Origin: Aquitalea aquatilis
Lineage (GTDB): Bacteria; Pseudomonadota; Gammaproteobacteria; Burkholderiales; Chromobacteriaceae
DNA length: 64,000 bases
Assembly: GCF_005155025.1 (NCBI RefSeq)
Contig: NZ_CP039731.1
Coordinates: 2,542,001-2,606,000 of the forward strand
Direction of reading: 5' to 3'
Shown here: positions 1-64,000 of the stretch, piece by piece
How the letters are laid out: each line of letters begins with the position of its first letter
How positions within the stretch are numbered: the stretch's first letter is position 1
The notes under the pieces: model-generated
What the model was told of the DNA's origin: nothing
Seen by the model: only the letters and a program-made list of their open reading frames with translations
The model's database searches: none
Program-made: the position numbers and the translations under genes

Positions 1-213
1 GGGTTCGCTTGGAGTGAGTGAGTAGTGGTCCTCAATCACGCGCGAAAAGATGTCAGCAAGAGCCCCAATCGTGGTACAAGGTCCCCTTTGGCCGCAGTAA
101 TGACATGTGGCGATAGCTCCATCTTGATTGACCTCACCTTGAAGGTAGCTTTCACCAATACAAGCTGCACAAAGATGCTTATCTTCGGTTTCCAGTTCTT
201 GATCGGTATCCAT
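1..213 (-). CDS. Partial HEPN/RES N-terminal-domain-like protein (C-terminus off the window)
   Basis: An open frame begins with ATG at 213 and runs off the left edge after 71 codons without a stop. A GGAG lies about 11 bases upstream of the ATG. The peptide has a zinc-knuckle layout, CAAC at residues 14-17 and CHYC at 37-40, followed by a helical stretch ending HYSLTPSEP. This pattern resembles the N-terminal domain found before RES domains (NAD-degrading toxin fold) and HEPN proteins. If so, the full gene would encode a RES-type toxin or defence-related protein. Only the N-terminus is visible, so the function is a family-pattern inference. Confidence 0.5.
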   Translation of the reverse strand, partial: MDTDQELETEDKHLCAACIGESYLQGEVNQDGAIATCHYCGQRGPCTTIGALADIFSRVIEDHYSLTPSEP

Positions 214-628
214 CGATACAAATGCTCCGAATGAGAGGTTATCGTCCCGGTAGTGGCTCACGATAAACTAGACCTCCGGGAATGCTGGAGGGTGTATTTT
301 CTTGGTAAGCAACAGTCATGCTAGCACAAATGCATAACGGGTCTCTTTGATGGAAGCACAAGCAGCAGATATGACAGGCTACAAGGCTTGTCTGCTATTC
401 AATCAACTGTACTGCAGAAGAGGTGAATGGTGGTGACCGGCAGAGAGCAGAATTTCCATGCCGCCTTGTAATACCCGGCAGATTAAAACGAAAGGGCTGT
501 TTTCCCATAATGCCAGTCACATTAGCTTCTGGTTTATGGCCGCACTATCTGGTACCTGCAGTTCGAATAACCGATTACAGCCTGTTTCCTTCGTTCTAAC
601 CAAAAAAAGAAATCCAGTACTAGTACAG
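214..628. other. Intergenic region, nothing recognised
   Basis: About 415 bases lie between the partial gene at the left edge and the terminator of the GTPase gene. Short open frames occur here, but none has a convincing start site or a recognisable product. Confidence 0.4.
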
Positions 629-662
629 CATAGAGGGCAAGGCCGAAGCCTTGCCCTCTATG
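629..662 (-). terminator. Strong terminator hairpin after the GTPase gene
   Basis: A perfect 15-bp inverted repeat (629-643 with 648-662, CGAA loop) lies just downstream of the GTPase stop codon. Read on the minus strand, a run of seven T follows about 16-20 bases later. This fits a rho-independent terminator for the leftward transcript. Confidence 0.75.
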
Positions 663-664
663 CC

Positions 665-1549
665 CTACCAGTTGAACAGTTTGTCCAGCCAGCTTTCCAC
701 CTTGCTGGAGATTACCGACCAGCCTTCCCGCAGGATGCTGGTGGCTGTTTCTTTGATGGTTTCCCACAGCCCTTTGCTTGCAGTCTGATAAGCCTTTCCT
801 GACACGTATTCAGGTTTGGCCTCTCGGGCGATTGCCCACTTTTTTTGATTGGGCAGCAGGGTGACGATCTGCTCGACCAGGCCGGTGAGGCCATAGCCTT
901 CTTCGGCGGAAGTGACACAGATATGGTCGAGGGCGATGTCGAAGGTCTGGGATAGCTGGATCTGCTTGCGGCTCAGATTGCTTTGCTGGCTGCTGCTCGG
1001 TAGATGCCGTTCGTGGTCCCACTCCCAGAAAGGGGCAACTTTATCGACCTGGCTGATCACAAACAGCACCGGGATGTCCCGATCTGTCAGGTAAGGGCGG
1101 ATGACGCTGTTGAACACCTGCTGATCAATAGCCAGGGCCCGGTCATCGGCTTTGACTACCCACAAGATCAGATCCAGTTCCGGCAGCAGGCGCTGGTACA
1201 GGTCGGTGTATTCCTGATCCCGACCGATGCTTTCCCCGACCCCAGGAACGTCGATCAGGGCAATCCCTTTCCCATTTTTATACGCCAGGGTGTATTCCTG
1301 TGGGTAGCGGGTGCAGGCGGCAATGTCATCTACTTCGGCAATCTCCTGGCCGAACAGGGCATTGCACAAGCTGGACTTGCCACCCCCGGTTTTACCCATG
1401 ATGCCGACCACGGCCTGATAGTTGACCAGCTCTTCGATACGCGCTTGCAGTTCTTCACGCTGTGCCTGGGTAAAGGTCTGTCCATGCAGGTTGAGGGTAC
1501 TGCTGAGGTAGGAGAGCATCTGCTCGCCATGAAATGTCGGTAAGAACAT
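665..1549 (-). CDS. YfjP/YeeP-like GTPase
   Basis: This is a 294-residue P-loop GTPase of the Era/EngA-like group common on genomic islands (YfjP/YeeP type). The motifs are in order: G1 GKTGGGKSS at residues 52-60, G3 DVPG at 100-103 and G4 SQVDK at 166-170. The last ~50 residues form an amphipathic tail. ATG 1549 was chosen because GGAG sits six bases upstream; longer starts at 1561 and 1582 lack a ribosome site. In E. coli such proteins sit in CP4 prophage-like islands near toxin-antitoxin genes, and their substrate is unknown. Here the gene stands alone with its own terminator. Confidence 0.75.
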   Translation of the reverse strand: MFLPTFHGEQMLSYLSSTLNLHGQTFTQAQREELQARIEELVNYQAVVGIMGKTGGGKSSLCNALFGQEIAEVDDIAACTRYPQEYTLAYKNGKGIALIDVPGVGESIGRDQEYTDLYQRLLPELDLILWVVKADDRALAIDQQVFNSVIRPYLTDRDIPVLFVISQVDKVAPFWEWDHERHLPSSSQQSNLSRKQIQLSQTFDIALDHICVTSAEEGYGLTGLVEQIVTLLPNQKKWAIAREAKPEYVSGKAYQTASKGLWETIKETATSILREGWSVISSKVESWLDKLFNW

Positions 1550-1647
1550 AAGAGGCTCCATTCTGGAAACGACAACGCCCATCCCGTGGTAACGGAGATG
1601 GGCGCTGTGGTCGGTGTGCGGTGTGTTCAGAACATCGTGACGCAGGG

Positions 1648-2199
1648 TTAGATCAGCAAGGTAAAGCCAAAACTGGCCAGCCAGATCCAGAAGAAGTGGG
1701 TGCCACTCTGCAAGGATTTAGCCCGCTTCCACAAGTAGACCGGCACGATCAGGGCCGTTTTGCCAAAGCCTTCGGTATCTATCCCGGCTTTCTCCAGGCG
1801 TTTGCAGTCCCACAGGCTCAAGCCGATATTCAGCAGCAAGGCGATGTACCAGTACTTGTTTGTCTGGAGTGCGGTCGTGACTTCTTGGTCCAGGGTGAAC
1901 TCGCTACTGGACATGGCACCAGCCACCATGGCTTGCAGTAGGAAGCCCAGCAGCGGTGCGACACATAAGAAGCCGACAGCAACATTGCTGATCTTGTGGC
2001 TGGGCAGGGCCGGCGGTATCTGGCTTACGGGTAATTGCCCGGACAGTTCAGTTTGAGACAAGGCGGTCCATCCTGGCAGAGCTGGATTCCAGACCAGTGA
2101 TTGGCCATTCAGCGTGTTGGTGTGGATCAGTGCGGTAATGACTTCGGAAGAAACGGGGCCGTGACGCTGGCCATTGTGTTCGTAGTGCCATGTAGGCAT
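1648..2199 (-). CDS. GYF_2 (DUF4339) domain membrane protein
   Basis: The protein has 183 residues if started at ATG 2199, where GGGAG precedes by seven bases. The N-terminal ~50 residues (WHYEHNGQRHGPVS, then W and G-W positions) match the GYF_2 fold, a small protein- or peptide-binding module. Two to four hydrophobic segments follow (about residues 70-95, 115-130 and the end), so the C-terminal part is in the membrane. Proteins of this layout are common and their role is unsettled. The gene is transcribed leftward with the secreted protein upstream. Confidence 0.7.
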   Translation of the reverse strand: MPTWHYEHNGQRHGPVSSEVITALIHTNTLNGQSLVWNPALPGWTALSQTELSGQLPVSQIPPALPSHKISNVAVGFLCVAPLLGFLLQAMVAGAMSSSEFTLDQEVTTALQTNKYWYIALLLNIGLSLWDCKRLEKAGIDTEGFGKTALIVPVYLWKRAKSLQSGTHFFWIWLASFGFTLLI

Positions 2200-2337
2200 A
2201 AAAATCTCCCTGATTATTGTGGTCATGAATTGGGTGGGCAACTGATTGCCCCAGGGCATTGCGCAGATGAAGGAAAGGCAGAGGAGGGCCCACTGGGTAG
2301 TGCCACCCGATGGGTATCCGTGGGCCGCAGCGTGGTC

Positions 2338-2661
2338 CTAGTTACAGTTGCGCAAGTCTTGCTGGATGAAGTCTGTCATCTTGGCCCAGCCGGCAAACTG
2401 GCCCGCACCGGCATCCGGATTGGGCAGGCTATAGTTGGGCACTGTTTCCAGGCGGACCCAGCCGCCGGGTGCGACGGCTTTGACCGTGAAGGCGAACAGG
2501 CCGACCTTGTTCATGCGGGTGGTCGGTGCAGTGTTCGGTTGCTCGTATACCACGGTGTTGTCGTGCTTCGGGTAGATGCAATTGCCCACCCCAGCCTTGG
2601 CGGCAAAGGCGGTTGAAGATGCAGCGGCCAGCAGGGCCGCGATGATCAGCGTGTGTTTCAT
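2338..2661 (-). CDS. Small secreted protein of unknown function
   Basis: This 107-residue protein has a clear Sec signal peptide (MKH, then a hydrophobic core, cleavage after AFA near residue 21). The mature part has two Cys (C28, C106), likely a disulfide, and a beta-rich pattern with GGWVRLE and GWAKM strings. These recall bacterial SH3-like modules, but the match is weak. It lies upstream of the GYF_2 gene on the same strand. The function is not recognised. Confidence 0.6.
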   Translation of the reverse strand: MKHTLIIAALLAAASSTAFAAKAGVGNCIYPKHDNTVVYEQPNTAPTTRMNKVGLFAFTVKAVAPGGWVRLETVPNYSLPNPDAGAGQFAGWAKMTDFIQQDLRNCN

Positions 2662-2781
2662 GGTTAGTCTCCAAATGAGATCAAGTTAAGCGGTTCGTCT
2701 ATGCAGTCCAGGGTGTCATGTGTGCTGCTGAAGACCCTTGTCTGTAAGACAAATCTGCCTTTAAAAGCATTAATTCATCTT

Positions 2782-2829
2782 AATGGGTTGATAATCATCC
2801 TGTTGGGATGTTCATGTCAATGGGTTGAT
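2782..2829. promoter_or_regulatory. Direct repeat before the XRE regulator gene, possible operator
   Basis: The 11-base word AATGGGTTGAT occurs at 2782-2792 and again at 2819-2829, 37 bases apart, in the AT-rich region just upstream of an XRE-type regulator. Such repeats are often autoregulator binding sites. The link to this regulator is inference. Confidence 0.35.
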
Positions 2830-2860
2830 TTGCCACTATTCGAGTTGAATGGAGAATACG

Positions 2861-3211
2861 ATGGCAAAAACGAAGGTGGACGCATTGGCATTGAGCATTG
2901 GCAAAGCCATTGCGGCGCGACGGCAGGAAGCTGGACTGACCCAGGAACAGGTTGCGGAACAACTGAAGATAGGGAATGAAGCGGTCTCCCGCATGGAGCG
3001 GGGACTGGTGATGCCGACGGTGGCCCGCCTGTTGGAACTGGCGAGCCTGATTAACTGCGACGCCTCAGCCTTGCTGGTGGAGTCCAGCAACCGTCCCGCT
3101 GAGCAGGCACAGCATCTGGCGCAGATGCTGGCCCGCCTGGACAGTGCAGATCGGGAGATGGTGTTGGCGATGGTGGAGCAACTGACCAACCGGCTGGCTA
3201 AGCTGTCCTGA
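2861..3211 (+). CDS. XRE-family transcriptional regulator
   Basis: This 116-residue protein has an N-terminal helix-turn-helix of the Cro/C1 (HTH_3) type: RRQEAGLTQEQVAEQLKIG, then EAVSRMERG at about residues 20-50. The ~45-residue helical C-terminus may dimerise. ATG 2861 is preferred because GGAG lies eight bases upstream; an ATG at 2849 is also possible. It is the only plus-strand gene in this part and its last 14 bases overlap the 3' end of the convergent RDF-like gene. It could control the divergently placed genes or the mobile cassette to its right. Confidence 0.8.
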   Translation: MAKTKVDALALSIGKAIAARRQEAGLTQEQVAEQLKIGNEAVSRMERGLVMPTVARLLELASLINCDASALLVESSNRPAEQAQHLAQMLARLDSADREMVLAMVEQLTNRLAKLS

Positions 3212-4094
3212 CGGCACCCAGCTTGGACGTGAGCCGGGTAGGGCGAGACACTGCCTTCGGCTTCTCCTCTGATTCAGCACCACTTTCCACGGCCGGATAA
3301 AACTCCTCCAGCAGCTGCGGTACTTCCTCCTCGGTATCCTCGAACTGACCGTTCTGCAGCAACAGCCGGGCGGCTTGCTCCAGCTCGGCAGTGTCGATAC
3401 CAGCTTCCAGTTGTTCATCGGCTACCTTGCGCGCGGTACTGACGGCTTCGGCCAGGGTCTGGCCATCGCGTAGGGTCAGATCGACGTAGTACACGGGAGT
3501 ACGGTGCGACTGGGTGGTGCTCTTGGCGCGCAGACGCAGTAACAGCGGCAGATGCTTGGTGTTACCGCCACTGGCTGCTTCGTAATACTTCAAGCGTGCT
3601 GCTAGGGTACGGACCGAGTTGTAGCCGGTGGTGCGGAAGATGAAGCTGCCCAGTTCATCCTGCTGACCTTCTACCTGCACGTTGAGCCGGCCATATAGCT
3701 TGCAGCCCAACTCCTTGGCCAGCGGGCAACGATCCGGTCCTACGCAGCCCATCTCTTCCATGCCCTGACTGGTCACCCGCCGTGCTGTCTCTCCGTTACC
3801 GACACAGACCGGACGACCATTGTTTCGGTCGAAGGCACTGTATTCGGCACGCAGGTTGAGCTCGCTGTCGTTGAACAGCAGCTGGATCGGAATGGCGCGA
3901 ATCTTGCCATTCTGTGCCTGCTCCGACAGTGCCTGGTGCAAGGGATGTAGCAACCAGCCATCCCGGCTCTGTACCTGGGTGGTCAATGAAAAGCTGTCGT
4001 CCTTCTCCGGCAGCCACCGTTCTTGTTTCTGAACCAGTTTGCCAATGCTGATGCGTCCAATCACTGGCGGGGTAATGGCGAGACCTTTAATCAC
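3198..4094 (-). CDS. RDF-like / 'hydrolase or metal-binding' mobile-element protein
   Basis: This 298-residue protein belongs to the group found beside YqaJ nucleases and DUF932 proteins on plasmids and integrative elements, and related in name to phage recombination directionality factors. A Cys cluster (GCVGPDRCPLAKELGC at about residues 136-151) suggests metal binding. The acidic tail runs from about residue 245 to 275. The ATG overlaps the stop of the YqaJ gene by four bases, which shows translational coupling. Its exact activity is unknown, and the family label comes from neighbourhood and motif. Confidence 0.65.
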   Translation of the reverse strand: MIKGLAITPPVIGRISIGKLVQKQERWLPEKDDSFSLTTQVQSRDGWLLHPLHQALSEQAQNGKIRAIPIQLLFNDSELNLRAEYSAFDRNNGRPVCVGNGETARRVTSQGMEEMGCVGPDRCPLAKELGCKLYGRLNVQVEGQQDELGSFIFRTTGYNSVRTLAARLKYYEAASGGNTKHLPLLLRLRAKSTTQSHRTPVYYVDLTLRDGQTLAEAVSTARKVADEQLEAGIDTAELEQAARLLLQNGQFEDTEEEVPQLLEEFYPAVESGAESEEKPKAVSRPTRLTSKLGAVRTA

Positions 4095-5074
4095 GATGCT
4101 TTCCTTTCCGTTTGAATGACAAAGCGCCGGGAACCGGCAATGGACCTGCTGTACTGGGCCAGCAGGGTGGGATGGTCTTGTGACAGGCGTTCTACATCAG
4201 GCGCAAAGCGATCCTTGGTGCGCTTCCAGGTGATATGGCCAGACTGGAATACGGCGGCGGAAGCATGGCCCAACACGTTCTGGATCTGCTGCCGGATGGC
4301 TGCCTCCCGGGCCTCGGCATCCTCTTTACGTTGTCGCTCAGCCAACAAGGCAGAGAACAGCCGATTCCCTTCAATTGATTCCGACAGGTCGATGGTTTGG
4401 CCATCGTCACGCGGGAACAGCCAGGACAATGCTGACGCAGCATCATCCGAACCATCCGGTGCGGGTTGGGTGTCCAGTAACACGTGTTGCCAGAATCCAG
4501 TCTCCCGGGCGATCAAATCAGCGATCTTGTCTTCATCGCGCAGCACTCTATAGATACGGAAATCCTGACCGCCGATCAGCACCGCTACATCGGCCCAGTC
4601 ATGGCCGGTGACCGCCAGCTGATGCAGCACTTGGCATTGATAGGTCACCGGGATGCCTTCCTCCCACTGCGGGGCAGAGTGATAACTGGCTGTCTTGATC
4701 TCCAGAATGCCCCAGCCCTCATCAGGACAACGCACCTCCCGGTCCAGATTGGCCAGCATGAAACGGTGTTCAGGATGCTGCAGTACCGCATTCACCCGCC
4801 GTACTTTGCGCCCGGTACGCTCGGCGTACACCCGGGCCAGGATGGGTTCCAGAATCGTGCCCCAGATGACAGGCTCTTTCTCCAACAGATCTTCCGGCTC
4901 CTTGCGACCGGTCTTCTCCAGCCACAAGGACAGCGGGCACTTGTACGGCGACAGTCCAATCGCCGGGGCGGCATCTGACGAACCAATGCCCAGCTGCCGG
5001 ATACGCAGCCATTCATCACGAGACAACTTCAGGGTAGAGGCCAGACGAATGGCCTGTGCGTAGCGTTCAGCCAT
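4091..5074 (-). CDS. YqaJ-type viral recombinase / lambda exonuclease-like nuclease
   Basis: This 327-residue protein has the PD-(D/E)XK core of the YqaJ/lambda-exo family. It shows GIGSSDA with D34, LEPI with E76, NLDREV with D111, and the catalytic LEIKTA with E125 and K127. Such nucleases resect double-stranded ends for single-strand annealing recombination. ATG 5074 is used because AAGGAG stands nine bases upstream; an upstream in-frame extension has no ribosome site. It is followed with a four-base overlap by the RDF-like gene and preceded by an unknown gene and the DUF932 gene, a typical ICE/plasmid order. No annealing-protein gene is visible next to it. Confidence 0.85.
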   Translation of the reverse strand: MAERYAQAIRLASTLKLSRDEWLRIRQLGIGSSDAAPAIGLSPYKCPLSLWLEKTGRKEPEDLLEKEPVIWGTILEPILARVYAERTGRKVRRVNAVLQHPEHRFMLANLDREVRCPDEGWGILEIKTASYHSAPQWEEGIPVTYQCQVLHQLAVTGHDWADVAVLIGGQDFRIYRVLRDEDKIADLIARETGFWQHVLLDTQPAPDGSDDAASALSWLFPRDDGQTIDLSESIEGNRLFSALLAERQRKEDAEAREAAIRQQIQNVLGHASAAVFQSGHITWKRTKDRFAPDVERLSQDHPTLLAQYSRSIAGSRRFVIQTERKAS

Positions 5075-5240
5075 GGCGAAACACTCCTTATAAAGGCATA
5101 AAGCCCGGCAGCAAGGCTGACCGGGCGATAGGTTTGATAGGGGGATGTAGTGGGAAAGCAGAAACAAGAGAAACGACAGCAGGGCAGGACAGAAGAACCA
5201 ACAAGACAGAATCAGGCCAACATCAGACCAACCCGCAGAT

Positions 5241-5702
5241 TCACGATGGGGCCACCGGCACGATCACCGGCAACTCAGGGGAGAGGGTCAACAGGATCTG
5301 CCGGATGGCGGGCCACTGCTGGGGCTGGCCACGCAGCATGAATTCGCCCGCCAGCCGTACCAGGCACGCCTTGACCCAATCGAGGGAAGGAGCCACGCCA
5401 TCGTGCAGGACGATCCACTCGGCAATGGCACTGCCCAGCGCTTCTGTTACCTCGTAATGCCACACACCTGGCGCACCCTGATTCAGCTGGTCATACAAGG
5501 TGTCAGCGAGGGCTGCCACCATCGGCGCGTACTGCACCAGCTCGGCATGTAGTTCCAGACAACCCGCACCCCAGATCACCAGCAGACTGCGCTCGGCATC
5601 CGGGCCGTCGTATGCCACACCCAGGCTGTTCCAGGTGCAGAAGTCACGCATCCCTGCCGTCAGACAGGCTGCGGTCAACGCAATGGATTGCACGGAGGCC
5701 AT
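5241..5702 (-). CDS. Conserved unknown protein of the DUF932 cassette
   Basis: This 153-residue protein starts at ATG 5702, four bases after the DUF932 stop, so translation is probably coupled. It is mostly helical, with no signal peptide or clear motif. A second copy, differing at roughly 8 of about 133 residues before it breaks off, occurs at about 31.87-32.27 kb. Its conservation there shows it was under selection as part of the same mobile cassette. The function is not recognised. Confidence 0.65.
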   Translation of the reverse strand: MASVQSIALTAACLTAGMRDFCTWNSLGVAYDGPDAERSLLVIWGAGCLELHAELVQYAPMVAALADTLYDQLNQGAPGVWHYEVTEALGSAIAEWIVLHDGVAPSLDWVKACLVRLAGEFMLRGQPQQWPAIRQILLTLSPELPVIVPVAPS

Positions 5703-5706
5703 GGCA

Positions 5707-6663
5707 TCATTCCACCAGGGCCAGTGCATGCTCCAGTGCCTTACCCTTGAGCTGGGCCCCCTGACCGAACCAGGCCGAATCCAGTCGGTAGTCCTGACTA
5801 CGGGCACGGCGGCGATGGTCGACATACTCGGTCATCGCATTCACCAGGCCCCAGGCCGTACCACGAGTACCGGCCAGCATCGAACCCATGCCCCCACCGC
5901 TATACAGTGCCGACACCTGCTGCAGCGCCTTAGAAGTCACCGCATCCTCGGCCCCTTTCACCAACGGTTCGTCCAGTACTTCACGGAAGAACTGGCTGAC
6001 CTCTTCAGGGGAAACCGTCCGTTGCGACAGCTGCTTGATGTTGCCGATGAAGCGATCCCAGGCGGACAGGCCAAGTCCCAGTGCATCTTTTACCTGCTGT
6101 GGATCAAACACCGTGGAGTGGGGCACCTTCACTGCGCCGGTTCGGTCCTTCACTGCCATCTGCAAGGTGTTGTTGCACACCACCCGTACCGAGGTGAATT
6201 GCGCCGTAGTACACAGCGTGCCGTCACAACTGGTGGCCAGTAGCAGATAAGCCTTCAACCGATCGCCACCCTTGAGCAGCGCTTCCTGCCCGGTCTTGGC
6301 TAGCGCCCACAACTTGCGGCCACCCTTCAATACCCCAGCAGTTTCCAACTCAAAGCCACCAGCACTGACCAGGTCACGATAGAACTCCAGCACTTCCGAC
6401 GGCTGCACCACCTTGTAACGCGGCGAGACCACCGACAGTGGTGCCAGAGAGTCGGACCGATACAGCACCTTGGAATCAGCAAAGGGACGGATGTGCATAC
6501 CGTCGTCAGCGACGTTGAACAAGACATCACTCTGTTCAATACGCCAGTCCATACCGGCTTCGGTCAACCACACTTCCAGCGGCTGTTGGGGAGAAAGCGG
6601 GTTGCCCAGGCCATGCCAGGGCGTGGCTCCGACAAAGGCCATGGATTCGATGAGATGGGACAT
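5707..6663 (-). CDS. DUF932 domain protein (phage/plasmid LGT type)
   Basis: The protein has 318 residues, starting at ATG 6663 with GGAG seven bases upstream. It matches the DUF932 family (TIGR03299-like phage/plasmid proteins): WHGLG near the N-terminus, SPRYKVVQ, and an RVVCNNTL segment in the middle. These are standard accessory genes on conjugative elements and large phages and their activity is unknown. It leads the leftward cassette DUF932, unknown, YqaJ, RDF-like. Part of its 3' end is repeated at 32.26-32.46 kb. Confidence 0.8.
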   Translation of the reverse strand: MSHLIESMAFVGATPWHGLGNPLSPQQPLEVWLTEAGMDWRIEQSDVLFNVADDGMHIRPFADSKVLYRSDSLAPLSVVSPRYKVVQPSEVLEFYRDLVSAGGFELETAGVLKGGRKLWALAKTGQEALLKGGDRLKAYLLLATSCDGTLCTTAQFTSVRVVCNNTLQMAVKDRTGAVKVPHSTVFDPQQVKDALGLGLSAWDRFIGNIKQLSQRTVSPEEVSQFFREVLDEPLVKGAEDAVTSKALQQVSALYSGGGMGSMLAGTRGTAWGLVNAMTEYVDHRRRARSQDYRLDSAWFGQGAQLKGKALEHALALVE

Positions 6664-6865
6664 GAGATCACTCCAATGAAAATGGCCCCCATCAAGACGG
6701 AGGCCAGGGCATAAAGGACACCCAGAGTGGGGGTCACTGTGCGTGTTCAAAGGGGTGATATAGGTCTGAAAATAAATAGACTGATGCTTTTAGCAGGCAG
6801 CGCTAAGAAATGGTCCGGTCTCTATAGGAAACTGGTCCCGTCGGCGGGTATCCTTTGGCACGTCG

Positions 6866-8335
6866 TCAGCCTGGATTTGGTTCGCCAGATTGATTGGATG
6901 GCGCAATATCGGCTGGCGACGGTGTCTCGAATTGTGGTGCTGGCTCCGCCGTGCCCTCGGATGGTTGCTGGTTCTTAACTTTTTTGTGTTTTTTCTTCTT
7001 TTTCGGATGCCCATGCGCTTTTTTGGGCTTGGGATGGGGGACCGGATCCGGTGTTTGAGTTGCGGCTGGATTCTGTAGCGATGACACCCAACTGGACAAG
7101 AAACGATATCCAGGCACAGCCACCGCTACACAGCCTGCAAGGATCAAGCCTGCAATGACCTGCCGACGGGTGGGCTGCCAGCGCTTCGGGAGTTCATGGC
7201 GGCTGGTCGTCGGTTGGAGCACCCGCGCTGGACGCTCAGGACGTTGCGGAGAGACGATGATGGGTGCAGGTGCAGGTGCAGGTGCAGGTGCAGGTGCAGG
7301 TGCAGGTGCAGGTACAGGTACAGGTACAGGGCGATGTGCGGGATCTTGCTTTTCAGCAAGAACGATACTTGGGTCGAGGATGGTTTTGGTAGGGATGGGG
7401 TGGGGGGCTTCACGTTTTTGTTCAGCCTGAATGGCTGATTTGGCCTCTTCCAGCGTGCAAGCAAAAAACTCGCGTTTGGGGTTGACCCGAAACGCACTTA
7501 ATACCTCGTGAACCCGCTGTTCTGCATCGAAAGCATGCTCGAAGCGGTCGGCAAAGGCGACGTTGAAACGCTGGGGTACTCCACGGCATTCATATTCCCA
7601 GCGATAAAGGTCCTCAGCTCGTTCACTTGGTTCTTTACTGGTATAGCCAATCTTCAGGAGAGGGGTATTGCCGTCATGGTAGACATCGTTTTTGAGGACG
7701 TAAACATAGCCAGGCGTATCAGTACGCTGACCTGCGTACCATTCCTTTCTAGCGGCCTCCTGCTCAGCAGCATCAGGCTCTAGCAAGGCCTCTGAGTCGA
7801 CATCGTCGTCATCCTTGCTTGGCTCTGGTGGTCGCTCGGCTCTATAGCTGATATCCCCTTGGACAGCAGCCTTAACGGCGTCGGTAGCCTCTGTAATAGA
7901 GCAGACAAAAAAATCCCGCTCATTGTTGTCAGGATTCAGGCGCTTGGTCTGTAAGGACTTGTGGGCTTGATGCATGGTTGCCCATGCTTTCCACACCATC
8001 TCCTGATATTCCACGTGGAATTCGAATGGCACTCCTGTCGTGTTGTTGATCTGAGCCAAGCAGGCTTCCATCGACTTCGTGGTATAGCCAATTTTGAGGA
8101 CTGGCAAGCCGTTCAGATGGTAGCCTGGATTGGTAAGTACGTAGACATAGCCGGGTCTTTCCGGGATGTCGGCATTGAACCTGCAATTAGATTTATGGAT
8201 GTTTGAGCAGCCAAAGAATACGCGGCTATCGTACTGGTTTCTGCGAAACGTGATTCGTCCGCTCTTGCAGAGTGGGCATTTATCGTCTTCTCGGTACCAA
8301 GGTTTTCGTGTGGGGGTCTGGCTTTCACTGAGCAT
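6866..8335 (-). CDS. Zinc-ribbon plus double T5orf172 (GIY-YIG) membrane-anchored protein
   Basis: This 489-residue protein has an unusual build. Residues 20-51 are a topoisomerase-like zinc ribbon (CPLC, then C43 and C51). Two T5orf172/MUG113 domains of the GIY-YIG nuclease superfamily follow at about 61-155 and 208-302, each opening with PGYVYVL and KIGYT. The second keeps the expected catalytic Arg (R239) and Glu (E272, in AEQRVHEVL). In the first these positions are Met89 and Thr120, so it is probably inactive. Residues 337-358 are a Val-Pro/Ala-Pro repeat, 393-413 a probable transmembrane helix, and 436-454 a Lys-rich stretch. No ribosome site is obvious at ATG 8335. Role unknown; DNA cleavage near the membrane is an inference. 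Confidence 0.7.
   Translation of the reverse strand: MLSESQTPTRKPWYREDDKCPLCKSGRITFRRNQYDSRVFFGCSNIHKSNCRFNADIPERPGYVYVLTNPGYHLNGLPVLKIGYTTKSMEACLAQINNTTGVPFEFHVEYQEMVWKAWATMHQAHKSLQTKRLNPDNNERDFFVCSITEATDAVKAAVQGDISYRAERPPEPSKDDDDVDSEALLEPDAAEQEAARKEWYAGQRTDTPGYVYVLKNDVYHDGNTPLLKIGYTSKEPSERAEDLYRWEYECRGVPQRFNVAFADRFEHAFDAEQRVHEVLSAFRVNPKREFFACTLEEAKSAIQAEQKREAPHPIPTKTILDPSIVLAEKQDPAHRPVPVPVPAPAPAPAPAPAPAPAPIIVSPQRPERPARVLQPTTSRHELPKRWQPTRRQVIAGLILAGCVAVAVPGYRFLSSWVSSLQNPAATQTPDPVPHPKPKKAHGHPKKKKKHKKVKNQQPSEGTAEPAPQFETPSPADIAPSNQSGEPNPG
7263..7328. repeat. Hexanucleotide tandem repeat inside the T5orf172 gene
   Basis: Eight GGTGCA units are followed by three GGTACA units. On the coding strand they specify the Ala-Pro and Val-Pro dipeptides of the linker before the membrane helix. 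Unit changes keep frame, so slippage would vary linker length without breaking the gene. Confidence 0.9.
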
Positions 8336-8390
8336 TGAAATACGGTGTCAAAGCTTAAAGGCCAACCATACTCCATTTCATGCCAAATAA

Positions 8391-8780
8391 TTAATTTTTG
8401 TGATTTATGTCTTGTCGAATGCTTTGCATGGTTGTCAGCAGCATCCCGGCTGGTAAACGCTGCCAGACACCATCGGCACAATTCACCCCTTCGCGCAGAG
8501 CATGCCATTGCTCTTCCGTCACTATCATGGTGTCAGACTCTGTGTAGCACTGCCCCAGTAGGATAATCATGGTAGCTTTCGCTTTTCCCAATTTGACCGG
8601 TGGCGATTTGAACGCTCGACAGGCTCCTTGCCACGCTGTTTCCAGGTAGCAGCCTAGCTCCCCCGCTTGATTGATGGTCATCGGTTGGTGGCGAGCTGTG
8701 TCCAGCACCAGATGGGCGCGCAGTGCGCAATGGTCTACGGTACGACGCAGAGCGGGATTAGTGTTGAGAGATTTGTTCAT
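8391..8780 (-). CDS. Unknown protein
   Basis: This 129-residue protein has no recognisable domain. The middle (ITEEQ/VTEEQWHALREG-like region near residue 86) is helical, and there is no signal peptide. It lies between the triple zinc-ribbon gene and the T5orf172 gene on the same strand, with 55 bases to the latter. It could be an accessory or antitoxin-like partner, but nothing in the sequence proves this. Confidence 0.5.
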   Translation of the reverse strand: MNKSLNTNPALRRTVDHCALRAHLVLDTARHQPMTINQAGELGCYLETAWQGACRAFKSPPVKLGKAKATMIILLGQCYTESDTMIVTEEQWHALREGVNCADGVWQRLPAGMLLTTMQSIRQDINHKN

Positions 8781-8926
8781 TGGCAGATTCTGCCTGAAGT
8801 GAAGAACGATAAAAGCGCAGCATCGGAGTGGTTGGTATTAATCATAATTCGACAGGCAGGTACCATTTTAAAGCGAGTGTTGTCGAGTGTCTGCAATGGC
8901 GAAAGAGTAGGCCGACATCTGGTGAG

Positions 8927-9643
8927 CTAAAGGCCCCTTTGGGAGCTTGTGTACTTGTACCGTGCGGTACTGCCTGGCCGGTAAATACGATCCAACCGGG
9001 CACACAGGGGGCACCAGCTCCCACTCAAGACCCGCATAGGGGGCGCTATCCAGAAGTGCCCGCGATGACACTCCCAGATCATCTTGGTATCCACATTGGC
9101 ATAGCTGATGGACCAACACTTCCCACCGCGTTCTATTGCCACACGCTGCATCGTAGCCAGGCTGTGGTATCGCTCTGCCCGATAGCACTCAGGGCAGCCT
9201 TTGCAGGCCTTGATATTCTTGCTGTTGCTCTGCCAGCGATGCCCTTTATCGCATTGCCAGGACATTGGGGTGGCCTGATCAACAAACACGTCAGAAAGGC
9301 ATAGCCAGCCGCGCCTTCGTGCCCAATCCTTCAGGCGCTTCAGGGTAACAGCTTGCCGGCTACCACATTCTGGACAGAAGTTTCCAGCCAGTAATGTAGC
9401 GGGTGTTCTCCCCCACACATGCCCATGCTGGCAGGCAAATAGCAGATGTCCTTGAATGCCCAGGTATGTGTCTGACAGGCATTCCCCACCCCATGCTTGA
9501 GCGATGGCCTGAACCTGAGCTAACAATTTTAGTCGCTCAGCCGACGTGGGATGGTAGCCCGTCGGGTAGGATTGCCAGTGCTGAATCGCATGCTGGACAG
9601 CCGTTGGTAATGTGTCGAATTTCTTGGATTGCGCCCAGGCCAT
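8927..9643 (-). CDS. Triple treble-clef zinc-ribbon protein (DUF4379-like)
   Basis: The protein has 238 residues from ATG 9643; a TTG at 9649 is the other possible start. It carries three copies of a C-x-x-GH-x-W ... CPxC unit at about residues 71-93, 131-153 and 192-214. This matches the DUF4379/treble-clef zinc-ribbon repeats seen in Vsr-like and other putative DNA-binding or nuclease proteins. The start lies within a few bases of the PAAR-like gene stop, so the two are translationally coupled. That places it in the same transcript as the type VI cargo module. No catalytic nuclease motif is visible, so DNA or RNA binding is the safer inference. Confidence 0.65.
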   Translation of the reverse strand: MAWAQSKKFDTLPTAVQHAIQHWQSYPTGYHPTSAERLKLLAQVQAIAQAWGGECLSDTYLGIQGHLLFACQHGHVWGRTPATLLAGNFCPECGSRQAVTLKRLKDWARRRGWLCLSDVFVDQATPMSWQCDKGHRWQSNSKNIKACKGCPECYRAERYHSLATMQRVAIERGGKCWSISYANVDTKMIWECHRGHFWIAPPMRVLSGSWCPLCARLDRIYRPGSTARYKYTSSQRGL

Positions 9644-9645
9644 AT

Positions 9646-9840
9646 TCAATTAGTCACTGCTTGCTGCAATTGGCAGCGCCATTCACGGCAGCTGGTTTTA
9701 TGGCCCTCATACGCGACGGGAATGCCATCAATGGTGTTACTGGCATCATCCTCAATAATCACGCAGTGTGAATGGCCTTGCATTGTCCCTCGTGCCTCCA
9801 GAAAGCGGTAAGCAACCATAGCAGCGCGCAGTATGGCCAT
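9646..9840 (-). CDS. Small PAAR-like protein, degenerate or frameshifted end
   Basis: This 64-residue product contains GHSHCVIIEDDASNTIDGIPVAYEGHKTSC, split here as residues 22-36 and 37-51. That corresponds to the PAAR fold pattern: a turn, then NTIDGIPVA, then EGHKTSC. PAAR proteins cap the VgrG spike of the type VI system and carry effectors. The N-terminal PAAR motif is weak. After TSC the frame gives REWRC, whereas another frame gives a GAANCSKQ end more like other PAAR proteins, so a frameshift is possible. It is the last obvious T6SS-type gene of the leftward module, 3 bases downstream of the lipoprotein gene. Confidence 0.55.
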   Translation of the reverse strand: MAILRAAMVAYRFLEARGTMQGHSHCVIIEDDASNTIDGIPVAYEGHKTSCREWRCQLQQAVTN

Positions 9841-9843
9841 GTT

Positions 9844-10893
9844 TTAGGAATGCTCGGCACCTAGCGGTCTTCCTGTCTTCGGGTCCAGTCCCTTGGCCTT
9901 GGCCAGTTTTTCCAGCAAGGCTTCGCTGGGTTTGGGTGGCGCAATATTGGCTTCGTGATCTTTCAGCCATTGAATTTTGCCATCCCAGGGCGGTAGTTTG
10001 GCTGGTGGCAGGGGGACGATTTCATCCAGTTCGGGGACTGAGGGGTGGGCGTAGGAGTAATCACTTAACACGCCCATGATCAATAAGTATCTACGTTGAC
10101 GTTCATCATCCTGCTGCAGACCTAAATCATTTCGCTGCTTATTTTCGGTAGTGATACGACCGAAACCATTACCTAAATTTAATGCTGCCGTAGGATCTCC
10201 CCATTTTGTTGCAAGCTGAAAAAAACTGACTGCTTCAGTCAGTTTTTCCTCATAAATCATGTGGTAACCATATTCTACCGCTGCTTTACCATGCCCTTGC
10301 TCTGCTGCACATTTTTTCATTTCATTGCCAATCGCAAATGGCCCCGGATGTGCAATTGTCAGATTGGTTAGTTTGTCTCCAACCAGATACTGCGCTTCCG
10401 GGTTGCCTAAGTCCGCCGCTTTACGATAGTAGCGATTGGCTAACTCCTCATCTTGCTTAACGCCGTAGCCAGCTTTGAGGTAGCGGCCCATATCGTAATA
10501 GCCACCGGGAATGCCCCTGTCGATCAAGTCCTGTGTCAGGTCCAGTGTCTCTTTGACTGGATCGGCACTCCACGCAGTACCACGACCAATCATTTCGCGT
10601 AGATCCAGATTGGCCTTGTAGTGACCGTAGGCAGTGGCAATACGGTAATAACGCTCCATTTCCGGGTAACGTAATGGGTCTTCCTTTTCCAGCTGGTTTT
10701 TATACAACCAGCGCGCATAGCGGTAGAGCTGATCTGCCTGTTCATCCAGCTTGGGCAGATGGGCTTTTTCGTATACGCAGCTAAAGGCCAGCTTTTCTTC
10801 AACGTTTTTCAGATCAGGCACGGAACGCTCCTTGGCACCACAGGCGGCCAGGCTAAGAGTCAAAATCAGGGCAAATAAACGGGATTTAGTCAC
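9844..10893 (-). CDS. Sel1-repeat lipoprotein, probable Tli5-type immunity protein
   Basis: This 349-residue protein has a lipoprotein signal peptide (lipobox LAAC, Cys18). It carries Sel1/TPR-like helical repeats, clearest at about residues 134-180 (YYDMGRYLKAGYG, then ANRYYRKAADLGNPEAQYLVG). Its C-terminus resembles DUF6396-type proteins. The start overlaps the phospholipase D stop by eight bases. Periplasmic Sel1/TPR lipoproteins next to Tle5 phospholipases are known immunity proteins that block self-intoxication. Topology and position fit that role; binding is inferred. Confidence 0.7.
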   Translation of the reverse strand: MTKSRLFALILTLSLAACGAKERSVPDLKNVEEKLAFSCVYEKAHLPKLDEQADQLYRYARWLYKNQLEKEDPLRYPEMERYYRIATAYGHYKANLDLREMIGRGTAWSADPVKETLDLTQDLIDRGIPGGYYDMGRYLKAGYGVKQDEELANRYYRKAADLGNPEAQYLVGDKLTNLTIAHPGPFAIGNEMKKCAAEQGHGKAAVEYGYHMIYEEKLTEAVSFFQLATKWGDPTAALNLGNGFGRITTENKQRNDLGLQQDDERQRRYLLIMGVLSDYSYAHPSVPELDEIVPLPPAKLPPWDGKIQWLKDHEANIAPPKPSEALLEKLAKAKGLDPKTGRPLGAEHS

Positions 10894-12826
10894 TATTGCT
10901 CCGGGTGGGGTCTACACGCAAAAATTCACGGAGTGGCGCGACTGGGCCATCCCCATGAGTCATGGCAGATTTATTTTTAACTAAAATCATCCGCCATTGC
11001 TCAAATGTAAGTTTTGCATCCGTCTCTTTGTCCATTCTCTCAGGATTTGCATTCTCCCAGCTGTTGGTATGCCTCCCCCACAATACCTGCCTTAATGCCT
11101 TGGCTATTTCCGGGCGATCCAGTCCCAGGTTCAATTCACTGTCCACCTGCATGCTGCGGGTATTGATATTGGCAGAGCCAAGGGTAAGGAAGGCATCATT
11201 GACGATCATCAGTTTGGCGTGGATGTAGACCTCAACCCAGTCGGCTGGAGGTGAGTCCATGGCCACCAGCGAACAGATATGGGTCTTCAAGCCTGGCTGC
11301 TCCACGACAGAAAGGGGAGCATCCGGCTTTTGTGCAGCTTCGTAAGCCTTTTCGGCTTGCTGCCGTCTGGCAATTGCTTCATCCAGCGCTTGTCGGGTTT
11401 TTTCCCGTAATTTGCTGGGGCTGAGTACATTGGCCAGATGAATGAAGCGTGCCTCGTGCTCTGCTTGTTTGGCCTGGCCCAGGCGCGCTTCAAGATCGTC
11501 AGCCTTTTCAGCTCGGGCTACTGCGGGAATCATATCGGCCCGGCCCAGACTGTCTAGCATGCGGTAGGTATTGACGGTGCCAGCGCCAACACCGGCCTTG
11601 CTGGTATTGGTTACCACAAAGAGGTAAACCGGATAAGGTCGGCAGGCTTCTTTTTGGGCCTTGGCCACGGCCTTGATTTTCTCAGCCAACGGTGGCCAGC
11701 GGAAGTACTGGTTTTCGATGTAGATATAGGAGGTAACGTTATTGACCGCCTGCAGGTACATTTTTTTGATGTCTTGTTTTTTGTATTCCGGCTGAGTGCG
11801 CACCAACTGCACCATGGCTGCTTTGTTGGCTTTTCCATCAACGCGCGGCTGATAGGATGCAAAACCGCATGGTGGCAAGGCAAGATCTTCTTTGGTTTCA
11901 TCGCGCCAGGCCCGGCGGAAATTATGAAACATGTCGCCTACTACTTGGCCGGTGACTAGGCTGGAAAAATCCTCACGCGGGCCAACTGTTCCGTTGCGAC
12001 CAAGATTGGGGGCCTTCCTCTTTGCGCTATGTTCGTTGGTATCCCAGTACTCGTCCAACATATTGTGGCCCATCACAAAGCCAACATGGTTTTTGGCATC
12101 GTCGTAATCGACCAACACCATTTTCTGGTGATGACTGGGAGCCGTCGCCAGTAAGGATTTGGTTCTATCTTTGAGGCCTTTATCATCGTAGGTCTGGGTC
12201 AAAATATGGTCGCGACTACGTGGACCAAAACCCCGGCTACGAAAATGCAGATACTTACTGGGAATATCCGGATGTTGACGATCACGTTGTTTCTTTTCTG
12301 CGGTGCCAGCAGCAGCCTGATCTTCGTCGTAATAGGAATACCAATGCTTGTCGTAGTCGTATTGCGAAGGAATTTCGAAGGCCGGCTTGTCCTTGATACC
12401 AACTGCCCAACGTCCCGGTGTTTGTGTCTCTTCAACGGTTACCGCTGTTGTATTGACGTATAGCCCTCCGACCTTGGAAGCGAAGCACAAAACCCGTACT
12501 TGTACTCCCTGCTTTGCTTTGTGCTCCAGTAGCTTGCCTATTTGCGCGGGAACCGCTTCAGCGACATCCGCATACTTCACCATGTCTGCACCCTTGCGCA
12601 CAAAGTACATGGATGGCTGAAAGCCCCAGCAGATGATGCAAATGTTTTTCTTGGCCTTGGCAAGCGCGTAATGGACTGCTGCAAAAGCGTCCTCGCCATT
12701 GACCAGAATCTGGAAGCTTGCAGGGTGCGAGTGGTATTCACTCTTCTGTACAAACCAGGGTAGGGTCAGGTGTGCTTTCATCTGCTCCTTGGTACATACC
12801 GGAGCAGTGATTGTCTTATCGCTCAT
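10886..12826 (-). CDS. Tle5-family phospholipase D effector of the type VI system
   Basis: This 646-residue protein has two phospholipase D HKD motifs. The first is HQKMVLVD (H233, K235, D240). The second is HAKLMIVND with H536 and K538, and GSANIN at 550-555. In the second the consensus Asp position is Asn543, with Asp544 following. Tle5 effectors enter the periplasm of rival cells and hydrolyse membrane phospholipids. There is no signal peptide, as expected for T6SS delivery. Its ATG overlaps the vgrG stop by four bases and its end overlaps the Sel1 lipoprotein gene, giving a VgrG-effector-immunity order. A coiled region lies at about 436-500. Confidence 0.85.
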   Translation of the reverse strand: MSDKTITAPVCTKEQMKAHLTLPWFVQKSEYHSHPASFQILVNGEDAFAAVHYALAKAKKNICIICWGFQPSMYFVRKGADMVKYADVAEAVPAQIGKLLEHKAKQGVQVRVLCFASKVGGLYVNTTAVTVEETQTPGRWAVGIKDKPAFEIPSQYDYDKHWYSYYDEDQAAAGTAEKKQRDRQHPDIPSKYLHFRSRGFGPRSRDHILTQTYDDKGLKDRTKSLLATAPSHHQKMVLVDYDDAKNHVGFVMGHNMLDEYWDTNEHSAKRKAPNLGRNGTVGPREDFSSLVTGQVVGDMFHNFRRAWRDETKEDLALPPCGFASYQPRVDGKANKAAMVQLVRTQPEYKKQDIKKMYLQAVNNVTSYIYIENQYFRWPPLAEKIKAVAKAQKEACRPYPVYLFVVTNTSKAGVGAGTVNTYRMLDSLGRADMIPAVARAEKADDLEARLGQAKQAEHEARFIHLANVLSPSKLREKTRQALDEAIARRQQAEKAYEAAQKPDAPLSVVEQPGLKTHICSLVAMDSPPADWVEVYIHAKLMIVNDAFLTLGSANINTRSMQVDSELNLGLDRPEIAKALRQVLWGRHTNSWENANPERMDKETDAKLTFEQWRMILVKNKSAMTHGDGPVAPLREFLRVDPTRSNSD

Positions 12827-15774
12827 TTTTGTTCTCCTGCATTGGGACCATTCAACAGGCTGTTGTAGCGTGCCCGTGCATGATCGTCGGCCTCCACACG
12901 CCCGTCTTGAGGAGCACCACCCGCATCTACTTTGTGGAAGCCTGCATTGGCCAACATGCCCTTGCCAGGATTGCTCAATGTATTGGTGACGGGCACATCA
13001 AACTTGACGCCATTTGCCAGTTGCACTGTGTACTTTTGAGTAATCGGTGCATGCTTGACCTTCAAGTGACCCGACTCATCAATCACTCCACGCTGTATCT
13101 CGGCACCATCTGCAAACAGCGTATACGGCATGCCAGTCCAACTACTACCCCCACCTTGGGGGGCTTGGTCCATGTGCAAAGACAAAGGCTCGTTCGGAAT
13201 ATTCTTTGGAAACGCCGGATGCGCTACCGTCATCCGATCCGGCCCGGAGAGGTTGTGGCTGGCACCTTTAACCGAAACGGTCCCTGGGCAGTGGATTTCG
13301 ATATTGCCGCCTTTCAGCCGGATATAGCCGCCTCCGCAGGCCAGCAGAATCTCTTCTTTGGCTGCAATGGTGATGCGCTCCTTGCAGGAGGTAATCGTCA
13401 CATCCTTATCCGCTGTCAGCTCCATCGCATCGCTCTGCGCCTGGATCTGCACTTTGCCCTTGGCTGCAATGAGTTTCATGGCGATTTTGTCTTGTACCCC
13501 GGCCACGAACAAACTGATGTGCTTACCAACATTGTGAATCCAACGGCGCCCCGTAGTGTGGTTAGCATCGCGCTGTGCAACAAGATTCAAATTGGTACCG
13601 GCGTTCACTGTCTGGCTTTGTTCAGTGACACTGACGATGCCTGCAGGGCCTGACAAAACCAGTTGGGGCTGCTGACCTGCTTGGTCTTTTGCGGTCTTGC
13701 CATCTTTGTCAGTATTGCTTCCGGCTTCCCAAGCAGCCAAGGCATCCAGTTGATGCTGCATGTGTCCCTTGGTTTTCTTGCCTGTCTTTGCATTGTCTTC
13801 ACCAATACCGTCCGGGCCAGTTTCCATCGTATCGGCCAGTTGGGCGGTAGCGGTTTCAGCCAAGGCCTGACTCAGCGCAACGGCTGATTGCAGTTGGCTT
13901 TGCGCATGCTCGCGCGCCAGTTGTTTGCCGCCAGCGCCGTTTTGCGCTTCGGTGCTGAGCAGCAGGCCGTGCCCGGCTCGGATGGCGCCGTGCTGGTCGG
14001 TGCGTAGTTCGAAGCCTTCACCGCGTGGCTGGGCTTTGCCATTGCTGCGGGGATGGGTGAGGAAGCCCTGATTGAGCTGGGTCTTGCCGGGTTCGCTGGA
14101 TAGCTTGGCGCGCACTTCCCCGGGGGTGTCGTCGAATAACAGCTCGTTGTACTGGCCACCCTGATGCTCTTTGGATTTGATACCGGACAGCGTCTTGTTG
14201 GCCGGGAGCGCACCGGCACCGCTGAAGGCCGGGGTGGCGTGGCTGCCGTTATACAGCACACCGACGATCACCGGGCGGTCGATATCGCCTTCGATAAAGT
14301 CCACCAGCACTTCCTGGCCGATGCGCGGGATGAACTGGTGGCCCCAGCCCGCGCCGGCGCTGGGCATGGCCACGCGCAGCCAGCAGGAGGAGGTGTCGTC
14401 GAGCTTGGCCCCGATGCTGGGGTGTTCGTCCGGCCGCTGCCAGTGGAATTGCACCTTGATGCGGCCCAGTTCGTCGGTATGCACTTCTTCGCCCGCCGGG
14501 CCGACCACGGTGGCAGTCTGCACCCCGTTGGAGGTGGGCTTGGCCTGGGTGCTGTGGGCGTAAGCCGGTGTCAGCGGAATGCCACGACGCTGGGCGGTGA
14601 TGGTGGTCTGGAAGGGGCTGCTGTCTGTTGTGCTGGCGTCATTGCCCAGCAAACCCCGCAGGCTGCTGGTCAGATCGCCCGGCAGATTGTTGTTGGCGCG
14701 GAAGGTTTGGCCGGTAACCACGAATTCGCGCTGCTCGCTGCTGTCGCCCTCGTGTGCCGGGTGTTCATCCAGCCGGAACCACTGGCCGGCCTGCAGGCTA
14801 CGCACCGAGCCAGCGCCGCTAAACTGCTTGGCCTGCACATCGTGCGCCTGCTGGCGCAGCTGGGCGTACTGGCTGAGCTGCTCGGCATCGCTGGCGTAGT
14901 ACAGCGACTGCGGGTCGTAATCCTGCAGCGTGGATTGCAAGGCATCACCGCTACGGCCTTGCTGGATGCGGCTTTGGTCGAAAGACTGCTGGGTAGCGGT
15001 GGGCTGGTAATCAAAACTGGCTAGCGCCACATTGCCCGATACCACCTGGCGGGCGGCGCTCCAATCGGTGAGGCCGTCTTCTTCCTCCGTGGCATCGCTG
15101 CGGTGAAAGCGCACCCGCTCGCTGGCGGCCGGCGGCAGGCTGTAAGCGTCGTCGAACACCACCAGCTTGACCTGCGGATGCTCGCCATCGACATGTTCGA
15201 AACGCCAGGCATAACCCTCTTCGTGTAACAGCCGCACGATGAAGTCGAAATCGCTCTCGCGGTACTGCAGACAGTAACTGCGCGGGCTGGCGCTGGCGGT
15301 GTGGAACTCCAGTGACTGCACCTGGGCAAACACCGGATTGGCAGCCTGATGTTCGGCCAGGATCTGTTTAACGATGTCCGGCACCGACAAGTCCTGAAAC
15401 ACCCGCGAGGTGCGGCGTAGCCGCAGCAGCGCAAACGGCGGCTCGATGGTGAGGCCGTACTTGGCAAAGCCGCCATCGCTGCCTAGCAGCTCGGCCCGCG
15501 ATACTACCCCGCAACGCACCACCTCGCTGCCATCGGCATCCAGCACACCCAGGCGGGCGGCTACACCGAGCAGCGACTTGAGTTCGATATTGCCGTCGGG
15601 TGACAGACAGCTCAGCTGATAGCGATAGGCTTCCGACACCCCCTCGCTGCCGTCCAGGGTGTGCGGCAGCAACTGCTCGGCGGCGATCTGCCCGCCATCC
15701 AGCTGCAGGGTGAGCAGGCGCTGGTGCTGGGAAAAGGCGGCGGCGAAGCTGGCGAGCAGTGTAGAAAAGTCCAT
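12823..15774 (-). CDS. vgrG: VgrG spike protein with TTR-like C-terminal extension
   Basis: This 983-residue type VI spike protein has the T4 gp27-like part at about residues 1-380. The gp5-like OB domain is at about 420-515 (HTDELGRIKVQFHW, GWGHQFIPRIGQEVLVDF). A DUF2345 beta-helix needle spans about 700-845. After it comes a small beta-rich segment at about 870-940 (MPYTLFADG, then GHLKVKHAP), resembling the transthyretin-like tails that recruit effectors. The Tle5 gene follows with a four-base overlap, so the tail probably loads that enzyme. No core T6SS genes are in the window, making this an orphan vgrG island. Confidence 0.9.
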   Translation of the reverse strand: MDFSTLLASFAAAFSQHQRLLTLQLDGGQIAAEQLLPHTLDGSEGVSEAYRYQLSCLSPDGNIELKSLLGVAARLGVLDADGSEVVRCGVVSRAELLGSDGGFAKYGLTIEPPFALLRLRRTSRVFQDLSVPDIVKQILAEHQAANPVFAQVQSLEFHTASASPRSYCLQYRESDFDFIVRLLHEEGYAWRFEHVDGEHPQVKLVVFDDAYSLPPAASERVRFHRSDATEEEDGLTDWSAARQVVSGNVALASFDYQPTATQQSFDQSRIQQGRSGDALQSTLQDYDPQSLYYASDAEQLSQYAQLRQQAHDVQAKQFSGAGSVRSLQAGQWFRLDEHPAHEGDSSEQREFVVTGQTFRANNNLPGDLTSSLRGLLGNDASTTDSSPFQTTITAQRRGIPLTPAYAHSTQAKPTSNGVQTATVVGPAGEEVHTDELGRIKVQFHWQRPDEHPSIGAKLDDTSSCWLRVAMPSAGAGWGHQFIPRIGQEVLVDFIEGDIDRPVIVGVLYNGSHATPAFSGAGALPANKTLSGIKSKEHQGGQYNELLFDDTPGEVRAKLSSEPGKTQLNQGFLTHPRSNGKAQPRGEGFELRTDQHGAIRAGHGLLLSTEAQNGAGGKQLAREHAQSQLQSAVALSQALAETATAQLADTMETGPDGIGEDNAKTGKKTKGHMQHQLDALAAWEAGSNTDKDGKTAKDQAGQQPQLVLSGPAGIVSVTEQSQTVNAGTNLNLVAQRDANHTTGRRWIHNVGKHISLFVAGVQDKIAMKLIAAKGKVQIQAQSDAMELTADKDVTITSCKERITIAAKEEILLACGGGYIRLKGGNIEIHCPGTVSVKGASHNLSGPDRMTVAHPAFPKNIPNEPLSLHMDQAPQGGGSSWTGMPYTLFADGAEIQRGVIDESGHLKVKHAPITQKYTVQLANGVKFDVPVTNTLSNPGKGMLANAGFHKVDAGGAPQDGRVEADDHARARYNSLLNGPNAGEQK

Positions 15775-15784
15775 GGCGTCTCAT

Positions 15785-15830
15785 CACGTCTGCTGACGTG
15801 AATCTTCACATTCTGTTGAAAGTTCAACAG
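15785..15830. promoter_or_regulatory. Two inverted repeats upstream of vgrG
   Basis: CACGTC/GACGTG (15785-15800, 4-base spacer) and CTGTTGAA/TTCAACAG (15813-15830, 2-base spacer) lie 11 and 39 bases upstream of the vgrG start. They may be an operator or leader hairpins. No regulator is known to bind them. Confidence 0.4.
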
Positions 15831-16049
15831 TTTATGCGCCTAACATGCACTGGACAAGGTGGAATGGCATGAATGCGTAGTTCTACGGATGGCCATCAAT
15901 ATAGGCAAAGGGACGGAAGGGCGCGCGTCAGGCATTCGCCACAGGCAGTTCGTCGGCGAGGCTGTGTGGAAACGACAGGAATGTTTCATGCCAAAGTAGC
16001 TGCAATGGTTCATCTACCGATTGCCAGGCCAGCCAGGTTCCAGAAAGAA
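15831..16049. other. Intergenic region, nothing recognised
   Basis: This stretch lies between the vgrG leader and the IS1182 remnant. It is likely to hold the vgrG promoter, but no clear -35/-10 pair or gene was identified. Confidence 0.35.
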
Positions 16050-16914
16050 GCTGTTTTGACAGGTAAAAAGGCCCTTTCAGGCCTTCACTGCTGCCATTAA
16101 TTCTTCAAATCCTAGAATCTTCATCACCCGCTTTAGATTGTAGGCAAGGACCTGCAAGCTCATCTCGGTACTGACCTGGCCAAGGCCTCGTGTCAGGAAA
16201 TGCGTGGCACCCATCCATTCTTTTAATGTGCCAAACGGATGCTCCACAGTCTGGCGCCGCAGCTTCATAACACTTCCCCGGATATCCAGCTGCTTTTGCA
16301 TTTCTTCAAGCACATCTTCATGCTCTGCGCGAGTGACGCGCCGGTTTGAGCTGGGTGTACATTGTGCTTTGAGTGCACAGCGAGGGCAGTCAGAACTCCA
16401 GTATTTATGGACGAGTGCACCCCGTTCGGTGGTTGAGAAACGCCAAATCAGCCGACTACCGGCAGGACACACATATTCACCTGCTGCCGAATCAAACAGA
16501 AAGTCTTCTTTGTCGAACCGTCCCTCCGCTTTGGCAGACGACGTCATGGGCTTCGAAATCAGGGGCACAATCCCTGCATCGACACAGGTCCATGCCTCTT
16601 CCCCATGGTAGTAACCCCGGTCTGCGATGGCCTCAAGATGGGTAGTCTGCATCGCCTCTTTGGCCTGTCTTGCCATTTTGGCCAATTGGCGACGATCACT
16701 GCCCTGGTTAGTAACCTCATGCGCCACGATAAGGTGATGCCGAGTGTCAACCGCGGTTTGTACGTTGTAACCAACCAGTCCGCGACTGGTACTGGTGGCC
16801 ATAGCGCGGGAATCGGGATCTGTCAGCGAGATTTGTCCAGTTGGCTCTTGCTCAAGCTGGGCTCGGATCTGCTGTAGCCTTTCCATGCTCTTTTTCAGCG
16901 TGGTCACCGGCTGG
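16050..16914 (-). mobile_element. 5'-truncated IS1182-family element
   Basis: The right part of an IS1182-type element is present, ending near an AAAAAGGCCCTTTCAGGCC stretch at about 16067-16085. The left part is missing: homology stops at the end of the chemoreceptor gene (stop at 16915). Confidence 0.65.
16077..16907 (-). pseudogene. Truncated IS1182-family transposase
   Basis: This 276-residue frame (GTG start) encodes the C-terminal half of an IS1182 transposase. It contains LTDPDSRAM, GYNVQTAVD, the DDE region with ADRGYY, the Cys-rich VCPAG...CPRC insert typical of the family, and VEHPFGTLK. Full proteins are about 450-480 residues, so the N-terminal third, including the first catalytic Asp region, is gone. 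It is not expected to be active. The break coincides with the end of the adjacent chemoreceptor gene. Confidence 0.8.
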
Positions 16915-18894
16915 TCAGGACAGGCTGATGCGATACTGGCTTATCGTTGCTGACAGCCGACCGGCCAGCTGGTCCAGCTTTTCGGCCTGTGAATTGTTTT
17001 GCACGGCAACAACACTGTTTTCCTCGGTCATTTGCGCTATGCGCTCCACATTCTGGCTGATGACCTGCATGGCCTGATCCTGCTCTTCAATGGCCGTGGC
17101 GATGCCTTGCATGCGCTGCAATACCAGCTGGGAACTCTCATCAATCTGCTTCAGGCCCTGCTCGCTCGACCCAACAGTCACCAGGCTTTGGCTAGATAGC
17201 TCGTCGGCGGTGGCCATCCCGGCAACGGTGGCGTCGATTCGCTTCTGCACATCCAGTATCAAACTGGCAATTTGCTCTGTCGCGGTCCCGGTACGTGCAG
17301 CCAGGTTGCGAACCTCATCAGCCACCACCGCAAACCCGCGCCCGGTTTCGCCAGCCCGTGCAGCTTCAATAGCCGCATTCAGTGCCAGCAGGTTCGTCTG
17401 GTCTGCAATGTCACTGATTACGTCTATAATGCCGCCGATCTCCTTTGAGCTGGCATTCAGGCGCTGGATGTCATTGCCGGACGCCTTGATCTGCCGGGCA
17501 ATCTCACCAACCGTTCTCACTGTCTCTTTCATCGTCTGCAGTGCTTGGCCTGTATCGCTACGTGATCCCTGAACCTGCGCCATAACGGAACGTGTACTGG
17601 TGGACATCTCAGTCATGCTGACCGCCGTCTGTTCAACCGCAGCGGCAACAGAGGCTGTGGCTTCCGACTGCACCGATGCACTCTGCCGGACCTGATTGCT
17701 GCTAGAGGAAAGCTGCTCAGCAACTGTGCCCATGTCCTTGCCACAGCCCTGCACGTCTAGGATCAGATGGGAGAATGCATCCATCAGGTTGTTGAAGGCA
17801 TTTCCGATCTGCCGGGTTTCTTTCACGCCTTCGGCATGCACCGTACAGGAAAGGTCACGGGTTTCAACCGACCTCTCTACCGACCGAGCTACCAGTAGTA
17901 GTGGGCCTCCAATGCTACGGCCAACCCACAGGCCGATGCCGGCACTGAAGAGGACGGTGACAAGCCCTACCACGCCAACGATCAAGAGGTTGCGTAGCGC
18001 TTGGGCTTCCAGTGCCTGAGTTTGGCCATCAATGCTTGCGGACAGCTGCTGCTCAACACCGTAGAGGGCATTCATCTTGCTGGTGATGGCGTCGAACCAT
18101 TGGTCCGCCGTCACATTGAAGCCGCCCTGCATGAAGTGGCTTTCCATCAAGCCGCGGAACTGCTCTACCCGGACGGATGCGTCGCTCGACAATACACTTT
18201 TCAAAGCAGCGACTTCAGCTGGCTGGGCAATGCCTTCGAACTGATTCAGTAGCACGTCCTGGTTGTCGATTTTTGCCAGGATGGCACGGTACTGTGGCCA
18301 CTCAATTTTGTCGGAGATAAATGCCGGCAAAGAAAGAGCTCGCTCCAGGCCTACATTCTCTTTGGCCTGAATCAGGGCCAGGTAAGCTTGCAGGCGGCGC
18401 ACGATATCAGCCTGATCATTGTCCTTGCCGATCGTTGAAATACTCTTGAGAAGAGTAGCGATGGTTTGGGAATAGTAGGCAGAACTCTGTGCGGGCAAGG
18501 TGCCTTGGTGGGAAATTTGCTCACGCATGCCTGCCAATTCCTGCAATGCATCCTTGGCCTTCTGAATATTCACGCCACTCGACATGTCATGATTGCCGGC
18601 GATCACCAGCAGGTAGGCCTGCCGTTTGGTGTCTGTGGTTTTGCGGATTTCCGGCAGCTTGTCAGCGAACTTCTGGCCATGGGATTGCAGGTAGCCTGCA
18701 GATGCGCCTCGCTCAATCTGCATGGAGTGAATCAAGTTGCCCGATGCGATGGCTAACTCCATGAGGTTTCGGGTTTGCTGGGCCTTTTGGTATTGGTTGT
18801 AGTTCTGTACGAGCAAAAGGAGTGAGAAGCTGCTCAGCACGAGGAGTGGAACCATGATCAGCAAGAGAAGACGGTTTCTGATGGTGGAAAACAT
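16915..18894 (-). CDS. Methyl-accepting chemotaxis protein with NIT nitrate/nitrite-sensing domain
   Basis: This 659-residue chemoreceptor has an N-terminal membrane helix (about residues 8-28) and a periplasmic NIT-type domain at about 50-290, opening with [16 protein letters not shown] second helix spans about 303-325, then HAMP, then a signalling domain with the conserved hairpin tip ([14 protein letters not shown]). NIT domains are associated with nitrate and nitrite sensing. The cell could therefore steer toward denitrification substrates, matching the nos locus 15 kb away. The C-terminus ends exactly where the IS1182 remnant begins, so the last residues may have been altered by the insertion. 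Confidence 0.85.
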
Positions 18895-19283
18895 GCGGTG
18901 CTACCTTTACCAATGAAGAGCTGATCTGGGGGTGGTCACTGAAGCTATAACGAGGCCGTGCGAATGTCATCAAACAAGCACAGCACAAGGAGATGCTATT
19001 GGAGTTTCAGCCCTTCAAACTTGAAACAGGTCAATGCTTTCGAGCAAATATTCAATGTTGAGGATCATTTGAGGAATCCTCACATGTCTTTGCCGTGATT
19101 GGCTGATTTGATTTAGATGGGATGCGGTATGCCAGGCCTGTGACAGGATGCTGATGTGGCCGTGGCGTGCGCAGATATAGCTGGGGTGGGGGGGCTCGGG
19201 TGGCTAGTGCATGGCCGATAGTGGAGGGCATTAGGCCCTGCGGGATGAGATTGCCAGACCTTGGTCGTAAGGAAATCCCCTAG
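18895..19283. other. Intergenic region, nothing recognised
   Basis: This stretch should carry the chemoreceptor promoter. No gene, RNA or clear motif was found before the integrase remnant. Confidence 0.35.
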
Positions 19284-19465
19284 TACCAACTAGGCACTAA
19301 CACCGGTAATGTCACGCAAAATTTACCTGATCTCTTCCCGCAAAAACGTGAGGCTTGGAACAAGGGCAAGATGATTGGCCAAAAGCCACCACTCAAGCCA
19401 AAGGATATCTGGGCTATACGGATCCATCTTCAGAACAAGTATGCAGTACGTGACCTAGCGATGTT

Positions 19466-19768
19466 TGAATCGCCCCGGCTTCTCTAGACACTCTTGAACC
19501 GTTGGAAATATTGCTTCTCAAACTCTACCGGCGATAGCCCGTTTGCGGAACCATGCCAGCGCTTCGGGTTGTAGAACATCTCGATGTAATCGAAAATGTC
19601 CCGCCGGGCCTCTTCCCTGGCGACTTCGGCCACTGGGTAACCACGCTCGGTTACCTGTTGGACTGCTTCAATCTTGAACTCTTCGGGGAAACGCGGCTTG
19701 CTCATGACACCTCCTTGTGGGGCCTAGTGTGAGGCTCGCGAGGTGTCTAGGAAAGGAGGGGCGATTCA
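19466..19768 (-). mobile_element. 303-bp internally deleted IS3-family element
   Basis: The ends are inverted repeats: the left begins TGAATCGCCCCGGC and the right reads back TGAATCGCCCCTCC. A three-base direct repeat GTT flanks the element (19463-19465 and 19769-19771), the usual IS3-family duplication. Inside, only the start of OrfA and the end of OrfB remain. The element is non-autonomous but could be mobilised in trans. Confidence 0.85.
19484..19705 (-). pseudogene. OrfA-OrfB deletion fusion of an IS3 transposase
   Basis: The 73-residue frame joins MSKPRFPEEFKIEAVQQ, the beginning of an OrfA helix-turn-helix protein, directly to REEARRDIFDYIEMFYNPKR through FEKQYF, the end of an OrfB integrase. 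All catalytic DDE residues are missing. It marks the deletion that produced the miniature element. Confidence 0.85.
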
Positions 19769-20263
19769 GTTCAACTTAGCTATCGACAGCAAACTTCGTG
19801 GATGTGATCTCGTTAACTTACGCGAACGTGACGTAACACATGGAAACCAGACTCTGCCCCGTGCGATTGTTATTCAGCGCAAGACTCAACGGCCTGTGCA
19901 ATTTGAACTGACGGAGCCGACAAGGCTGGCGGTGTCTGCATGGCTAGAGAAAGCGCACTTGCGAAGCGATCAGTATCTGTTTCCTAGTCGGCTGGCAGAC
20001 TCTCCACACCTGTCGACTCGTCAATACGCACGGATTGTGCATATGTGGGTCTCGACAGCAGGTCTGGACTCATCCATCTATGGCACACACTCATTACGTC
20101 GGACCAAGGCAACATTGATCTACAAAAAGACCAAAAATCTGTGTGCTGTACAAATCTTACTTGGCCACACCAAGCTGGAGTGCACGGTTCGGTACCTTGG
20201 CATCGAGGTCGATGATGCACTGGAAATTTCAGAGCAGATTGAAATCTAGGTAGCCACAAGGAA

Positions 20264-20289
20264 GTTGGCAGCGAACATTCGCTGCCAAC
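20264..20289. terminator. Perfect hairpin after the recombinase gene
   Basis: GTTGGCAGCGAA at 20264-20275 is the inverse of 20278-20289, giving a 12-bp stem with a 2-base centre, 14 bases after the recombinase stop. No T run follows, so it may be a transcript end structure or a recombination-related dyad. Confidence 0.45.
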
Positions 20290-20443
20290 AGTGTCCTCAT
20301 CGGCCATAACGGTCACTGGCACTATGAGCGTGCTATGCCTGCTTTCAATATGAAAACGGTCATAAAATATTCAAAAAAGCCGCAAGTAGCACAATTGCTA
20401 TATTTGTCTATTTTCGCCTTAGTCATAATAAGGAAACCGAAAC

Positions 20444-23131
20444 CTAGCCGTACGCTTCTTGCAAGGCGCGTTTCATTTCCTGATCCAATTGCTTTATATC
20501 AATTGGTTTGGAAGCAAATCCGCTCATGCCAACTGCCATTGCGGCTGCCCGGTCTTCCTGTAAGACACTTGCAGTCAGTGCGATTATCGGAATACCATAT
20601 TTGTCTGGATCTCCACCACTGGAGCGAATAACTCTGCAAGTCTCCAGTCCATCCATGATTGGCATCTGCACATCCATCAGAATAATGTCAAAATCATGTT
20701 GCGACCAAAGCTGCAGTACTTCCTTCCCGTTCATTGCCGTAGTTACTGTGTGGCCTCGCTTCTTGAGCAGGATCTTGATCAAGTTAAGGTTTTGTACCAC
20801 GTCATCCGCTACCAGAATATCCAATGGCGGTAGATTGGCATCTTCGACAACCGGTTTAACTATCTGGCCTGACTGGGCAGCTACCAGCGGAATCCGTACG
20901 GTAAATGTCGAGCCCTTACCCGCAGTGCTTTCGACACCGATACTTCCTCCCATCTTTTTTACCAATTCCAAGGCAATGGTTGTTCCTAGACCGGTGCCAC
21001 CAAAACGCCGTGAAGTTGATGCATCGGCCTGCGAAAATGGCTTGAACAACTTTGCCTGTGCGACTGCATTCATCCCGATACCGGTATCTACAACGATCAG
21101 CTCGACAATGCCCGTATGTTGGGAAACCTTTAGCCGCACTTCGCCCTTTTCAGTAAATTTTACGGCATTGCTCATTAAATTCAGCAATATCTGCCGAATA
21201 CGCATAGCATCACCCATGAAGTGATCGTTGATGCTCTCCGGGTATTCAATAATCAGGCTAATACCTTTGCGCTCGGTTGTCAGCTTTAACGTATCAATAG
21301 TCTGTTGGCAGACATTTCGCAGTGAAAAGGGAAGTTCCTCCAGCTCCACAGCACCTTGTTCCAGTTTTGCCGTATCCAGAATATCGTTGATCAATCCCAG
21401 CAAGCCTTTGGCAGACTGATTGATGATTTCAATCATCTTCTTCGGTTCAGCATCTATCTCGAAATCCTGCAGAAGATCGGTGTAGCCGATAATTGCATTC
21501 ATTGGAGTACGGATTTCATGACTCATATTGGCAAGAAAAGCGCTTTTTGATCTGGCGGCAGATTCCGCACTTTCCTTAGCCACTTGCATGGCAAGCTCCA
21601 TGAGCTTGCGTTCTGAAACATCAAGAATAAGCCCATCAATGAAAACGGCTTGATTCACTTCATTGAAAACACCACGGGCACTTTCAGATACCCAGCATTC
21701 GGTTCCATCCATGCAGCGTATGCGGTATTCCACCGTATAAGGAATACATTTATTCAGTGCATTATGAATAACATCACGTACTCGCTGCTGGTCTTCCGGA
21801 TGGATGATATTGAAGATGTGCATGCCTCCGCTCATGAAGATATTACTTGGCCAGCCACTAAGTTCCTGAATGTCTTCACTGATAAACAACTTATTCCACG
21901 GCTCTTTGGCCTCGCTGCGAAATGTCACTCCAGGAATATTGTCAATCAGTGCATGGAACTGTTGCTCTTGCTCTTCCAGTTCACGCTGCATTCGGTGGCG
22001 TTCGCTGATATCGGTGATGAATCCGACATACAGGCTGTACGCAGGAAGCGCGCCCTTGCCAATAGCCAGGCGAATAGGGAATTGTGTGCCATCCTTGCGA
22101 CGACCCACAGCCTCTTCCTCAATTTCGGAAATCGGCAGCGAAGCAGGAGAAGTCATCTGCCGACCCTGTTGGTACCGCGCGGGGATTAGCTGTTGGATGT
22201 TGCAGCCCTTGACATCAGACTCCATCCAGCCGAACAAGCGTTCTGCCGCCGGATTTAACGACTCTATCCTACCCTCGGCATCAAAGGTGATCATGCCATC
22301 AATGGTCGTGCTGACGATGGTCTGCAGTTTCAGCTCGTTTGCCTGCGTCTTCTGGTAGAGCATGCGGTAGCGAAGCAGCACATTACCTGCCAGAACCATA
22401 TTTCCCAGCATGAGCACCAGTACGGCAATTCCGATAGCAAGGCTGGCATTGTCATTCCAAGACGAAAATCCTCCGGCCTGAGGCGTGCCAATAAAGCGGG
22501 CCGCTGCCATGCCAAAGTAGTGCATACCAGCAATGGCAACGCCCATTACGCCCCCTCCCAGCAAGGTTGCGTAGCCCTTGCGCAGGCGATTGCTATCTAG
22601 GCCAAACCTTATCCATAACGCCAAGGTACTTAGTAACACGGCGACCATGATTGAGGCGGCAAACCATAGCGGGTCATAACGGAGCTGGGGCGCCATGTTC
22701 ATGGCAGCCATCCCGCTGTAGTGCATGATGCCGATGCCACTGCCAACCAGCGTGCCGCTTAGCCACAACTGGCTCTGGCTGATGCTTGGCTGGGCAAGTC
22801 TTCGCAGGGCAAACCAGGCTGCGCCAATAGCAGGAAGCATGGAGAACAACGTGGGAAGCAACGCGTAATGCACCGAACTACAGATTGAGAATGCAAGCAT
22901 GCCAACAAAATGCATGGCCCAGATGCCGCCTCCCATTGCAATCGATCCTGTCACCAGAGCAATTTTTTTGAGATTGCCTTCAGTCGCCTCTCGCGCGAAA
23001 CCGGCCATTTGCAAAGCAAGGCAAGAAGTGGAAATAGCGACAAGAAGAGAGAGGGAGACCAGCCAAAGATTGTATTGGGTTTGTAAAAAAAGCAGCGTTT
23101 GATAACTGCTGATGAAGTAGGAGTTCAGCAT
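20444..23131 (-). CDS. MHYT-domain hybrid sensor histidine kinase
   Basis: This 895-residue kinase starts with an MHYT membrane sensor (about residues 15-245), with the repeated motif seen as MHFVGM, MHYSGM and MHYFGM. This domain is proposed to bind copper and sense O2, CO or NO. Two PAS domains follow at about 275-395 and 400-510, then HisKA (NMSHEIRTPMNAIIGY), HATPase_c (NAVKFT, GTGLG) and a C-terminal receiver with the acceptor Asp in LMDVQMPIMDG. No response regulator is adjacent. A gas- or copper-sensing role would fit the nos locus, but this is inference. Confidence 0.88.
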   Translation of the reverse strand: MLNSYFISSYQTLLFLQTQYNLWLVSLSLLVAISTSCLALQMAGFAREATEGNLKKIALVTGSIAMGGGIWAMHFVGMLAFSICSSVHYALLPTLFSMLPAIGAAWFALRRLAQPSISQSQLWLSGTLVGSGIGIMHYSGMAAMNMAPQLRYDPLWFAASIMVAVLLSTLALWIRFGLDSNRLRKGYATLLGGGVMGVAIAGMHYFGMAAARFIGTPQAGGFSSWNDNASLAIGIAVLVLMLGNMVLAGNVLLRYRMLYQKTQANELKLQTIVSTTIDGMITFDAEGRIESLNPAAERLFGWMESDVKGCNIQQLIPARYQQGRQMTSPASLPISEIEEEAVGRRKDGTQFPIRLAIGKGALPAYSLYVGFITDISERHRMQRELEEQEQQFHALIDNIPGVTFRSEAKEPWNKLFISEDIQELSGWPSNIFMSGGMHIFNIIHPEDQQRVRDVIHNALNKCIPYTVEYRIRCMDGTECWVSESARGVFNEVNQAVFIDGLILDVSERKLMELAMQVAKESAESAARSKSAFLANMSHEIRTPMNAIIGYTDLLQDFEIDAEPKKMIEIINQSAKGLLGLINDILDTAKLEQGAVELEELPFSLRNVCQQTIDTLKLTTERKGISLIIEYPESINDHFMGDAMRIRQILLNLMSNAVKFTEKGEVRLKVSQHTGIVELIVVDTGIGMNAVAQAKLFKPFSQADASTSRRFGGTGLGTTIALELVKKMGGSIGVESTAGKGSTFTVRIPLVAAQSGQIVKPVVEDANLPPLDILVADDVVQNLNLIKILLKKRGHTVTTAMNGKEVLQLWSQHDFDIILMDVQMPIMDGLETCRVIRSSGGDPDKYGIPIIALTASVLQEDRAAAMAVGMSGFASKPIDIKQLDQEMKRALQEAYG

Positions 23132-23299
23132 GCTCAGCTCTCAGGCAGATCGCGCATATAGAAGGTCAATCATGATGCTTTTAACCGGTATAGCTCACAG
23201 AAAGCTTGCATTGCAATGTCATGTAACTAGTTACTTGCAATTCAGTATTTCAGCCCGTTTATGGGGCTGTGTTGCAGCACGAAAATTTACAAAAATCAT

Positions 23300-23329
23300 T
23301 TGGCATAACAGTAGGAGCTGCATTATAGT
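23300..23329 (+). promoter_or_regulatory. Sigma70-like promoter of the candidate small RNA
   Basis: TTGGCA (23300-23305) and TATAGT (23324-23329) are 18 bases apart, a good -35/-10 pair. Transcription would start near 23335-23337. Confidence 0.6.
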
Positions 23330-23335
23330 TCTAAT

Positions 23336-23403
23336 GCTGACTTCATCAGCACCAGCCCGAGATTAACTTCTCGTTTATACCGCCCTCGTGGCGGTTTTCT
23401 TTT
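23336..23403 (+). ncRNA. Candidate small RNA of about 70 nt
   Basis: Three hairpins follow the promoter without an open frame. They are TGCTGA/TCAGCA (23335-23351), CGAGA/TCTCG (23358-23373) and ACCGCC/GGCGGT (23379-23395), the last followed by TTTCTTTT. The final hairpin is a rho-independent terminator pointing rightward, and no plus-strand gene lies upstream to need it. The U-rich tail is typical of Hfq-bound RNAs. Targets are unknown. It sits between the MHYT kinase gene and the end of the iron operon. Confidence 0.55.
23379..23403 (+). terminator. Rho-independent terminator of the candidate small RNA
   Basis: A 6-bp GC-rich stem (23379-23384 with 23390-23395, CTCGT loop) is followed by TTTCTTTT. 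Confidence 0.75.
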
Positions 23404-23598
23404 GCTGCCTTCAGAACTGGCTTTTATGCAAAAGACATTTTATTGCCATGATTAATTACCAAGCAGCAGCTTGTCGTAGTTTCTTTCGTATTGGAATTTA
23501 TAAATTCATGCTTCCGAATGGGTAGCATCCCGACATCACCGGCTCATTAGAAAACGTTCGTCCGCTGCTATTTCTCCACCAGTGGCCTCAAGTGTTTG

Positions 23599-24630
23599 CT
23601 AGGCAAAAACGGTTACTGAGCCGTCAACGGCAACCCCTACAGTCTGTCCGTTTTGATAGGCATGCCAGCCGTTGGTACGCGCCTTGATGGTATGCCGGCT
23701 GTGCAGCAATTCCAGGTGTAGGGTGGCATCGTGGCCAAAGTACTCCATACCAATGATTCTGGCCTGCGGCTGGCTGGGTGATGGCGGCCCCAGTCTTATC
23801 TGCTCGGGTCTGATCAACACATCTACTGCACCTTGCTGATGGACTTGTGACAAGGGAAGACTGCCCAGCTCGCACTCCACCGTTTGCGGGCCGGCAATGC
23901 CTGGAAGCAGGATGGATTCGCCTAGAAAACCTGCTAGTTCCGGTGTGCGCGGACGGCAATAGAGATTGGCCGGACTGTCCTGCTGCAGCAACTGGCCTTC
24001 CCACAAGACGGCCACTTGCTCACCACAGGACAAGGCCTCCGACTGGTCATGGGTAACCAGCACCGCCGTGGCACCCACGGCTTTCAATGTCTGCAGCACA
24101 GCCTGGCGGGTATCATTGCGCAGGCCGGTATCCAGTGCCGAGAACGGTTCGTCCAGCAATACCACCGCAGGTTCCGGTGCCAATGCACGTGCCAATGCCA
24201 CGCGCTGTTGCTGACCACCGGACAACTGCTGCGGCGCACGGGTGGCAAAGTGTGCAGGCAGGCCCACCATTTCCAACAACTCCGCCACCCGATGACACCG
24301 CTTACGCAGACTGCGTGGCAGGCCGAACACGATGTTGTCGGCCACACTCAGATGAGGAAATAGCGCACCTTCCTGCGGTACATAGCCGATGCGTCGCCGC
24401 TCTGGCGGCACGTGGATACTGGCGCTGCTGGCCAGCTTCCCGCCAATGCTGATGCTACCAGCGTCGAGGTGCTCGAAGCCGCACAGCATGCGCAGCAGCG
24501 TGGTTTTGCCGCTCCCTGATGGGCCCAGCAGGGCCAGCAGGGAGCCGGAAGGAATGTGCAGATCAAGCTGGTCGATGACCCGCTGTTGCCCGAATTGTTT
24601 GCACAGCCCCTGAAGCAAAAGTTCAGACAT
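23599..24630 (-). CDS. fbpC: Ferric iron ABC transporter ATP-binding protein
   Basis: This 343-residue ATPase of the FbpC/PotA class has Walker A GPSGSGKTT, signature LSGGQQQRVALARAL, Walker B VVLLDEP and a C-terminal TOBE-like domain from about residue 240. It powers import of ferric iron with the permease and binding protein upstream. ATG 24630 is used because AGGAGA lies eight bases upstream. The start overlaps the permease stop by eight bases. It is the last gene of a six-gene leftward operon. Confidence 0.88.
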   Translation of the reverse strand: MSELLLQGLCKQFGQQRVIDQLDLHIPSGSLLALLGPSGSGKTTLLRMLCGFEHLDAGSISIGGKLASSASIHVPPERRRIGYVPQEGALFPHLSVADNIVFGLPRSLRKRCHRVAELLEMVGLPAHFATRAPQQLSGGQQQRVALARALAPEPAVVLLDEPFSALDTGLRNDTRQAVLQTLKAVGATAVLVTHDQSEALSCGEQVAVLWEGQLLQQDSPANLYCRPRTPELAGFLGESILLPGIAGPQTVECELGSLPLSQVHQQGAVDVLIRPEQIRLGPPSPSQPQARIIGMEYFGHDATLHLELLHSRHTIKARTNGWHAYQNGQTVGVAVDGSVTVFA

Positions 24631-26236
24631 GAGAAGCGTCTCCTGTAGCGGTGTGGCCATCGGTGGCCAGACGGTCGATGGCATTCCTTCCCAGCAAGGC
24701 CATCAGCAGCCAGGTGGATGCCATGGATAGCAAGGTAAGCGCCAGTGCATAAGGCGCAGCGGCGGCATAGGCCATGGCCGAAGTGTCGGCCCAGATCTGG
24801 GTGGCCAGTGTTTCGGTGCCGATGGGTGACAGCAGCAAGGTGGCGGTCAGTTCGGTGACAATGGACAGGAATACCAGACTGGCAGCCGCACCCAAGCCGG
24901 GCGCGGCCATGGGCAGCAGCACACGCAGCCAGGTCTGCCAACTGCCTAGCCCCAGTGAGCGTGCCAGTTCCTCCTGTCGGCTTTCGGCCTGAAGCAGTGC
25001 CGAGCGCACGCTGACGATGGCCAGCGGCAGAAACAGGATGGCGTAGGCCAGCAGCAGCAGGAACTGGGTCTGATACAGCGACGGCACGACGCGGATGGAC
25101 ACGGTGACCAGCCCCAGTGCGATGACAATGCCGGGTACGCCCTGTACCAGGAAGGTCAGCCGTTCCATGAGGCCGGTCAGCCGGCCCGGCATGCGCGCCA
25201 GCAGATAGCCAAGCGGCAATGCCAGCAGCACAGTCAGGGCTGCACCTTCCAGACCCAGCTCAATCGAACTGGAACTGGCGTCAAGAATCAGCTCCGCCGA
25301 TACCTCGACCGGCGACACGGCGGCATCGCCATGCTGGGTCAACCAGTAAGCCAGCGTGGAGAGCGGCAGCAACAGCGTGATGCAGGACAGCAGCACAAAG
25401 CCGGCCACCACCAGCCATTTCCGCGCTCCCAGCTCCAGCCGTGGCGGTGCGCGGCGAGCGCCCTTGGCACGCCGCTCATAACTGGGCTGCCGCCTTACCC
25501 GCCATTCAAGGCCGATCAGCATGGCGGCTACCAGCAGCAGCACGATGGACAACTGGGCTGCACCATGGCTGTCAAAGCCGGCGCGGTATTCGGCAAAGAT
25601 TTCGGTGGTGAAGGTACGAAAGCGCAACAAGACAAAGGCACCGAACTCTGACAAGGTGCTTAGCGCCACCAGCAACATGCCGCCCAGCAAGGCTGGTCGC
25701 AGCTGCGGCAGGATCAGGCGGAAGAAACAGCGCCATGGCCCCAGCCCAAGGGTTCTGGCCGTTTCCTCCAGTGCCGGATCCAGACCGCGCAATGCGGCAG
25801 ATACCGGCAGGAAGACCAGTGGCGAATAGGCACTGCCCAGCACCAACAGCGCACCGGGAAAACCTTGCAGATCGTCGCTGAGCGAAACCCAGGCATAGCT
25901 GCTGATGAAGGTGGGAATAGCCATCGGTGCCACGCTCAACAGCGGCCACAGCCCCTGCCAGGGCAGACGGGTGCGTTCGGCAAACCAGGCACAGACCAGC
26001 CCCAGCACGCCACACAGCAGAGTGGTGGCGGACACGATGATTGCGGTGTTGAGCGCCAGCGAACCAACCAGCGGTCGCCACAGCATGTCGATGAAGTCTG
26101 CCGGGTCGGACTGCGCAGCCTGCCAGATGATGACCAGCAGCGGGGAAGCCAGAACGGCACATACCGCCAGGGCGGCAGCAAATAGCCAGCCCTGGCGGTG
26201 TGTGGTTCTCCCCGGCATCAGGGAGTGAATGGCCAT
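24623..26236 (-). CDS. fbpB: Ferric iron ABC transporter permease (fused two-domain type)
   Basis: This 537-residue inner membrane protein has about twelve hydrophobic helices in two homologous halves, as in FbpB/SfuB. Each half has a binding-protein-dependent transport loop (EETARTLGLGPWRCFFR and EELARSLGLGSWQTWLR). The loops contact the ATPase. ATG 26236 directly follows the binding-protein stop. A shorter start at Met7 is possible. Confidence 0.88.
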   Translation of the reverse strand: MAIHSLMPGRTTHRQGWLFAAALAVCAVLASPLLVIIWQAAQSDPADFIDMLWRPLVGSLALNTAIIVSATTLLCGVLGLVCAWFAERTRLPWQGLWPLLSVAPMAIPTFISSYAWVSLSDDLQGFPGALLVLGSAYSPLVFLPVSAALRGLDPALEETARTLGLGPWRCFFRLILPQLRPALLGGMLLVALSTLSEFGAFVLLRFRTFTTEIFAEYRAGFDSHGAAQLSIVLLLVAAMLIGLEWRVRRQPSYERRAKGARRAPPRLELGARKWLVVAGFVLLSCITLLLPLSTLAYWLTQHGDAAVSPVEVSAELILDASSSSIELGLEGAALTVLLALPLGYLLARMPGRLTGLMERLTFLVQGVPGIVIALGLVTVSIRVVPSLYQTQFLLLLAYAILFLPLAIVSVRSALLQAESRQEELARSLGLGSWQTWLRVLLPMAAPGLGAAASLVFLSIVTELTATLLLSPIGTETLATQIWADTSAMAYAAAAPYALALTLLSMASTWLLMALLGRNAIDRLATDGHTATGDASHV

Positions 26237-27247
26237 TTACAGCAAACCGGCCTTGCGCAGCATGGGCGCTGCCTGACTGTCATCCCCCAGCTTCTGCATA
26301 TCCAGTGCCGGCGGCGTCAACTGGTTGAAAGGCTTGAGCACCGGTGCCGGTGCGATGCCCGGCAATAGCGGGTACTCGAAGGTGATGTTGCTCTTGGCCA
26401 GCACCTGCTGGGCACGGGCGCTGGTCAGGTAGCTGACAAATTTCTGCGCCGCATCGGCATTGTGCGCGGTTTTCAGTACCCCGGCACCAGAGACGTTGAG
26501 CAAGGCACCAACGTCACCATTGCCGAAGTGATACAGCTGGCTGTGCATGCCCTTGTTGCCCAGCTCTACCTGCAGGCGTGCCAGGTAGTAATTGTTGATG
26601 ATGCCGACAGCCACGCTGCCACGATTGACAGCAGCGGCGACGCCTTCGTTGTCGTCGAACATCTGAGCGTTGTTGCGCAGCCCCTTCAGCCATTGCTGGG
26701 TCGCAGCCTCACCCTTCAGGGCGCGCACGGCGCTGACCAGTGGCAGGAAGTCGCCATCAGACGGTGCAATGGCCAGTTTGCCTTTCCATTGCGGGCCAGC
26801 CAGATCCAGCAAGGAGAACGGCATGGCAAGACCGGCAGCCAGCTTGTTGTTGACCACCAGCACGTTTTCACGTGCGGTCACGCCCACCCAGCTGCCGCTG
26901 GGCGAGTTGTACTTGGCCGGGATGGCGGCCAGCGTGGCGGCAGGCAGGCGGGTCAGCATCTGCTTGCCTTCCAGCGCCATCAACTCCGGCGAGTTCGAGG
27001 CAAAGTAGACGTCAGCCGGTGAGGCCTTGCCTTCGGCCATCAACTGGGCCACCAGCTCCGGGCCTTCGCCTTCGCGCACCTTGACGCTGATGCCGCTGGC
27101 TTGCTCAAAGTCCTTGACCAGCAGTTTGACGGTTTGCGGGTGTTGGGCGCTGTACAGGATCAGGCTAGCGGCATTGGCCGGGAGCGCCAGACCCAGGCTG
27201 ATCAGACTGGCGACGCCGAGCAGGCTCTGCTTGATAAATGATTTCAT
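26237..27247 (-). CDS. fbpA: Periplasmic ferric iron-binding protein
   Basis: This 336-residue protein has a Sec signal peptide (cleavage after ANA near residue 26). The mature part fits class II iron-binding proteins: LYSAQHPQTV, then DVYFASNSPELMALE, and the Tyr pair in GIINNYYLARL that binds iron in FbpA. It delivers Fe3+ to the membrane permease encoded next. The gap to efeB is 26 bases. Confidence 0.87.
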   Translation of the reverse strand: MKSFIKQSLLGVASLISLGLALPANAASLILYSAQHPQTVKLLVKDFEQASGISVKVREGEGPELVAQLMAEGKASPADVYFASNSPELMALEGKQMLTRLPAATLAAIPAKYNSPSGSWVGVTARENVLVVNNKLAAGLAMPFSLLDLAGPQWKGKLAIAPSDGDFLPLVSAVRALKGEAATQQWLKGLRNNAQMFDDNEGVAAAVNRGSVAVGIINNYYLARLQVELGNKGMHSQLYHFGNGDVGALLNVSGAGVLKTAHNADAAQKFVSYLTSARAQQVLAKSNITFEYPLLPGIAPAPVLKPFNQLTPPALDMQKLGDDSQAAPMLRKAGLL

Positions 27248-27273
27248 GGTGAACTGCCTTGTATTCGGTTGGT

Positions 27274-28563
27274 TTACAGTCCGGCGAACAACGGTTCGCC
27301 GATATAGCCCTTGCCATCGGTACCTGGCGGGCAGGCAAAGATGGCGCTGGCTACATGGGTGGTGTACTGGTTCATCATGTCGCGCGCGGCCACGGTCTTG
27401 TTGATCCGGATGAAGCCGCTGCGCGGATCGCGCTGGTAAGCGATGAAGAACAGGCCGGCATCGTATTCGATGCCCTGATGCCAGGGCGGCCAGCGCTCGG
27501 CGGTAAAGCTGGAGCCGTCATTGTAGGAATAGGCACGGCGCAGAATGCGCGAGCCGCCATTTTCCTGCGGCGAGGCCACACGCGAGTGGGCACTGTCCGG
27601 AATGATAGTGTTGCCATCCTTGTCGGTGGCATCCAGCTTCATGGCTTCAAACTCGTTTTTCTGGCCTAGCGGTGCACCGTTATCCTTGTAGCGACCGACC
27701 ACTTCCTGCTGGAAGCCCAGTTCGCTGCGGTCCCAGTGTTCCAGCGCAATGCGGATGCGACGCACCACCACATAGCTGCCGTTTTTCATCCAGCCGCCTT
27801 CGTCGCCAACCCAGACAAATTCCTTCATCAGGGCCGGATCCTTGGTTGACGGATTATTAGTGCCGTCCTTGAAACCCATCAGATTGCGCCCGGTACTGCC
27901 ATCAGCCGGTGCGCTGGCAAAGCCGGTTTGTGCCCAGCGCAGGCTGGCCACGCCCTGGGCCAGGGCGGCCAGTTGGCGTACGGCATGGAAGGCAACTTGC
28001 GGGTCGTCGGCGCAAGCCTGGATGGACAGGTCACCACCGCTGCGCTCCGGCACCAGCTGGTCGCCATTGAATTTCGGCAGATCGACAAAGGCTGCCGGGC
28101 GACGGCTGGCCAGACCGTAACGATCCACCCCGTTCTTGCTGAACAGGCCGGGGCCAAAGCCAAAGGTCAGCGTCAGTTTGCCGGTGGACAGGCCGATGCT
28201 GTCGCCGCCGTCTTCCGGAGCGGCGTCAATCTTGCCGCTCAGCGGCAGTGCCGTCTGGCCCCGGCTGAGCCGGCGTGCCGCAGCGGTCCAGCGCTTGAGC
28301 AGGGCAATGACATCGGCGCGCTGTTCGGTATCCAGGTCAAAGGCTGCAAAGTAGCTGTGTTTTTGCTGTGGCGTGATGATGCCGGCCTGATGCGCGCCAT
28401 CAAACGGAATCAGATCCTGTGGCATCGGCGTGGCAGCCAGTGCGCGCGGGCTGCTCAGCATGCCCAGGCCGCCCCCCAGCAGCGCCCCGGCCACAGCGGC
28501 CTGAGTGCCGCCAAGCAAAAAGCGCCGGCGGGCGGGGTTGATCGGGGTGTCGTGCTTACTCAT
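27274..28563 (-). CDS. efeB: EfeB-type DyP heme peroxidase, Tat-exported
   Basis: This 429-residue protein has a Tat signal (RRRFLLGG at residues 12-19). It carries the dye-decolorising peroxidase core: distal Asp in GFKDGT (230-235), proximal His in DSAH (H326) and Arg in SRILRR. In EfeUOB systems EfeB oxidises iron or acts on heme in the periplasm. Here no efeU or efeO is present, and the gene sits instead with an FbpABC transporter. The start overlaps the stop of the beta-propeller gene by four bases. Confidence 0.87.
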   Translation of the reverse strand: MSKHDTPINPARRRFLLGGTQAAVAGALLGGGLGMLSSPRALAATPMPQDLIPFDGAHQAGIITPQQKHSYFAAFDLDTEQRADVIALLKRWTAAARRLSRGQTALPLSGKIDAAPEDGGDSIGLSTGKLTLTFGFGPGLFSKNGVDRYGLASRRPAAFVDLPKFNGDQLVPERSGGDLSIQACADDPQVAFHAVRQLAALAQGVASLRWAQTGFASAPADGSTGRNLMGFKDGTNNPSTKDPALMKEFVWVGDEGGWMKNGSYVVVRRIRIALEHWDRSELGFQQEVVGRYKDNGAPLGQKNEFEAMKLDATDKDGNTIIPDSAHSRVASPQENGGSRILRRAYSYNDGSSFTAERWPPWHQGIEYDAGLFFIAYQRDPRSGFIRINKTVAARDMMNQYTTHVASAIFACPPGTDGKGYIGEPLFAGL

Positions 28564-29678
28564 TTGGCCAGTACCACTGTATTGACGTCATCGGAAACGT
28601 AATAGAAGCCATCGCCGGCTGCATTCATGGTGATGCCGAACAGGTTGCCGTTGCCCGGCGGGGTCATCGCCTTGTTGGTGTTGATCCAGCGGGCTACCAG
28701 CTGCGTGCCGGTTTCCGGGTCGATTTCCACTACCTTGCCGTTGGAGCCGTTGGTCACCAGCAGATGGCCTTGCGGGGTGGTGGTCATGGCCAGCGGACGC
28801 AACAGCATGCCGTCATGGGTCAGGGTGCGGCCAATCCCGGCACTGGTAGTGCGGGTGGTGGCATCCCAGATCTCGCTGATGCGGTTGCCCAGTGCGTCGG
28901 AGACATACAGCTTGTCGTCCTTGCCCAGCGCAAGGCCGGTGGGGCCGATCAGGAACACACCCTTGTCGGCCTGCTCGCCAAAGCCGCTGGCCACCACGGT
29001 ACGGGTCTTGATGACCGGCGGTTTGCCAGCCGGAATGTCCAGCTCCAGCCGCAACACGGTGGATTGATTCACCACCGGCGGATTGCCCTTGGCGCTGCCC
29101 ACGCCAAAGCCGGCATTGCTGACAAACAGGGTGGCTTTGTCGCCTTGATCCACCACCGCCATATTGCCCCAAGGATTGTTGATGTCCGGACCAGACCACA
29201 CATCTGCCACTTTACCATTGGGGTCCAATACAACCAGGCAGCCGGCACCCTTGGTATCGGTAGTGCCGTCATTGCTGGGGGTGCTGCCCACAATGACCCA
29301 GCCGCTCTTGAGCATGGTCATGGCCGTGGACAGGCCTACGCCGCCCGGACAGTTATGCAGATCGCGCGGCAACTGGGCAAACAGGGTCAGCTGCTTGCTG
29401 TCAGGATGGTAGTTGACGATGGTACTGCCCAGGCCTTGCAGGTTGGCAGCATTGTTGAAGTTGTCGATCAACAGGTCGCCCGCCTTCACACTGCCGGCAG
29501 TGACTGGTGCCACAGCCAGGGCGTACGGGTTTTGGTCGCCATTGTCCGGTACCGTGGTAGTAAGGGTGGTGTGCTTCTTGATGCCTTGCAGGAAGGGAAT
29601 GCTGTCCTCGGCCAAGCTGAAATTGGCCAGCAGGGACATGCCGATCAGGCAGGTGGAAAAGCGAAACAGGCTTTTCAT
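28560..29678 (-). CDS. Secreted NHL/SMP-30-like beta-propeller protein
   Basis: The protein has 372 residues from ATG 29678 (GGGAG six bases upstream), with a Sec signal ending at LAEDS. The mature part shows repeated blade-like strings such as GPTGLALGKDDKLYVSDALGNRISE and MTTTPQGHLLVTNGSNGKVVEID, given here in shortened form: LYVSDALGNRI and HLLVTNGSNGKV. It is periplasmic or outer-membrane associated. Being coupled to efeB and the iron transporter, it may handle iron or a siderophore-like ligand. No enzyme motif proves this. Confidence 0.7.
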   Translation of the reverse strand: MKSLFRFSTCLIGMSLLANFSLAEDSIPFLQGIKKHTTLTTTVPDNGDQNPYALAVAPVTAGSVKAGDLLIDNFNNAANLQGLGSTIVNYHPDSKQLTLFAQLPRDLHNCPGGVGLSTAMTMLKSGWVIVGSTPSNDGTTDTKGAGCLVVLDPNGKVADVWSGPDINNPWGNMAVVDQGDKATLFVSNAGFGVGSAKGNPPVVNQSTVLRLELDIPAGKPPVIKTRTVVASGFGEQADKGVFLIGPTGLALGKDDKLYVSDALGNRISEIWDATTRTTSAGIGRTLTHDGMLLRPLAMTTTPQGHLLVTNGSNGKVVEIDPETGTQLVARWINTNKAMTPPGNGNLFGITMNAAGDGFYYVSDDVNTVVLAK

Positions 29679-29752
29679 GAAAACTCCCGATGAGTAAGGC
29701 GTAATGAGGGTGGATTTCAATTAGGGCCGCCGGCCTCAGGACCGGCTTGCCA

Positions 29753-31285
29753 TCAGAAGGTAATCACGGTTTTCACGGCCACTACCCAGGCATTCGGAAT
29801 GTGTTGGGTCTGGGTGCTGTCAGTGCTGGACACTGTGCCCGCGCCGGGTTTCAGCGTATATTGCAGGTCGCCTTGCAATTGCCACCACGGGGTGAGCTGG
29901 TACTGGTAGGTGGCTTCGACAAAAGTCTCATCACGGCGTACCGGGTACAGCGGATTACCGTTGGCTGTGGCCGTATCCTCGTCATATGCACGCAGATGGT
30001 TGCCCACCTTCACATAGCCCACGGCCAGACCCGCCACGTCGCTGTCGCGACCATTGAACGGGGCCGTCAAAGTGATACCGGCATTGGCGCTGAAGCTGAT
30101 CTGGTTCCGGTCGCCCGGTGCCCACATCAGGCGGGTAAAAGCATTGAGGGTACGGCTGCTGTCTTCCGCCGGACGCCATAGCATCTGGTCGGCCACGGCG
30201 TAAATACTGTAATTGCCACGATGCTGCGCGGCATTGCCGGAGCTGTTAGGGTCCGCCAGTGACAGACCGGTATCGTCATAACGCTGGTCGCCAAATTTTG
30301 CGTTCTGATACCAGGCACCCAGCTTGTAGGTGCCCGGCAGGCCCTTCGGCTTTCCATCATCCAGCTGGCCATCACCCGGCTGGTTCAGACCATATTGCAG
30401 TTCGCTGATCCACAAGCTGCCACCGTGCAGATTGAAGGCAGTGCCGTGCTTGTTGGCCTGCTGGGAGTCACTGTTGCTGGTGCCGGCTGGATCGCCCGCG
30501 AACACGCCGCCCAGCACTGACAGCTGATCAGTCAGCTTGCCACGCAAGCGCACGCCCAGCCCGGAGAGCGGATAGGCCGGGCCTCCGGCTGTCATGTCGT
30601 CGGATGGGATGGCCGGCCAGCCGAACATGGTACCCATGAAAGTACCGGCATACTGACTGACCATGAACTCTTGGTCGATACTCTGTTGACCGATCTTGAT
30701 ATCAGCCTTGCCATTGAAGAGTTTTTGTTGGTACCAGGCTTCCCACAGCCGGGTAGTGGCTGCTGCCTCAGTGCCGCTGGATGTTTGCAGGCTGCCGACA
30801 TGGTCGGCGCTAAAACTGTCACCATGGATGTCCAGTACGCTGACATTGGCCGATCCGCCTTCCCACAGGCCGGCTCTTTGCGTGTCCAGCCCCAAGGTCA
30901 GGGTGGTGACGCCATGGTATTCGCTGCCATGCTTCAGTCCGCCAGACACGTTGCTCAGGTATTCGCTGTCTTCCGTCAGCCCCAGCGTGATGCCGTGTTG
31001 GCCAAGGCTGCTGCGCAGGCCGCCCATGTCACCCAGCAGGGTGGAGCGGTTCCATACGCCGGTCCATTGGTCTGCTGGTTTGGCTTGTACAGTCTGGTCG
31101 GCTTCCGGTAGCTCTGCCGGATTGACCTCTGCCTGTTCTGCCAGATTCATGGTGGATTCTGCCTGGACATTGCCTGCGCTTGCCCATGCAGCGCAGGCAG
31201 ACACCACCACCACAGCCGTTTTGCTGCGCGACCAGGATGCGGGTAGCGAGTGGCTCAAGATTTGTTTCCCCAGTACTGATTTCAC
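29753..31285 (-). CDS. OprB-like outer membrane porin
   Basis: This 510-residue protein has a long N-terminal signal peptide (cleavage near VQAES, about residue 43). The beta-barrel is of the carbohydrate-selective porin (OprB) family: WNRSTLLGDMGGLR, then IKIGQQSIDQEF, and a C-terminal strand ending VVAVKTVITF with terminal Phe. It is the first gene of the iron operon, so it may pass an iron chelate, as an alternative to sugar. The Fur-like site upstream supports iron control. Confidence 0.75.
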   Translation of the reverse strand: MKSVLGKQILSHSLPASWSRSKTAVVVVSACAAWASAGNVQAESTMNLAEQAEVNPAELPEADQTVQAKPADQWTGVWNRSTLLGDMGGLRSSLGQHGITLGLTEDSEYLSNVSGGLKHGSEYHGVTTLTLGLDTQRAGLWEGGSANVSVLDIHGDSFSADHVGSLQTSSGTEAAATTRLWEAWYQQKLFNGKADIKIGQQSIDQEFMVSQYAGTFMGTMFGWPAIPSDDMTAGGPAYPLSGLGVRLRGKLTDQLSVLGGVFAGDPAGTSNSDSQQANKHGTAFNLHGGSLWISELQYGLNQPGDGQLDDGKPKGLPGTYKLGAWYQNAKFGDQRYDDTGLSLADPNSSGNAAQHRGNYSIYAVADQMLWRPAEDSSRTLNAFTRLMWAPGDRNQISFSANAGITLTAPFNGRDSDVAGLAVGYVKVGNHLRAYDEDTATANGNPLYPVRRDETFVEATYQYQLTPWWQLQGDLQYTLKPGAGTVSSTDSTQTQHIPNAWVVAVKTVITF

Positions 31286-31307
31286 GCGGATATCCCTATT
31301 TGCGAAT

Positions 31308-31326
31308 GATGCAGAGAATCATTTGC
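31308..31326. promoter_or_regulatory. Fur-box-like site before the iron operon
   Basis: The 19-base stretch around GAGAATCATTTGC agrees with the E. coli Fur consensus at 13 of 19 positions when aligned by eye. It lies about 23 bases upstream of the porin start. More TATTTGC words occur at about 31298, 31376 and 31393. Iron repression of the whole operon is the natural reading. Confidence 0.5.
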
Positions 31327-31713
31327 ATGTAATTGTTAAACCAAGGGGCTAGCTCTATGGATCTGGGATTAATTCTATTTGCAAATAACTCCTATTTGCA
31401 TTTGAAAAGGTGTGCTTATTGTGACGCTTTGTGATGAGATGCGACGGTTTGTACGGTGACTTGCCGGCATGGGGGAAGGGTTTGCTGCTAGCTGCTGGAT
31501 CGGCCTGAGCTACGGGCAGGCAGTATCTCTGTTGGGGTAGCACGCTTGGCGTATTTCCTGCACCAAAACTCGCCATGCCTTATGCATTTAGCGTCAGCCG
31601 GTTTTGCTGCGACATATTGTCGCAGTGACTATTTTTGCTGCCCGGGCCGGTGTTTTTGCCAGAGTAAAAAAACGATAATCAACGCGCTTGCTGATATCTG
31701 CGAAGGCAAAAAC
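31327..31713. other. Intergenic region with AT-rich repeats
   Basis: The left part (31370-31410) has two TATTTGCA words 17 bases apart and probably belongs to the leftward operon promoter. The right part precedes the truncated gene at 31714. No gene was recognised. Confidence 0.35.
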
Positions 31714-31866
31714 ATGAAAAGCAATACCTTTAACCGGTTGGCAGCTTCCCTAATTCTGGCAGGTATCACTGGTCCAGTGCTGGCTTGTGCCAGTTGTGGC
31801 TGCACGCTGAGTTCGGATTGGGATAGCCAGGGGTTTACCTCGCAAGAAGGCTTGAAACTGGATAGC
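31714..31866 (+). pseudogene. 5' remnant of a Cys-rich exported protein
   Basis: An ATG at 31714 with GAAGG upstream begins MKSNTFNRLAASLILAG, a signal peptide, then CASCGCTLSSDWDSQGF. After about 50 residues the reading changes abruptly into DNA homologous to the DUF932 cassette. The original protein was probably an outer-membrane or periplasmic protein of unknown role. The rest of the gene is missing. Confidence 0.6.
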
Positions 31867-32459
31867 CGGCCACTGCTGGGGCTGCCCCCGCAGCATGAAT
31901 TCCCCGGCCAAACGCACCAGGCAGGTTTTGACCCAATCGAGGGAAGGGGGCAGGCCATCATGCAATACGATCCACTCAGCAATCGCGCAGCCCAGCGCTT
32001 CCGTCACCTCGTAGTGCCACTCCCCGGGTGCACCCTGATCCAGTTGGTCGTACAAGGTATCTGCGAGGGCTGCCACCATCGGCGCGTATTGCACCAGTTC
32101 GGCATGCAGCTCCAGACAGCCAGCACCCCAGATCACCAGCAGACTGCGCTCGGCATCCGGACCGTCGTATGCCACACCCAGGCCGTTCCAGGTACAGAAG
32201 TTGCGCATGCCAGCAGTGAGGCAAGCTGCCGTCAAAGCAATGGATTGCACGGAGGCCATAGCATCACTCCACCAAGGCCAGTGCATGTTCCAGTGCTTTG
32301 CCCTTGAGTTGGGCACCCTGACCGAACCAGGCCGAATCGAGACGGTAATCCTGACTACGGGCTCGACGGCGATGATCGACATACTCGGTCATGGCATTCA
32401 CCAAGCCCCATGCCGTACCCCGAGTGCCCGCGAGCATCGAACCCATGCCACCACCGCTA
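31867..32459 (-). pseudogene. Second, broken copy of the DUF932 cassette (fragments of two genes)
   Basis: This stretch repeats about 5318-5895. It contains the unknown cassette protein (start ATG 32258, about 133 matched residues) and the C-terminal ~65 residues of the DUF932 protein (ending 32264). The order and spacing are the same as in the intact copy. The left break is at the truncated Cys-rich gene and the right break at an IS256 remnant. Neither gene is complete. Confidence 0.85.
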
Positions 32460-32800
32460 TGAGTTGTGGCTCTAAGGTGCCTTGGCGGTCGCGTGGTACC
32501 TCAATGTGTAATTCGCTGAAGTCGCCCTTGAGGGGCTTGCTGCTCTTGCTGTTCCGGGTGTCACCGTCGGGATTGAACATCGACTCATGTTTGTAATGGC
32601 CAAGATGCGCGGCCATCTTGGCATCCAGCGCTTTTTCGACCAGCCGCTTTGTAAGCTGTTCTCACAGATGAGATCTTCGGGCTTCCGGTAATCGGCCAGC
32701 AAATTGTCCAGTGCAGGTGCGTTGTGGTGGGTGATACATGTGGCTATCTATGGGTGACTGCCCTCCATCGCAGTCGGTTAGAAACGGATTGCCCTCTATC
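32460..32800 (-). mobile_element. IS256-family remnant
   Basis: Minus-strand translation gives LADYRKPEDLI, ENS, then in another frame LTKRLVEKALDAKMAAHLGHY and LKGDFSELHIEVPRDRQGT. This is the N-terminal region of an IS256 Mutator-type transposase with an internal deletion and frameshift. The 3' two thirds are missing. The outer end may be near GAAACGGATTGCCC at about 32776-32795. Confidence 0.75.
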
Positions 32801-32847
32801 CTTGCTCATCTCGTGTCAGGTTTGCTTGCCTTGCACTTTTTATCGGC

Positions 32848-32861
32848 TTGAGCGGAATCAA
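32848..32861. promoter_or_regulatory. FNR/DNR-type box before tatA
   Basis: TTGAGCGGAATCAA matches the TTGAT-N4-ATCAA consensus at 9 of 10 fixed positions. It is 98 bases upstream of the tatA start. It suggests anaerobic induction together with nosZ. Confidence 0.5.
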
Positions 32862-32959
32862 TGCCTTGGCAGCAGCCGGCAGCTAAGCTGACGCCGATAT
32901 GACAGCAGCGTCAACAAGGTGCCGGCCGGTGTCCGGATGCGGCTGTGCACGGAGGTGTC

Positions 32960-33148
32960 ATGGGCTCGTTCAGTCTGTTGCATTGGGTAATTGTGTTGCT
33001 GGTGGTCATCCTGATTTTCGGTACCCGTAAGCTGAAAAATGTCGGTGAGGATCTGGGTGGTGCCGTGCGTGGTTTTCGGCGTGGTATGCAGGGGGACGAC
33101 GACTCATTGCCGCCAGTCCGGCCATCGCGTGGTGATGATGCTATCTGA
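32960..33148 (+). CDS. tatA: TatA/E-type twin-arginine translocase protein
   Basis: This 62-residue protein has one N-terminal membrane helix ([13 protein letters not shown]), the conserved FGTRKL hinge and the amphipathic helix [18 protein letters not shown], as in TatA/TatE. ATG 32960 has GGAGG six bases upstream. It stands directly before nosZ, whose product carries a Tat signal, with no tatB or tatC near. An extra TatA/E copy next to nos genes is known in denitrifiers. It probably boosts export of folded NosZ. Confidence 0.85.
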
Positions 33149-33358
33149 GTGTCGCAGGAGGCGCTTTCTGGTCTGATCCTCTGGTTTGACTGCTGTTCAT
33201 CTCTGCAGGCGGGCCACTCAGCCTGCCTTGTTTCCTGCATTTCCCTTACTCGCAGTATTTTTTGCCGGCAGTTTTTACGGCGGATTGTTCCTGCGTGGCA
33301 TATGCGTGCTAGGTTTTATCTCTGTGCTTTATTTCAAATGCATCACGTGCTGGTTTGA

Positions 33359-33372
33359 TTGATTCATATCAA
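33359..33372. promoter_or_regulatory. Perfect FNR/DNR/NNR box before nosZ
   Basis: TTGATTCATATCAA is an exact TTGAT-N4-ATCAA match, 143 bases upstream of the nosZ start. It would bind an FNR/CRP-type activator under low oxygen or nitric oxide. Confidence 0.75.
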
Positions 33373-33514
33373 TTTCAGCAAAAATACCCAGGACGTAGGA
33401 TGCACCCGCTGCGACAAATTGTCGCACCTTGCCGCGTGTACTGCAGGAAACCCCCACCCCCGACAGGCGGAAAGCGGCAAGACATATCGGACTTTCAACG
33501 CGAGAGAGCGCTCC

Positions 33515-35470
33515 ATGACTACTCCGAACAACAAGCAGGCAACTGATAGCGCGCCGGATCTGTCCCGGCGCAAGTTCCTGGGTACCACAGCAGTCGCCGG
33601 TCTGGCCGGTGCCGGCCTGTCGATGGGCCTTAGCGCCTGCAACAAGGGGGCGGGTAACAGCGATGCCGGTGCAGCCAGCGCCGGAGCTGCCGGCAAGGCG
33701 GCAGCCGCCATCGATTACGAAAAGTACGAAGTGCATCCGGGCAAGCTGGATACCTACTATGCCTTCTCCAGCGGTGGTCACTCTGGCGAAGTACGCGTGC
33801 TGGGCATTCCGTCCGGCCGCGAGATCAAGCGCATTCCAGTGTTCAATTACGACTGCATGGTGGGCTGGGGCATTACCAACGAATCCAAGGCCATCATCGG
33901 CACCAAGCCGGACGGTTCGCTCAAGTACACCACCGGGGACACCCACCACGTGCACATGAGCTATACCAACGGCACCTATGACGGCAAGCACATCTTCGTC
34001 AACGACAAGATCAATGCCCGTCTGGCACGTATCCGCCTGGATACCATGGAATGCGACAAGATTCTGGAATTGCCCAATGTACAGGGCTTCCACGGCGTAT
34101 TCCCGGACAAGTGCGACCCGGTAGACCCCAAGATCAACCACACCACCCGCGTCTTCTGCGGCAATGAATTCCACATTCCGCAACCCAATGACGGCCGCGA
34201 TCTGGAAGCGCACGAAAAGTATTTCTGCCTGTTCACCTGCGTGGATTCGGAAACCATGGAGCCTCGCTGGCAGTGCAAGGTGGATGGCAATATGGACCTA
34301 GTTGCCACCTCCTACGACGGCAAGATTGCCTGCTCCAACCAGTACAACACCGAAAACGGCGTGCATTACGAAGACATGATGGCCGCCGAGCGCGATGCTT
34401 GTGTGTTCTTCCACATCGAACGCATCGAAGCGGCAGTGAAGGCCGGCAAGACCTTCACCATCGGCAAATCCGGCGTGCCCATCGTGGATGGCACCAAGGA
34501 CGCCAACAAGGACCCGAAAACCGCGCTTACCTGCTATGTGCCGGTGCCGAAAAACCCGCATGGCGTCAACACCTCGCCGGATGGCAAGTACTACGTCTGC
34601 GCTGGCAAGCTGTCGCCGACTGCCACCGTGATCGAGCACGACCTCATCCTCAAGTGGTTCGAGGGTAGCCTGAAAGAACCGCGCGACACCGTGGTGGCAG
34701 AGCCGGAAATCGGCCTGGGCCCCTTGCATACCGGCTTTGACGGCAAGGGCAGCGCCTATACCACACTGTTCCTGGACAGCCAGATCGTGAAGTGGAGCCT
34801 GGATGCGGCCATCAAGGCCTTCAAGGGCGACAAGAGTGCCAAGGTGGTGCAGGACCGTATCGACGTGCACTACCAGCCAGGCCATGGCTTTACCTCCATG
34901 GGCGAAACCAAGGAACCGGATGGCAAGTTCTTCCTGTCCGACAACAAGTTCTCCAAGGACCGTTACCTGCCGGTAGGCCCGTACCATCCGGAAAATGCGC
35001 AGCTGATCGACATTTCCGGTGACAAGATGCAGCTGATTCACGATGCCCCGGCCTATCCGGAGCCGCATGACTCCATCATGGTGCGTCGCGACATCATCAA
35101 GACCCGTCAGATTTACAACCTGGACGAGTTCCCGCTGGCTGTCAAAAACATGAAGGACAGCCGTGTGGAGCGCAAGGGCAAGAAAGTCACGGTTTACCTG
35201 GCGTCACAAGCACCAACTTTCGGTCTGCGCGAATGGAAGGTGAAGAAGGGCGATGAGGTTACCATCATCGTGACCAATCTGGACAAGGTGGAGGACCTGA
35301 CGCACGGGTTTGCCATCCCCAAGTACAACATCAACTTCGTCATCCATCCTCAGGATACCAAGTCGGTTACCTTCATCGCCGACAAGCCGGGCGTGTTCTG
35401 GTGCTACTGCACCAACTTCTGCCATGCACTGCACTTGGAGATGCGTTCACGCATGCTGGTAGAAGCCTGA
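33515..35470 (+). CDS. nosZ: Nitrous oxide reductase, clade I, Tat-exported
   Basis: This 651-residue periplasmic copper enzyme reduces N2O to N2. It has a Tat signal with SRRKFL at residues 17-22, which marks the clade I type. A seven-bladed propeller carries the CuZ His ligands (for example HHVHM). The C-terminal cupredoxin domain has the CuA motif CYCTNFCHALHLEM. ATG 33515 follows GAGAG; earlier in-frame starts lack a site. It is followed by a strong hairpin at 35504, so nosZ RNA may often end there. Accessory genes nosDFYL follow on the same strand. Confidence 0.97.
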   Translation: MTTPNNKQATDSAPDLSRRKFLGTTAVAGLAGAGLSMGLSACNKGAGNSDAGAASAGAAGKAAAAIDYEKYEVHPGKLDTYYAFSSGGHSGEVRVLGIPSGREIKRIPVFNYDCMVGWGITNESKAIIGTKPDGSLKYTTGDTHHVHMSYTNGTYDGKHIFVNDKINARLARIRLDTMECDKILELPNVQGFHGVFPDKCDPVDPKINHTTRVFCGNEFHIPQPNDGRDLEAHEKYFCLFTCVDSETMEPRWQCKVDGNMDLVATSYDGKIACSNQYNTENGVHYEDMMAAERDACVFFHIERIEAAVKAGKTFTIGKSGVPIVDGTKDANKDPKTALTCYVPVPKNPHGVNTSPDGKYYVCAGKLSPTATVIEHDLILKWFEGSLKEPRDTVVAEPEIGLGPLHTGFDGKGSAYTTLFLDSQIVKWSLDAAIKAFKGDKSAKVVQDRIDVHYQPGHGFTSMGETKEPDGKFFLSDNKFSKDRYLPVGPYHPENAQLIDISGDKMQLIHDAPAYPEPHDSIMVRRDIIKTRQIYNLDEFPLAVKNMKDSRVERKGKKVTVYLASQAPTFGLREWKVKKGDEVTIIVTNLDKVEDLTHGFAIPKYNINFVIHPQDTKSVTFIADKPGVFWCYCTNFCHALHLEMRSRMLVEA

Positions 35471-35503
35471 TCATTACTTGCAACGAGACGAGCAATGAAT
35501 TCC

Positions 35504-35528
35504 GGGGGAGTTCGCTCCCCCATTTTTT
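35504..35528 (+). terminator. Terminator or attenuator between nosZ and nosD
   Basis: GGGGGAG at 35504-35510 pairs with CTCCCCC at 35515-35521 (TTCG loop) and is followed by ATTTTTTT. Since nosD begins only 13 bases later, partial read-through probably sets a higher level of nosZ than of the assembly genes. Confidence 0.85.
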
Positions 35529-35540
35529 TCCGAGGCTGGC

Positions 35541-36806
35541 GTGGTAAACATCCGGATTGTTTTTTCCCTGTGTCTGCTGCTGGTGCTGCAGCCGGCACTG
35601 GCTGCCACCCTGCAGATATCTGCCAGCGCTGGTGCCATTGCCACTGCGCTGCGTAATGCCCGTCCGGGCGATACCTTGCTGCTGGCACCAGGGCATTACC
35701 GGGAAAACCTGCAGATAGCCAAGGCCATCACCCTACAGGCAGCCAATCCGCAGCAGCGGCCGGTGGTGGACGGCTCGGGACTAGGCGATGTCATCCGCAT
35801 TACCGCCCCAGGCGTGGTGTTGCGCCAGCTCATCATTACCGACAGTGGCAGCGACCTCACCGCACAGAATGCCGGCGTTTACGTACAACCCGGCGCGCAT
35901 CGGGCGCGGATAGAAGGCTGCGATATCGCCTACAGTCTGTTTGGGCTGTGGATTGAAAAATCCAATGATGTCACCGTCAGCCACAACCTCATCACCGGCA
36001 AGCGCGACCTGCAATCCTCGCAGCGTGGCAACGGCATCGAGCTGTACAACACCACCGGTGCGCACATCGAAGGCAATCACATCAGCTATGCCCGCGATGG
36101 CATCTATGTGGATGTCTCGCACTATGCCCGCTTTGTCGGCAACCGCATCCACAATGTGCGCTACGGCACGCATTACATGAATTCCTATTACAACATCTGG
36201 GAAAACAACGAGGCCTACCACAACCGCAGTGGTCTGGCGTTGATGGAAACCCGTAACCAGATCGTGCGTGGCAACCGTGCGTGGGGCAATAGCGATCACG
36301 GCATCATGCTGCGCACCATCCAGGACTCGGTGATCGAAAACAATATCGTCGCCGGCAATCAGCGCGGCTTTTTCATCTACGACGCTGAATACAACGTGCT
36401 GCGCAACAACCTGGTGGTAGACAACACCGTGGGTGCCCACTTGTGGGCCGGCTCCTACCGCAACCAGGTGTCGGGCAATGATTTCATTCACAACCGCGAG
36501 CAGATCCGCTACGTGGCCAGCCGTGACGTGCAGTGGTCCGGCAACTTTTGGAGCAATTACGCCGGCTGGGACCGTAAGGGCAAGGGCATAGGCGAAGTGC
36601 CGTATGCCGCCAACGACGTGGTGGACCGGCTGATGTGGCGTCTGCCCGCCATCCGCCTGCTGATGGGCAGTCCCGCCATCCAGACGCTGCGGCTGATTGC
36701 ACAGCAGTTTCCGCTGCTGCGTGCCCCCAGCGTGGTGGACGACCAGCCGCACATGCACCCGCTGCATCAGGGCTGGGAACAGTGGTTAGGAAAAAGCAAT
36801 GATTGA
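35541..36806 (+). CDS. nosD: Periplasmic NosD copper-assembly protein
   Basis: The protein has 421 residues from GTG 35541, with a Sec signal ending at ALAA. The rest is a right-handed parallel beta-helix (NosD/carbohydrate-binding repeats) with repeats such as GNGIELYNTTGAHIEGN and NDVTVSHNLI. NosD works with NosF and NosY as an ABC-type complex needed to build the CuZ centre. The stop overlaps the nosF start by eight bases. Confidence 0.95.
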   Translation: MVNIRIVFSLCLLLVLQPALAATLQISASAGAIATALRNARPGDTLLLAPGHYRENLQIAKAITLQAANPQQRPVVDGSGLGDVIRITAPGVVLRQLIITDSGSDLTAQNAGVYVQPGAHRARIEGCDIAYSLFGLWIEKSNDVTVSHNLITGKRDLQSSQRGNGIELYNTTGAHIEGNHISYARDGIYVDVSHYARFVGNRIHNVRYGTHYMNSYYNIWENNEAYHNRSGLALMETRNQIVRGNRAWGNSDHGIMLRTIQDSVIENNIVAGNQRGFFIYDAEYNVLRNNLVVDNTVGAHLWAGSYRNQVSGNDFIHNREQIRYVASRDVQWSGNFWSNYAGWDRKGKGIGEVPYAANDVVDRLMWRLPAIRLLMGSPAIQTLRLIAQQFPLLRAPSVVDDQPHMHPLHQGWEQWLGKSND

Positions 36807-37707
36807 AATCGACAACGTCAGCAAACGCTACGGCCCGCATCTGGCGGTGGATGGTGTCAGCCTGCAGGTGGCCGCCGGCGAGCTGTTCGGCCTGATCGGC
36901 CACAATGGTGCCGGCAAAAGCACGCTGTTTCGCATGATACTGGGCCTGATTCCGGCCAGTGACGGTGATATCCGGCTGTGCGACCAGTCCACTCGCAGCT
37001 CCGCCTTTCGCAAGGTGCGTCGTCAACTGGGTTATCTGCCGGAAAACGTAGTGCTGTACGACAACCTGACCGGTCTGGAAACCCTGCATTACTTCGCCCG
37101 CCTCAAGGGTGCTTCCTGCCAGGAATGCCTGCCGCTGCTTGAGCGCATGGGGCTGAGCGCGGCCGCCACCACGCGAGTACGCACCTACTCCAAGGGAATG
37201 CGCCAGCGGCTGGGCTTTGCCCAGGCCCTGTTGGGCAATCCGCAACTGCTGTTTCTGGACGAGCCCACCAACGGGCTGGACCCGGAAGGCGTGCGTGAGT
37301 TTTACCAGATTCTGCGCGAGCAGCAGGACCGAGGCGTCACCATAGTCATCACCTCGCACCTGCTGTCGGAAATCCAAGAGCGAGTGAGCCGTCTTGCCAT
37401 CCTGCGCGCCGGACAGCTGCAGGCAGTGGGCAGCCTGGAAAAGCTACGCGAAGGCTGCAGCCTACCGCTTACCTTTGATGTCAGGTTGAGCCAGCCGGCC
37501 AGCGCCGCTCTACGCGACACCCTGCAGGCGCTGCCGGTGGACGCATTGGCTATCAGTGGCGACCGCGCACGGCTGGCCTGCCAGCGCAGTGCCAAGATGA
37601 CAGTGCTGGGGGCGTTGTTGGCGCTGGGGGAGCAGATCAGCGATCTGCAGATTCGCGAACCCTCGCTGGAAGATGTGTTTCTGGGTTACAGCGGAGACGG
37701 GCAATGA
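36799..37707 (+). CDS. nosF: NosF ABC ATPase
   Basis: This 302-residue ABC ATPase has Walker A GHNGAGKST, signature YSKGMRQRLGFAQ and Walker B LLFLDEPTNGLDP. It drives NosY and the periplasmic NosD in CuZ maturation. ATG 36799 has AGGAAA upstream. The C-terminal ~80 residues are a family-specific extension. The gap to nosY is 31 bases. Confidence 0.95.
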   Translation: MIEIDNVSKRYGPHLAVDGVSLQVAAGELFGLIGHNGAGKSTLFRMILGLIPASDGDIRLCDQSTRSSAFRKVRRQLGYLPENVVLYDNLTGLETLHYFARLKGASCQECLPLLERMGLSAAATTRVRTYSKGMRQRLGFAQALLGNPQLLFLDEPTNGLDPEGVREFYQILREQQDRGVTIVITSHLLSEIQERVSRLAILRAGQLQAVGSLEKLREGCSLPLTFDVRLSQPASAALRDTLQALPVDALAISGDRARLACQRSAKMTVLGALLALGEQISDLQIREPSLEDVFLGYSGDGQ

Positions 37708-37738
37708 GTAGCAAGCAGCACAGCACAAGGATGATGAA

Positions 37739-38551
37739 ATGAACAGTCCTGTCTTGACCATTGCCGGCAAGGAATTCCGTGACCGCTTGCGCAACCGCTG
37801 GGTGGTGGCGGTTACGCTGGTATTTGCTGCCTTTGCCTTCACCATCAGCTATTTCGGCGCGGCCACCCAGGGCAGCGTGGGGGTGCAGGGCACCGAGGCC
37901 ACCATACAAAGCCTGGTCAGCTTGGTGATTTACCTGGTGCCGCTGATTGCCCTGATTCTCGGTTTTGACACCGTGGTGGGGGAGCGCGAACGCGGCTCGC
38001 TGGACCTGCTGCTGGCCTTGCCGGTCAGCCGTATCCAGCTGTTGCTGGGCAAGTATCTGGGGTTGGCCAGTACGCTTGCTGTGGCCAGCATACTGGGCTT
38101 TGGTGCCGCTGGGGGGCTGATTCTCACCCAGTTGCCGGCCAGTGCCTGGTTTCACTACGTCGGCTTCATGCTTAGCACTTTGCTGCTTGGGCTGGTATTC
38201 CTCAGCGTGGCAGTTGCCATTTCGGTAATGGCACAGGACCGCGCCCAAGCCAGCGGCATGGCCATTTTCGTGTGGTTCCTGTTTGTGCTGGTGTACGACC
38301 TGCTACTGCTGGGCCTGCTGGTGATGAGTGGTGGCGACATCGCCGGCCCGGCCTTTCCCTATCTGATGCTGCTGAATCCGGCAGACGTGTTCCGCATTCT
38401 CAACATCTTTGGCCCGGACGATTTGCGGCTGATGTTTGGTCTTACTAGCCTGTTTCCCCCCGCACTTGCCAGTCCCTGGGTGTTAGGTGCGGTGATGTTG
38501 GGCTGGGTGAGTACGCCGCTCTTGCTGGCCATTTGGAGGTTCCGCCAATGA
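37739..38551 (+). CDS. nosY: NosY membrane permease
   Basis: This 270-residue membrane protein of the ABC-2 type has six hydrophobic helices, the first after LTIAGKEFRDRLRNRW. The ERERGSLDLLLALPVSR loop is typical of NosY and related ABC-2 permeases. It forms the channel part of NosDFY. Its stop overlaps the nosL start (ATGA). Confidence 0.95.
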   Translation: MNSPVLTIAGKEFRDRLRNRWVVAVTLVFAAFAFTISYFGAATQGSVGVQGTEATIQSLVSLVIYLVPLIALILGFDTVVGERERGSLDLLLALPVSRIQLLLGKYLGLASTLAVASILGFGAAGGLILTQLPASAWFHYVGFMLSTLLLGLVFLSVAVAISVMAQDRAQASGMAIFVWFLFVLVYDLLLLGLLVMSGGDIAGPAFPYLMLLNPADVFRILNIFGPDDLRLMFGLTSLFPPALASPWVLGAVMLGWVSTPLLLAIWRFRQ

Positions 38552-39069
38552 AACCCATCACCCGCCGTTGCTGCTTGGGCATGTTACTGGCAACGCCCTT
38601 GCTGGCCGCCTGCAGTCACGAAACCCCGCCGACCGCCAAGGCCGCACTGGAGCCGGACCGTAATACAGCCTGTAGCCTGGATGGTATGAGCCTGAGCGAC
38701 TACCCCGGCCCCAAGGGGCAGCTGCAATATGCCCAAGGTGCGCCGGACTTCTTCTGCGACACCATTGAGCTGTTTGCCGTCTACCTGAAACCGGAGCAGC
38801 AACGCTTGGTGGCTGCCGTGTACGTACAGGACATGAGTAAGGCCGACTGGGAACACCCGGTGGGCCACTGGATGGATGCCCACAATGCATTCTATGTGGT
38901 TGGCTCGCGCTTGAAAGGTTCGATGGGCCCGACCTTTGCCAGCTATGGCAGCGAGGCCGCCGCGCGAGCCGTGGCCGCACGCGAGGGGGGCAAGGTTTAC
39001 CGTTTCAGCGACATCACGCCGGCCATGGCCGAGCTGGACGGTGGTGTGCTCAAAGACAAATCCATGTAA
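38548..39069 (+). CDS. nosL: NosL copper chaperone lipoprotein
   Basis: This 173-residue lipoprotein (lipobox LLAAC) belongs to the NosL family. The CSLDGMSL segment holds the Cys and Met that bind Cu(I), and the C-terminal NosL fold includes GHWMDAHNAFYVVGS and TPAMAELDGG. It hands copper to apo-NosZ. ATG 38548 has GGAGG eight bases upstream and overlaps nosY by four bases. Confidence 0.93.
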   Translation: MKPITRRCCLGMLLATPLLAACSHETPPTAKAALEPDRNTACSLDGMSLSDYPGPKGQLQYAQGAPDFFCDTIELFAVYLKPEQQRLVAAVYVQDMSKADWEHPVGHWMDAHNAFYVVGSRLKGSMGPTFASYGSEAAARAVAAREGGKVYRFSDITPAMAELDGGVLKDKSM

Positions 39070-39080
39070 GGGAGGTGCAG

Positions 39081-39374
39081 ATGACCCAATTTTACGACCA
39101 GCTCCCGCTGGACACGGCACAGCAGATCGAGCCGCTTAGCTGGCTGTCCTATCAACTGCGGGAAAACCGCAAGGCCCTTCTGGCCCATTATGGCGTGGAC
39201 AGCGCACAAGCGCTGCTGGCGCGCATCGAGAGCGGCGCGCTGGAAGAACACCCGGCCTACGAACACTATCTGTCACTCTTCATCCTAGAGCAGCAAAGGG
39301 AAGCCACGCGCGAGCAACTGCGGCTGGTACTGGCTGGTAACGAGGAGGAAGCACATGTTGCATCTGCATCTTAA
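39081..39374 (+). CDS. Unknown nos-linked protein A
   Basis: This 97-residue helical protein starts at ATG 39081 behind a strong GGGAGG, 11 bases after nosL. It has no signal peptide, no Cys and no known domain. The next gene overlaps it by 20 bases, so both belong to the nosZDFYL transcript. It may help N2O respiration in the cytoplasm, but this is position only. Confidence 0.6.
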   Translation: MTQFYDQLPLDTAQQIEPLSWLSYQLRENRKALLAHYGVDSAQALLARIESGALEEHPAYEHYLSLFILEQQREATREQLRLVLAGNEEEAHVASAS

Positions 39375-39708
39375 GGAAGTGATAGAAGACGACCTGTTCG
39401 ACATCCTGCGCGAGGAAGTCACCCTGCATCAGGATGCATTGATCGTGGCCTTGAATAATGGAGTGGATATCGAGCTGCGTTTCCGCGACGATGATGTCTA
39501 TTCCATCAACTGGCGCTGGGGTGATGCCAGCTGCCGTATCGACACGGCACCGCTGCATCCCGAGTTGGCCTCCTTCCCCAATCATCTGCACGATATGGAT
39601 GGGCGCTTGCGCGCCGACCCGGTCACCCGGCCTGGCGACAGCGCCTGGAGCAATGTACAGCGTCTGCTGCAAACCTTGTCACAAGACCCTTTGCTGCAAA
39701 CTGTCTGA
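39355..39708 (+). CDS. Unknown nos-linked protein B
   Basis: This 117-residue acidic protein has HLHLKEVIEDDLFDILREE at the start and a beta-rich middle (VDIELRFRDDDVYSINWRWG). It has no signal peptide. It overlaps the previous gene by 20 bases and has GGAGG upstream of ATG 39355. It closes the nosZ transcript. The family is not recognised. Confidence 0.6.
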   Translation: MLHLHLKEVIEDDLFDILREEVTLHQDALIVALNNGVDIELRFRDDDVYSINWRWGDASCRIDTAPLHPELASFPNHLHDMDGRLRADPVTRPGDSAWSNVQRLLQTLSQDPLLQTV

Positions 39709-39851
39709 CCGGCATGACCGAGGCTCAATGCTCGCCCGGTTTGCATCCTGTTCATTGCGTGCTGCCCGCCCGGGCGGCTACCGCCTGTCTTGGCACGTGA
39801 TTCTCATTGTCATGAAAAGTGAAAAAAGAGCTTTATTCCATCTTTTTTTGA

Positions 39852-39865
39852 TTGATTGGTATCAA
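39852..39865. promoter_or_regulatory. Perfect FNR/DNR/NNR box before the cytochrome c-nosR operon
   Basis: TTGATTGGTATCAA is an exact TTGAT-N4-ATCAA match, 64 bases upstream of the cytochrome gene. It implies that nosR and its neighbours form a second operon under the same control as nosZ. Confidence 0.75.
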
Positions 39866-39928
39866 TTTAGCGAGACAAGGCTGAGTGCTAAGCTGCAAAT
39901 CATTAAATCCTGATGCACAGAGGTTCTC

Positions 39929-40339
39929 ATGCTGAAACACTTCGTCGTTCTTGGTAGTTGTGTCCTGATGCTTGCCGCGTGTGGCAAGAGCGAACCTGCA
40001 ACCCCGGCGGAACAGCCTGCTTCCGCACCGGCGGCAACGGCTGCCGCATCCGCCCCGACAGCCGTGGCGGTGGCTGAGGTCAGTAATCCCGTCGGCGAAA
40101 AAACCTTTAAGTCGGTATGTTCCATGTGCCACCAGAGCGGCGCGGCCGGTGCACCCATTCTTGGCAACAAGGATGACTGGTCACCCCGCATCACCCAAGG
40201 CAAGGACACGCTGTACAAGCATGCATTGGAAGGCTTCTCCGGCCAGAAGGGTGCCATGCCGGCCAAGGGCGGCAATCCCTCGCTGTCTGATGCCGACGTG
40301 AAGGCCGCGGTTGACTTCATGGTGGCTAAGGCCAGCTAA
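39929..40339 (+). CDS. Cytochrome c5-like lipoprotein
   Basis: This 136-residue lipoprotein (LAAC, Cys18) has an Ala/Pro-rich linker at about residues 22-50. A single class I cytochrome c domain follows with heme motif CSMCH and axial Met in the KGAMPAKGG region. It probably carries electrons in the periplasm to NosZ or a related reductase. ATG 39929 follows AGAGG. It opens the operon that contains nosR. Confidence 0.88.
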   Translation: MLKHFVVLGSCVLMLAACGKSEPATPAEQPASAPAATAAASAPTAVAVAEVSNPVGEKTFKSVCSMCHQSGAAGAPILGNKDDWSPRITQGKDTLYKHALEGFSGQKGAMPAKGGNPSLSDADVKAAVDFMVAKAS

Positions 40340-40350
40340 AAGGAAAATCC

Positions 40351-40953
40351 ATGGCCGCCCGCCTGTTGCAGGCAGCGCTGCTGCCTGCGGTGCTGGGCCT
40401 GCTGTCGCTGGCAGCGCCTATGCCATCCTTGCAAATCCTGCCGCAGCTCACTGCACGTGGCATGCCGGTATCTTGGCTTGCCGGGAGACTGCAAGCCAGG
40501 GCCGTGCAGTCCTCTTCGTTTGCCGAGGGTGGACTGCAACAGGTGGTGCTGGCTGCACCGCCATCCGCGTGGCGGCGTGGCGGTCAGTGGCAGGTGGCCC
40601 TACCGCGGCCTGCCGTCACCCTGCAACTGCAATCCGGCCAGCGCCTGCTGTATGCCTGGCGCAGTCCTCGCATTGTCATTCCCCGCCCACCGGCTGCACA
40701 GGCCGTGGCCATCATTCTCGAGCGTACACTCCCCGTGGCCGGATTGGGCCGGCTGCTGCTGGACGCCGGCCATATGCGGGCTTTTCAGGCCGGTTTTGAC
40801 CGTGGCATCAGCCAGATCTTGCTGCTGGACGGTGAAGGCGGCATCTGGGTTACGCCACGCATGCTGCCTGCCGTACGTTGGCAGGATGGGGCGGCATCCT
40901 TCCAGATACTGCAAAGAGTTTGTCAGATGGGCCAGGTGAAGACCGGGCAGTAA
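40351..40953 (+). CDS. Unknown exported protein before nosR
   Basis: This 200-residue protein has a hydrophobic N-terminus (LLQAALLPAVLGLLSLAA) that is a signal peptide or anchor. The rest is beta-rich with no Cys motif until near the end (C at 194) and no heme motif. It lies 12 bases after the cytochrome gene and 49 before nosR. An accessory role in N2O reduction is inferred from position only. Confidence 0.6.
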   Translation: MAARLLQAALLPAVLGLLSLAAPMPSLQILPQLTARGMPVSWLAGRLQARAVQSSSFAEGGLQQVVLAAPPSAWRRGGQWQVALPRPAVTLQLQSGQRLLYAWRSPRIVIPRPPAAQAVAIILERTLPVAGLGRLLLDAGHMRAFQAGFDRGISQILLLDGEGGIWVTPRMLPAVRWQDGAASFQILQRVCQMGQVKTGQ

Positions 40954-41001
40954 CGCTAGCCGGCAACAGCGCTGCCGGGATAACAAGACAAGGAAATCAA
41001 G

Positions 41002-43206
41002 GTGCTATCCGCATGTATTAGCAGATTGTCCGCCAGTCACGGTTTGTGGCGTCGTTGTGCGATATTGTTACGCATTGTCTGGCTGGGCTTGCTGTGCTGT
41101 CTGGTGTACAGCCCGGCCACACAGGCTTCCAGTTATGAACGGGAGCTGCCCAAGGCGCTGTCTACCGATCCGGACATGTGCCGCTGGGTGGACTGTGCGG
41201 CGGTATTGCCTGGCGCAACTGCCTTTTCCTTGCGCAAGGGCGCACCACCCTATGTAGAAGGCTACGGCGCGGACAAGAAGCTGAAGGGCTATGTATTTTT
41301 GTCCACCGACATCGTGGATACCCAGGGGTATTCTGGCAAACCCATTGTCACCCTCATCGGTATGGATGGCAGCGGTCACATCAGCGGCGTGCGGGTACTC
41401 AAGCACAGCGAGCCCATCCTGCTGGTGGGGATTCCGGAAAACAAGCTCACTGATTTTCTCAACCAGTATCTGGGCCGTTTTGCCGGTGCGCGCATGGAAA
41501 TCGGCGGCAGCGGCAAGGACAGGCTGGATGCCATCTCCGGTGCAACGGTCACCGTGATTGCGGAAAATCAGCTGATTTCGCGCTGTGCGCAGGCCGTAGC
41601 CTACCAGGCTGGCATCATGAAACAGGCGGTACGCCCGCCGGCACGCTTTATTGACAGCAAGCAGCCCGCCAGCTGGCAGGCATTGCTGACGGACGGTAGC
41701 GTGCAACATCTGACAGTAACGCCCGCCGATATCGGCACGAGTGGTAGCGAGGCGTATCTGGACCTGTACTACGGCTATCTGAATGCCCCCGGTATTGGCC
41801 GCAGCGTGTTGGGTGACGAGGACTATGCCAAGTTGATGAAAACGCTGAAACCGGGCGAACATGCGCTGTTCATCGTCAACAATGGCAGCGGTTCGTTCAA
41901 GGGTTCCGGCTTTGTACGTGGTGGCTTGTACGACCGTATCCAGGTGCGGCAGGATCTGTCGGCCTACACCTTCCGCGATACCGATTACCTCAACTTGTAT
42001 GCCTTGCGCGCAGCCGGTGCGCCGGAATTCCGCGAAAGCGGCATCTTCATCCTGCGTGATCCGCATTTTGCCGCTGCCTGGCCGTGGCGCTTTGCCTTTC
42101 TGGCCAATAAGGAAGACCAGCAAACCGGAGCCAAGCAATTCACCTCTTTCGAAAGCAATTACTGGCTGCCGGGCAATCAGCTGCAAGGTGGCCGGCCTGC
42201 AGTAGAGCTGCCGCAGGCTGCCTGGAAAAAGGCCTGGCACGACAAGCAGGCCGAAGTGCTGCTGTTTGCGGGCTGGATGGCGGCGGTGCTGGTTTTCTTC
42301 ATCAGCCGCGACCGCTGGGTGCGCCGTTCGCGCCGTGGCAGCAAGCGCTGGGTGTCCTGGCCCAAGACCATCAGCTGGCTGATTGCCATCGCATTTGCCG
42401 GTGGCCTGGAAATGGCCCAGCCATCCATCACCCAGGTGCTGACGGTATTCCATGCGCTGTCTGACGGCTGGAACTGGTCACTGTTTTTGAGTGACCCCTT
42501 CATCTTCATGTTCTGGCTGCTGATTGTACCCACCACGCTGATCTGGGGACGTGGCCTGTTCTGCGGCTGGATGTGCCCCTTTGGCTCGCTGTCGGAATTG
42601 CTGTACAAGATAGGCCGCTTGCTGCATCTGCCGGTGGGCAAGCTGCCCATGGCCTGGCATAACCGTCTCAAGTGGCTGAAGTACGCCATTTTCTTCCTGC
42701 TGCTGGCGGTGTCCTTCTTCTCCATGCCATTGGCGGAGAAACTGGCCGAGGTAGAACCGTTCAAGACCACCTTCCTGGTCGGTGTGCTCAATCGCAGCTG
42801 GCCGTTTGCGCTGTTTCTGGCGGTGCTGCTGGGGCTGTCGCTGTTTGTCGAGCGTCCCTTCTGCAAATACCTGTGTCCGCTGGGGGCGTCGCTGGGGCTG
42901 CCATCCCGTTTCAACTTGCTGAAGCTGCGCCGCAAGGACGGCTGTAGCAGCTGCAAGGCCTGCGCCGTGGGCTGTGGCTCGCTGTCCATTGACGCAGTAG
43001 GACATATCGACTCGCGTGAATGCCTGATGTGTCTGGACTGCATGGTGATGTATTACGACGGCCACAGCTGCCCGCCACTGGCTCAGGAGCGCAAGCGCCG
43101 TGAAAAAGCCGGTCAGCCGCTGACGCCGATAGGCCGTGACGGGCTGTATATCCCGATCAAGCCGGTAGCAACGCCGGCCAAGGATACGCTCCGTGCCAAA
43201 GGCTGA
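41002..43206 (+). CDS. nosR: NosR membrane flavo-iron-sulfur protein
   Basis: The protein has 734 residues from GTG 41002 (AAGGA upstream). A periplasmic FMN-binding domain carries SGATVT, whose Thr takes covalent FMN, at about residue 175. Then come about five membrane helices with CGWMCPFG and CKYLCPLGA motifs, and a cytoplasmic ferredoxin end (CSSCKACAVGC; CLMCLDC). NosR feeds electrons to NosZ and is needed for its expression. It sits downstream of nosZDFYL here, unlike the usual nosRZDFYLX order. Confidence 0.95.
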   Translation: MLSACISRLSASHGLWRRCAILLRIVWLGLLCCLVYSPATQASSYERELPKALSTDPDMCRWVDCAAVLPGATAFSLRKGAPPYVEGYGADKKLKGYVFLSTDIVDTQGYSGKPIVTLIGMDGSGHISGVRVLKHSEPILLVGIPENKLTDFLNQYLGRFAGARMEIGGSGKDRLDAISGATVTVIAENQLISRCAQAVAYQAGIMKQAVRPPARFIDSKQPASWQALLTDGSVQHLTVTPADIGTSGSEAYLDLYYGYLNAPGIGRSVLGDEDYAKLMKTLKPGEHALFIVNNGSGSFKGSGFVRGGLYDRIQVRQDLSAYTFRDTDYLNLYALRAAGAPEFRESGIFILRDPHFAAAWPWRFAFLANKEDQQTGAKQFTSFESNYWLPGNQLQGGRPAVELPQAAWKKAWHDKQAEVLLFAGWMAAVLVFFISRDRWVRRSRRGSKRWVSWPKTISWLIAIAFAGGLEMAQPSITQVLTVFHALSDGWNWSLFLSDPFIFMFWLLIVPTTLIWGRGLFCGWMCPFGSLSELLYKIGRLLHLPVGKLPMAWHNRLKWLKYAIFFLLLAVSFFSMPLAEKLAEVEPFKTTFLVGVLNRSWPFALFLAVLLGLSLFVERPFCKYLCPLGASLGLPSRFNLLKLRRKDGCSSCKACAVGCGSLSIDAVGHIDSRECLMCLDCMVMYYDGHSCPPLAQERKRREKAGQPLTPIGRDGLYIPIKPVATPAKDTLRAKG

Positions 43207-44302
43207 GGTGCTGGCGGCCACTGCAGTCGGCAGGCCGACGCTAAGGCGGCGCTTGCTGGTCTGGCTGTTGCCGCTGGGCTTGCTGGCGCTGGTGCTGGGC
43301 CTGGCCCTGCGCCAGCCGGAACTGCATTCGCAGGGCAGCTATGTGTTTGGCACCCGGGTGCAGTTGTCCATCTCCGGGGTGTCGGCGGAGGAGGCGCGTC
43401 AGGCTGAAAATGCCGTGTTCAGCCTGTTTGAAGACATGCACCGCAGCCTGCATGCCTGGCAGCCATCGGAGCTGATGCGCATGAATGCGGCGTTGGCCGA
43501 GGGCAAGCCATTCACGGCTTCACCACGGCTGGTGGAAATCCTGCGTGCGGCCCAGGCGCTATCGCGGGAAAGCCAGGGCCTGTTTGATCCGGGCATTGGC
43601 CGGCTGATCCAGCTATGGGGCTTTCAGGACGATCAGTTCAATGACAGTCACTTTCCCACCGATGCCGCCGTGCAGGCGCTGATGGTGCAGCACCCCAGTA
43701 TTGCTGATCTGCAGATTGCAGCCGACGGTACAGTCAGCAGCCGCAAGCGGGTGGTGGCGGTGGATCTGGGAGGCTATGCCAAGGGCTGGGCGCTGGATCT
43801 GGCGGCAGCACGTTTGCGCCAGATGGGGGTGAGCAATGCGCTGATCGACGTGGGTGGCAATCTGCTGGCTCTGGGCAGCAAGGGCGGGGAGCCGTGGCAG
43901 GTGGGCATCCAGCATCCGCGTACATCCGGCCTGCTGGCCACGCTGCAATTGCAAGATGGCGAGGCCATTGGCACCAGCGGTGACTACTACCGCTATTTCA
44001 GTCATGGCGGCATCCGTTACTGCCATATTCTCGATCCGCGCAGCGGCTACCCGGCCCGACAAAGCCAGACCGTGACCGTACTGGCCGATCCCGGCCCGCA
44101 TGCGGGAGCCATGTCCGATGGTGCCAGCAAGGCACCGTTCATTGGCGGGCCAGGCCATGCACTCACCCTGTCGCGTGCTACCGGTGTCAACAAGGTACTG
44201 ATGGTAGATGCCGCCGGGCAGGTATGGCTGACGCATGCCATGGCTGCCCGGCTGCACTGGCCCGGACCACGGCCAGTCATTCACTGGCTGGACGGAGGCT
44301 GA
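43193..44302 (+). CDS. nosX: ApbE/NosX flavin transferase
   Basis: This 369-residue protein has one N-terminal membrane helix (about residues 22-40) and a periplasmic ApbE domain. The domain includes FGTRVQLS, VDLGGYAKGWALD, ALIDVGGNLLALG and GTSGDYYRYF. ApbE proteins attach FMN to the Thr of NosR-type proteins. It overlaps the nosR end by 14 bases, which ties the two. The symbol follows the nos context. Confidence 0.85.
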   Translation: MPKAEVLAATAVGRPTLRRRLLVWLLPLGLLALVLGLALRQPELHSQGSYVFGTRVQLSISGVSAEEARQAENAVFSLFEDMHRSLHAWQPSELMRMNAALAEGKPFTASPRLVEILRAAQALSRESQGLFDPGIGRLIQLWGFQDDQFNDSHFPTDAAVQALMVQHPSIADLQIAADGTVSSRKRVVAVDLGGYAKGWALDLAAARLRQMGVSNALIDVGGNLLALGSKGGEPWQVGIQHPRTSGLLATLQLQDGEAIGTSGDYYRYFSHGGIRYCHILDPRSGYPARQSQTVTVLADPGPHAGAMSDGASKAPFIGGPGHALTLSRATGVNKVLMVDAAGQVWLTHAMAARLHWPGPRPVIHWLDGG

Positions 44303-44303
44303 T

Positions 44304-44975
44304 ATGGACGCAGTAAGCATTACCGGTGTGTATCAGCGCCGTGGGCGGCAGCAGGTGCTGGTGGATGCCAATCTGCGCATCGCCGCCGGTGGACTGTGCG
44401 CGCTGGTGGGGGCCAATGGTGCGGGCAAAAGTACTTTGCTGGCCTTGCTGGCTACCATGCTGCAGCCCGACCGGGGCAGCATCCACCTATTGGGGCTGGA
44501 TGTACGCCGTCAGGCGGCGCAGATTCGCCGCCAGTTGGGGGTAGTGTTTCAGGACAGTGCCTTGGAGCCGCGGCTGTCTGTATGGGACAACCTGTTGCTG
44601 ATTGCCTGTTGCTACGGTTATTCCGGCGCGGCGGCCCGCAGCCGCTGCACGGCACGGCTGGCGGCAGCCGGCTGGGAAAACCGGGCCGGGCAGGCGGTGG
44701 AAACCCTGTCCGGTGGTCAGCGCCGGCAACTGGAGCTGATGCGGGCCAGCCTGGCTGCGCCGCGTCTGCTGCTGCTGGATGAGCCGACACAGGGCCTGGA
44801 TGAGGCCGCCAGCGCAGCGTTCTGGCGACAGATCGCCGTACAGCGCCAGCAAGGGGTTACCGTACTGTTCAGCACCCACCGGCAGGAAGAAGCGGAGGCT
44901 GCTGAGCAGTGCGTACGGCTGCTGGAGGGTAGGTTGCTACCGGTGCAGGCTGCTGGGCGCGGGGTGGCGGCATGA
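44304..44975 (+). CDS. ABC transporter ATPase of the nosR operon
   Basis: This 223-residue ABC ATPase has Walker A GANGAGKST, signature LSGGQRRQLELM and Walker B LLLLDEPTQGLDE. ATG 44304 has GGAGG five bases upstream. The next gene is an ABC-2 permease that overlaps by four bases. It is a second system besides NosFY, possibly for a nos cofactor or lipid. The substrate is unknown. Confidence 0.8.
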   Translation: MDAVSITGVYQRRGRQQVLVDANLRIAAGGLCALVGANGAGKSTLLALLATMLQPDRGSIHLLGLDVRRQAAQIRRQLGVVFQDSALEPRLSVWDNLLLIACCYGYSGAAARSRCTARLAAAGWENRAGQAVETLSGGQRRQLELMRASLAAPRLLLLDEPTQGLDEAASAAFWRQIAVQRQQGVTVLFSTHRQEEAEAAEQCVRLLEGRLLPVQAAGRGVAA

Positions 44976-45724
44976 TGCTGCGGGTGCTGTTGCCGCTGGT
45001 TTGGCTGGAGTTAAAGCGTTACTGGCTGAATCCGCTACGCATTGTACTGAGCCTGGCGCAGCCGCTGATGTATCTGTTCATTCTGGGTGCTGGGCTGGCT
45101 GGTGGTACTTATGCGCTGGACAGCAGTTACCAAGCCTATATTTATCCCGGCATCGTGGCGATGGCGCTGATGTTTGCCGCCGCATCAGCCGCGGTGGGCG
45201 TGGTGCACGACCGTCAGGTAGGGGTGTTCAAGGCACTGCTGGTTTCTCCTTTGCCGCGCAGCACGCTGGCACTGGCGCGGATTCTGTCCGGTGCCGTGCT
45301 AGCGCTGGTACAGTCGCTATTGTTGCTGCCATTTGCGCCGCTGCTGGGGCTGGCCTTTTCGCCGCTGTCCTTGCTGTATTTCCTGCTGGCCATGAGCTTG
45401 TGCGCCCTGGTATTTTCTGCGCTGGGGCTAGTGATGGCGCTGCCATTCCGCTCGGTAATGGTGTTTCCCGTAGTATCCAATACCTTGACCCTGCCCATGT
45501 TCCTGCTATCCGGTGCCTTGTATCCGCTGGAGCTGGCCCCGCGCTGGCTGCAGCTGCTGGCGCGTGGAAACCCTGCCGCCTACGCGGTGGATCTGCTACG
45601 CGGTGTGCAAAGCGGCCATTTTCAGTACGGTCTGACGACGGCCGTAGGGGTGTTGCTGCTGATTGGCCTGCTGGCTGTCGGCTGGGTGGTGCGCGCGCTG
45701 CATGGCAGGGGTGGACGCGTGTAA
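44972..45724 (+). CDS. ABC-2 type permease of the nosR operon
   Basis: This 250-residue membrane protein has six hydrophobic helices and matches the ABC-2/NodJ-DrrB type (DRQVGVFKALLVSPLPRS loop; FLLSGALYPLE). It pairs with the ATPase just upstream. It ends the operon that starts at the cytochrome c gene. No substrate can be named from the sequence. Confidence 0.78.
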   Translation: MMLRVLLPLVWLELKRYWLNPLRIVLSLAQPLMYLFILGAGLAGGTYALDSSYQAYIYPGIVAMALMFAAASAAVGVVHDRQVGVFKALLVSPLPRSTLALARILSGAVLALVQSLLLLPFAPLLGLAFSPLSLLYFLLAMSLCALVFSALGLVMALPFRSVMVFPVVSNTLTLPMFLLSGALYPLELAPRWLQLLARGNPAAYAVDLLRGVQSGHFQYGLTTAVGVLLLIGLLAVGWVVRALHGRGGRV

Positions 45725-46226
45725 TTCACCCTATGGGAGGCTGCAGGATTGGCAGTGACTGCCGCAGTTGCATTCGTATGGTGGAGTGCAACTCGCCAAA
45801 CTGGCTTAGTAAAGAGAAGATTAATCGAAGTATTCTGCATCAAACTGTTGTGCAACGCCGAACACTGCGCTGAAGGCGTACATGTTAGTGGAGTTAGCTA
45901 CCCCCGACTTCCGTAGAAAAATTCGAGTGTCTGCTTGGCAGCGAAGAGCTGCCGTAAGCTGCATGGCGGCTAAATGACCGATTTGGCCAACCAGCAGTTG
46001 GTGAGTCCGCTAGGTAGACGGCAGTTCGGTCAAAGTGGACGGTCCTAGCCAAAGGCACAAAGCCCGCTTTTGTATTGATTGCAGCCGATAAGGTATCTAG
46101 AAAAGTAAGGGCGATTCACCTGCAACAGGGACCAGCAGTTTGTCTGATGAATAGGTTGGTAGCGAGAATGGCGAATTCACTCTACGCTTACCTACAAGAG
46201 AGACTAGCGACAGTAATCAACCAAGC
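45725..46226. other. Intergenic region with a solo IS3 end
   Basis: No gene is recognised. The word at 46093-46118 (GTATCTAGAAAAGTAAGG then GCGATTCA) matches the right end of the miniature IS3 element at 19.5 kb at about 22 of 26 positions. It marks an old insertion or deletion. Confidence 0.5.
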
Positions 46227-48155
46227 ATGCAATTGAATTCATATCCAATTCCTCCGAATGAGCCAGAACGTCTACAGCTGTTGCACGCGCTCGCCATCCT
46301 GGACACCCCTCCTGATGAAGTTTTTGACAGAATTACCCGGCTTGTTTCCAGATTGTTGAAGGTACCGATTGCACTAGTCTCCTTGGTGGACGAGGATCGG
46401 CAGTGGTTCAAGTCCAAGGTCGGTTTGACTGCTCCGCAAACACCAAGAGATGTAGCGTTCTGTGCGCATGCCATTGCTCAGACCGAACCTCTGGTTGTTG
46501 AAGATACGCAACTGGATGCCCGGTTCTCAAATAATCCCTTGGTAACAAGTTCCCCAGATATCCGTTTCTACGCTGGCGTGCAGATCAGGTCCTGCGGTGG
46601 CCTGGCGCTGGGCACCCTATGCGCTATCGATACGAGCCCTCGTGCACTTAGCCCCGAGCAGATTGCGATCCTGGTTGATTTGGCGGAAATGGTCAGCCGA
46701 GAAATGCAATTGCGTGAAACGCTCTTGTTGACTGAGGCAGAAATAAATCATTCGCAGGATGTCATTGACGCAGCGGAAATACGATTCCGTACCGTTTTCG
46801 AGCGTGCCGGTGTTGGGATCGCGATGGTTGCCCCCGACGGAGGGTGGATCGGCGTCAACGATGCTTTATGCGACATAGTCGGTTACACGCGTGAAGAACT
46901 AGCCCATATGACGTTCCAGCATATTACCTATGCTGATGATCTCAACGCCGACTTGAGCATGCTCGAGCAGCTCGTGGCCGGTGAGATTGACCGTTACCAG
47001 CTGGATAAACGATACATTCACAAAAGCGGCAAGCTAGTCTGGATCAATTTGACAGTGACCAAGCAGCTGAATAAGCAGGGGCAGTTGGAGTACTTCGTTT
47101 CAATCATCAAAGATATTCACTCCAGAAAAGAAGCCGAGAGTTCACTTGCCGACTTAAGACGGACGCTCGAGGTGCGTGTCAAGGATAGGACAAAAGAGCT
47201 GCGGTCGGCCAACGAAATGCTTGCGTCGGTCATTAACCAGCAATTGCAAACAGAGCAGGCGCTACGTAAGCGTGACACCGAGCTAAGCGCCATTCTTGAA
47301 AATGCAAATGATGCGTATGTGTGCATCAATCAGGCCGGTGTTGTGAGTGCATGGAACCAGCAAGCTGAGAGTACTTTTGGCTGGAGTAAAGATGAAGCCG
47401 TTGGTCACCTCCTGGAAGAGCTGATTATTCCTCCGGTCATGCAGGAAAGGCATCGCAAGGGAATGCAGCATTATCTTCAGTCGAGAACATCAGATGTCAT
47501 TGGCCATCGGCTAGAGCTTGCCGCAATGAGAAGGGATGGCAGTATCATCCCTGTCGAGGTGCGTATCCAGGCATTACAGTTTGATGATGAGATATTGTTC
47601 AGTGCATTTCTGCATGACATTTCCGCACGCAAACAGATGGAGACATTGCGTGAGCAAGAGGCTCGGATTGATGCATTGACTGGCCTCCCGAATCGCCGTG
47701 CGTTCTTTGAAACCCTACCCAAGGCTATTGTGCGGTGTCAGCGTAGTGATCAAGCCCTAGCTCTCCTCTTTATCGATCTGGATGGCTTCAAGGCCGTCAA
47801 CGATGCGCAAGGGCACCATACCGGAGATTTGCTCTTGGGCGAGATTGGTCAGCGTCTGTCCGGTCTGCTGCGGGAAACCGATACTGTTGCTCGCCTTGCC
47901 GGGGATGAATTCGTAGTCATTCTGGAAAATCTGGATCCTGAAGACCCGAGAGCGCAGGAAATAGCTCAGAAAATTCTAGCCAAAATTGCACAACCTCTCG
48001 CTTTGGACCCAGTGTCTGTTCAAGTCAGTGCCAGTATCGGTATCGCGCTACATCGGCCTGGTGATGATATCGATATCGAAGCCTTGCTCAGCCGTGCTGA
48101 CAAAGCGATGTACGACGCCAAGCATGCGGGGAAGGCCAGGATTGTTCTCGCTTGA
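46227..48155 (+). CDS. GAF-PAS-PAS diguanylate cyclase
   Basis: The 642-residue protein has a GAF domain at about residues 15-160 (VDEDRQWFKSKVGL, CAHAI). Two PAS domains follow at about 185-300 and 355-470, with a coiled segment between. The GGDEF domain at about 475-640 has the catalytic loop LAGDEF (A for the first G, still active in many enzymes). The inhibitory RxxD site is present as RETD five residues before it. It makes cyclic di-GMP. No clear ribosome site precedes ATG 46227. Confidence 0.85.
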   Translation: MQLNSYPIPPNEPERLQLLHALAILDTPPDEVFDRITRLVSRLLKVPIALVSLVDEDRQWFKSKVGLTAPQTPRDVAFCAHAIAQTEPLVVEDTQLDARFSNNPLVTSSPDIRFYAGVQIRSCGGLALGTLCAIDTSPRALSPEQIAILVDLAEMVSREMQLRETLLLTEAEINHSQDVIDAAEIRFRTVFERAGVGIAMVAPDGGWIGVNDALCDIVGYTREELAHMTFQHITYADDLNADLSMLEQLVAGEIDRYQLDKRYIHKSGKLVWINLTVTKQLNKQGQLEYFVSIIKDIHSRKEAESSLADLRRTLEVRVKDRTKELRSANEMLASVINQQLQTEQALRKRDTELSAILENANDAYVCINQAGVVSAWNQQAESTFGWSKDEAVGHLLEELIIPPVMQERHRKGMQHYLQSRTSDVIGHRLELAAMRRDGSIIPVEVRIQALQFDDEILFSAFLHDISARKQMETLREQEARIDALTGLPNRRAFFETLPKAIVRCQRSDQALALLFIDLDGFKAVNDAQGHHTGDLLLGEIGQRLSGLLRETDTVARLAGDEFVVILENLDPEDPRAQEIAQKILAKIAQPLALDPVSVQVSASIGIALHRPGDDIDIEALLSRADKAMYDAKHAGKARIVLA

Positions 48156-48453
48156 TTGCACTGGCCTGTGTCCGTGACCGTTGTTTCACTGCCTATGCAG
48201 ACAGAATGCGGTGGCTGCCCCGAGTCAGCTAGACAGACATGCTGTCAGGTGGTCGGCAGTTAAGAAGAGTCAAATATCTGCTTGCTGATAAGTCGTGACT
48301 GACCAGTGAAGACGACTGGTCATTCGGTACGGGCTGAGGAGCATTACCTGCTTCAGGTCAATTTTTCTACGTAAGAACTGGTCAAGAATTTGCAGCATGC
48401 AAAGCTGTCGTATATAACATCGTCATTTGATGCACTGCCGTATGGAGCCTAGC

Positions 48454-48725
48454 ATGAATGCCGCAAAAAAATCCGCTTGCTGATCGATTCGGGAGAGAGT
48501 CCTGAGCAAGTGCAAGTCTTGAAAGAGATGACCATTGCCTTGCAAATGAAAGACGACTTCAGCATCGACCGGCTGTACCAGATTGACCAGCGCTACTTTG
48601 ATGTGGCCATGGATCTGCTCAAGGAGTGGCGCTTTGACCATCACATTGCGTCACGCAGCAAGCTAATCGATATGCTGCTTCCAGAAGTCATGCCTGCAGT
48701 CCTAGCCGTTGGCAATGAGCCTTAA
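48454..48725 (+). pseudogene. Small unknown gene with an A7 frameshift near the start
   Basis: ATG 48454 has GGAG six bases upstream, but its frame stops after nine codons. The frame that continues (RLLIDSGESPEQVQVLKEM to VGNEP) is one base away. Adding one A to the A7 run at 48465-48471 gives MNAAKKIRLLIDSG and a 90-residue helical protein. It is a sequencing slip, a true frameshift or a slippage switch. Without it, TTG 48477 would be the start. The function is not recognised. Confidence 0.55.
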
Positions 48726-49041
48726 CCACTCCATTGAGTCTGGAGACATCCTCTCCGCCGAGGAGGCAATGAGTAGAGACGAAGTATCTTATCGCGGACG
48801 GAAAATCCGGATTTTTGCCATTTACCACGAAGGTGAAAGCAAGTGGGAGGGGTGGTCGGGTATCAGCTTTACCGAAGCGGACCATTTCATTGGCAGTTAC
48901 TCAGGTCTGCTTGACTTACACGAAACCAGAGAAGGTGCATTGGCGATGGCTCTCTATGTGGCCATGGCATGGCTTGATGCATTCGAGCTGGGCTTGGTGT
49001 CTTCCATTGCAGGCGATGCATTGGTCGATCGTGTAGGCTGA
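48715..49041 (+). CDS. Unknown small protein
   Basis: The 108-residue protein starts at ATG 48715, overlapping the end of the previous gene by 11 bases. It is mixed alpha/beta (VSYRGRKIRIFAIYHEGE, then SWEGWSGISF-like region). It has no signal peptide and no known domain. Confidence 0.5.
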   Translation: MSLNHSIESGDILSAEEAMSRDEVSYRGRKIRIFAIYHEGESKWEGWSGISFTEADHFIGSYSGLLDLHETREGALAMALYVAMAWLDAFELGLVSSIAGDALVDRVG

Positions 49042-49245
49042 CCACTTGCATAGCCAGAAAAATAGGTTCTTCACGGATTGCCGGGAAACGCGGCTTTGAT
49101 CTTCAGAAAGAAATACGCGCTGTCCGGTAGCCGTAGGACGCGTGATATGTGGTTAAGCAACCCCAGAAAAAACAGAGCCTCCGAAAAATCGGGGGTTGGT
49201 CAGTAGTCTGACACTACCAACCAGGCGGTGTTTATGGGGCGATCC

Positions 49246-49445
49246 GCAGGATGGATGAAGCAATTGATAGACAGCGGTGCGATGCACTCTCCAGAGACAC
49301 TGTCACTTCGGCGAGAGCTAGGAGATAGTTCTGGATTCAGATTGCAACCGGAATCACTAGTAAGAAGGCAGCCGAGGTAATTAGCGTATCGCCGGCCATG
49401 GGTTCGCGCTGGTTCCGGCATCGTGGGGCATGCCATTGTTCATGT
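49246..49445 (+). pseudogene. 5' remnant of an IS30-type transposase
   Basis: Plus-strand reading gives FWIQIATGITSKKAAEVISV then SPAMGSRWFRHRG. This matches the N-terminal part of one IS30 subgroup, where W..I..G..S..AA..V.VSPA.G.RWFR is conserved. The frame breaks just after and the rest is absent. The surrounding 49042-49493 contains nothing else recognised. Confidence 0.55.
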
Positions 49446-49493
49446 CTCCAGCAATCAACGGAAGTGGGGCAACTCCAACTCTTGGCATGGAGG

Positions 49494-52085
49494 TCAAGTG
49501 CTGTCAGATACCAGTAAACATCGCAAGGCATCTATATCGATTAGCACTGCAGCAGCCATCACTTGGATGGCAAAGTTGCGGCAGGCTGGTTGTGTTCGAG
49601 CCAGACTGGCTGCCCAGGTCTCGATAGCGCCGATCTGCCCGCTGTCGATTAGTATTTTCAGTTGCTCTAATTCAGATGACGTTGGTGGAGTTAAAGCTTG
49701 TCTGGCTTGCAGTGCCTCTATCGCCTCGAGCAGTTGATGGGGTTCGGCGGGCTTGCGCAGTGTTAGGTCAAATCGAAAGGAAATATCCGCTGGCGGCTGC
49801 TCTGGTATGGCTGAATACAACAACACAGCCTGTGACATTCCCTCTGCGCGCATAGCTGATAGTAAATCCCAGCCGTTGCACTGCAGCATATGCTGCTCGC
49901 TGATTACTGCATCGATGGGATATTGAGTGAGCAGCCGTAACGCGTCTTCGACATTTTTCGCTTGATATGCCTGATGGTTGGCCACTTGCAGCCAATGCGC
50001 GGTCAATGCCCGACTATCTGCGATGTCATCAACAACTAATATGCTGTAGCTGCGTCCTGTCGCAGTAAGCGGAGCGGGGCTGGCCGGAATCTTGGCTAAA
50101 AGCTCGGTTTCTGCGCCGATATCCAACTGCAGGATAAAGGAGAAACTGCTGCCTTGGCCCAATTGGCTTTGAACTGTCAGATCACCTCCCAGTTTGTGAA
50201 CCAATCTTTGGGAAATGAAAAGACCAAGGCCGCTACCCTGAACGCCGGCGCTATTGTCTCCACGCTTAAATGGCTGAAACAACCTGAACTGAGTGGCGGC
50301 TGACATACCGATTCCGTTGTCGTCTACCCGAAAAATCAGGCTAACTTTGCTCGGTTGATCCCCTTTCCCCAGGCGCTCAATATGCAAGGACAATAGACCT
50401 TGCTCGGTGAATTTGGAAGCATTGGATAGTAGGTTGGACAGCACCTGCCGTAACCGCTTGTAGTCGGTCTTGAGCACGGGCGGCAAGTCCATGGCTTGGT
50501 GCAGTTCGAACCGATTACCATGTTGCGCAGCGAGCTGACGAGTGTCTGAAGCAATGCCGTCGATAAAGGTGTACCAGTAACCCGAACGTGGACTCAGGGC
50601 GACTTCACCGTGCTCGATACAGGAGTAGTCAACCAGTTCGTCTATGAGTTCCAGTTGGTGCTGGGCATTTTCCTCGATGGCGTGTCGATATTGAGCAGGC
50701 AGGAGCCTAGCATAACCGATAATGACTGAGGCAGGCGCTCGCAAATCGTGGCTGATGTGTGCCAGCAGGGTATTTTTGGCCTGATTGGCTTGCCGGGCAG
50801 ATTCGAGGGCGCGATTGATTTCTTGAGTGCGAACGGCCACCAATTGCTCCAGCGCTTCCATTTCCTGCTCCTGAAGGGCAAGCAGTAAAGAGGTCGCTTC
50901 GTCTTTCTGCTGCTGAATGCGCTGTACTTGCTGGGTAAATGCGATCAATAGCAACATGGAGCAGAGTACGCCAGCCAGTGGTGTGCCATATGCAGATAGC
51001 TGATCAGGCGTGCGCAAGCCCAGCGCCTCAAGTACTCGGGGGAGATTGCCAAGCGCAATCATGAACATGGCCATGGGATAAGCCCAACTGATGGCGGGTC
51101 CGCGCACTAAAGTCCAGAAGCAGAACAGTGGCAGTATGCCTGTAAACAACAGGCCAAGCTGGGTACCTAGGCGCGCGCCCGTGGTGTAGTCTATGAGTTG
51201 CGACAGCACTGCTGATATCACTGGGGCGGTCATCAGCGCTAGAATAAGCGTGTCATAGCGGGGCATGCGCTTGCGCGTGTCAAGAAGTTCGCGGAAGAAT
51301 AGCAGGCTGCAGATGAGTGAAATACTCATACTGAGTGAAATCAACCGGGTTGCCCAGGTGCCGGCCTCTGGCCATAAATAGCGAAACCCTATGCCGCTCA
51401 TGCATAGTTCATAGACAACGAAAGCCAGAGTGGAGGCACTGTGGAATGCGTAGCCGCGTTGCTTGAGCGAGAGGAACAGCATCAGGCTATAAAGCCCCAG
51501 CACCGCTAATGGCCCAAGATATAGTCCATGCACCAGGTTGGCGGTGGCCTCGTTGGCGCGAAATAGTTCTGGCGTCCAGATTCGGGGAGCAATAGAGAGC
51601 GCTGTAGCAGACGCGACTCGCCACAGCACTGGCTTACTTTCGCCTGGCTGGAGGATGATGGGGAAGACCGGTGTCGCAGTATCAAGTGGGCGGGCAGCAA
51701 ACGCAAGTTTAGTGCCCGCCTGCTGTAGCTGCCAATGCTGATCAGTGAATTGGTAGAGAGTGACTTCTTGCAGCCTGGGAATACCGACCTCCAGCCATAC
51801 TGTGTGAGGATGCATTGTAGGGTTGTACAGAACGGTCCGCAGCCAGAAAGCTGAACGCGAATAACCCGGAATCAGTTGCGCTTGCGTAACCGGCGCAAAG
51901 CCCCGTGTTTTCAGCGCATCCTCCAACGTGGCGCTGCCACTGCGATCTTCCAGCAGTTCAACATAGGGTTGCAAGGAGCGGCCATGCTCCTGCGGCTGCA
52001 GCGGTACTGGGCTGGCGATGGCAAGTGGCCTGAGGCACAGGCTCAGGAGGAATAGGCAGATAAAGCGATACAAGCTAGCTCGCAT
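49494..52085 (-). CDS. 7TMR-DISM hybrid histidine kinase with altered receiver
   Basis: This 863-residue protein has a signal peptide and a 7TMR-DISM extracellular domain at about residues 35-170 (GYSRSAFWLR). Seven membrane helices follow at about 185-400, then a coiled linker. HisKA has HISHDLRAPAS, HATPase_c has NLLSNASKFT and GSGLGLF, and a C-terminal receiver begins at about 680. The receiver's usual phosphorylated Asp is Glu (AVISEQHM), though the acidic pair VVDD and LRKP Lys remain. The start overlaps the response regulator gene upstream by 11 bases. Confidence 0.85.
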   Translation of the reverse strand: MRASLYRFICLFLLSLCLRPLAIASPVPLQPQEHGRSLQPYVELLEDRSGSATLEDALKTRGFAPVTQAQLIPGYSRSAFWLRTVLYNPTMHPHTVWLEVGIPRLQEVTLYQFTDQHWQLQQAGTKLAFAARPLDTATPVFPIILQPGESKPVLWRVASATALSIAPRIWTPELFRANEATANLVHGLYLGPLAVLGLYSLMLFLSLKQRGYAFHSASTLAFVVYELCMSGIGFRYLWPEAGTWATRLISLSMSISLICSLLFFRELLDTRKRMPRYDTLILALMTAPVISAVLSQLIDYTTGARLGTQLGLLFTGILPLFCFWTLVRGPAISWAYPMAMFMIALGNLPRVLEALGLRTPDQLSAYGTPLAGVLCSMLLLIAFTQQVQRIQQQKDEATSLLLALQEQEMEALEQLVAVRTQEINRALESARQANQAKNTLLAHISHDLRAPASVIIGYARLLPAQYRHAIEENAQHQLELIDELVDYSCIEHGEVALSPRSGYWYTFIDGIASDTRQLAAQHGNRFELHQAMDLPPVLKTDYKRLRQVLSNLLSNASKFTEQGLLSLHIERLGKGDQPSKVSLIFRVDDNGIGMSAATQFRLFQPFKRGDNSAGVQGSGLGLFISQRLVHKLGGDLTVQSQLGQGSSFSFILQLDIGAETELLAKIPASPAPLTATGRSYSILVVDDIADSRALTAHWLQVANHQAYQAKNVEDALRLLTQYPIDAVISEQHMLQCNGWDLLSAMRAEGMSQAVLLYSAIPEQPPADISFRFDLTLRKPAEPHQLLEAIEALQARQALTPPTSSELEQLKILIDSGQIGAIETWAASLARTQPACRNFAIQVMAAAVLIDIDALRCLLVSDST

Positions 52086-52872
52086 TTGAGACGTTCGCCA
52101 CTGCTGCGCAACGCATCATTTTACGGTAGGTACTTGGGCTTACCTCAAAGCGCTCGCGAAAAGCCGTTGCAAAGTTGCCGGCATTCTGAAAGCCGAGCTG
52201 CTCAGCGATGGCCTGTATACTGCTTTCCGTTTCGGCCAGCCAGTTGCGCGCTTGCTTTAGCCGTTCTTCGCGTAGATAAGCAAACACAGTCAAGTCAGTA
52301 TGCTGACGAAATACTGCAGATAGCTTTTTCTCATAACTGCCCAGCCGTCTTGCAATATCTTCTACTGTGAGTGGTTCGTGCAGGCAGCTGCGGATCAACT
52401 GGATGCCTGCTTGTAATAGCACTTCATCAGGTGTGTGCTTCAAGCCCTGGTCGAGAGCATCTGCCACGGTCATTCCGCGGGTTGACAGTTTCAGGTGTAT
52501 GTGAATGCGTGCCAACACCTCCTCCGCTGAAAATGGCTTGATAACATAGTCAACTCCGCCAATGGAAAGGCCGGTCAAGCGTTCCTGCGTGCTTTGCGCG
52601 GCCGTCAGGAAAATAATAGGAATATGGCGAGTTCTGGGGTCGGCTTTCAATAAGCGACAGGCAGCGAAGCCGTCCATTCGTGGCATCTGCACATCAAGCA
52701 AAATCAAATCGGGCTGTAGAAGCTGCGCGCGCGTATAGCCCTGATGGCCATCGAAAGCAACCGATAGCTGGAAGTTGTGCGCATCCAGCAATTGCTTTAA
52801 TAAGCGCAACTCATCGAGAGAATCGTCGACGACCAACAGGCGTGCATGAGGCTGTTTTTGAGTATGGTTCAT
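52075..52872 (-). CDS. Response regulator with AraC-type DNA-binding domain
   Basis: This 265-residue protein has a receiver at about residues 10-125, with acceptor Asp in LILLDVQMPRMDG and Lys in VIKPF. The AraC/XylS helix-turn-helix pair spans about 165-260 (VEDIARRLG, then AEQLGFQNAGNFATAFRERFE). It overlaps the hybrid kinase gene, so the two act as a pair. The target genes are unknown. Confidence 0.88.
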   Translation of the reverse strand: MNHTQKQPHARLLVVDDSLDELRLLKQLLDAHNFQLSVAFDGHQGYTRAQLLQPDLILLDVQMPRMDGFAACRLLKADPRTRHIPIIFLTAAQSTQERLTGLSIGGVDYVIKPFSAEEVLARIHIHLKLSTRGMTVADALDQGLKHTPDEVLLQAGIQLIRSCLHEPLTVEDIARRLGSYEKKLSAVFRQHTDLTVFAYLREERLKQARNWLAETESSIQAIAEQLGFQNAGNFATAFRERFEVSPSTYRKMMRCAAVANVSNAS

Positions 52873-53212
52873 AAAAAATATTACAAATTCAAACTAAATT
52901 AATTTATTTTCAATCAGCAATAGGACGGCGGTTTCGTGGTAAATCCACGCCCAAGGCTGCCTGGGTTTGCCCTTGTCTTTCAGGCGTAGGGGATCATTTT
53001 GTTGTGCATTTCGGGCCCTGTATCGATCGGCATGCTGGTTTCTGTGTAGCTCATCTGCTGATGACGCTTTTACAACGGTCAACGAGTTTACCGATAGTAG
53101 TCTGACCTGATTTTTGGTTGCTAAGGACTTGAATCTGATATCTTTCGCACTCGATGAGATGGTGGTATTGCATTCTCGTGCTCCTGACTTGCGTGTCAAA
53201 GAGCGGGGGAAT
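52873..53212. other. Intergenic region, nothing recognised
   Basis: This stretch lies between the response regulator start and the IS30 element. It must hold the promoter for the two-component operon. No gene or clear motif was found. Confidence 0.35.
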
Positions 53213-54214
53213 TTACCTCATCTCACCACCCGCCTCCAGGCATGCCTGTCGTTGCACTTGCTCCTTGAATTCGCCCAGTTCCTGTTGGGTAAACTGGCTT
53301 AAATCGGCTCCCTTGGGCAGGTACTCCCGCAACAGACCGTTGGTATTCTCATTGATCCCACGTTGCCAAGGACTGTGAGGATCGGCGAAGTAAATCTTCA
53401 ATCCCGTCCGCTCTTCCAGCCTTTGGTGGTATGCCATCTCTTTACCCTGATCGTACGTCAGGGTCTTGCATAGCTCTTCATCGAATGGCGCGAAAGCGCG
53501 GGCAAAGCCCTCCAAGGCAGCCGCTGCAGTACAGCCCTCCATCTTCGCCAGTACAACCAGTAAGGTTTTACGGCACACCAGGGTACCCACCGCGGAGCGG
53601 TTCCCAGCCCCCACCAGGAAATCACCTTCCCAGTGGCCAGGCAACAAGCGCTCATTAGCCTCCGGAGGTCGAACATGAATGCTGGCTACGTCCTGAAGCT
53701 GACCACGCCGATCTGTACCTCGCGTACGAGGCCGGCGAGCTCCTCGTCCTTGGCGCAAGAGCGCAACGAGTTCTCGACGCAAAGCCCCTTTGGGGGCGGC
53801 ATAGATCGCCGTATAAATGGTTTCGTGCGAGACGTGCAAAGTCTGTTGTCCTGGGTAGTCCTGTTTTAGTCTGCCAGCGATTTGCTCGGGCGACCACCGA
53901 TCCTCCCGCAGTGCACGAACCTTGGTCCATAACGGTCCCGCCGGATCCAGCTTTTTCACGCGTCGAACTTTGTATTTCAAGCGGCGAGCACGCTTTCCCG
54001 CTCGTAGTGCATCGTACCCGCCAGCTACGCGAGGGCGTCCGATTGGACCGATCTCATACGGTGGCTTATATCCATTACGGCGCAGTTCTCGACAAATTGT
54101 GCTGGGTGCCCGGTGCAATGCCTTTGCAATAGCCCTGGCACTCTCTCCCTGCTGCTTCATTGCCATGATGAACCCGCGTTCTTCGGCACTTAGGTGCTCA
54201 TAAGTTCTTTGCAT
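53213..54214 (-). CDS. IS30-family transposase, atypical C-terminus
   Basis: The 333-residue transposase has an N-terminal helix-turn-helix (LSAEERGFIMAMKQQGES, then RAPSTICRELRRNG). The DDE core has GHWEGDFLVG (D), TYDQGKEM (D) and FADPHSPWQRGINENTNGLLR split across (E). The last ~20 residues (FKEQVQRQACLEAGGEMR) do not look like the usual RPRK end of the family, so the 3' end may be frameshifted or replaced. Activity is uncertain. Confidence 0.85.
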   Translation of the reverse strand: MQRTYEHLSAEERGFIMAMKQQGESARAIAKALHRAPSTICRELRRNGYKPPYEIGPIGRPRVAGGYDALRAGKRARRLKYKVRRVKKLDPAGPLWTKVRALREDRWSPEQIAGRLKQDYPGQQTLHVSHETIYTAIYAAPKGALRRELVALLRQGRGARRPRTRGTDRRGQLQDVASIHVRPPEANERLLPGHWEGDFLVGAGNRSAVGTLVCRKTLLVVLAKMEGCTAAAALEGFARAFAPFDEELCKTLTYDQGKEMAYHQRLEERTGLKIYFADPHSPWQRGINENTNGLLREYLPKGADLSQFTQQELGEFKEQVQRQACLEAGGEMR

Positions 54215-54270
54215 GCAACAACTTAACCTTTAATTGGTTCGTGTTGCACTTGGCCCTTGAAACCGCCCAC
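53213..54270 (-). mobile_element. IS30-family element
   Basis: It carries one transposase gene. The upstream side has GTTGCACTTGGCCCTTGAAACC at about 54243-54266. A similar word (about 22 of 26 matches) appears near the transposase 3' end at 53253-53281 but in the same orientation rather than inverted. The right boundary is therefore uncertain and the element may be rearranged. Confidence 0.65.
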
Positions 54271-54538
54271 CCCTATTTTTATCGGCTCTGCATAAAGCGT
54301 CTTGGCAAAAATTCAAAGTATTTTTCTGCTTTTGCAAAGTTGCAGGTCTATGTATCTGTGTAAGCTACATCGATCTCCGGTGAGCTGCTTTTCTTGTAAA
54401 ACCCACTATTATCAGCGCCGATGGGTATTGTTGCATAAATCGTTGTTTTCATCCGTTTTGCATTCGTCTGGTATAGCGTCCGCCACTCACAAGCATGGGT
54501 GTAAGTTAACTTTATCCAAATTTATTTATGGAAATATT
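54271..54538. other. Upstream region of the autotransporter gene
   Basis: This AT-rich stretch should hold the autotransporter promoter. A word at 54423-54440 (GGGTATTGTTGCATAAATC) resembles IS903/IS5-type ends, possibly an old IS trace. No other gene is seen. Confidence 0.35.
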
Positions 54539-57500
54539 ATGCGAAAAGCATCTTTAAATCATGTGTTTAGAGTGGTCTGGAATTCAACTAGCGGTTGCTG
54601 GGTTGTTGTTTCCGAAATAGCAAAAAACCATTGCAAAAAGAGCAGTAAGGTGGCTGGTGTTATCGCTTCTGCTTTCTTGATTTCCAATAGTGTATGGGCG
54701 GATGCGCCGATAGCCGTCGACTTAGACACTTATTTTGCTAATTCCACTGTCCTCAATGGAAATGGCGGGACAGGTTGCATGGTCGGTGTGTCTGCAGCCT
54801 CCTGCGGTCAGAACCCTACGTCTTCCTCATCAAGCCCGGTAACATTCACCAACTATAAAACTGTAGGCGGAACGGGTAGCGGCGGCGGCGCCGGTTTGGG
54901 CGGTGTACTGTATGTAAACACTGGCTCATCACTGACATTGAACAACGTTCAATTTACAGGTAATACCGTGCAAGGTGGTGCAGGCGGCATCGGTACGATT
55001 GGAGGTACGTTAAACAATATCAGCAATACTTCGCTTAGCTTCCTAAATGGTTCGAATGGGGCGAATGCTGATTCTAGTTACGCCAGCTACAGTAATGGTA
55101 ATGGTGGTCCTGGTCATGCGGGGGCTGCCGGACTTAATGCAATTGCCAGCGTGGGTGGGAGTGGCGGTAAAGGCGGAGATGGATCGGATGGGGCAACGTC
55201 AACGACTACCTATATCATCAATGCTGCTTTGGCTATCTACAATGGTATTAAAGCAGGCCTGACTACTGCAGATACTGCTGCTTATACTGCACTTGCGGCT
55301 GCTGCTGCTGCAAACCCTTTTACGTCACCACTCGCAGCTCAATTTACAGCTTTAGCAACGGCAAGCGGCTCCGATGCAACAGCAGCAAGTGCTTCGGCTG
55401 CGGCTCAAAGCCTCTATAATACAGCCCTCTCCATACAAGCTTACGAAGCGGGTGCTTTCGGTAATGGCGGGGCCGGCGCAACTGGCGGCAAAGGAGGCAA
55501 TGGTAGTTCCTTTTACGGTGGCGGTGCTGGCGGAAATGGCGGTACTGGTGGTAATGCTGCTTATGATGGCGGCGGTGGAATCGGTGGCGCGGGTGGCGCG
55601 GGTGGCGCGGGTGGCGCAGGCGGCTTCGGGGCCGGCGGCGGCTCCGGTGGTTTGGGGGCGACTGGGGGACGCTCTGAATCCGGTGTTGATGGTGCGACCG
55701 GAGTGAATGGCATAGGTGGTGCAGGCGGGTTTGGTGGTGGTGTAGGATCCAGTGGCACCCAAGGCGGTGGCGGCGGGTCTGGCTATGGCGGTGCCATTTT
55801 TGTAGGTTATGATGCGACTACATCCACCGGCGGCTCCTTGACGATTACCGGCAATGCTTTATTCCGTAACAACACGGTACAGGCTGGTTCCAGCAATAAT
55901 GGCGGCACAGCCGGTCAGGCTGCCGGGGCTGATATCTTTATCATGCGCGGAGCAAATGTGACACTGGCTCCAGGTGCTGGCAATACCATCCGGATTGAAG
56001 ATGGCATTGCCGATGATAGCACGGCGAGCATCAATAGCGCTTCTTGGGCATCCGGCAATGGCGCGAATGTGACAATTGCTGGTGGCGGTTTGATTCAATT
56101 TGCGGCACAGAACACCTACACAGGCAAGACTATTATTACCGGTGCAACGCTGGAAACCCAGCTTGATATTGGGATTAACAAAGATAGCAGCATCCTTTTT
56201 GCAGGGCAAGGCGCGATTGGTAGTTTGCAGCCACACTCAAATGCGGGCGTGCTGTTGTTGACTGGGGCAGTGACACGGCTTGCCGGCACTAGCGTGCCGG
56301 GGCAGATTGCCTGGAATGGTGCAGGTGGTTTTGCTGCAGATAGCACAGATGGTCTAGTAGTAAATTTTGGTCGAACTTCTAATTCAGCCAGCAGTGGTCA
56401 GACGTTATTGTGGGGATCTAACTATCTGACGACCAACTCCACACTAGTCTTTGGTTCTGAATACGGCTTGGGCTCTGTGTCCTGGATGAATGCCATCAAT
56501 TTGCAGGGGAATACCGGCAATGTGGTTGTATATGATAGCCAGCAGGTTGTTGATGGCCAAACTGTTGGCGATGCCGCTTATATGCGCGGGAATATTACAA
56601 ATGGTGCTTTGAATGTTGGCTCCGCTGGCTACAGCGGCACTCTCTACCTGACAGGACAGAATGCACTTACTGGTATTGCTGTAAATGCTGGAATCGTTTC
56701 CACCAGCGATGGGGCGATAACCGGTCGTCTGTTTAATAGCAATGGCGGTTATGCGACGGTGCATAGTGGTGGTGAGCTGCAGTTGCAAGGCAGTGAGAAC
56801 GTTACTACGGTTAATGTTGATAATGGTGGCATTTTGCTGACAAAAGCCGGAACGACGTTAACCTCGACTAGTGGTATTAATAATAGCGGCACCATGGTGC
56901 TTGCAGGTAACTTGAGCACTACGACAGTTACCAATAATGTGTCAGGCAATTTCACCAATACTGGGACAATTAACGCTACTGGTGTTGTGAATAATGCAGG
57001 AACTTGGTCTCAGGGTTTCCTAACAAACTCTGCGAGTGATCTACAAGTTACTGATAATGCCAATATCAGCGCAGCAAGTGTTGTAAACACGGGGAGCTGG
57101 GGTGTTGTCGGTACGCAAAAGATTGCGACACAATCTCTTACCGGTAATGGCACATTCCAAATCACCAACGAGACTGGCGGCACCTCATCTACTAGCGAGC
57201 TAACCGTCGCTCTATCGGGTGATTCTACCTATGCTGGTACCTTTACTGGTGATGGTTCGCTGAACAAAACTGGCACCGGAGTGCTGACCTTGACGGGTGC
57301 AAACACCAATACAGGAGGCACTACTGTCAGCGCAGGTACGATTGATACTGCTGGTGGCGGCACCTTGGCTGATACCGGTGCGTTGACCATTCTCAGTGGT
57401 GCCACATTCAAGGCCAATACCGTGGATACGGTAGGCGCAGTCAGCAATGCCGGTACCTATGATGTCAACACCAATCAGACAGTCGCCACATTGCAAAACA

Positions 57501-60500
57501 ATGTAGGTGGGGTGACCAATCTACAAGCAGATCTCTCCGCAGCTGGTACGGTAACGAATAATGGCACGGTGAATGTTACCGGCGAGCATCGCATCAATGC
57601 AGTGGGGTTTGCTGGCTCGAATATAGGCGTAGTCAATTTGGATAGCGCCAGTGATGTGCTGACGATCAACCAAAGTGGCAACTCTACCTATGCTGGTACC
57701 TTTACTGGTGATGGTTCGCTGAACAAAACTGGCACCGGAGTGCTGACCTTGACGGGTGCAAACACCAATACAGGAGGCACTACTGTCAGCGCAGGTACGA
57801 TTGATACTGCTGGTGGCGGCACCTTGGCTGATACCGGTGCGTTGACCATTCTCAGTGGTGCCACATTCAAGGCCAATACCGTGGATACGGTAGGCGCAGT
57901 CAGCAATGCCGGTACCTATGATGTCAACACCAATCAGACAGTCGCCACATTGCAAAACAATGTAGGTGGGGTGACCAATCTACAAGCAGATCTCTCCGCA
58001 GCTGGTACGGTAACGAATAATGGCACGGTGAATGTTACCGGCGAGCATCGCATCAATGCAGTGGGGTTTGCTGGCTCGAATATAGGCGTAGTCAATTTGG
58101 ATAGCGCCAGTGATGTGCTGACGATCAACCAAAGTGGCAACTCTACCTATGCTGGTACCTTTACTGGTGATGGTTCGCTGAACAAAACTGGCACCGGAGT
58201 GCTGACCTTGACGGGTGCAAACACCAATACAGGAGGCACTACTGTCAGCGCAGGTACGATTGATACTGCTGGTGGCGGCACCTTGGCTGATACCGGTGCG
58301 TTGACCATTCTCAGTGGTGCCACATTCAAGGCCAATACCGTGGATACGGTAGGCGCAGTCAGCAATGCCGGTACCTATGATGTCAACACCAATCAGACAG
58401 TCGCCACATTGCAAAACAATGTAGGTGGGGTGACCAATCTACAAGCAGATCTCTCCGCAGCTGGTACGGTAACGAATAATGGCACGGTGAATGTTACCGG
58501 CGAGCAGCAACTGAGTACTACCGGTCTTGGTGGCAGCTCAACCAACGCTCACATTACTGCCGGAACAAGCGGTAGCACTACTTCACTGACCTTGGTCCAA
58601 TCCGGCAACTCGACTTATGCCGGTCAGATTGACGGAGCCGGCTCATTCATAAAGGAGGGGGAAGGTACGCTGACCTTGAGTGGCAATGCTGGTGCGGTCA
58701 ACTTGGGTAATAAGCTGGTTATCAATGCAGGCATTGTAAGTTTGGCAACGGCGAATATCCTTGCTAACACTATGGATGTACAGGTGAATAGCAGTACTGT
58801 AGGAAATATCACGACAACTGGCACCCTACAATTGCTTAACGGCGATCAGTCCATTGCTGCATTGGGTGGGGCAGGTGCTATTGATTTAGAGAATGGTAAT
58901 CGGCTGATTGTTCAGAATGGTGGCGAATTCACTGGTACGGTGACTGGTTCTGGTACTTTGGATATTCGTAGCGGAAGCTTTACGGTTAACAATCACCTCG
59001 ATTCGACTGACCCCAATAGTATTCTCTCGATCGGTAATAATGCTGGAAACATCGGTGCGACTGCGACTGTAAATAGTGGTGACACACTCAACTACCCAAA
59101 TATTAATCTTCAGAATCATGGCGGTTTGGTTGTAAATGGCACTGTCAACGCAACCAATACTAATCTGTCTGCTAACTCTTTGTTAGAAGTGCAGAGCCGC
59201 GGCACTATGACAACGAATGGTCTGACACTGACCAATAACAGTACTGCCGATGTCTTGGGGAAGCTGAATGCCACTACCATAACAGTTAATGGCTCAAGCA
59301 GCGGATCTGCCACTTTGCATCTGGGGAATGGGCAGGCGCTTAATAATGGAGGCACAGCGGGTGTCGTCATTGCTGACTCTACCACTATTACTAACGGTAC
59401 ACTTTCTGGTAATGGTTCGCTTTCAGGTAGAGTACTGTTTGCCAGTGGTTCTGTGCTGAGCCCAGGTAATTCTCCAGGCTTGCTCACACTTAGTGGGGAT
59501 GTGACACTTGGTAGTGGATCAGTTTCTCTGATGCAAGTAGAAGGTGTTGCCGGTTCGCGTGTTGCGGGTACGGATTATGATCAAGTGCAAGTGGGTGGCA
59601 AGCTGGCTATTCAGAGCGGAGCGACCTTAGCCATTACCAAACTATCAGGGGATGAGCTGGCACAAGATGAAAAGCTGCATATTTTCTCTTTCGGCGATGG
59701 CAAAGTCAGTGGCCAGTTTAGTTCAGTTACTTCAGGCTTAACTAATGAGGTGATTTATAACATTGCTACTGGCACCGCAATCGGTATGGGCGCGAACGGG
59801 TATTCTAGTTTCTTGCAACGCGTAGCCAAGACTGATAACGAATCTGCAATTCTGAGTGCTCTAAATGTTAATTCAACGGGTGGTGTTAAGCAGTTCTATG
59901 GCGGATATCTGCTCGATCGGTTGGCCGATGCTGATTCGAATGGAAACACCAATGATGTGTTTGCTCGCTTCTCCCCTGAAGCCTATGCAGTCCTGTCTGA
60001 TCAAGTGCGAGGCGCTATGTTTGACTCTGCTCCTAGCCTGCTTGATGACATCAGTAAGGGGAGTTTGGGTGGCTCGGCTGCAGCTTACTATGACACGCAG
60101 AGTACCTCTCTCGGTCAGCAGTATGCTAAATACAGCTTGTCGACGCAGGGCATCCGTTTAGGCTATAGCCGCGAATTCTCTTCTGGCACCGTGGGCAGTA
60201 TTAGTGCCAGCGTGGGTGACTACTCAACCAGTAGCAACTACCTGAGTGGTAAGGCCAATGGTGTTGCGGTAACTCTGGCCATGGCCCATCACTTGCCTTC
60301 AGTGTTTGATGGACTTTATCTCTTTGGTCGTACTGGTGTCGTTTATCAAAACAATGATATGACCCGTACTACCAATCTTGGGGTGGCTAAGGCTGATGGA
60401 GTCGCATCTCAAGGCGCTTTTGCCGGTATAGGTATGGGTTACTTAACAGAATTCTCTGGGATTCGCGTGCGTTCCTCCCTTGAGGCTACAAGTTACCGGA

Positions 60501-60871
60501 CCAGTGTTGATGGCTTTAATGAAAGCAACGCGCAGTCAGTGACAGATGCATTACATATTAACAGTCAGACACAGCGTGGTAATGGCTTGATCTTTGATCT
60601 AGCTGGTAGCGGTAAGCTCAGTGATCGTTTTGACTACGATGCTGGTGTACGTTGGACAAGTTTCGAGCAGTCTAACCATACCATCAGTGCTACGGTCAAT
60701 ACTGAAGTGACGCCATTCTCTGTCAGTACCCCAGGCGTCAAGCAGCATCAGCTCAGTGTTAATAGTGGTTTGAGCTACCGTCTCGATAAGGGAGAGAATG
60801 TTCGACTGGATTTACGTTCTGCCTTGTCTAATGGCACTGCGGTGAATCTCATTTACCAAAACCGTTTCTAA
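54539..60871 (+). CDS. Giant ESPR-type autotransporter adhesin
   Basis: The 2110-residue protein begins with an extended signal peptide region (MRKASLNHVFRVVWNSTSGCWVV...) cleaved near VWADA. The passenger has Gly/Asn/Ala-rich PGRS-like sequence at about residues 110-420 and then many beta-helix repeats with GTLTLSG- and GTTVSAG-type strings (autotransporter-associated repeats). Three near-identical 153-residue repeats start at about residue 896. The C-terminal ~280 residues are the autotransporter barrel ending NLIYQNRF (terminal Phe). It is secreted through its own barrel, and adhesion or biofilm formation is likely. ATG 54539 has GGAAA upstream. GC content looks lower than in the nos region, which suggests acquisition. 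Confidence 0.9.
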   Translation: MRKASLNHVFRVVWNSTSGCWVVVSEIAKNHCKKSSKVAGVIASAFLISNSVWADAPIAVDLDTYFANSTVLNGNGGTGCMVGVSAASCGQNPTSSSSSPVTFTNYKTVGGTGSGGGAGLGGVLYVNTGSSLTLNNVQFTGNTVQGGAGGIGTIGGTLNNISNTSLSFLNGSNGANADSSYASYSNGNGGPGHAGAAGLNAIASVGGSGGKGGDGSDGATSTTTYIINAALAIYNGIKAGLTTADTAAYTALAAAAAANPFTSPLAAQFTALATASGSDATAASASAAAQSLYNTALSIQAYEAGAFGNGGAGATGGKGGNGSSFYGGGAGGNGGTGGNAAYDGGGGIGGAGGAGGAGGAGGFGAGGGSGGLGATGGRSESGVDGATGVNGIGGAGGFGGGVGSSGTQGGGGGSGYGGAIFVGYDATTSTGGSLTITGNALFRNNTVQAGSSNNGGTAGQAAGADIFIMRGANVTLAPGAGNTIRIEDGIADDSTASINSASWASGNGANVTIAGGGLIQFAAQNTYTGKTIITGATLETQLDIGINKDSSILFAGQGAIGSLQPHSNAGVLLLTGAVTRLAGTSVPGQIAWNGAGGFAADSTDGLVVNFGRTSNSASSGQTLLWGSNYLTTNSTLVFGSEYGLGSVSWMNAINLQGNTGNVVVYDSQQVVDGQTVGDAAYMRGNITNGALNVGSAGYSGTLYLTGQNALTGIAVNAGIVSTSDGAITGRLFNSNGGYATVHSGGELQLQGSENVTTVNVDNGGILLTKAGTTLTSTSGINNSGTMVLAGNLSTTTVTNNVSGNFTNTGTINATGVVNNAGTWSQGFLTNSASDLQVTDNANISAASVVNTGSWGVVGTQKIATQSLTGNGTFQITNETGGTSSTSELTVALSGDSTYAGTFTGDGSLNKTGTGVLTLTGANTNTGGTTVSAGTIDTAGGGTLADTGALTILSGATFKANTVDTVGAVSNAGTYDVNTNQTVATLQNNVGGVTNLQADLSAAGTVTNNGTVNVTGEHRINAVGFAGSNIGVVNLDSASDVLTINQSGNSTYAGTFTGDGSLNKTGTGVLTLTGANTNTGGTTVSAGTIDTAGGGTLADTGALTILSGATFKANTVDTVGAVSNAGTYDVNTNQTVATLQNNVGGVTNLQADLSAAGTVTNNGTVNVTGEHRINAVGFAGSNIGVVNLDSASDVLTINQSGNSTYAGTFTGDGSLNKTGTGVLTLTGANTNTGGTTVSAGTIDTAGGGTLADTGALTILSGATFKANTVDTVGAVSNAGTYDVNTNQTVATLQNNVGGVTNLQADLSAAGTVTNNGTVNVTGEQQLSTTGLGGSSTNAHITAGTSGSTTSLTLVQSGNSTYAGQIDGAGSFIKEGEGTLTLSGNAGAVNLGNKLVINAGIVSLATANILANTMDVQVNSSTVGNITTTGTLQLLNGDQSIAALGGAGAIDLENGNRLIVQNGGEFTGTVTGSGTLDIRSGSFTVNNHLDSTDPNSILSIGNNAGNIGATATVNSGDTLNYPNINLQNHGGLVVNGTVNATNTNLSANSLLEVQSRGTMTTNGLTLTNNSTADVLGKLNATTITVNGSSSGSATLHLGNGQALNNGGTAGVVIADSTTITNGTLSGNGSLSGRVLFASGSVLSPGNSPGLLTLSGDVTLGSGSVSLMQVEGVAGSRVAGTDYDQVQVGGKLAIQSGATLAITKLSGDELAQDEKLHIFSFGDGKVSGQFSSVTSGLTNEVIYNIATGTAIGMGANGYSSFLQRVAKTDNESAILSALNVNSTGGVKQFYGGYLLDRLADADSNGNTNDVFARFSPEAYAVLSDQVRGAMFDSAPSLLDDISKGSLGGSAAAYYDTQSTSLGQQYAKYSLSTQGIRLGYSREFSSGTVGSISASVGDYSTSSNYLSGKANGVAVTLAMAHHLPSVFDGLYLFGRTGVVYQNNDMTRTTNLGVAKADGVASQGAFAGIGMGYLTEFSGIRVRSSLEATSYRTSVDGFNESNAQSVTDALHINSQTQRGNGLIFDLAGSGKLSDRFDYDAGVRWTSFEQSNHTISATVNTEVTPFSVSTPGVKQHQLSVNSGLSYRLDKGENVRLDLRSALSNGTAVNLIYQNRF
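57226..58506. repeat. Three tandem 459-bp repeats in the autotransporter gene
   Basis: Copies begin at about 57226, 57685 and 58144. The first two are full length (459 bp, 153 residues) and the third breaks off at about 58506, where GEHRINAV becomes GEQQLSTT. They are almost identical in DNA, so copy number could change by recombination. Confidence 0.95.
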
Positions 60872-60889
60872 CTCTGTAGTAATCTGGGG

Positions 60890-60925
60890 GGAGGGGGCGG
60901 CCTACATAGGCTGTTCTCTCCTTTT
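60890..60925 (+). terminator. Terminator after the autotransporter gene
   Basis: An imperfect 15-bp stem allowing G-U pairs (60890-60904 with 60107+800 i.e. 60907-60921) is followed by TTTT. It lies 19 bases after the stop. Confidence 0.55.
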
Positions 60926-60948
60926 ACATTATGGCTGTAAATATCCTG

Positions 60949-60971
60949 TGAATTGCCCCCTCCTTTCCTAG
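60949..60971. repeat. Solo IS3-type end
   Basis: TGAATTGCCCCCTCCTTTCC then TAG closely matches the outer end of the miniature IS3 element (TGAATCGCCCCTCCTTTCC). No element is attached, so it is a footprint. Confidence 0.6.
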
Positions 60972-61084
60972 CAGGCTGTTGAAATACCCAGCAGACGAGC
61001 TTATGCCTGCCTTTACGTGCTCATGACGCCGCCTTGGGGTTTGCCTGTCATTCAACCCAAGATCTGTCATGCATGGTGCTTCAG

Positions 61085-61560
61085 GGGGGATTTCCCCAAT
61101 ATTTACCCCCTCATGCCACCTGCGGACGCAATGCTGCCAATGAGCGCAGCCGCGTCAGGTTGTAGGCCGCCATCGTCAGCGTCAGCAACTGATCCACCTT
61201 GGCCAAACCTCACACTATCACCTGACGGATCGGGCCGATCGTCTTTCCCCAGCCGAAACACTGTTCGATGCATTTGCGTCGTCACTGGCTCAGCGCGTAG
61301 TACGACCATCAATCGTGCTGCCTCCCGTTCGCCGTGTATTACACGCCACATGCGGCGTCACCTTCATCTTCCGGCATGTGCTGACGAAGCCACGTGTGTC
61401 GTGGTTTTTGTCAGCCCCGACAGTTACGCGGGCATCCGGTCGGCAAACATCAGCCAGCATGGTGGTCGCCACATCCCGTTTAGCATAGCTATCAGCGGTG
61501 CTGGCGCGCACATTGACCACTAGACCATGACGATTATCTGTCAGCACGTTGAGTCGTCTA
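61085..61560 (-). pseudogene. IS5-family transposase remnant
   Basis: Minus-strand translation gives LTDNRHGLVVNVRAS, RDVATTMLADV, VTVGADKNHDTRGFV and IDGRTTR, then a stop. In another frame CIEQCFGWGKTIGPIRQV and LTMAAYNLTRLRSL follow. This is the C-terminal half of an IS5 transposase broken by a stop and frameshift. The N-terminal half is missing. The stretch 60972-61084 and 61561-61679 holds nothing else recognised. Confidence 0.75.
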
Positions 61561-61679
61561 CGATGATGTCAGATGTGAACGGCTTGTGTCTTGGTTTCGT
61601 GTGATTAACCGTTTGATGAACGTAAACATGGCGGGCTCCTTGGCCTGTATGGTCTACATAAGATAGGCACCATGAAATA

Positions 61680-61710
61680 AAAAAGCGCTACCTTATGGAG
61701 CGCTTTTTTA
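61680..61710. terminator. Bidirectional terminator after the H-NS gene
   Basis: AAAAAAGCGCT (61680-61690) pairs with AGCGCTTTTTT (61700-61710). It lies just downstream of the H-NS gene on the minus strand and could work both ways. Confidence 0.85.
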
Positions 61711-61726
61711 CTGGTATTCAGTACGA

Positions 61727-62035
61727 TCAGATTGCCAGATCTTCCAGGCTAAAACCTTCATCCAACAGGGATTGTACCCATACCGGCTTACGGCCACGGC
61801 CAGTCCAGGTCTGGGACTCATCATTCGGGTTCTTGTACTTGGCTTCTACTGGTTTGCGCACACTAGCAGTGGCCTTGCTCAGTACGTCATCCAGGCTCAG
61901 GCCATGAAGCTTTACCAGCTCCAAGATCTGTTTCTTGGCATCTGCTTTTTCAGCAGCTTGTTGCTGCTCGATAGCAGTAGCAATTTTAGTATGCAGGTCT
62001 TGCAGTTCAGCAAAGCTCAGTTCAGACAGATTCAT
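61727..62035 (-). CDS. hns: H-NS-family nucleoid protein
   Basis: This 102-residue protein has an N-terminal coiled-coil oligomerisation part (LSFAELQDLHTKIATAIEQQ). The C-terminal DNA-binding loop is TWTGRGRKPVW with the RGRKP hook. ATG 62035 has GGAG six bases upstream. H-NS proteins silence AT-rich acquired DNA. This copy sits between an IS-rich segment and an AT-rich island with inovirus-type genes, so it may silence them or its own island. Confidence 0.9.
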   Translation of the reverse strand: MNLSELSFAELQDLHTKIATAIEQQQAAEKADAKKQILELVKLHGLSLDDVLSKATASVRKPVEAKYKNPNDESQTWTGRGRKPVWVQSLLDEGFSLEDLAI

Positions 62036-62105
62036 TTTTGTCTCCATGGTAAGTATGCTCTGCATTTCAGCAGGCGCTATCCATTAAGTCAAGAAAACTA
62101 ACCAT

Positions 62106-63203
62106 TTAACGAATTAATTTGTGTTTCAATTGGGCTGAGCAGCCAAATGTCCTGATATTTTGTGCTGTAAGCCCCATTGCAGCCCCATCTAGGGCTATTG
62201 CAGCTGCGATCTGAGTGTCTTCTTTGGCTAGGTAGGGTAAAACACGCTCAAGCAAGTAGCGGCGTTTCTGTGAGCTTCTAAGATCTATCCTGCCTAATCC
62301 ACAATACTGATATTTGGCCTTGTCCCGATTGCAGTTGTAATAGCTACCTTTCCCATGCGTAATCGTCTTGATCCAGTATTGACCGATCTGATCGGCATAG
62401 TAGCAATCATTCTGGACCTTGTTGCCATCGAAGATAAAAACGCAGTGTGCATGGTAGTTACATTCTTCCGCGTATTCGATTGACCATACCCACCCTAAGC
62501 AGTGTTGAAAGATATTTGGCTTATGGCGATGATTCTTCCATAAAGCATGCACAGCCTGATGGAATGTAAAAATGCTACTGGTCTTTTGATACGGCTCCTT
62601 CAAAGATAAATCGACACGAACAACAAGTACGCGTGGATAGCCTGCTGGCTCACAGGACTGAATAAAACGCTTTGCTGTTGCGTAATGATCGCTTTGCATT
62701 GCACGCCATACAGCAACCTGTTTTTGAATGCTAGGAGCCGATGCTTCACGTTGATACTCTGCAATTGCTTGATTGAGTTGCTCAGCAACGACTTTACCAT
62801 CAGCAAGTACCCTGCCAAGCTCCATAGAGCGGCATTCAAGCGCGTCAAGCTTAGTAGTAATTAACTCCACAAAAGGGTGAATAAAAACGTCAGGAAATGC
62901 ATTGGTAAAGTAGTGTGACCTAGGTGTGCTGATCAGCCTGCTAGCATAGTCTATATCGTCAGGGTTAGTGGTTGTGACAGTAGCTAACGACTTTCCTTTG
63001 TTACTAATGGCAAGAATGGGTAAGTCTGCTTTAAAAAGCCATTCAGCGAGTTCAATTGTTCTACGGTATGCCAGAATGTGGCTGGCAATAGTAGGACCAG
63101 TGTGTTGCTGTAGAAGAGGGTGGTTGATTCTGCTTAAGATTAGCTCTTCCTGTGCTCCTGGTGACAGAGTGTAATTGTCTCTATTGATTGTGGACTTATT
63201 CAT
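62106..63203 (-). CDS. Inovirus Gp2-like (YagK/YfjJ) replication-type protein
   Basis: The 365-residue protein fits the inovirus Gp2 / YagK-YfjJ family in its C-terminal half: VRVDLSLKEPYQ, GWVWSIEYAEECNYHAHCVF split around residues 238-258, then IGQYWIKTITHGKGSYYNCN and YQYCGLGRIDLR. The HAH triad recalls HUH-type Rep proteins, which nick DNA for rolling-circle replication. ATG 63203 starts a frame with no strong ribosome site. It lies in AT-rich DNA with a shorter paralog upstream. It may be a relic of an inovirus or satellite. Confidence 0.75.
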   Translation of the reverse strand: MNKSTINRDNYTLSPGAQEELILSRINHPLLQQHTGPTIASHILAYRRTIELAEWLFKADLPILAISNKGKSLATVTTTNPDDIDYASRLISTPRSHYFTNAFPDVFIHPFVELITTKLDALECRSMELGRVLADGKVVAEQLNQAIAEYQREASAPSIQKQVAVWRAMQSDHYATAKRFIQSCEPAGYPRVLVVRVDLSLKEPYQKTSSIFTFHQAVHALWKNHRHKPNIFQHCLGWVWSIEYAEECNYHAHCVFIFDGNKVQNDCYYADQIGQYWIKTITHGKGSYYNCNRDKAKYQYCGLGRIDLRSSQKRRYLLERVLPYLAKEDTQIAAAIALDGAAMGLTAQNIRTFGCSAQLKHKLIR

Positions 63204-63441
63204 CGCTTACACCCTTGGATTGGTTTGTTACTTCCTAATCATTAAGTTATGAATGATATTTATAACTAAGTTATATATAAATACTGCAAGTAATAATAAA
63301 TGTATACCACATTGTTCTTGTGATGAGGATGTGTTTAATGTAGTGTTATTTTCCTTTCATTGGTTGAACTCTTTTTTGAAATTGCTATAAATTATTCAAT
63401 TGAGTATGTACATACTTATTCCTTGGTGAGATTGTATTGTT
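63204..63441. other. AT-rich intergenic region
   Basis: This very AT-rich stretch has many TTATATATAA-like words. It fits a promoter region or an H-NS target. No gene was found. Confidence 0.4.
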
Positions 63442-63972
63442 TTAATATTTTAACCATGATCCAACTGTTTGTAATTTGTGTCTTTTGATGTTATTTGTTT
63501 CTAACAATACATCGGGGACGCACAGTCGAAAGTCCTGGTCAATGAGGCTGTACATCGGCAATACATTATTGCAAAACTGATCGTATTCTTGTTGATTTGG
63601 AAAATCATGAGTTCCTATTCCCATTTTTCGATAATGTGATAATTCCTCTTCGCAATTAGTCACTGTTCCCTTTCCTCTTAGGATGGTGTATTTCCAATGC
63701 TCCACTACTTCTTCAAGAATTTCACTTTCTGTTTCGTTATCTGTGCCGGTATAGAAGATCATGCAGTGATAATAAAACCCTTTCCGTTCTAGATATTGAA
63801 GGTGCCAAATGAGGCCATGAATAGTTGCAGGCAGCTTCTTGTTACGAATGGCTTTTAGTAAATCATCTAACGAGTCGGACAGGAGGCGTAGATCATTTGT
63901 ATTAAAAGGTTGGTTGGTAGTGCTGAGATCAAACCTGGATATGGTCGGTGTATGATCTGTGTTTTTGAGCAT
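63442..63972 (-). CDS. Short divergent Gp2-like protein
   Basis: The 176-residue protein shares the order of motifs with the Gp2-like protein next to it: WHLQYLERKGFYYHCMIFY, then EHWKYTILRGKGTVTNCEE and SHYRKMGIGTHDF. It lacks the long N-terminal region. Where the longer protein has HAH this one has YHC, so a nicking activity is doubtful. It may be a decayed copy or a regulator of replication. Confidence 0.55.
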   Translation of the reverse strand: MLKNTDHTPTISRFDLSTTNQPFNTNDLRLLSDSLDDLLKAIRNKKLPATIHGLIWHLQYLERKGFYYHCMIFYTGTDNETESEILEEVVEHWKYTILRGKGTVTNCEEELSHYRKMGIGTHDFPNQQEYDQFCNNVLPMYSLIDQDFRLCVPDVLLETNNIKRHKLQTVGSWLKY

Positions 63973-64000
63973 TAAATTGAATTTTGCTACGGTATCATTG

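Follow-up and report, generated by a model that had tools for sequence, protein, structure and literature searches.

A probable small-RNA gene of Mu-like phage origin between the MHYT kinase gene and the iron operon of Aquitalea aquatilis

The window, i.e., the whole stretch of 64,000 nucleotides of the Aquitalea aquatilis chromosome that was analysed, contains, in the gap between the gene of an MHYT-PAS-histidine-kinase hybrid and a cluster of ABC transporter and Dyp-peroxidase genes (the iron operon), a compact unit composed of a promoter, three hairpins and a U-rich tail, the parts of which are collected in Table 1. At 23300-23403, the sequence is as the first-pass annotation had described it, the 18-base promoter spacing included, and its remark that no plus-strand gene lies upstream is right in substance, the kinase and the ABC-transporter genes both being on the minus strand. 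A plus-strand ORF of 78 aa (23130-23366), a mechanical call without counterpart in the relatives, overlaps the RNA gene. Near the kinase gene, at 19484-20249, a fragment of an IS3-type transposase and a truncated phage integrase (PF00589) are found, and these remnants, with the phage scar at 23222-23600 considered below, mark the segment as rearranged.

Table 1. Positions of the small-RNA gene, its parts, its neighbours and the related units (positions in the window unless a contig is named)
Feature	Position	Strand	Basis or remark
MHYT-PAS-histidine-kinase hybrid gene	20444-23131	-	left neighbour
Mu-like-phage-derived relic	23220-23476	+	homologous to L106 3587-3841; 75-78% over 229-264 bp, E down to 9e-45
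A-rich element upstream of the promoter, possible UP element	23255-23299	+	common to the phage (GTTGCnGnACGAAAATTnAC..AAAAATC) in the alignment; function presumed
Sigma-70 promoter TTGGCA-18-TATAGT (-35, 23300-23305; -10, 23324-23329; spacer 18 nt)	23300-23329	+	hexamers at all three loci
sRNA A gene, about 68 nt	23336-23403	+	start predicted from the -10 box; fold and body-versus-flank identity
Hairpin 1, UGCUGA-CUUCA-UCAGCA	23335-23351	+	fold
Single-stranded linker, proposed seed	23352-23357	+	inside invariant CAGCACCAGCC, 23347-23357
Hairpin 2, CGAGA-UUAACU-UCUCG	23358-23373	+	fold
U/A-rich single strand UUUAU before the terminator, possible Hfq site	23374-23378	+	unpaired in the fold; Hfq role presumed
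Intrinsic terminator ACCGCC-CUCGU-GGCGGU + UUUUCUUUU (third hairpin, 23379-23395, then the tail TTTTCTTTT)	23379-23403	+	conserved at three loci
Putative unit B, decayed remains: degenerate -10 CATGAT, hairpin CAAGC-agca-GCUUG kept, terminator lost	23425-23530	+	aligned to unit B of the phage and of copy 2
ABC-transporter gene	23599-24684	-	right neighbour
ABC transporter/Dyp-peroxidase cluster (iron operon)	23599-28563	-
Putative unit B in the phage	L106 3816-3907	+	promoter-like box, hairpin and terminator kept
Putative unit B in copy 2	L061 2056-1952	-	promoter-like box, hairpin and terminator kept
Unit B-like, without sRNA A	L213 about 1420-1560	-	degenerate Mu-like prophage, genome G006

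The gene, named here sRNA A, would be transcribed from 23336, as predicted from the position of the -10 box. The RNA of the window folds at -22.3 kcal/mol versus -11.2 +/- 2.4 for its shuffles (z -4.64; 0 of 200 shuffles as good), and the same three hairpins are formed by each of the three members of the family, with z of -4.64, -4.36 and -3.62. Taken alone, the promoter match of 10/12 is at the chance level (1 found versus 1.7 expected from shuffles), and so is the terminator match (3 found versus 2.8 expected). The promoter, the three hairpins and the terminator recur together at two other loci, one on a phage and one elsewhere in the chromosome (copy 2), the promoter spacer being 18 in the window, and the phage copy and copy 2 both having a spacer of 16 and an extended -10 (TGC). 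What had been proposed at the outset, a small RNA having a promoter of its own, three hairpins and a terminator, is supported, exactly those parts being kept at the three loci; the own promoter and the intrinsic terminator are present, and a conserved open frame is absent across the members. The only short ATG frame reads MLT/NSSAPARD where it is kept, but the small peptide MLTSSAPARD was rejected, since the ATG lies merely 5 nt past the -10 box and the frame is lost in copy 2. A sigma-54 promoter was rejected for its wrong spacing, as read from the sequence. No tRNA was found, and the window, when scanned for Rfam, gave 0 matches at the gathering score, the best sub-threshold match, Hrs1, being on the wrong strand with E 2.4, so that the membership in a known RNA family was rejected. 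The stretch 23300-23403 can be called a real small-RNA gene, though not of the kind first proposed.

The DNA search revealed one more locus in the chromosome, copy 2, on the minus strand (G000:C1:3795107-3795208; 74% over 104 nt, E 3.5e-8), and every part of the unit, from the -35 and -10 boxes through the hairpins and linker to the terminator, is present there. The covariance model built from the window copy and copy 2 matched, in IMG/VR, the phage copy at 3662-3765 of the metagenomic contig IMGVR_UViG_3300019093_000227 (hereafter L106) with 97.6 bits and E 1.1e-23, and further viral pattern searches returned L106 again as the sole true member. With the covariance model, the 60 other genomes of the family gave no true member, and neither did the genomes sampled from the order (399) and from the class (369). 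Searches by pattern, by DNA and by covariance model, which covered 61 genomes of the family along with the order and class samples, yielded merely shared CCGCCCUCGUGGCGG terminators or coding matches; the best outsider, from genome G570 (33.8 bits), was rejected as a member because its linker is absent. When 84,980 species genomes were scanned for the pattern, 17 matches came up, but none of them fits the covariance model, and nothing longer than terminator-length matches was met in the plasmids and annotated phages searched. The sRNA A family is absent from Rfam and from all other sampled genomes. Conservation of the stems among relatives, which the first-pass annotation had put forward as a check, thus held on the phage contig and did not hold in the 60 other chromosomes of the family, and the presence on a phage explains the patchy distribution.

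The contig L106 belongs to a Mu-like phage, because it carries the genes of the portal, an F-like head protein, the neck/virion-morphogenesis protein (G), the head-maturation protease (I), the major head protein and a Com-like translational regulator. The RNA gene occupies the gap that separates the neck gene (G) from the protease gene (I); it is read from the strand opposite to the late genes and overlaps no gene. In the sister Mu-like phages, whose flanks are 88-94% identical, the G-I junction comprises only about 160 bp and the RNA is absent, and therefore the RNA is an insertion there; other phages of the group carry different inserts at the junction, which, by such comparisons, behaves as a moron site. 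The close phage relatives keep the palindrome GAATTAACACGCGTTAACGGGGGT adjoining the RNA site, which is probably, judged by its position, the activator site of the gene I late promoter. Congeneric genomes harbour Mu-like prophages with the G protein 96-98% identical, and the search of the own genome for an intact phage of this kind found none at E <= 1e-10.

Two other kinds of content were observed at the G-I junction. In L244, a Mu-like prophage of genome G009, two consecutive terminator-like hairpins lie on the strand opposite to gene G, GGCCGCTCC..GGGGCGGCC-TTTTT and then GCCGCC..GGCGGC-TTTTTTTT, which suggests that unrelated small transcripts also arise at this site in other Mu-like phages. 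Two CxxC-rich proteins of about 70 aa (L106 3219-3428, minus strand; L213 1850-2062, plus strand), with 33% identity over 49 aa, are encoded between the palindrome and the protease gene and look Com-like, with no Pfam match for either and no PHROG for that of L106.

The first-pass annotation had also suggested looking for copies upstream of related MHYT kinase genes, and this check failed: in the congeneric genome G001, which has an 88%-identical orthologue of the kinase, the homology ends at 23222 of the window, before the RNA, and the left edge of the phage relic (23220) coincides with this synteny break. On the right side, the sequence again resembles the relatives only from about 23603, where the ABC gene ends, and from the two breaks the segment 23222-23600 is considered to be foreign, its left part being phage. 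Copy 2 matches L106 over 416 bp, extending into the 3' end of gene G, which alone matches there over 113 nt (72%, E 7e-12). By this phage homology, both chromosomal copies are best read as Mu-like prophage remnants. A second, putative small RNA unit, unit B, occurs downstream of sRNA A or alone, with the layout of a TATGGT/TATAGT box, a hairpin and the terminator CACCCARTCC...GG..TGGGTG followed by T's, so that in the phage two terminators stand in a row on the RNA strand. A duplex of A and B was rejected, the interaction being no better than with the shuffled B (P 0.5).

The body of the RNA is identical between the window and the phage at 63/68 positions (92.6%), while the identity is 71% in the 80 bp before the promoter and 69% in the 73 bp after it, and the difference between the body and the flanks gave P 1.3e-4 in Fisher's exact test. 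All five body substitutions fall in the hairpin loops, which make up 16/68 nt (P 4e-4). In copy 2, compensatory changes are seen in hairpin 1 (A-U to C-G) and hairpin 2 (C-G to U-A, in an alignment adjusted by hand, since MAFFT misplaces the 3' arm), the other stem changes being A-U to G-U in the terminator and, in hairpin 1, an outermost U-A pair that is lost. The members being three, the covariation of the stems rests on the two double changes. The segment CAGCACCAGCC is identical at all three loci while the loops vary, and the UUUAU stretch is identical in the phage copy and shortened in copy 2. Such a pattern is that of an RNA which is structured and keeps one single-stranded segment fixed, and the loop-only substitutions with the two compensatory stem changes argue that the structure is maintained by selection. 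The stems, linker and terminator preserved amid decayed DNA suggest a working regulatory RNA, now or until recently. However, the preservation could predate a recent loss of the prophage and have acted on the phage, so that a function in the host today is a possibility only, and, as judged from three members, the constraint may have acted in the host, in the phage or in both. There is a reading, unlikely but serious, in which sRNA A did its work in the phage and what remains in the window is a dead fossil preserved merely through the recent prophage loss. The decay of the adjoining unit B, the diverged flanks and the lack of conservation in other chromosomes would agree with it; against it, the flanks have diverged from the phage by 30% versus 7% for the RNA body, with loop-only changes, although the constraints of the host and of the phage line are inseparable in this comparison.

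The iron-responsive RNA suggested by the first-pass annotation from a Fur-like word was abandoned: the best match is 10/19 with a chance probability of 0.74, 41% of 115-bp tiles taken arbitrarily from the window do as well, and the word is not kept in the phage copy or in copy 2. The Fur-controlled NrrF of Neisseria (PMC5586341) was a candidate under the iron idea; unlike it, sRNA A has no Fur box above chance, and a Fur-regulated sRNA of the NrrF/RyhB type was rejected on this non-conserved word and on the missing Rfam match. Nor was the tie to the iron operon sustained, the linker pairing with the starts of the MHYT kinase and iron-operon genes, as with the neighbouring genes taken as targets, being no better than with shuffles.

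The explanation preferred as a whole, with a probability of roughly two in three, is that of a phage-derived sRNA left in the host and acting by Hfq-type base pairing with the linker as seed. The origin is its firmest part, 23336-23403 being very probably a phage-derived sRNA gene, and the opinion is evenly divided on whether sRNA A is a trans-acting base-pairing regulator that uses the linker. The Mu-like phage carries sRNA A and unit B between G and I, opposite to the late genes, and, owing to the own sigma-70 promoter and terminator, the RNA could be made in the lysogen without late transcription and without phage activators. The rest of the prophage would have gone from the host, with two relics left, that of the window having A intact and B decayed, and the second, more diverged, having A, B and a gene G fragment. 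By analogy, sRNA A may act in trans and use Hfq, which would bind the U-rich stretch and the terminator; the U-rich stretch and the U tail are the Hfq-type traits visible in the sequence. The seed would be the 7 nt ACCAGCC, conserved and single-stranded, that join hairpins 1 and 2; they would pair with GGCUGGU-type sites of the targeted mRNAs or other RNAs. The sole long antisense match found is that to quinone oxidoreductase genes (L003, L006 and L008, congeneric), in which a 24-nt coding stretch matches the complement of sRNA A in up to 23/24 positions, probably by chance; antisense control of this gene was rejected, because the complementarity is 18/24 in this genome versus 23/24 in one relative and shared codons explain it. 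A bolder extension, offered as a tentative one, is that the two-RNA cassette (A and B) is a moron of the Mu-like clade and that the host domesticated A from the two remnants as sibling sRNAs outliving the phage.

To our knowledge, phage-borne sRNAs are known chiefly from lambdoid prophages of enterobacteria. Among the prophage-encoded sRNAs of E. coli and Salmonella, the Pas group (PMC13192938), DicF (PMC5069750) and AgvB/AsxR (PMC4104026) show that phage RNAs act on host genes. sRNA A is like them in being short and phage-borne, with a Rho-independent terminator, several variants per genome and a patchy distribution, and in the phage origin followed by divergence after integration; unlike them, it resides at the G-I late junction of a Mu-like phage of Chromobacteriaceae-type bacteria, one of its copies stands alone without phage genes, and it has no sequence or Rfam relationship to those sRNAs. 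The Neisseria siblings NmsRA/NmsRB (NgncR_162/163) share 74-78% identity and three stem-loops, and their single-stranded region between hairpins 1 and 2 has been shown to pair with targets (PMC5362039, PMC9973317). sRNA A also has three stem-loops and sibling copies, and a pairing use of the same linker position is plausible. However, the NmsR genes are in tandem, of the core genome, between dsbB and lrp, and have UC-rich anti-Shine-Dalgarno seeds (PMC5362039, PMC9973317), in contrast to the unlinked copies, the phage origin and the linker ACCAGCC, which is not UC-rich, of sRNA A. The membership in NmsR/NgncR_162-163 fails on the seed, the linker ACCAGCC and the SL2 loop UUAACU differing from the UC-rich anti-SD motifs described (PMC5362039).

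An action of the RNA on the phage itself, where, with unit B, it would act in the lysogen by silencing or buffering the late mRNA or the leaky transcription of the late genes, leaving the chromosomal copies as fossils, is improbable: the antisense orientation within the late gene cluster, the adjoining conserved palindrome, probably part of the gene I late promoter, and the two successive terminators on the RNA strand fit such a role, but no gene is overlapped by the RNA, the sister phages manage without it, and the linker and stems are kept in a relic whose unit B and flanks decayed. We consider distinctly improbable an anti-sRNA sponge, the linker of which would mimic a host mRNA target and titrate a host core sRNA, like AgvB/AsxR in E. 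coli; its origin type and size match the phage-encoded anti-sRNAs (PMC4104026) and no mRNA target was found, yet host sRNAs that carry the complement GGCUGGUGC are not known, and a non-exhaustive search here detected none. That there is no RNA gene, the hairpins being fortuitous or a piece of the terminator of an adjacent transcript, as the single motif scans at the chance level and the identical terminators common in the bacterial family might suggest, is very hard to reconcile with the joint recurrence of the promoter, three hairpins, linker and terminator at three unlinked loci and with the absence of a plus-strand gene upstream.

If the reading of sRNA A as a phage-derived regulator left in the host is true, it would add a new family of sRNAs, borne by a Mu-like phage and inserted at a defined site, and an example of an RNA gene that survived the loss of its prophage in two relics that are unlinked. 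The local annotation is corrected as well, since what separates the MHYT kinase gene from the iron operon is a phage scar and not an iron-regulatory locus. A short testable seed is at hand, as are phages that carry the RNA and others that lack it, ready to be compared.
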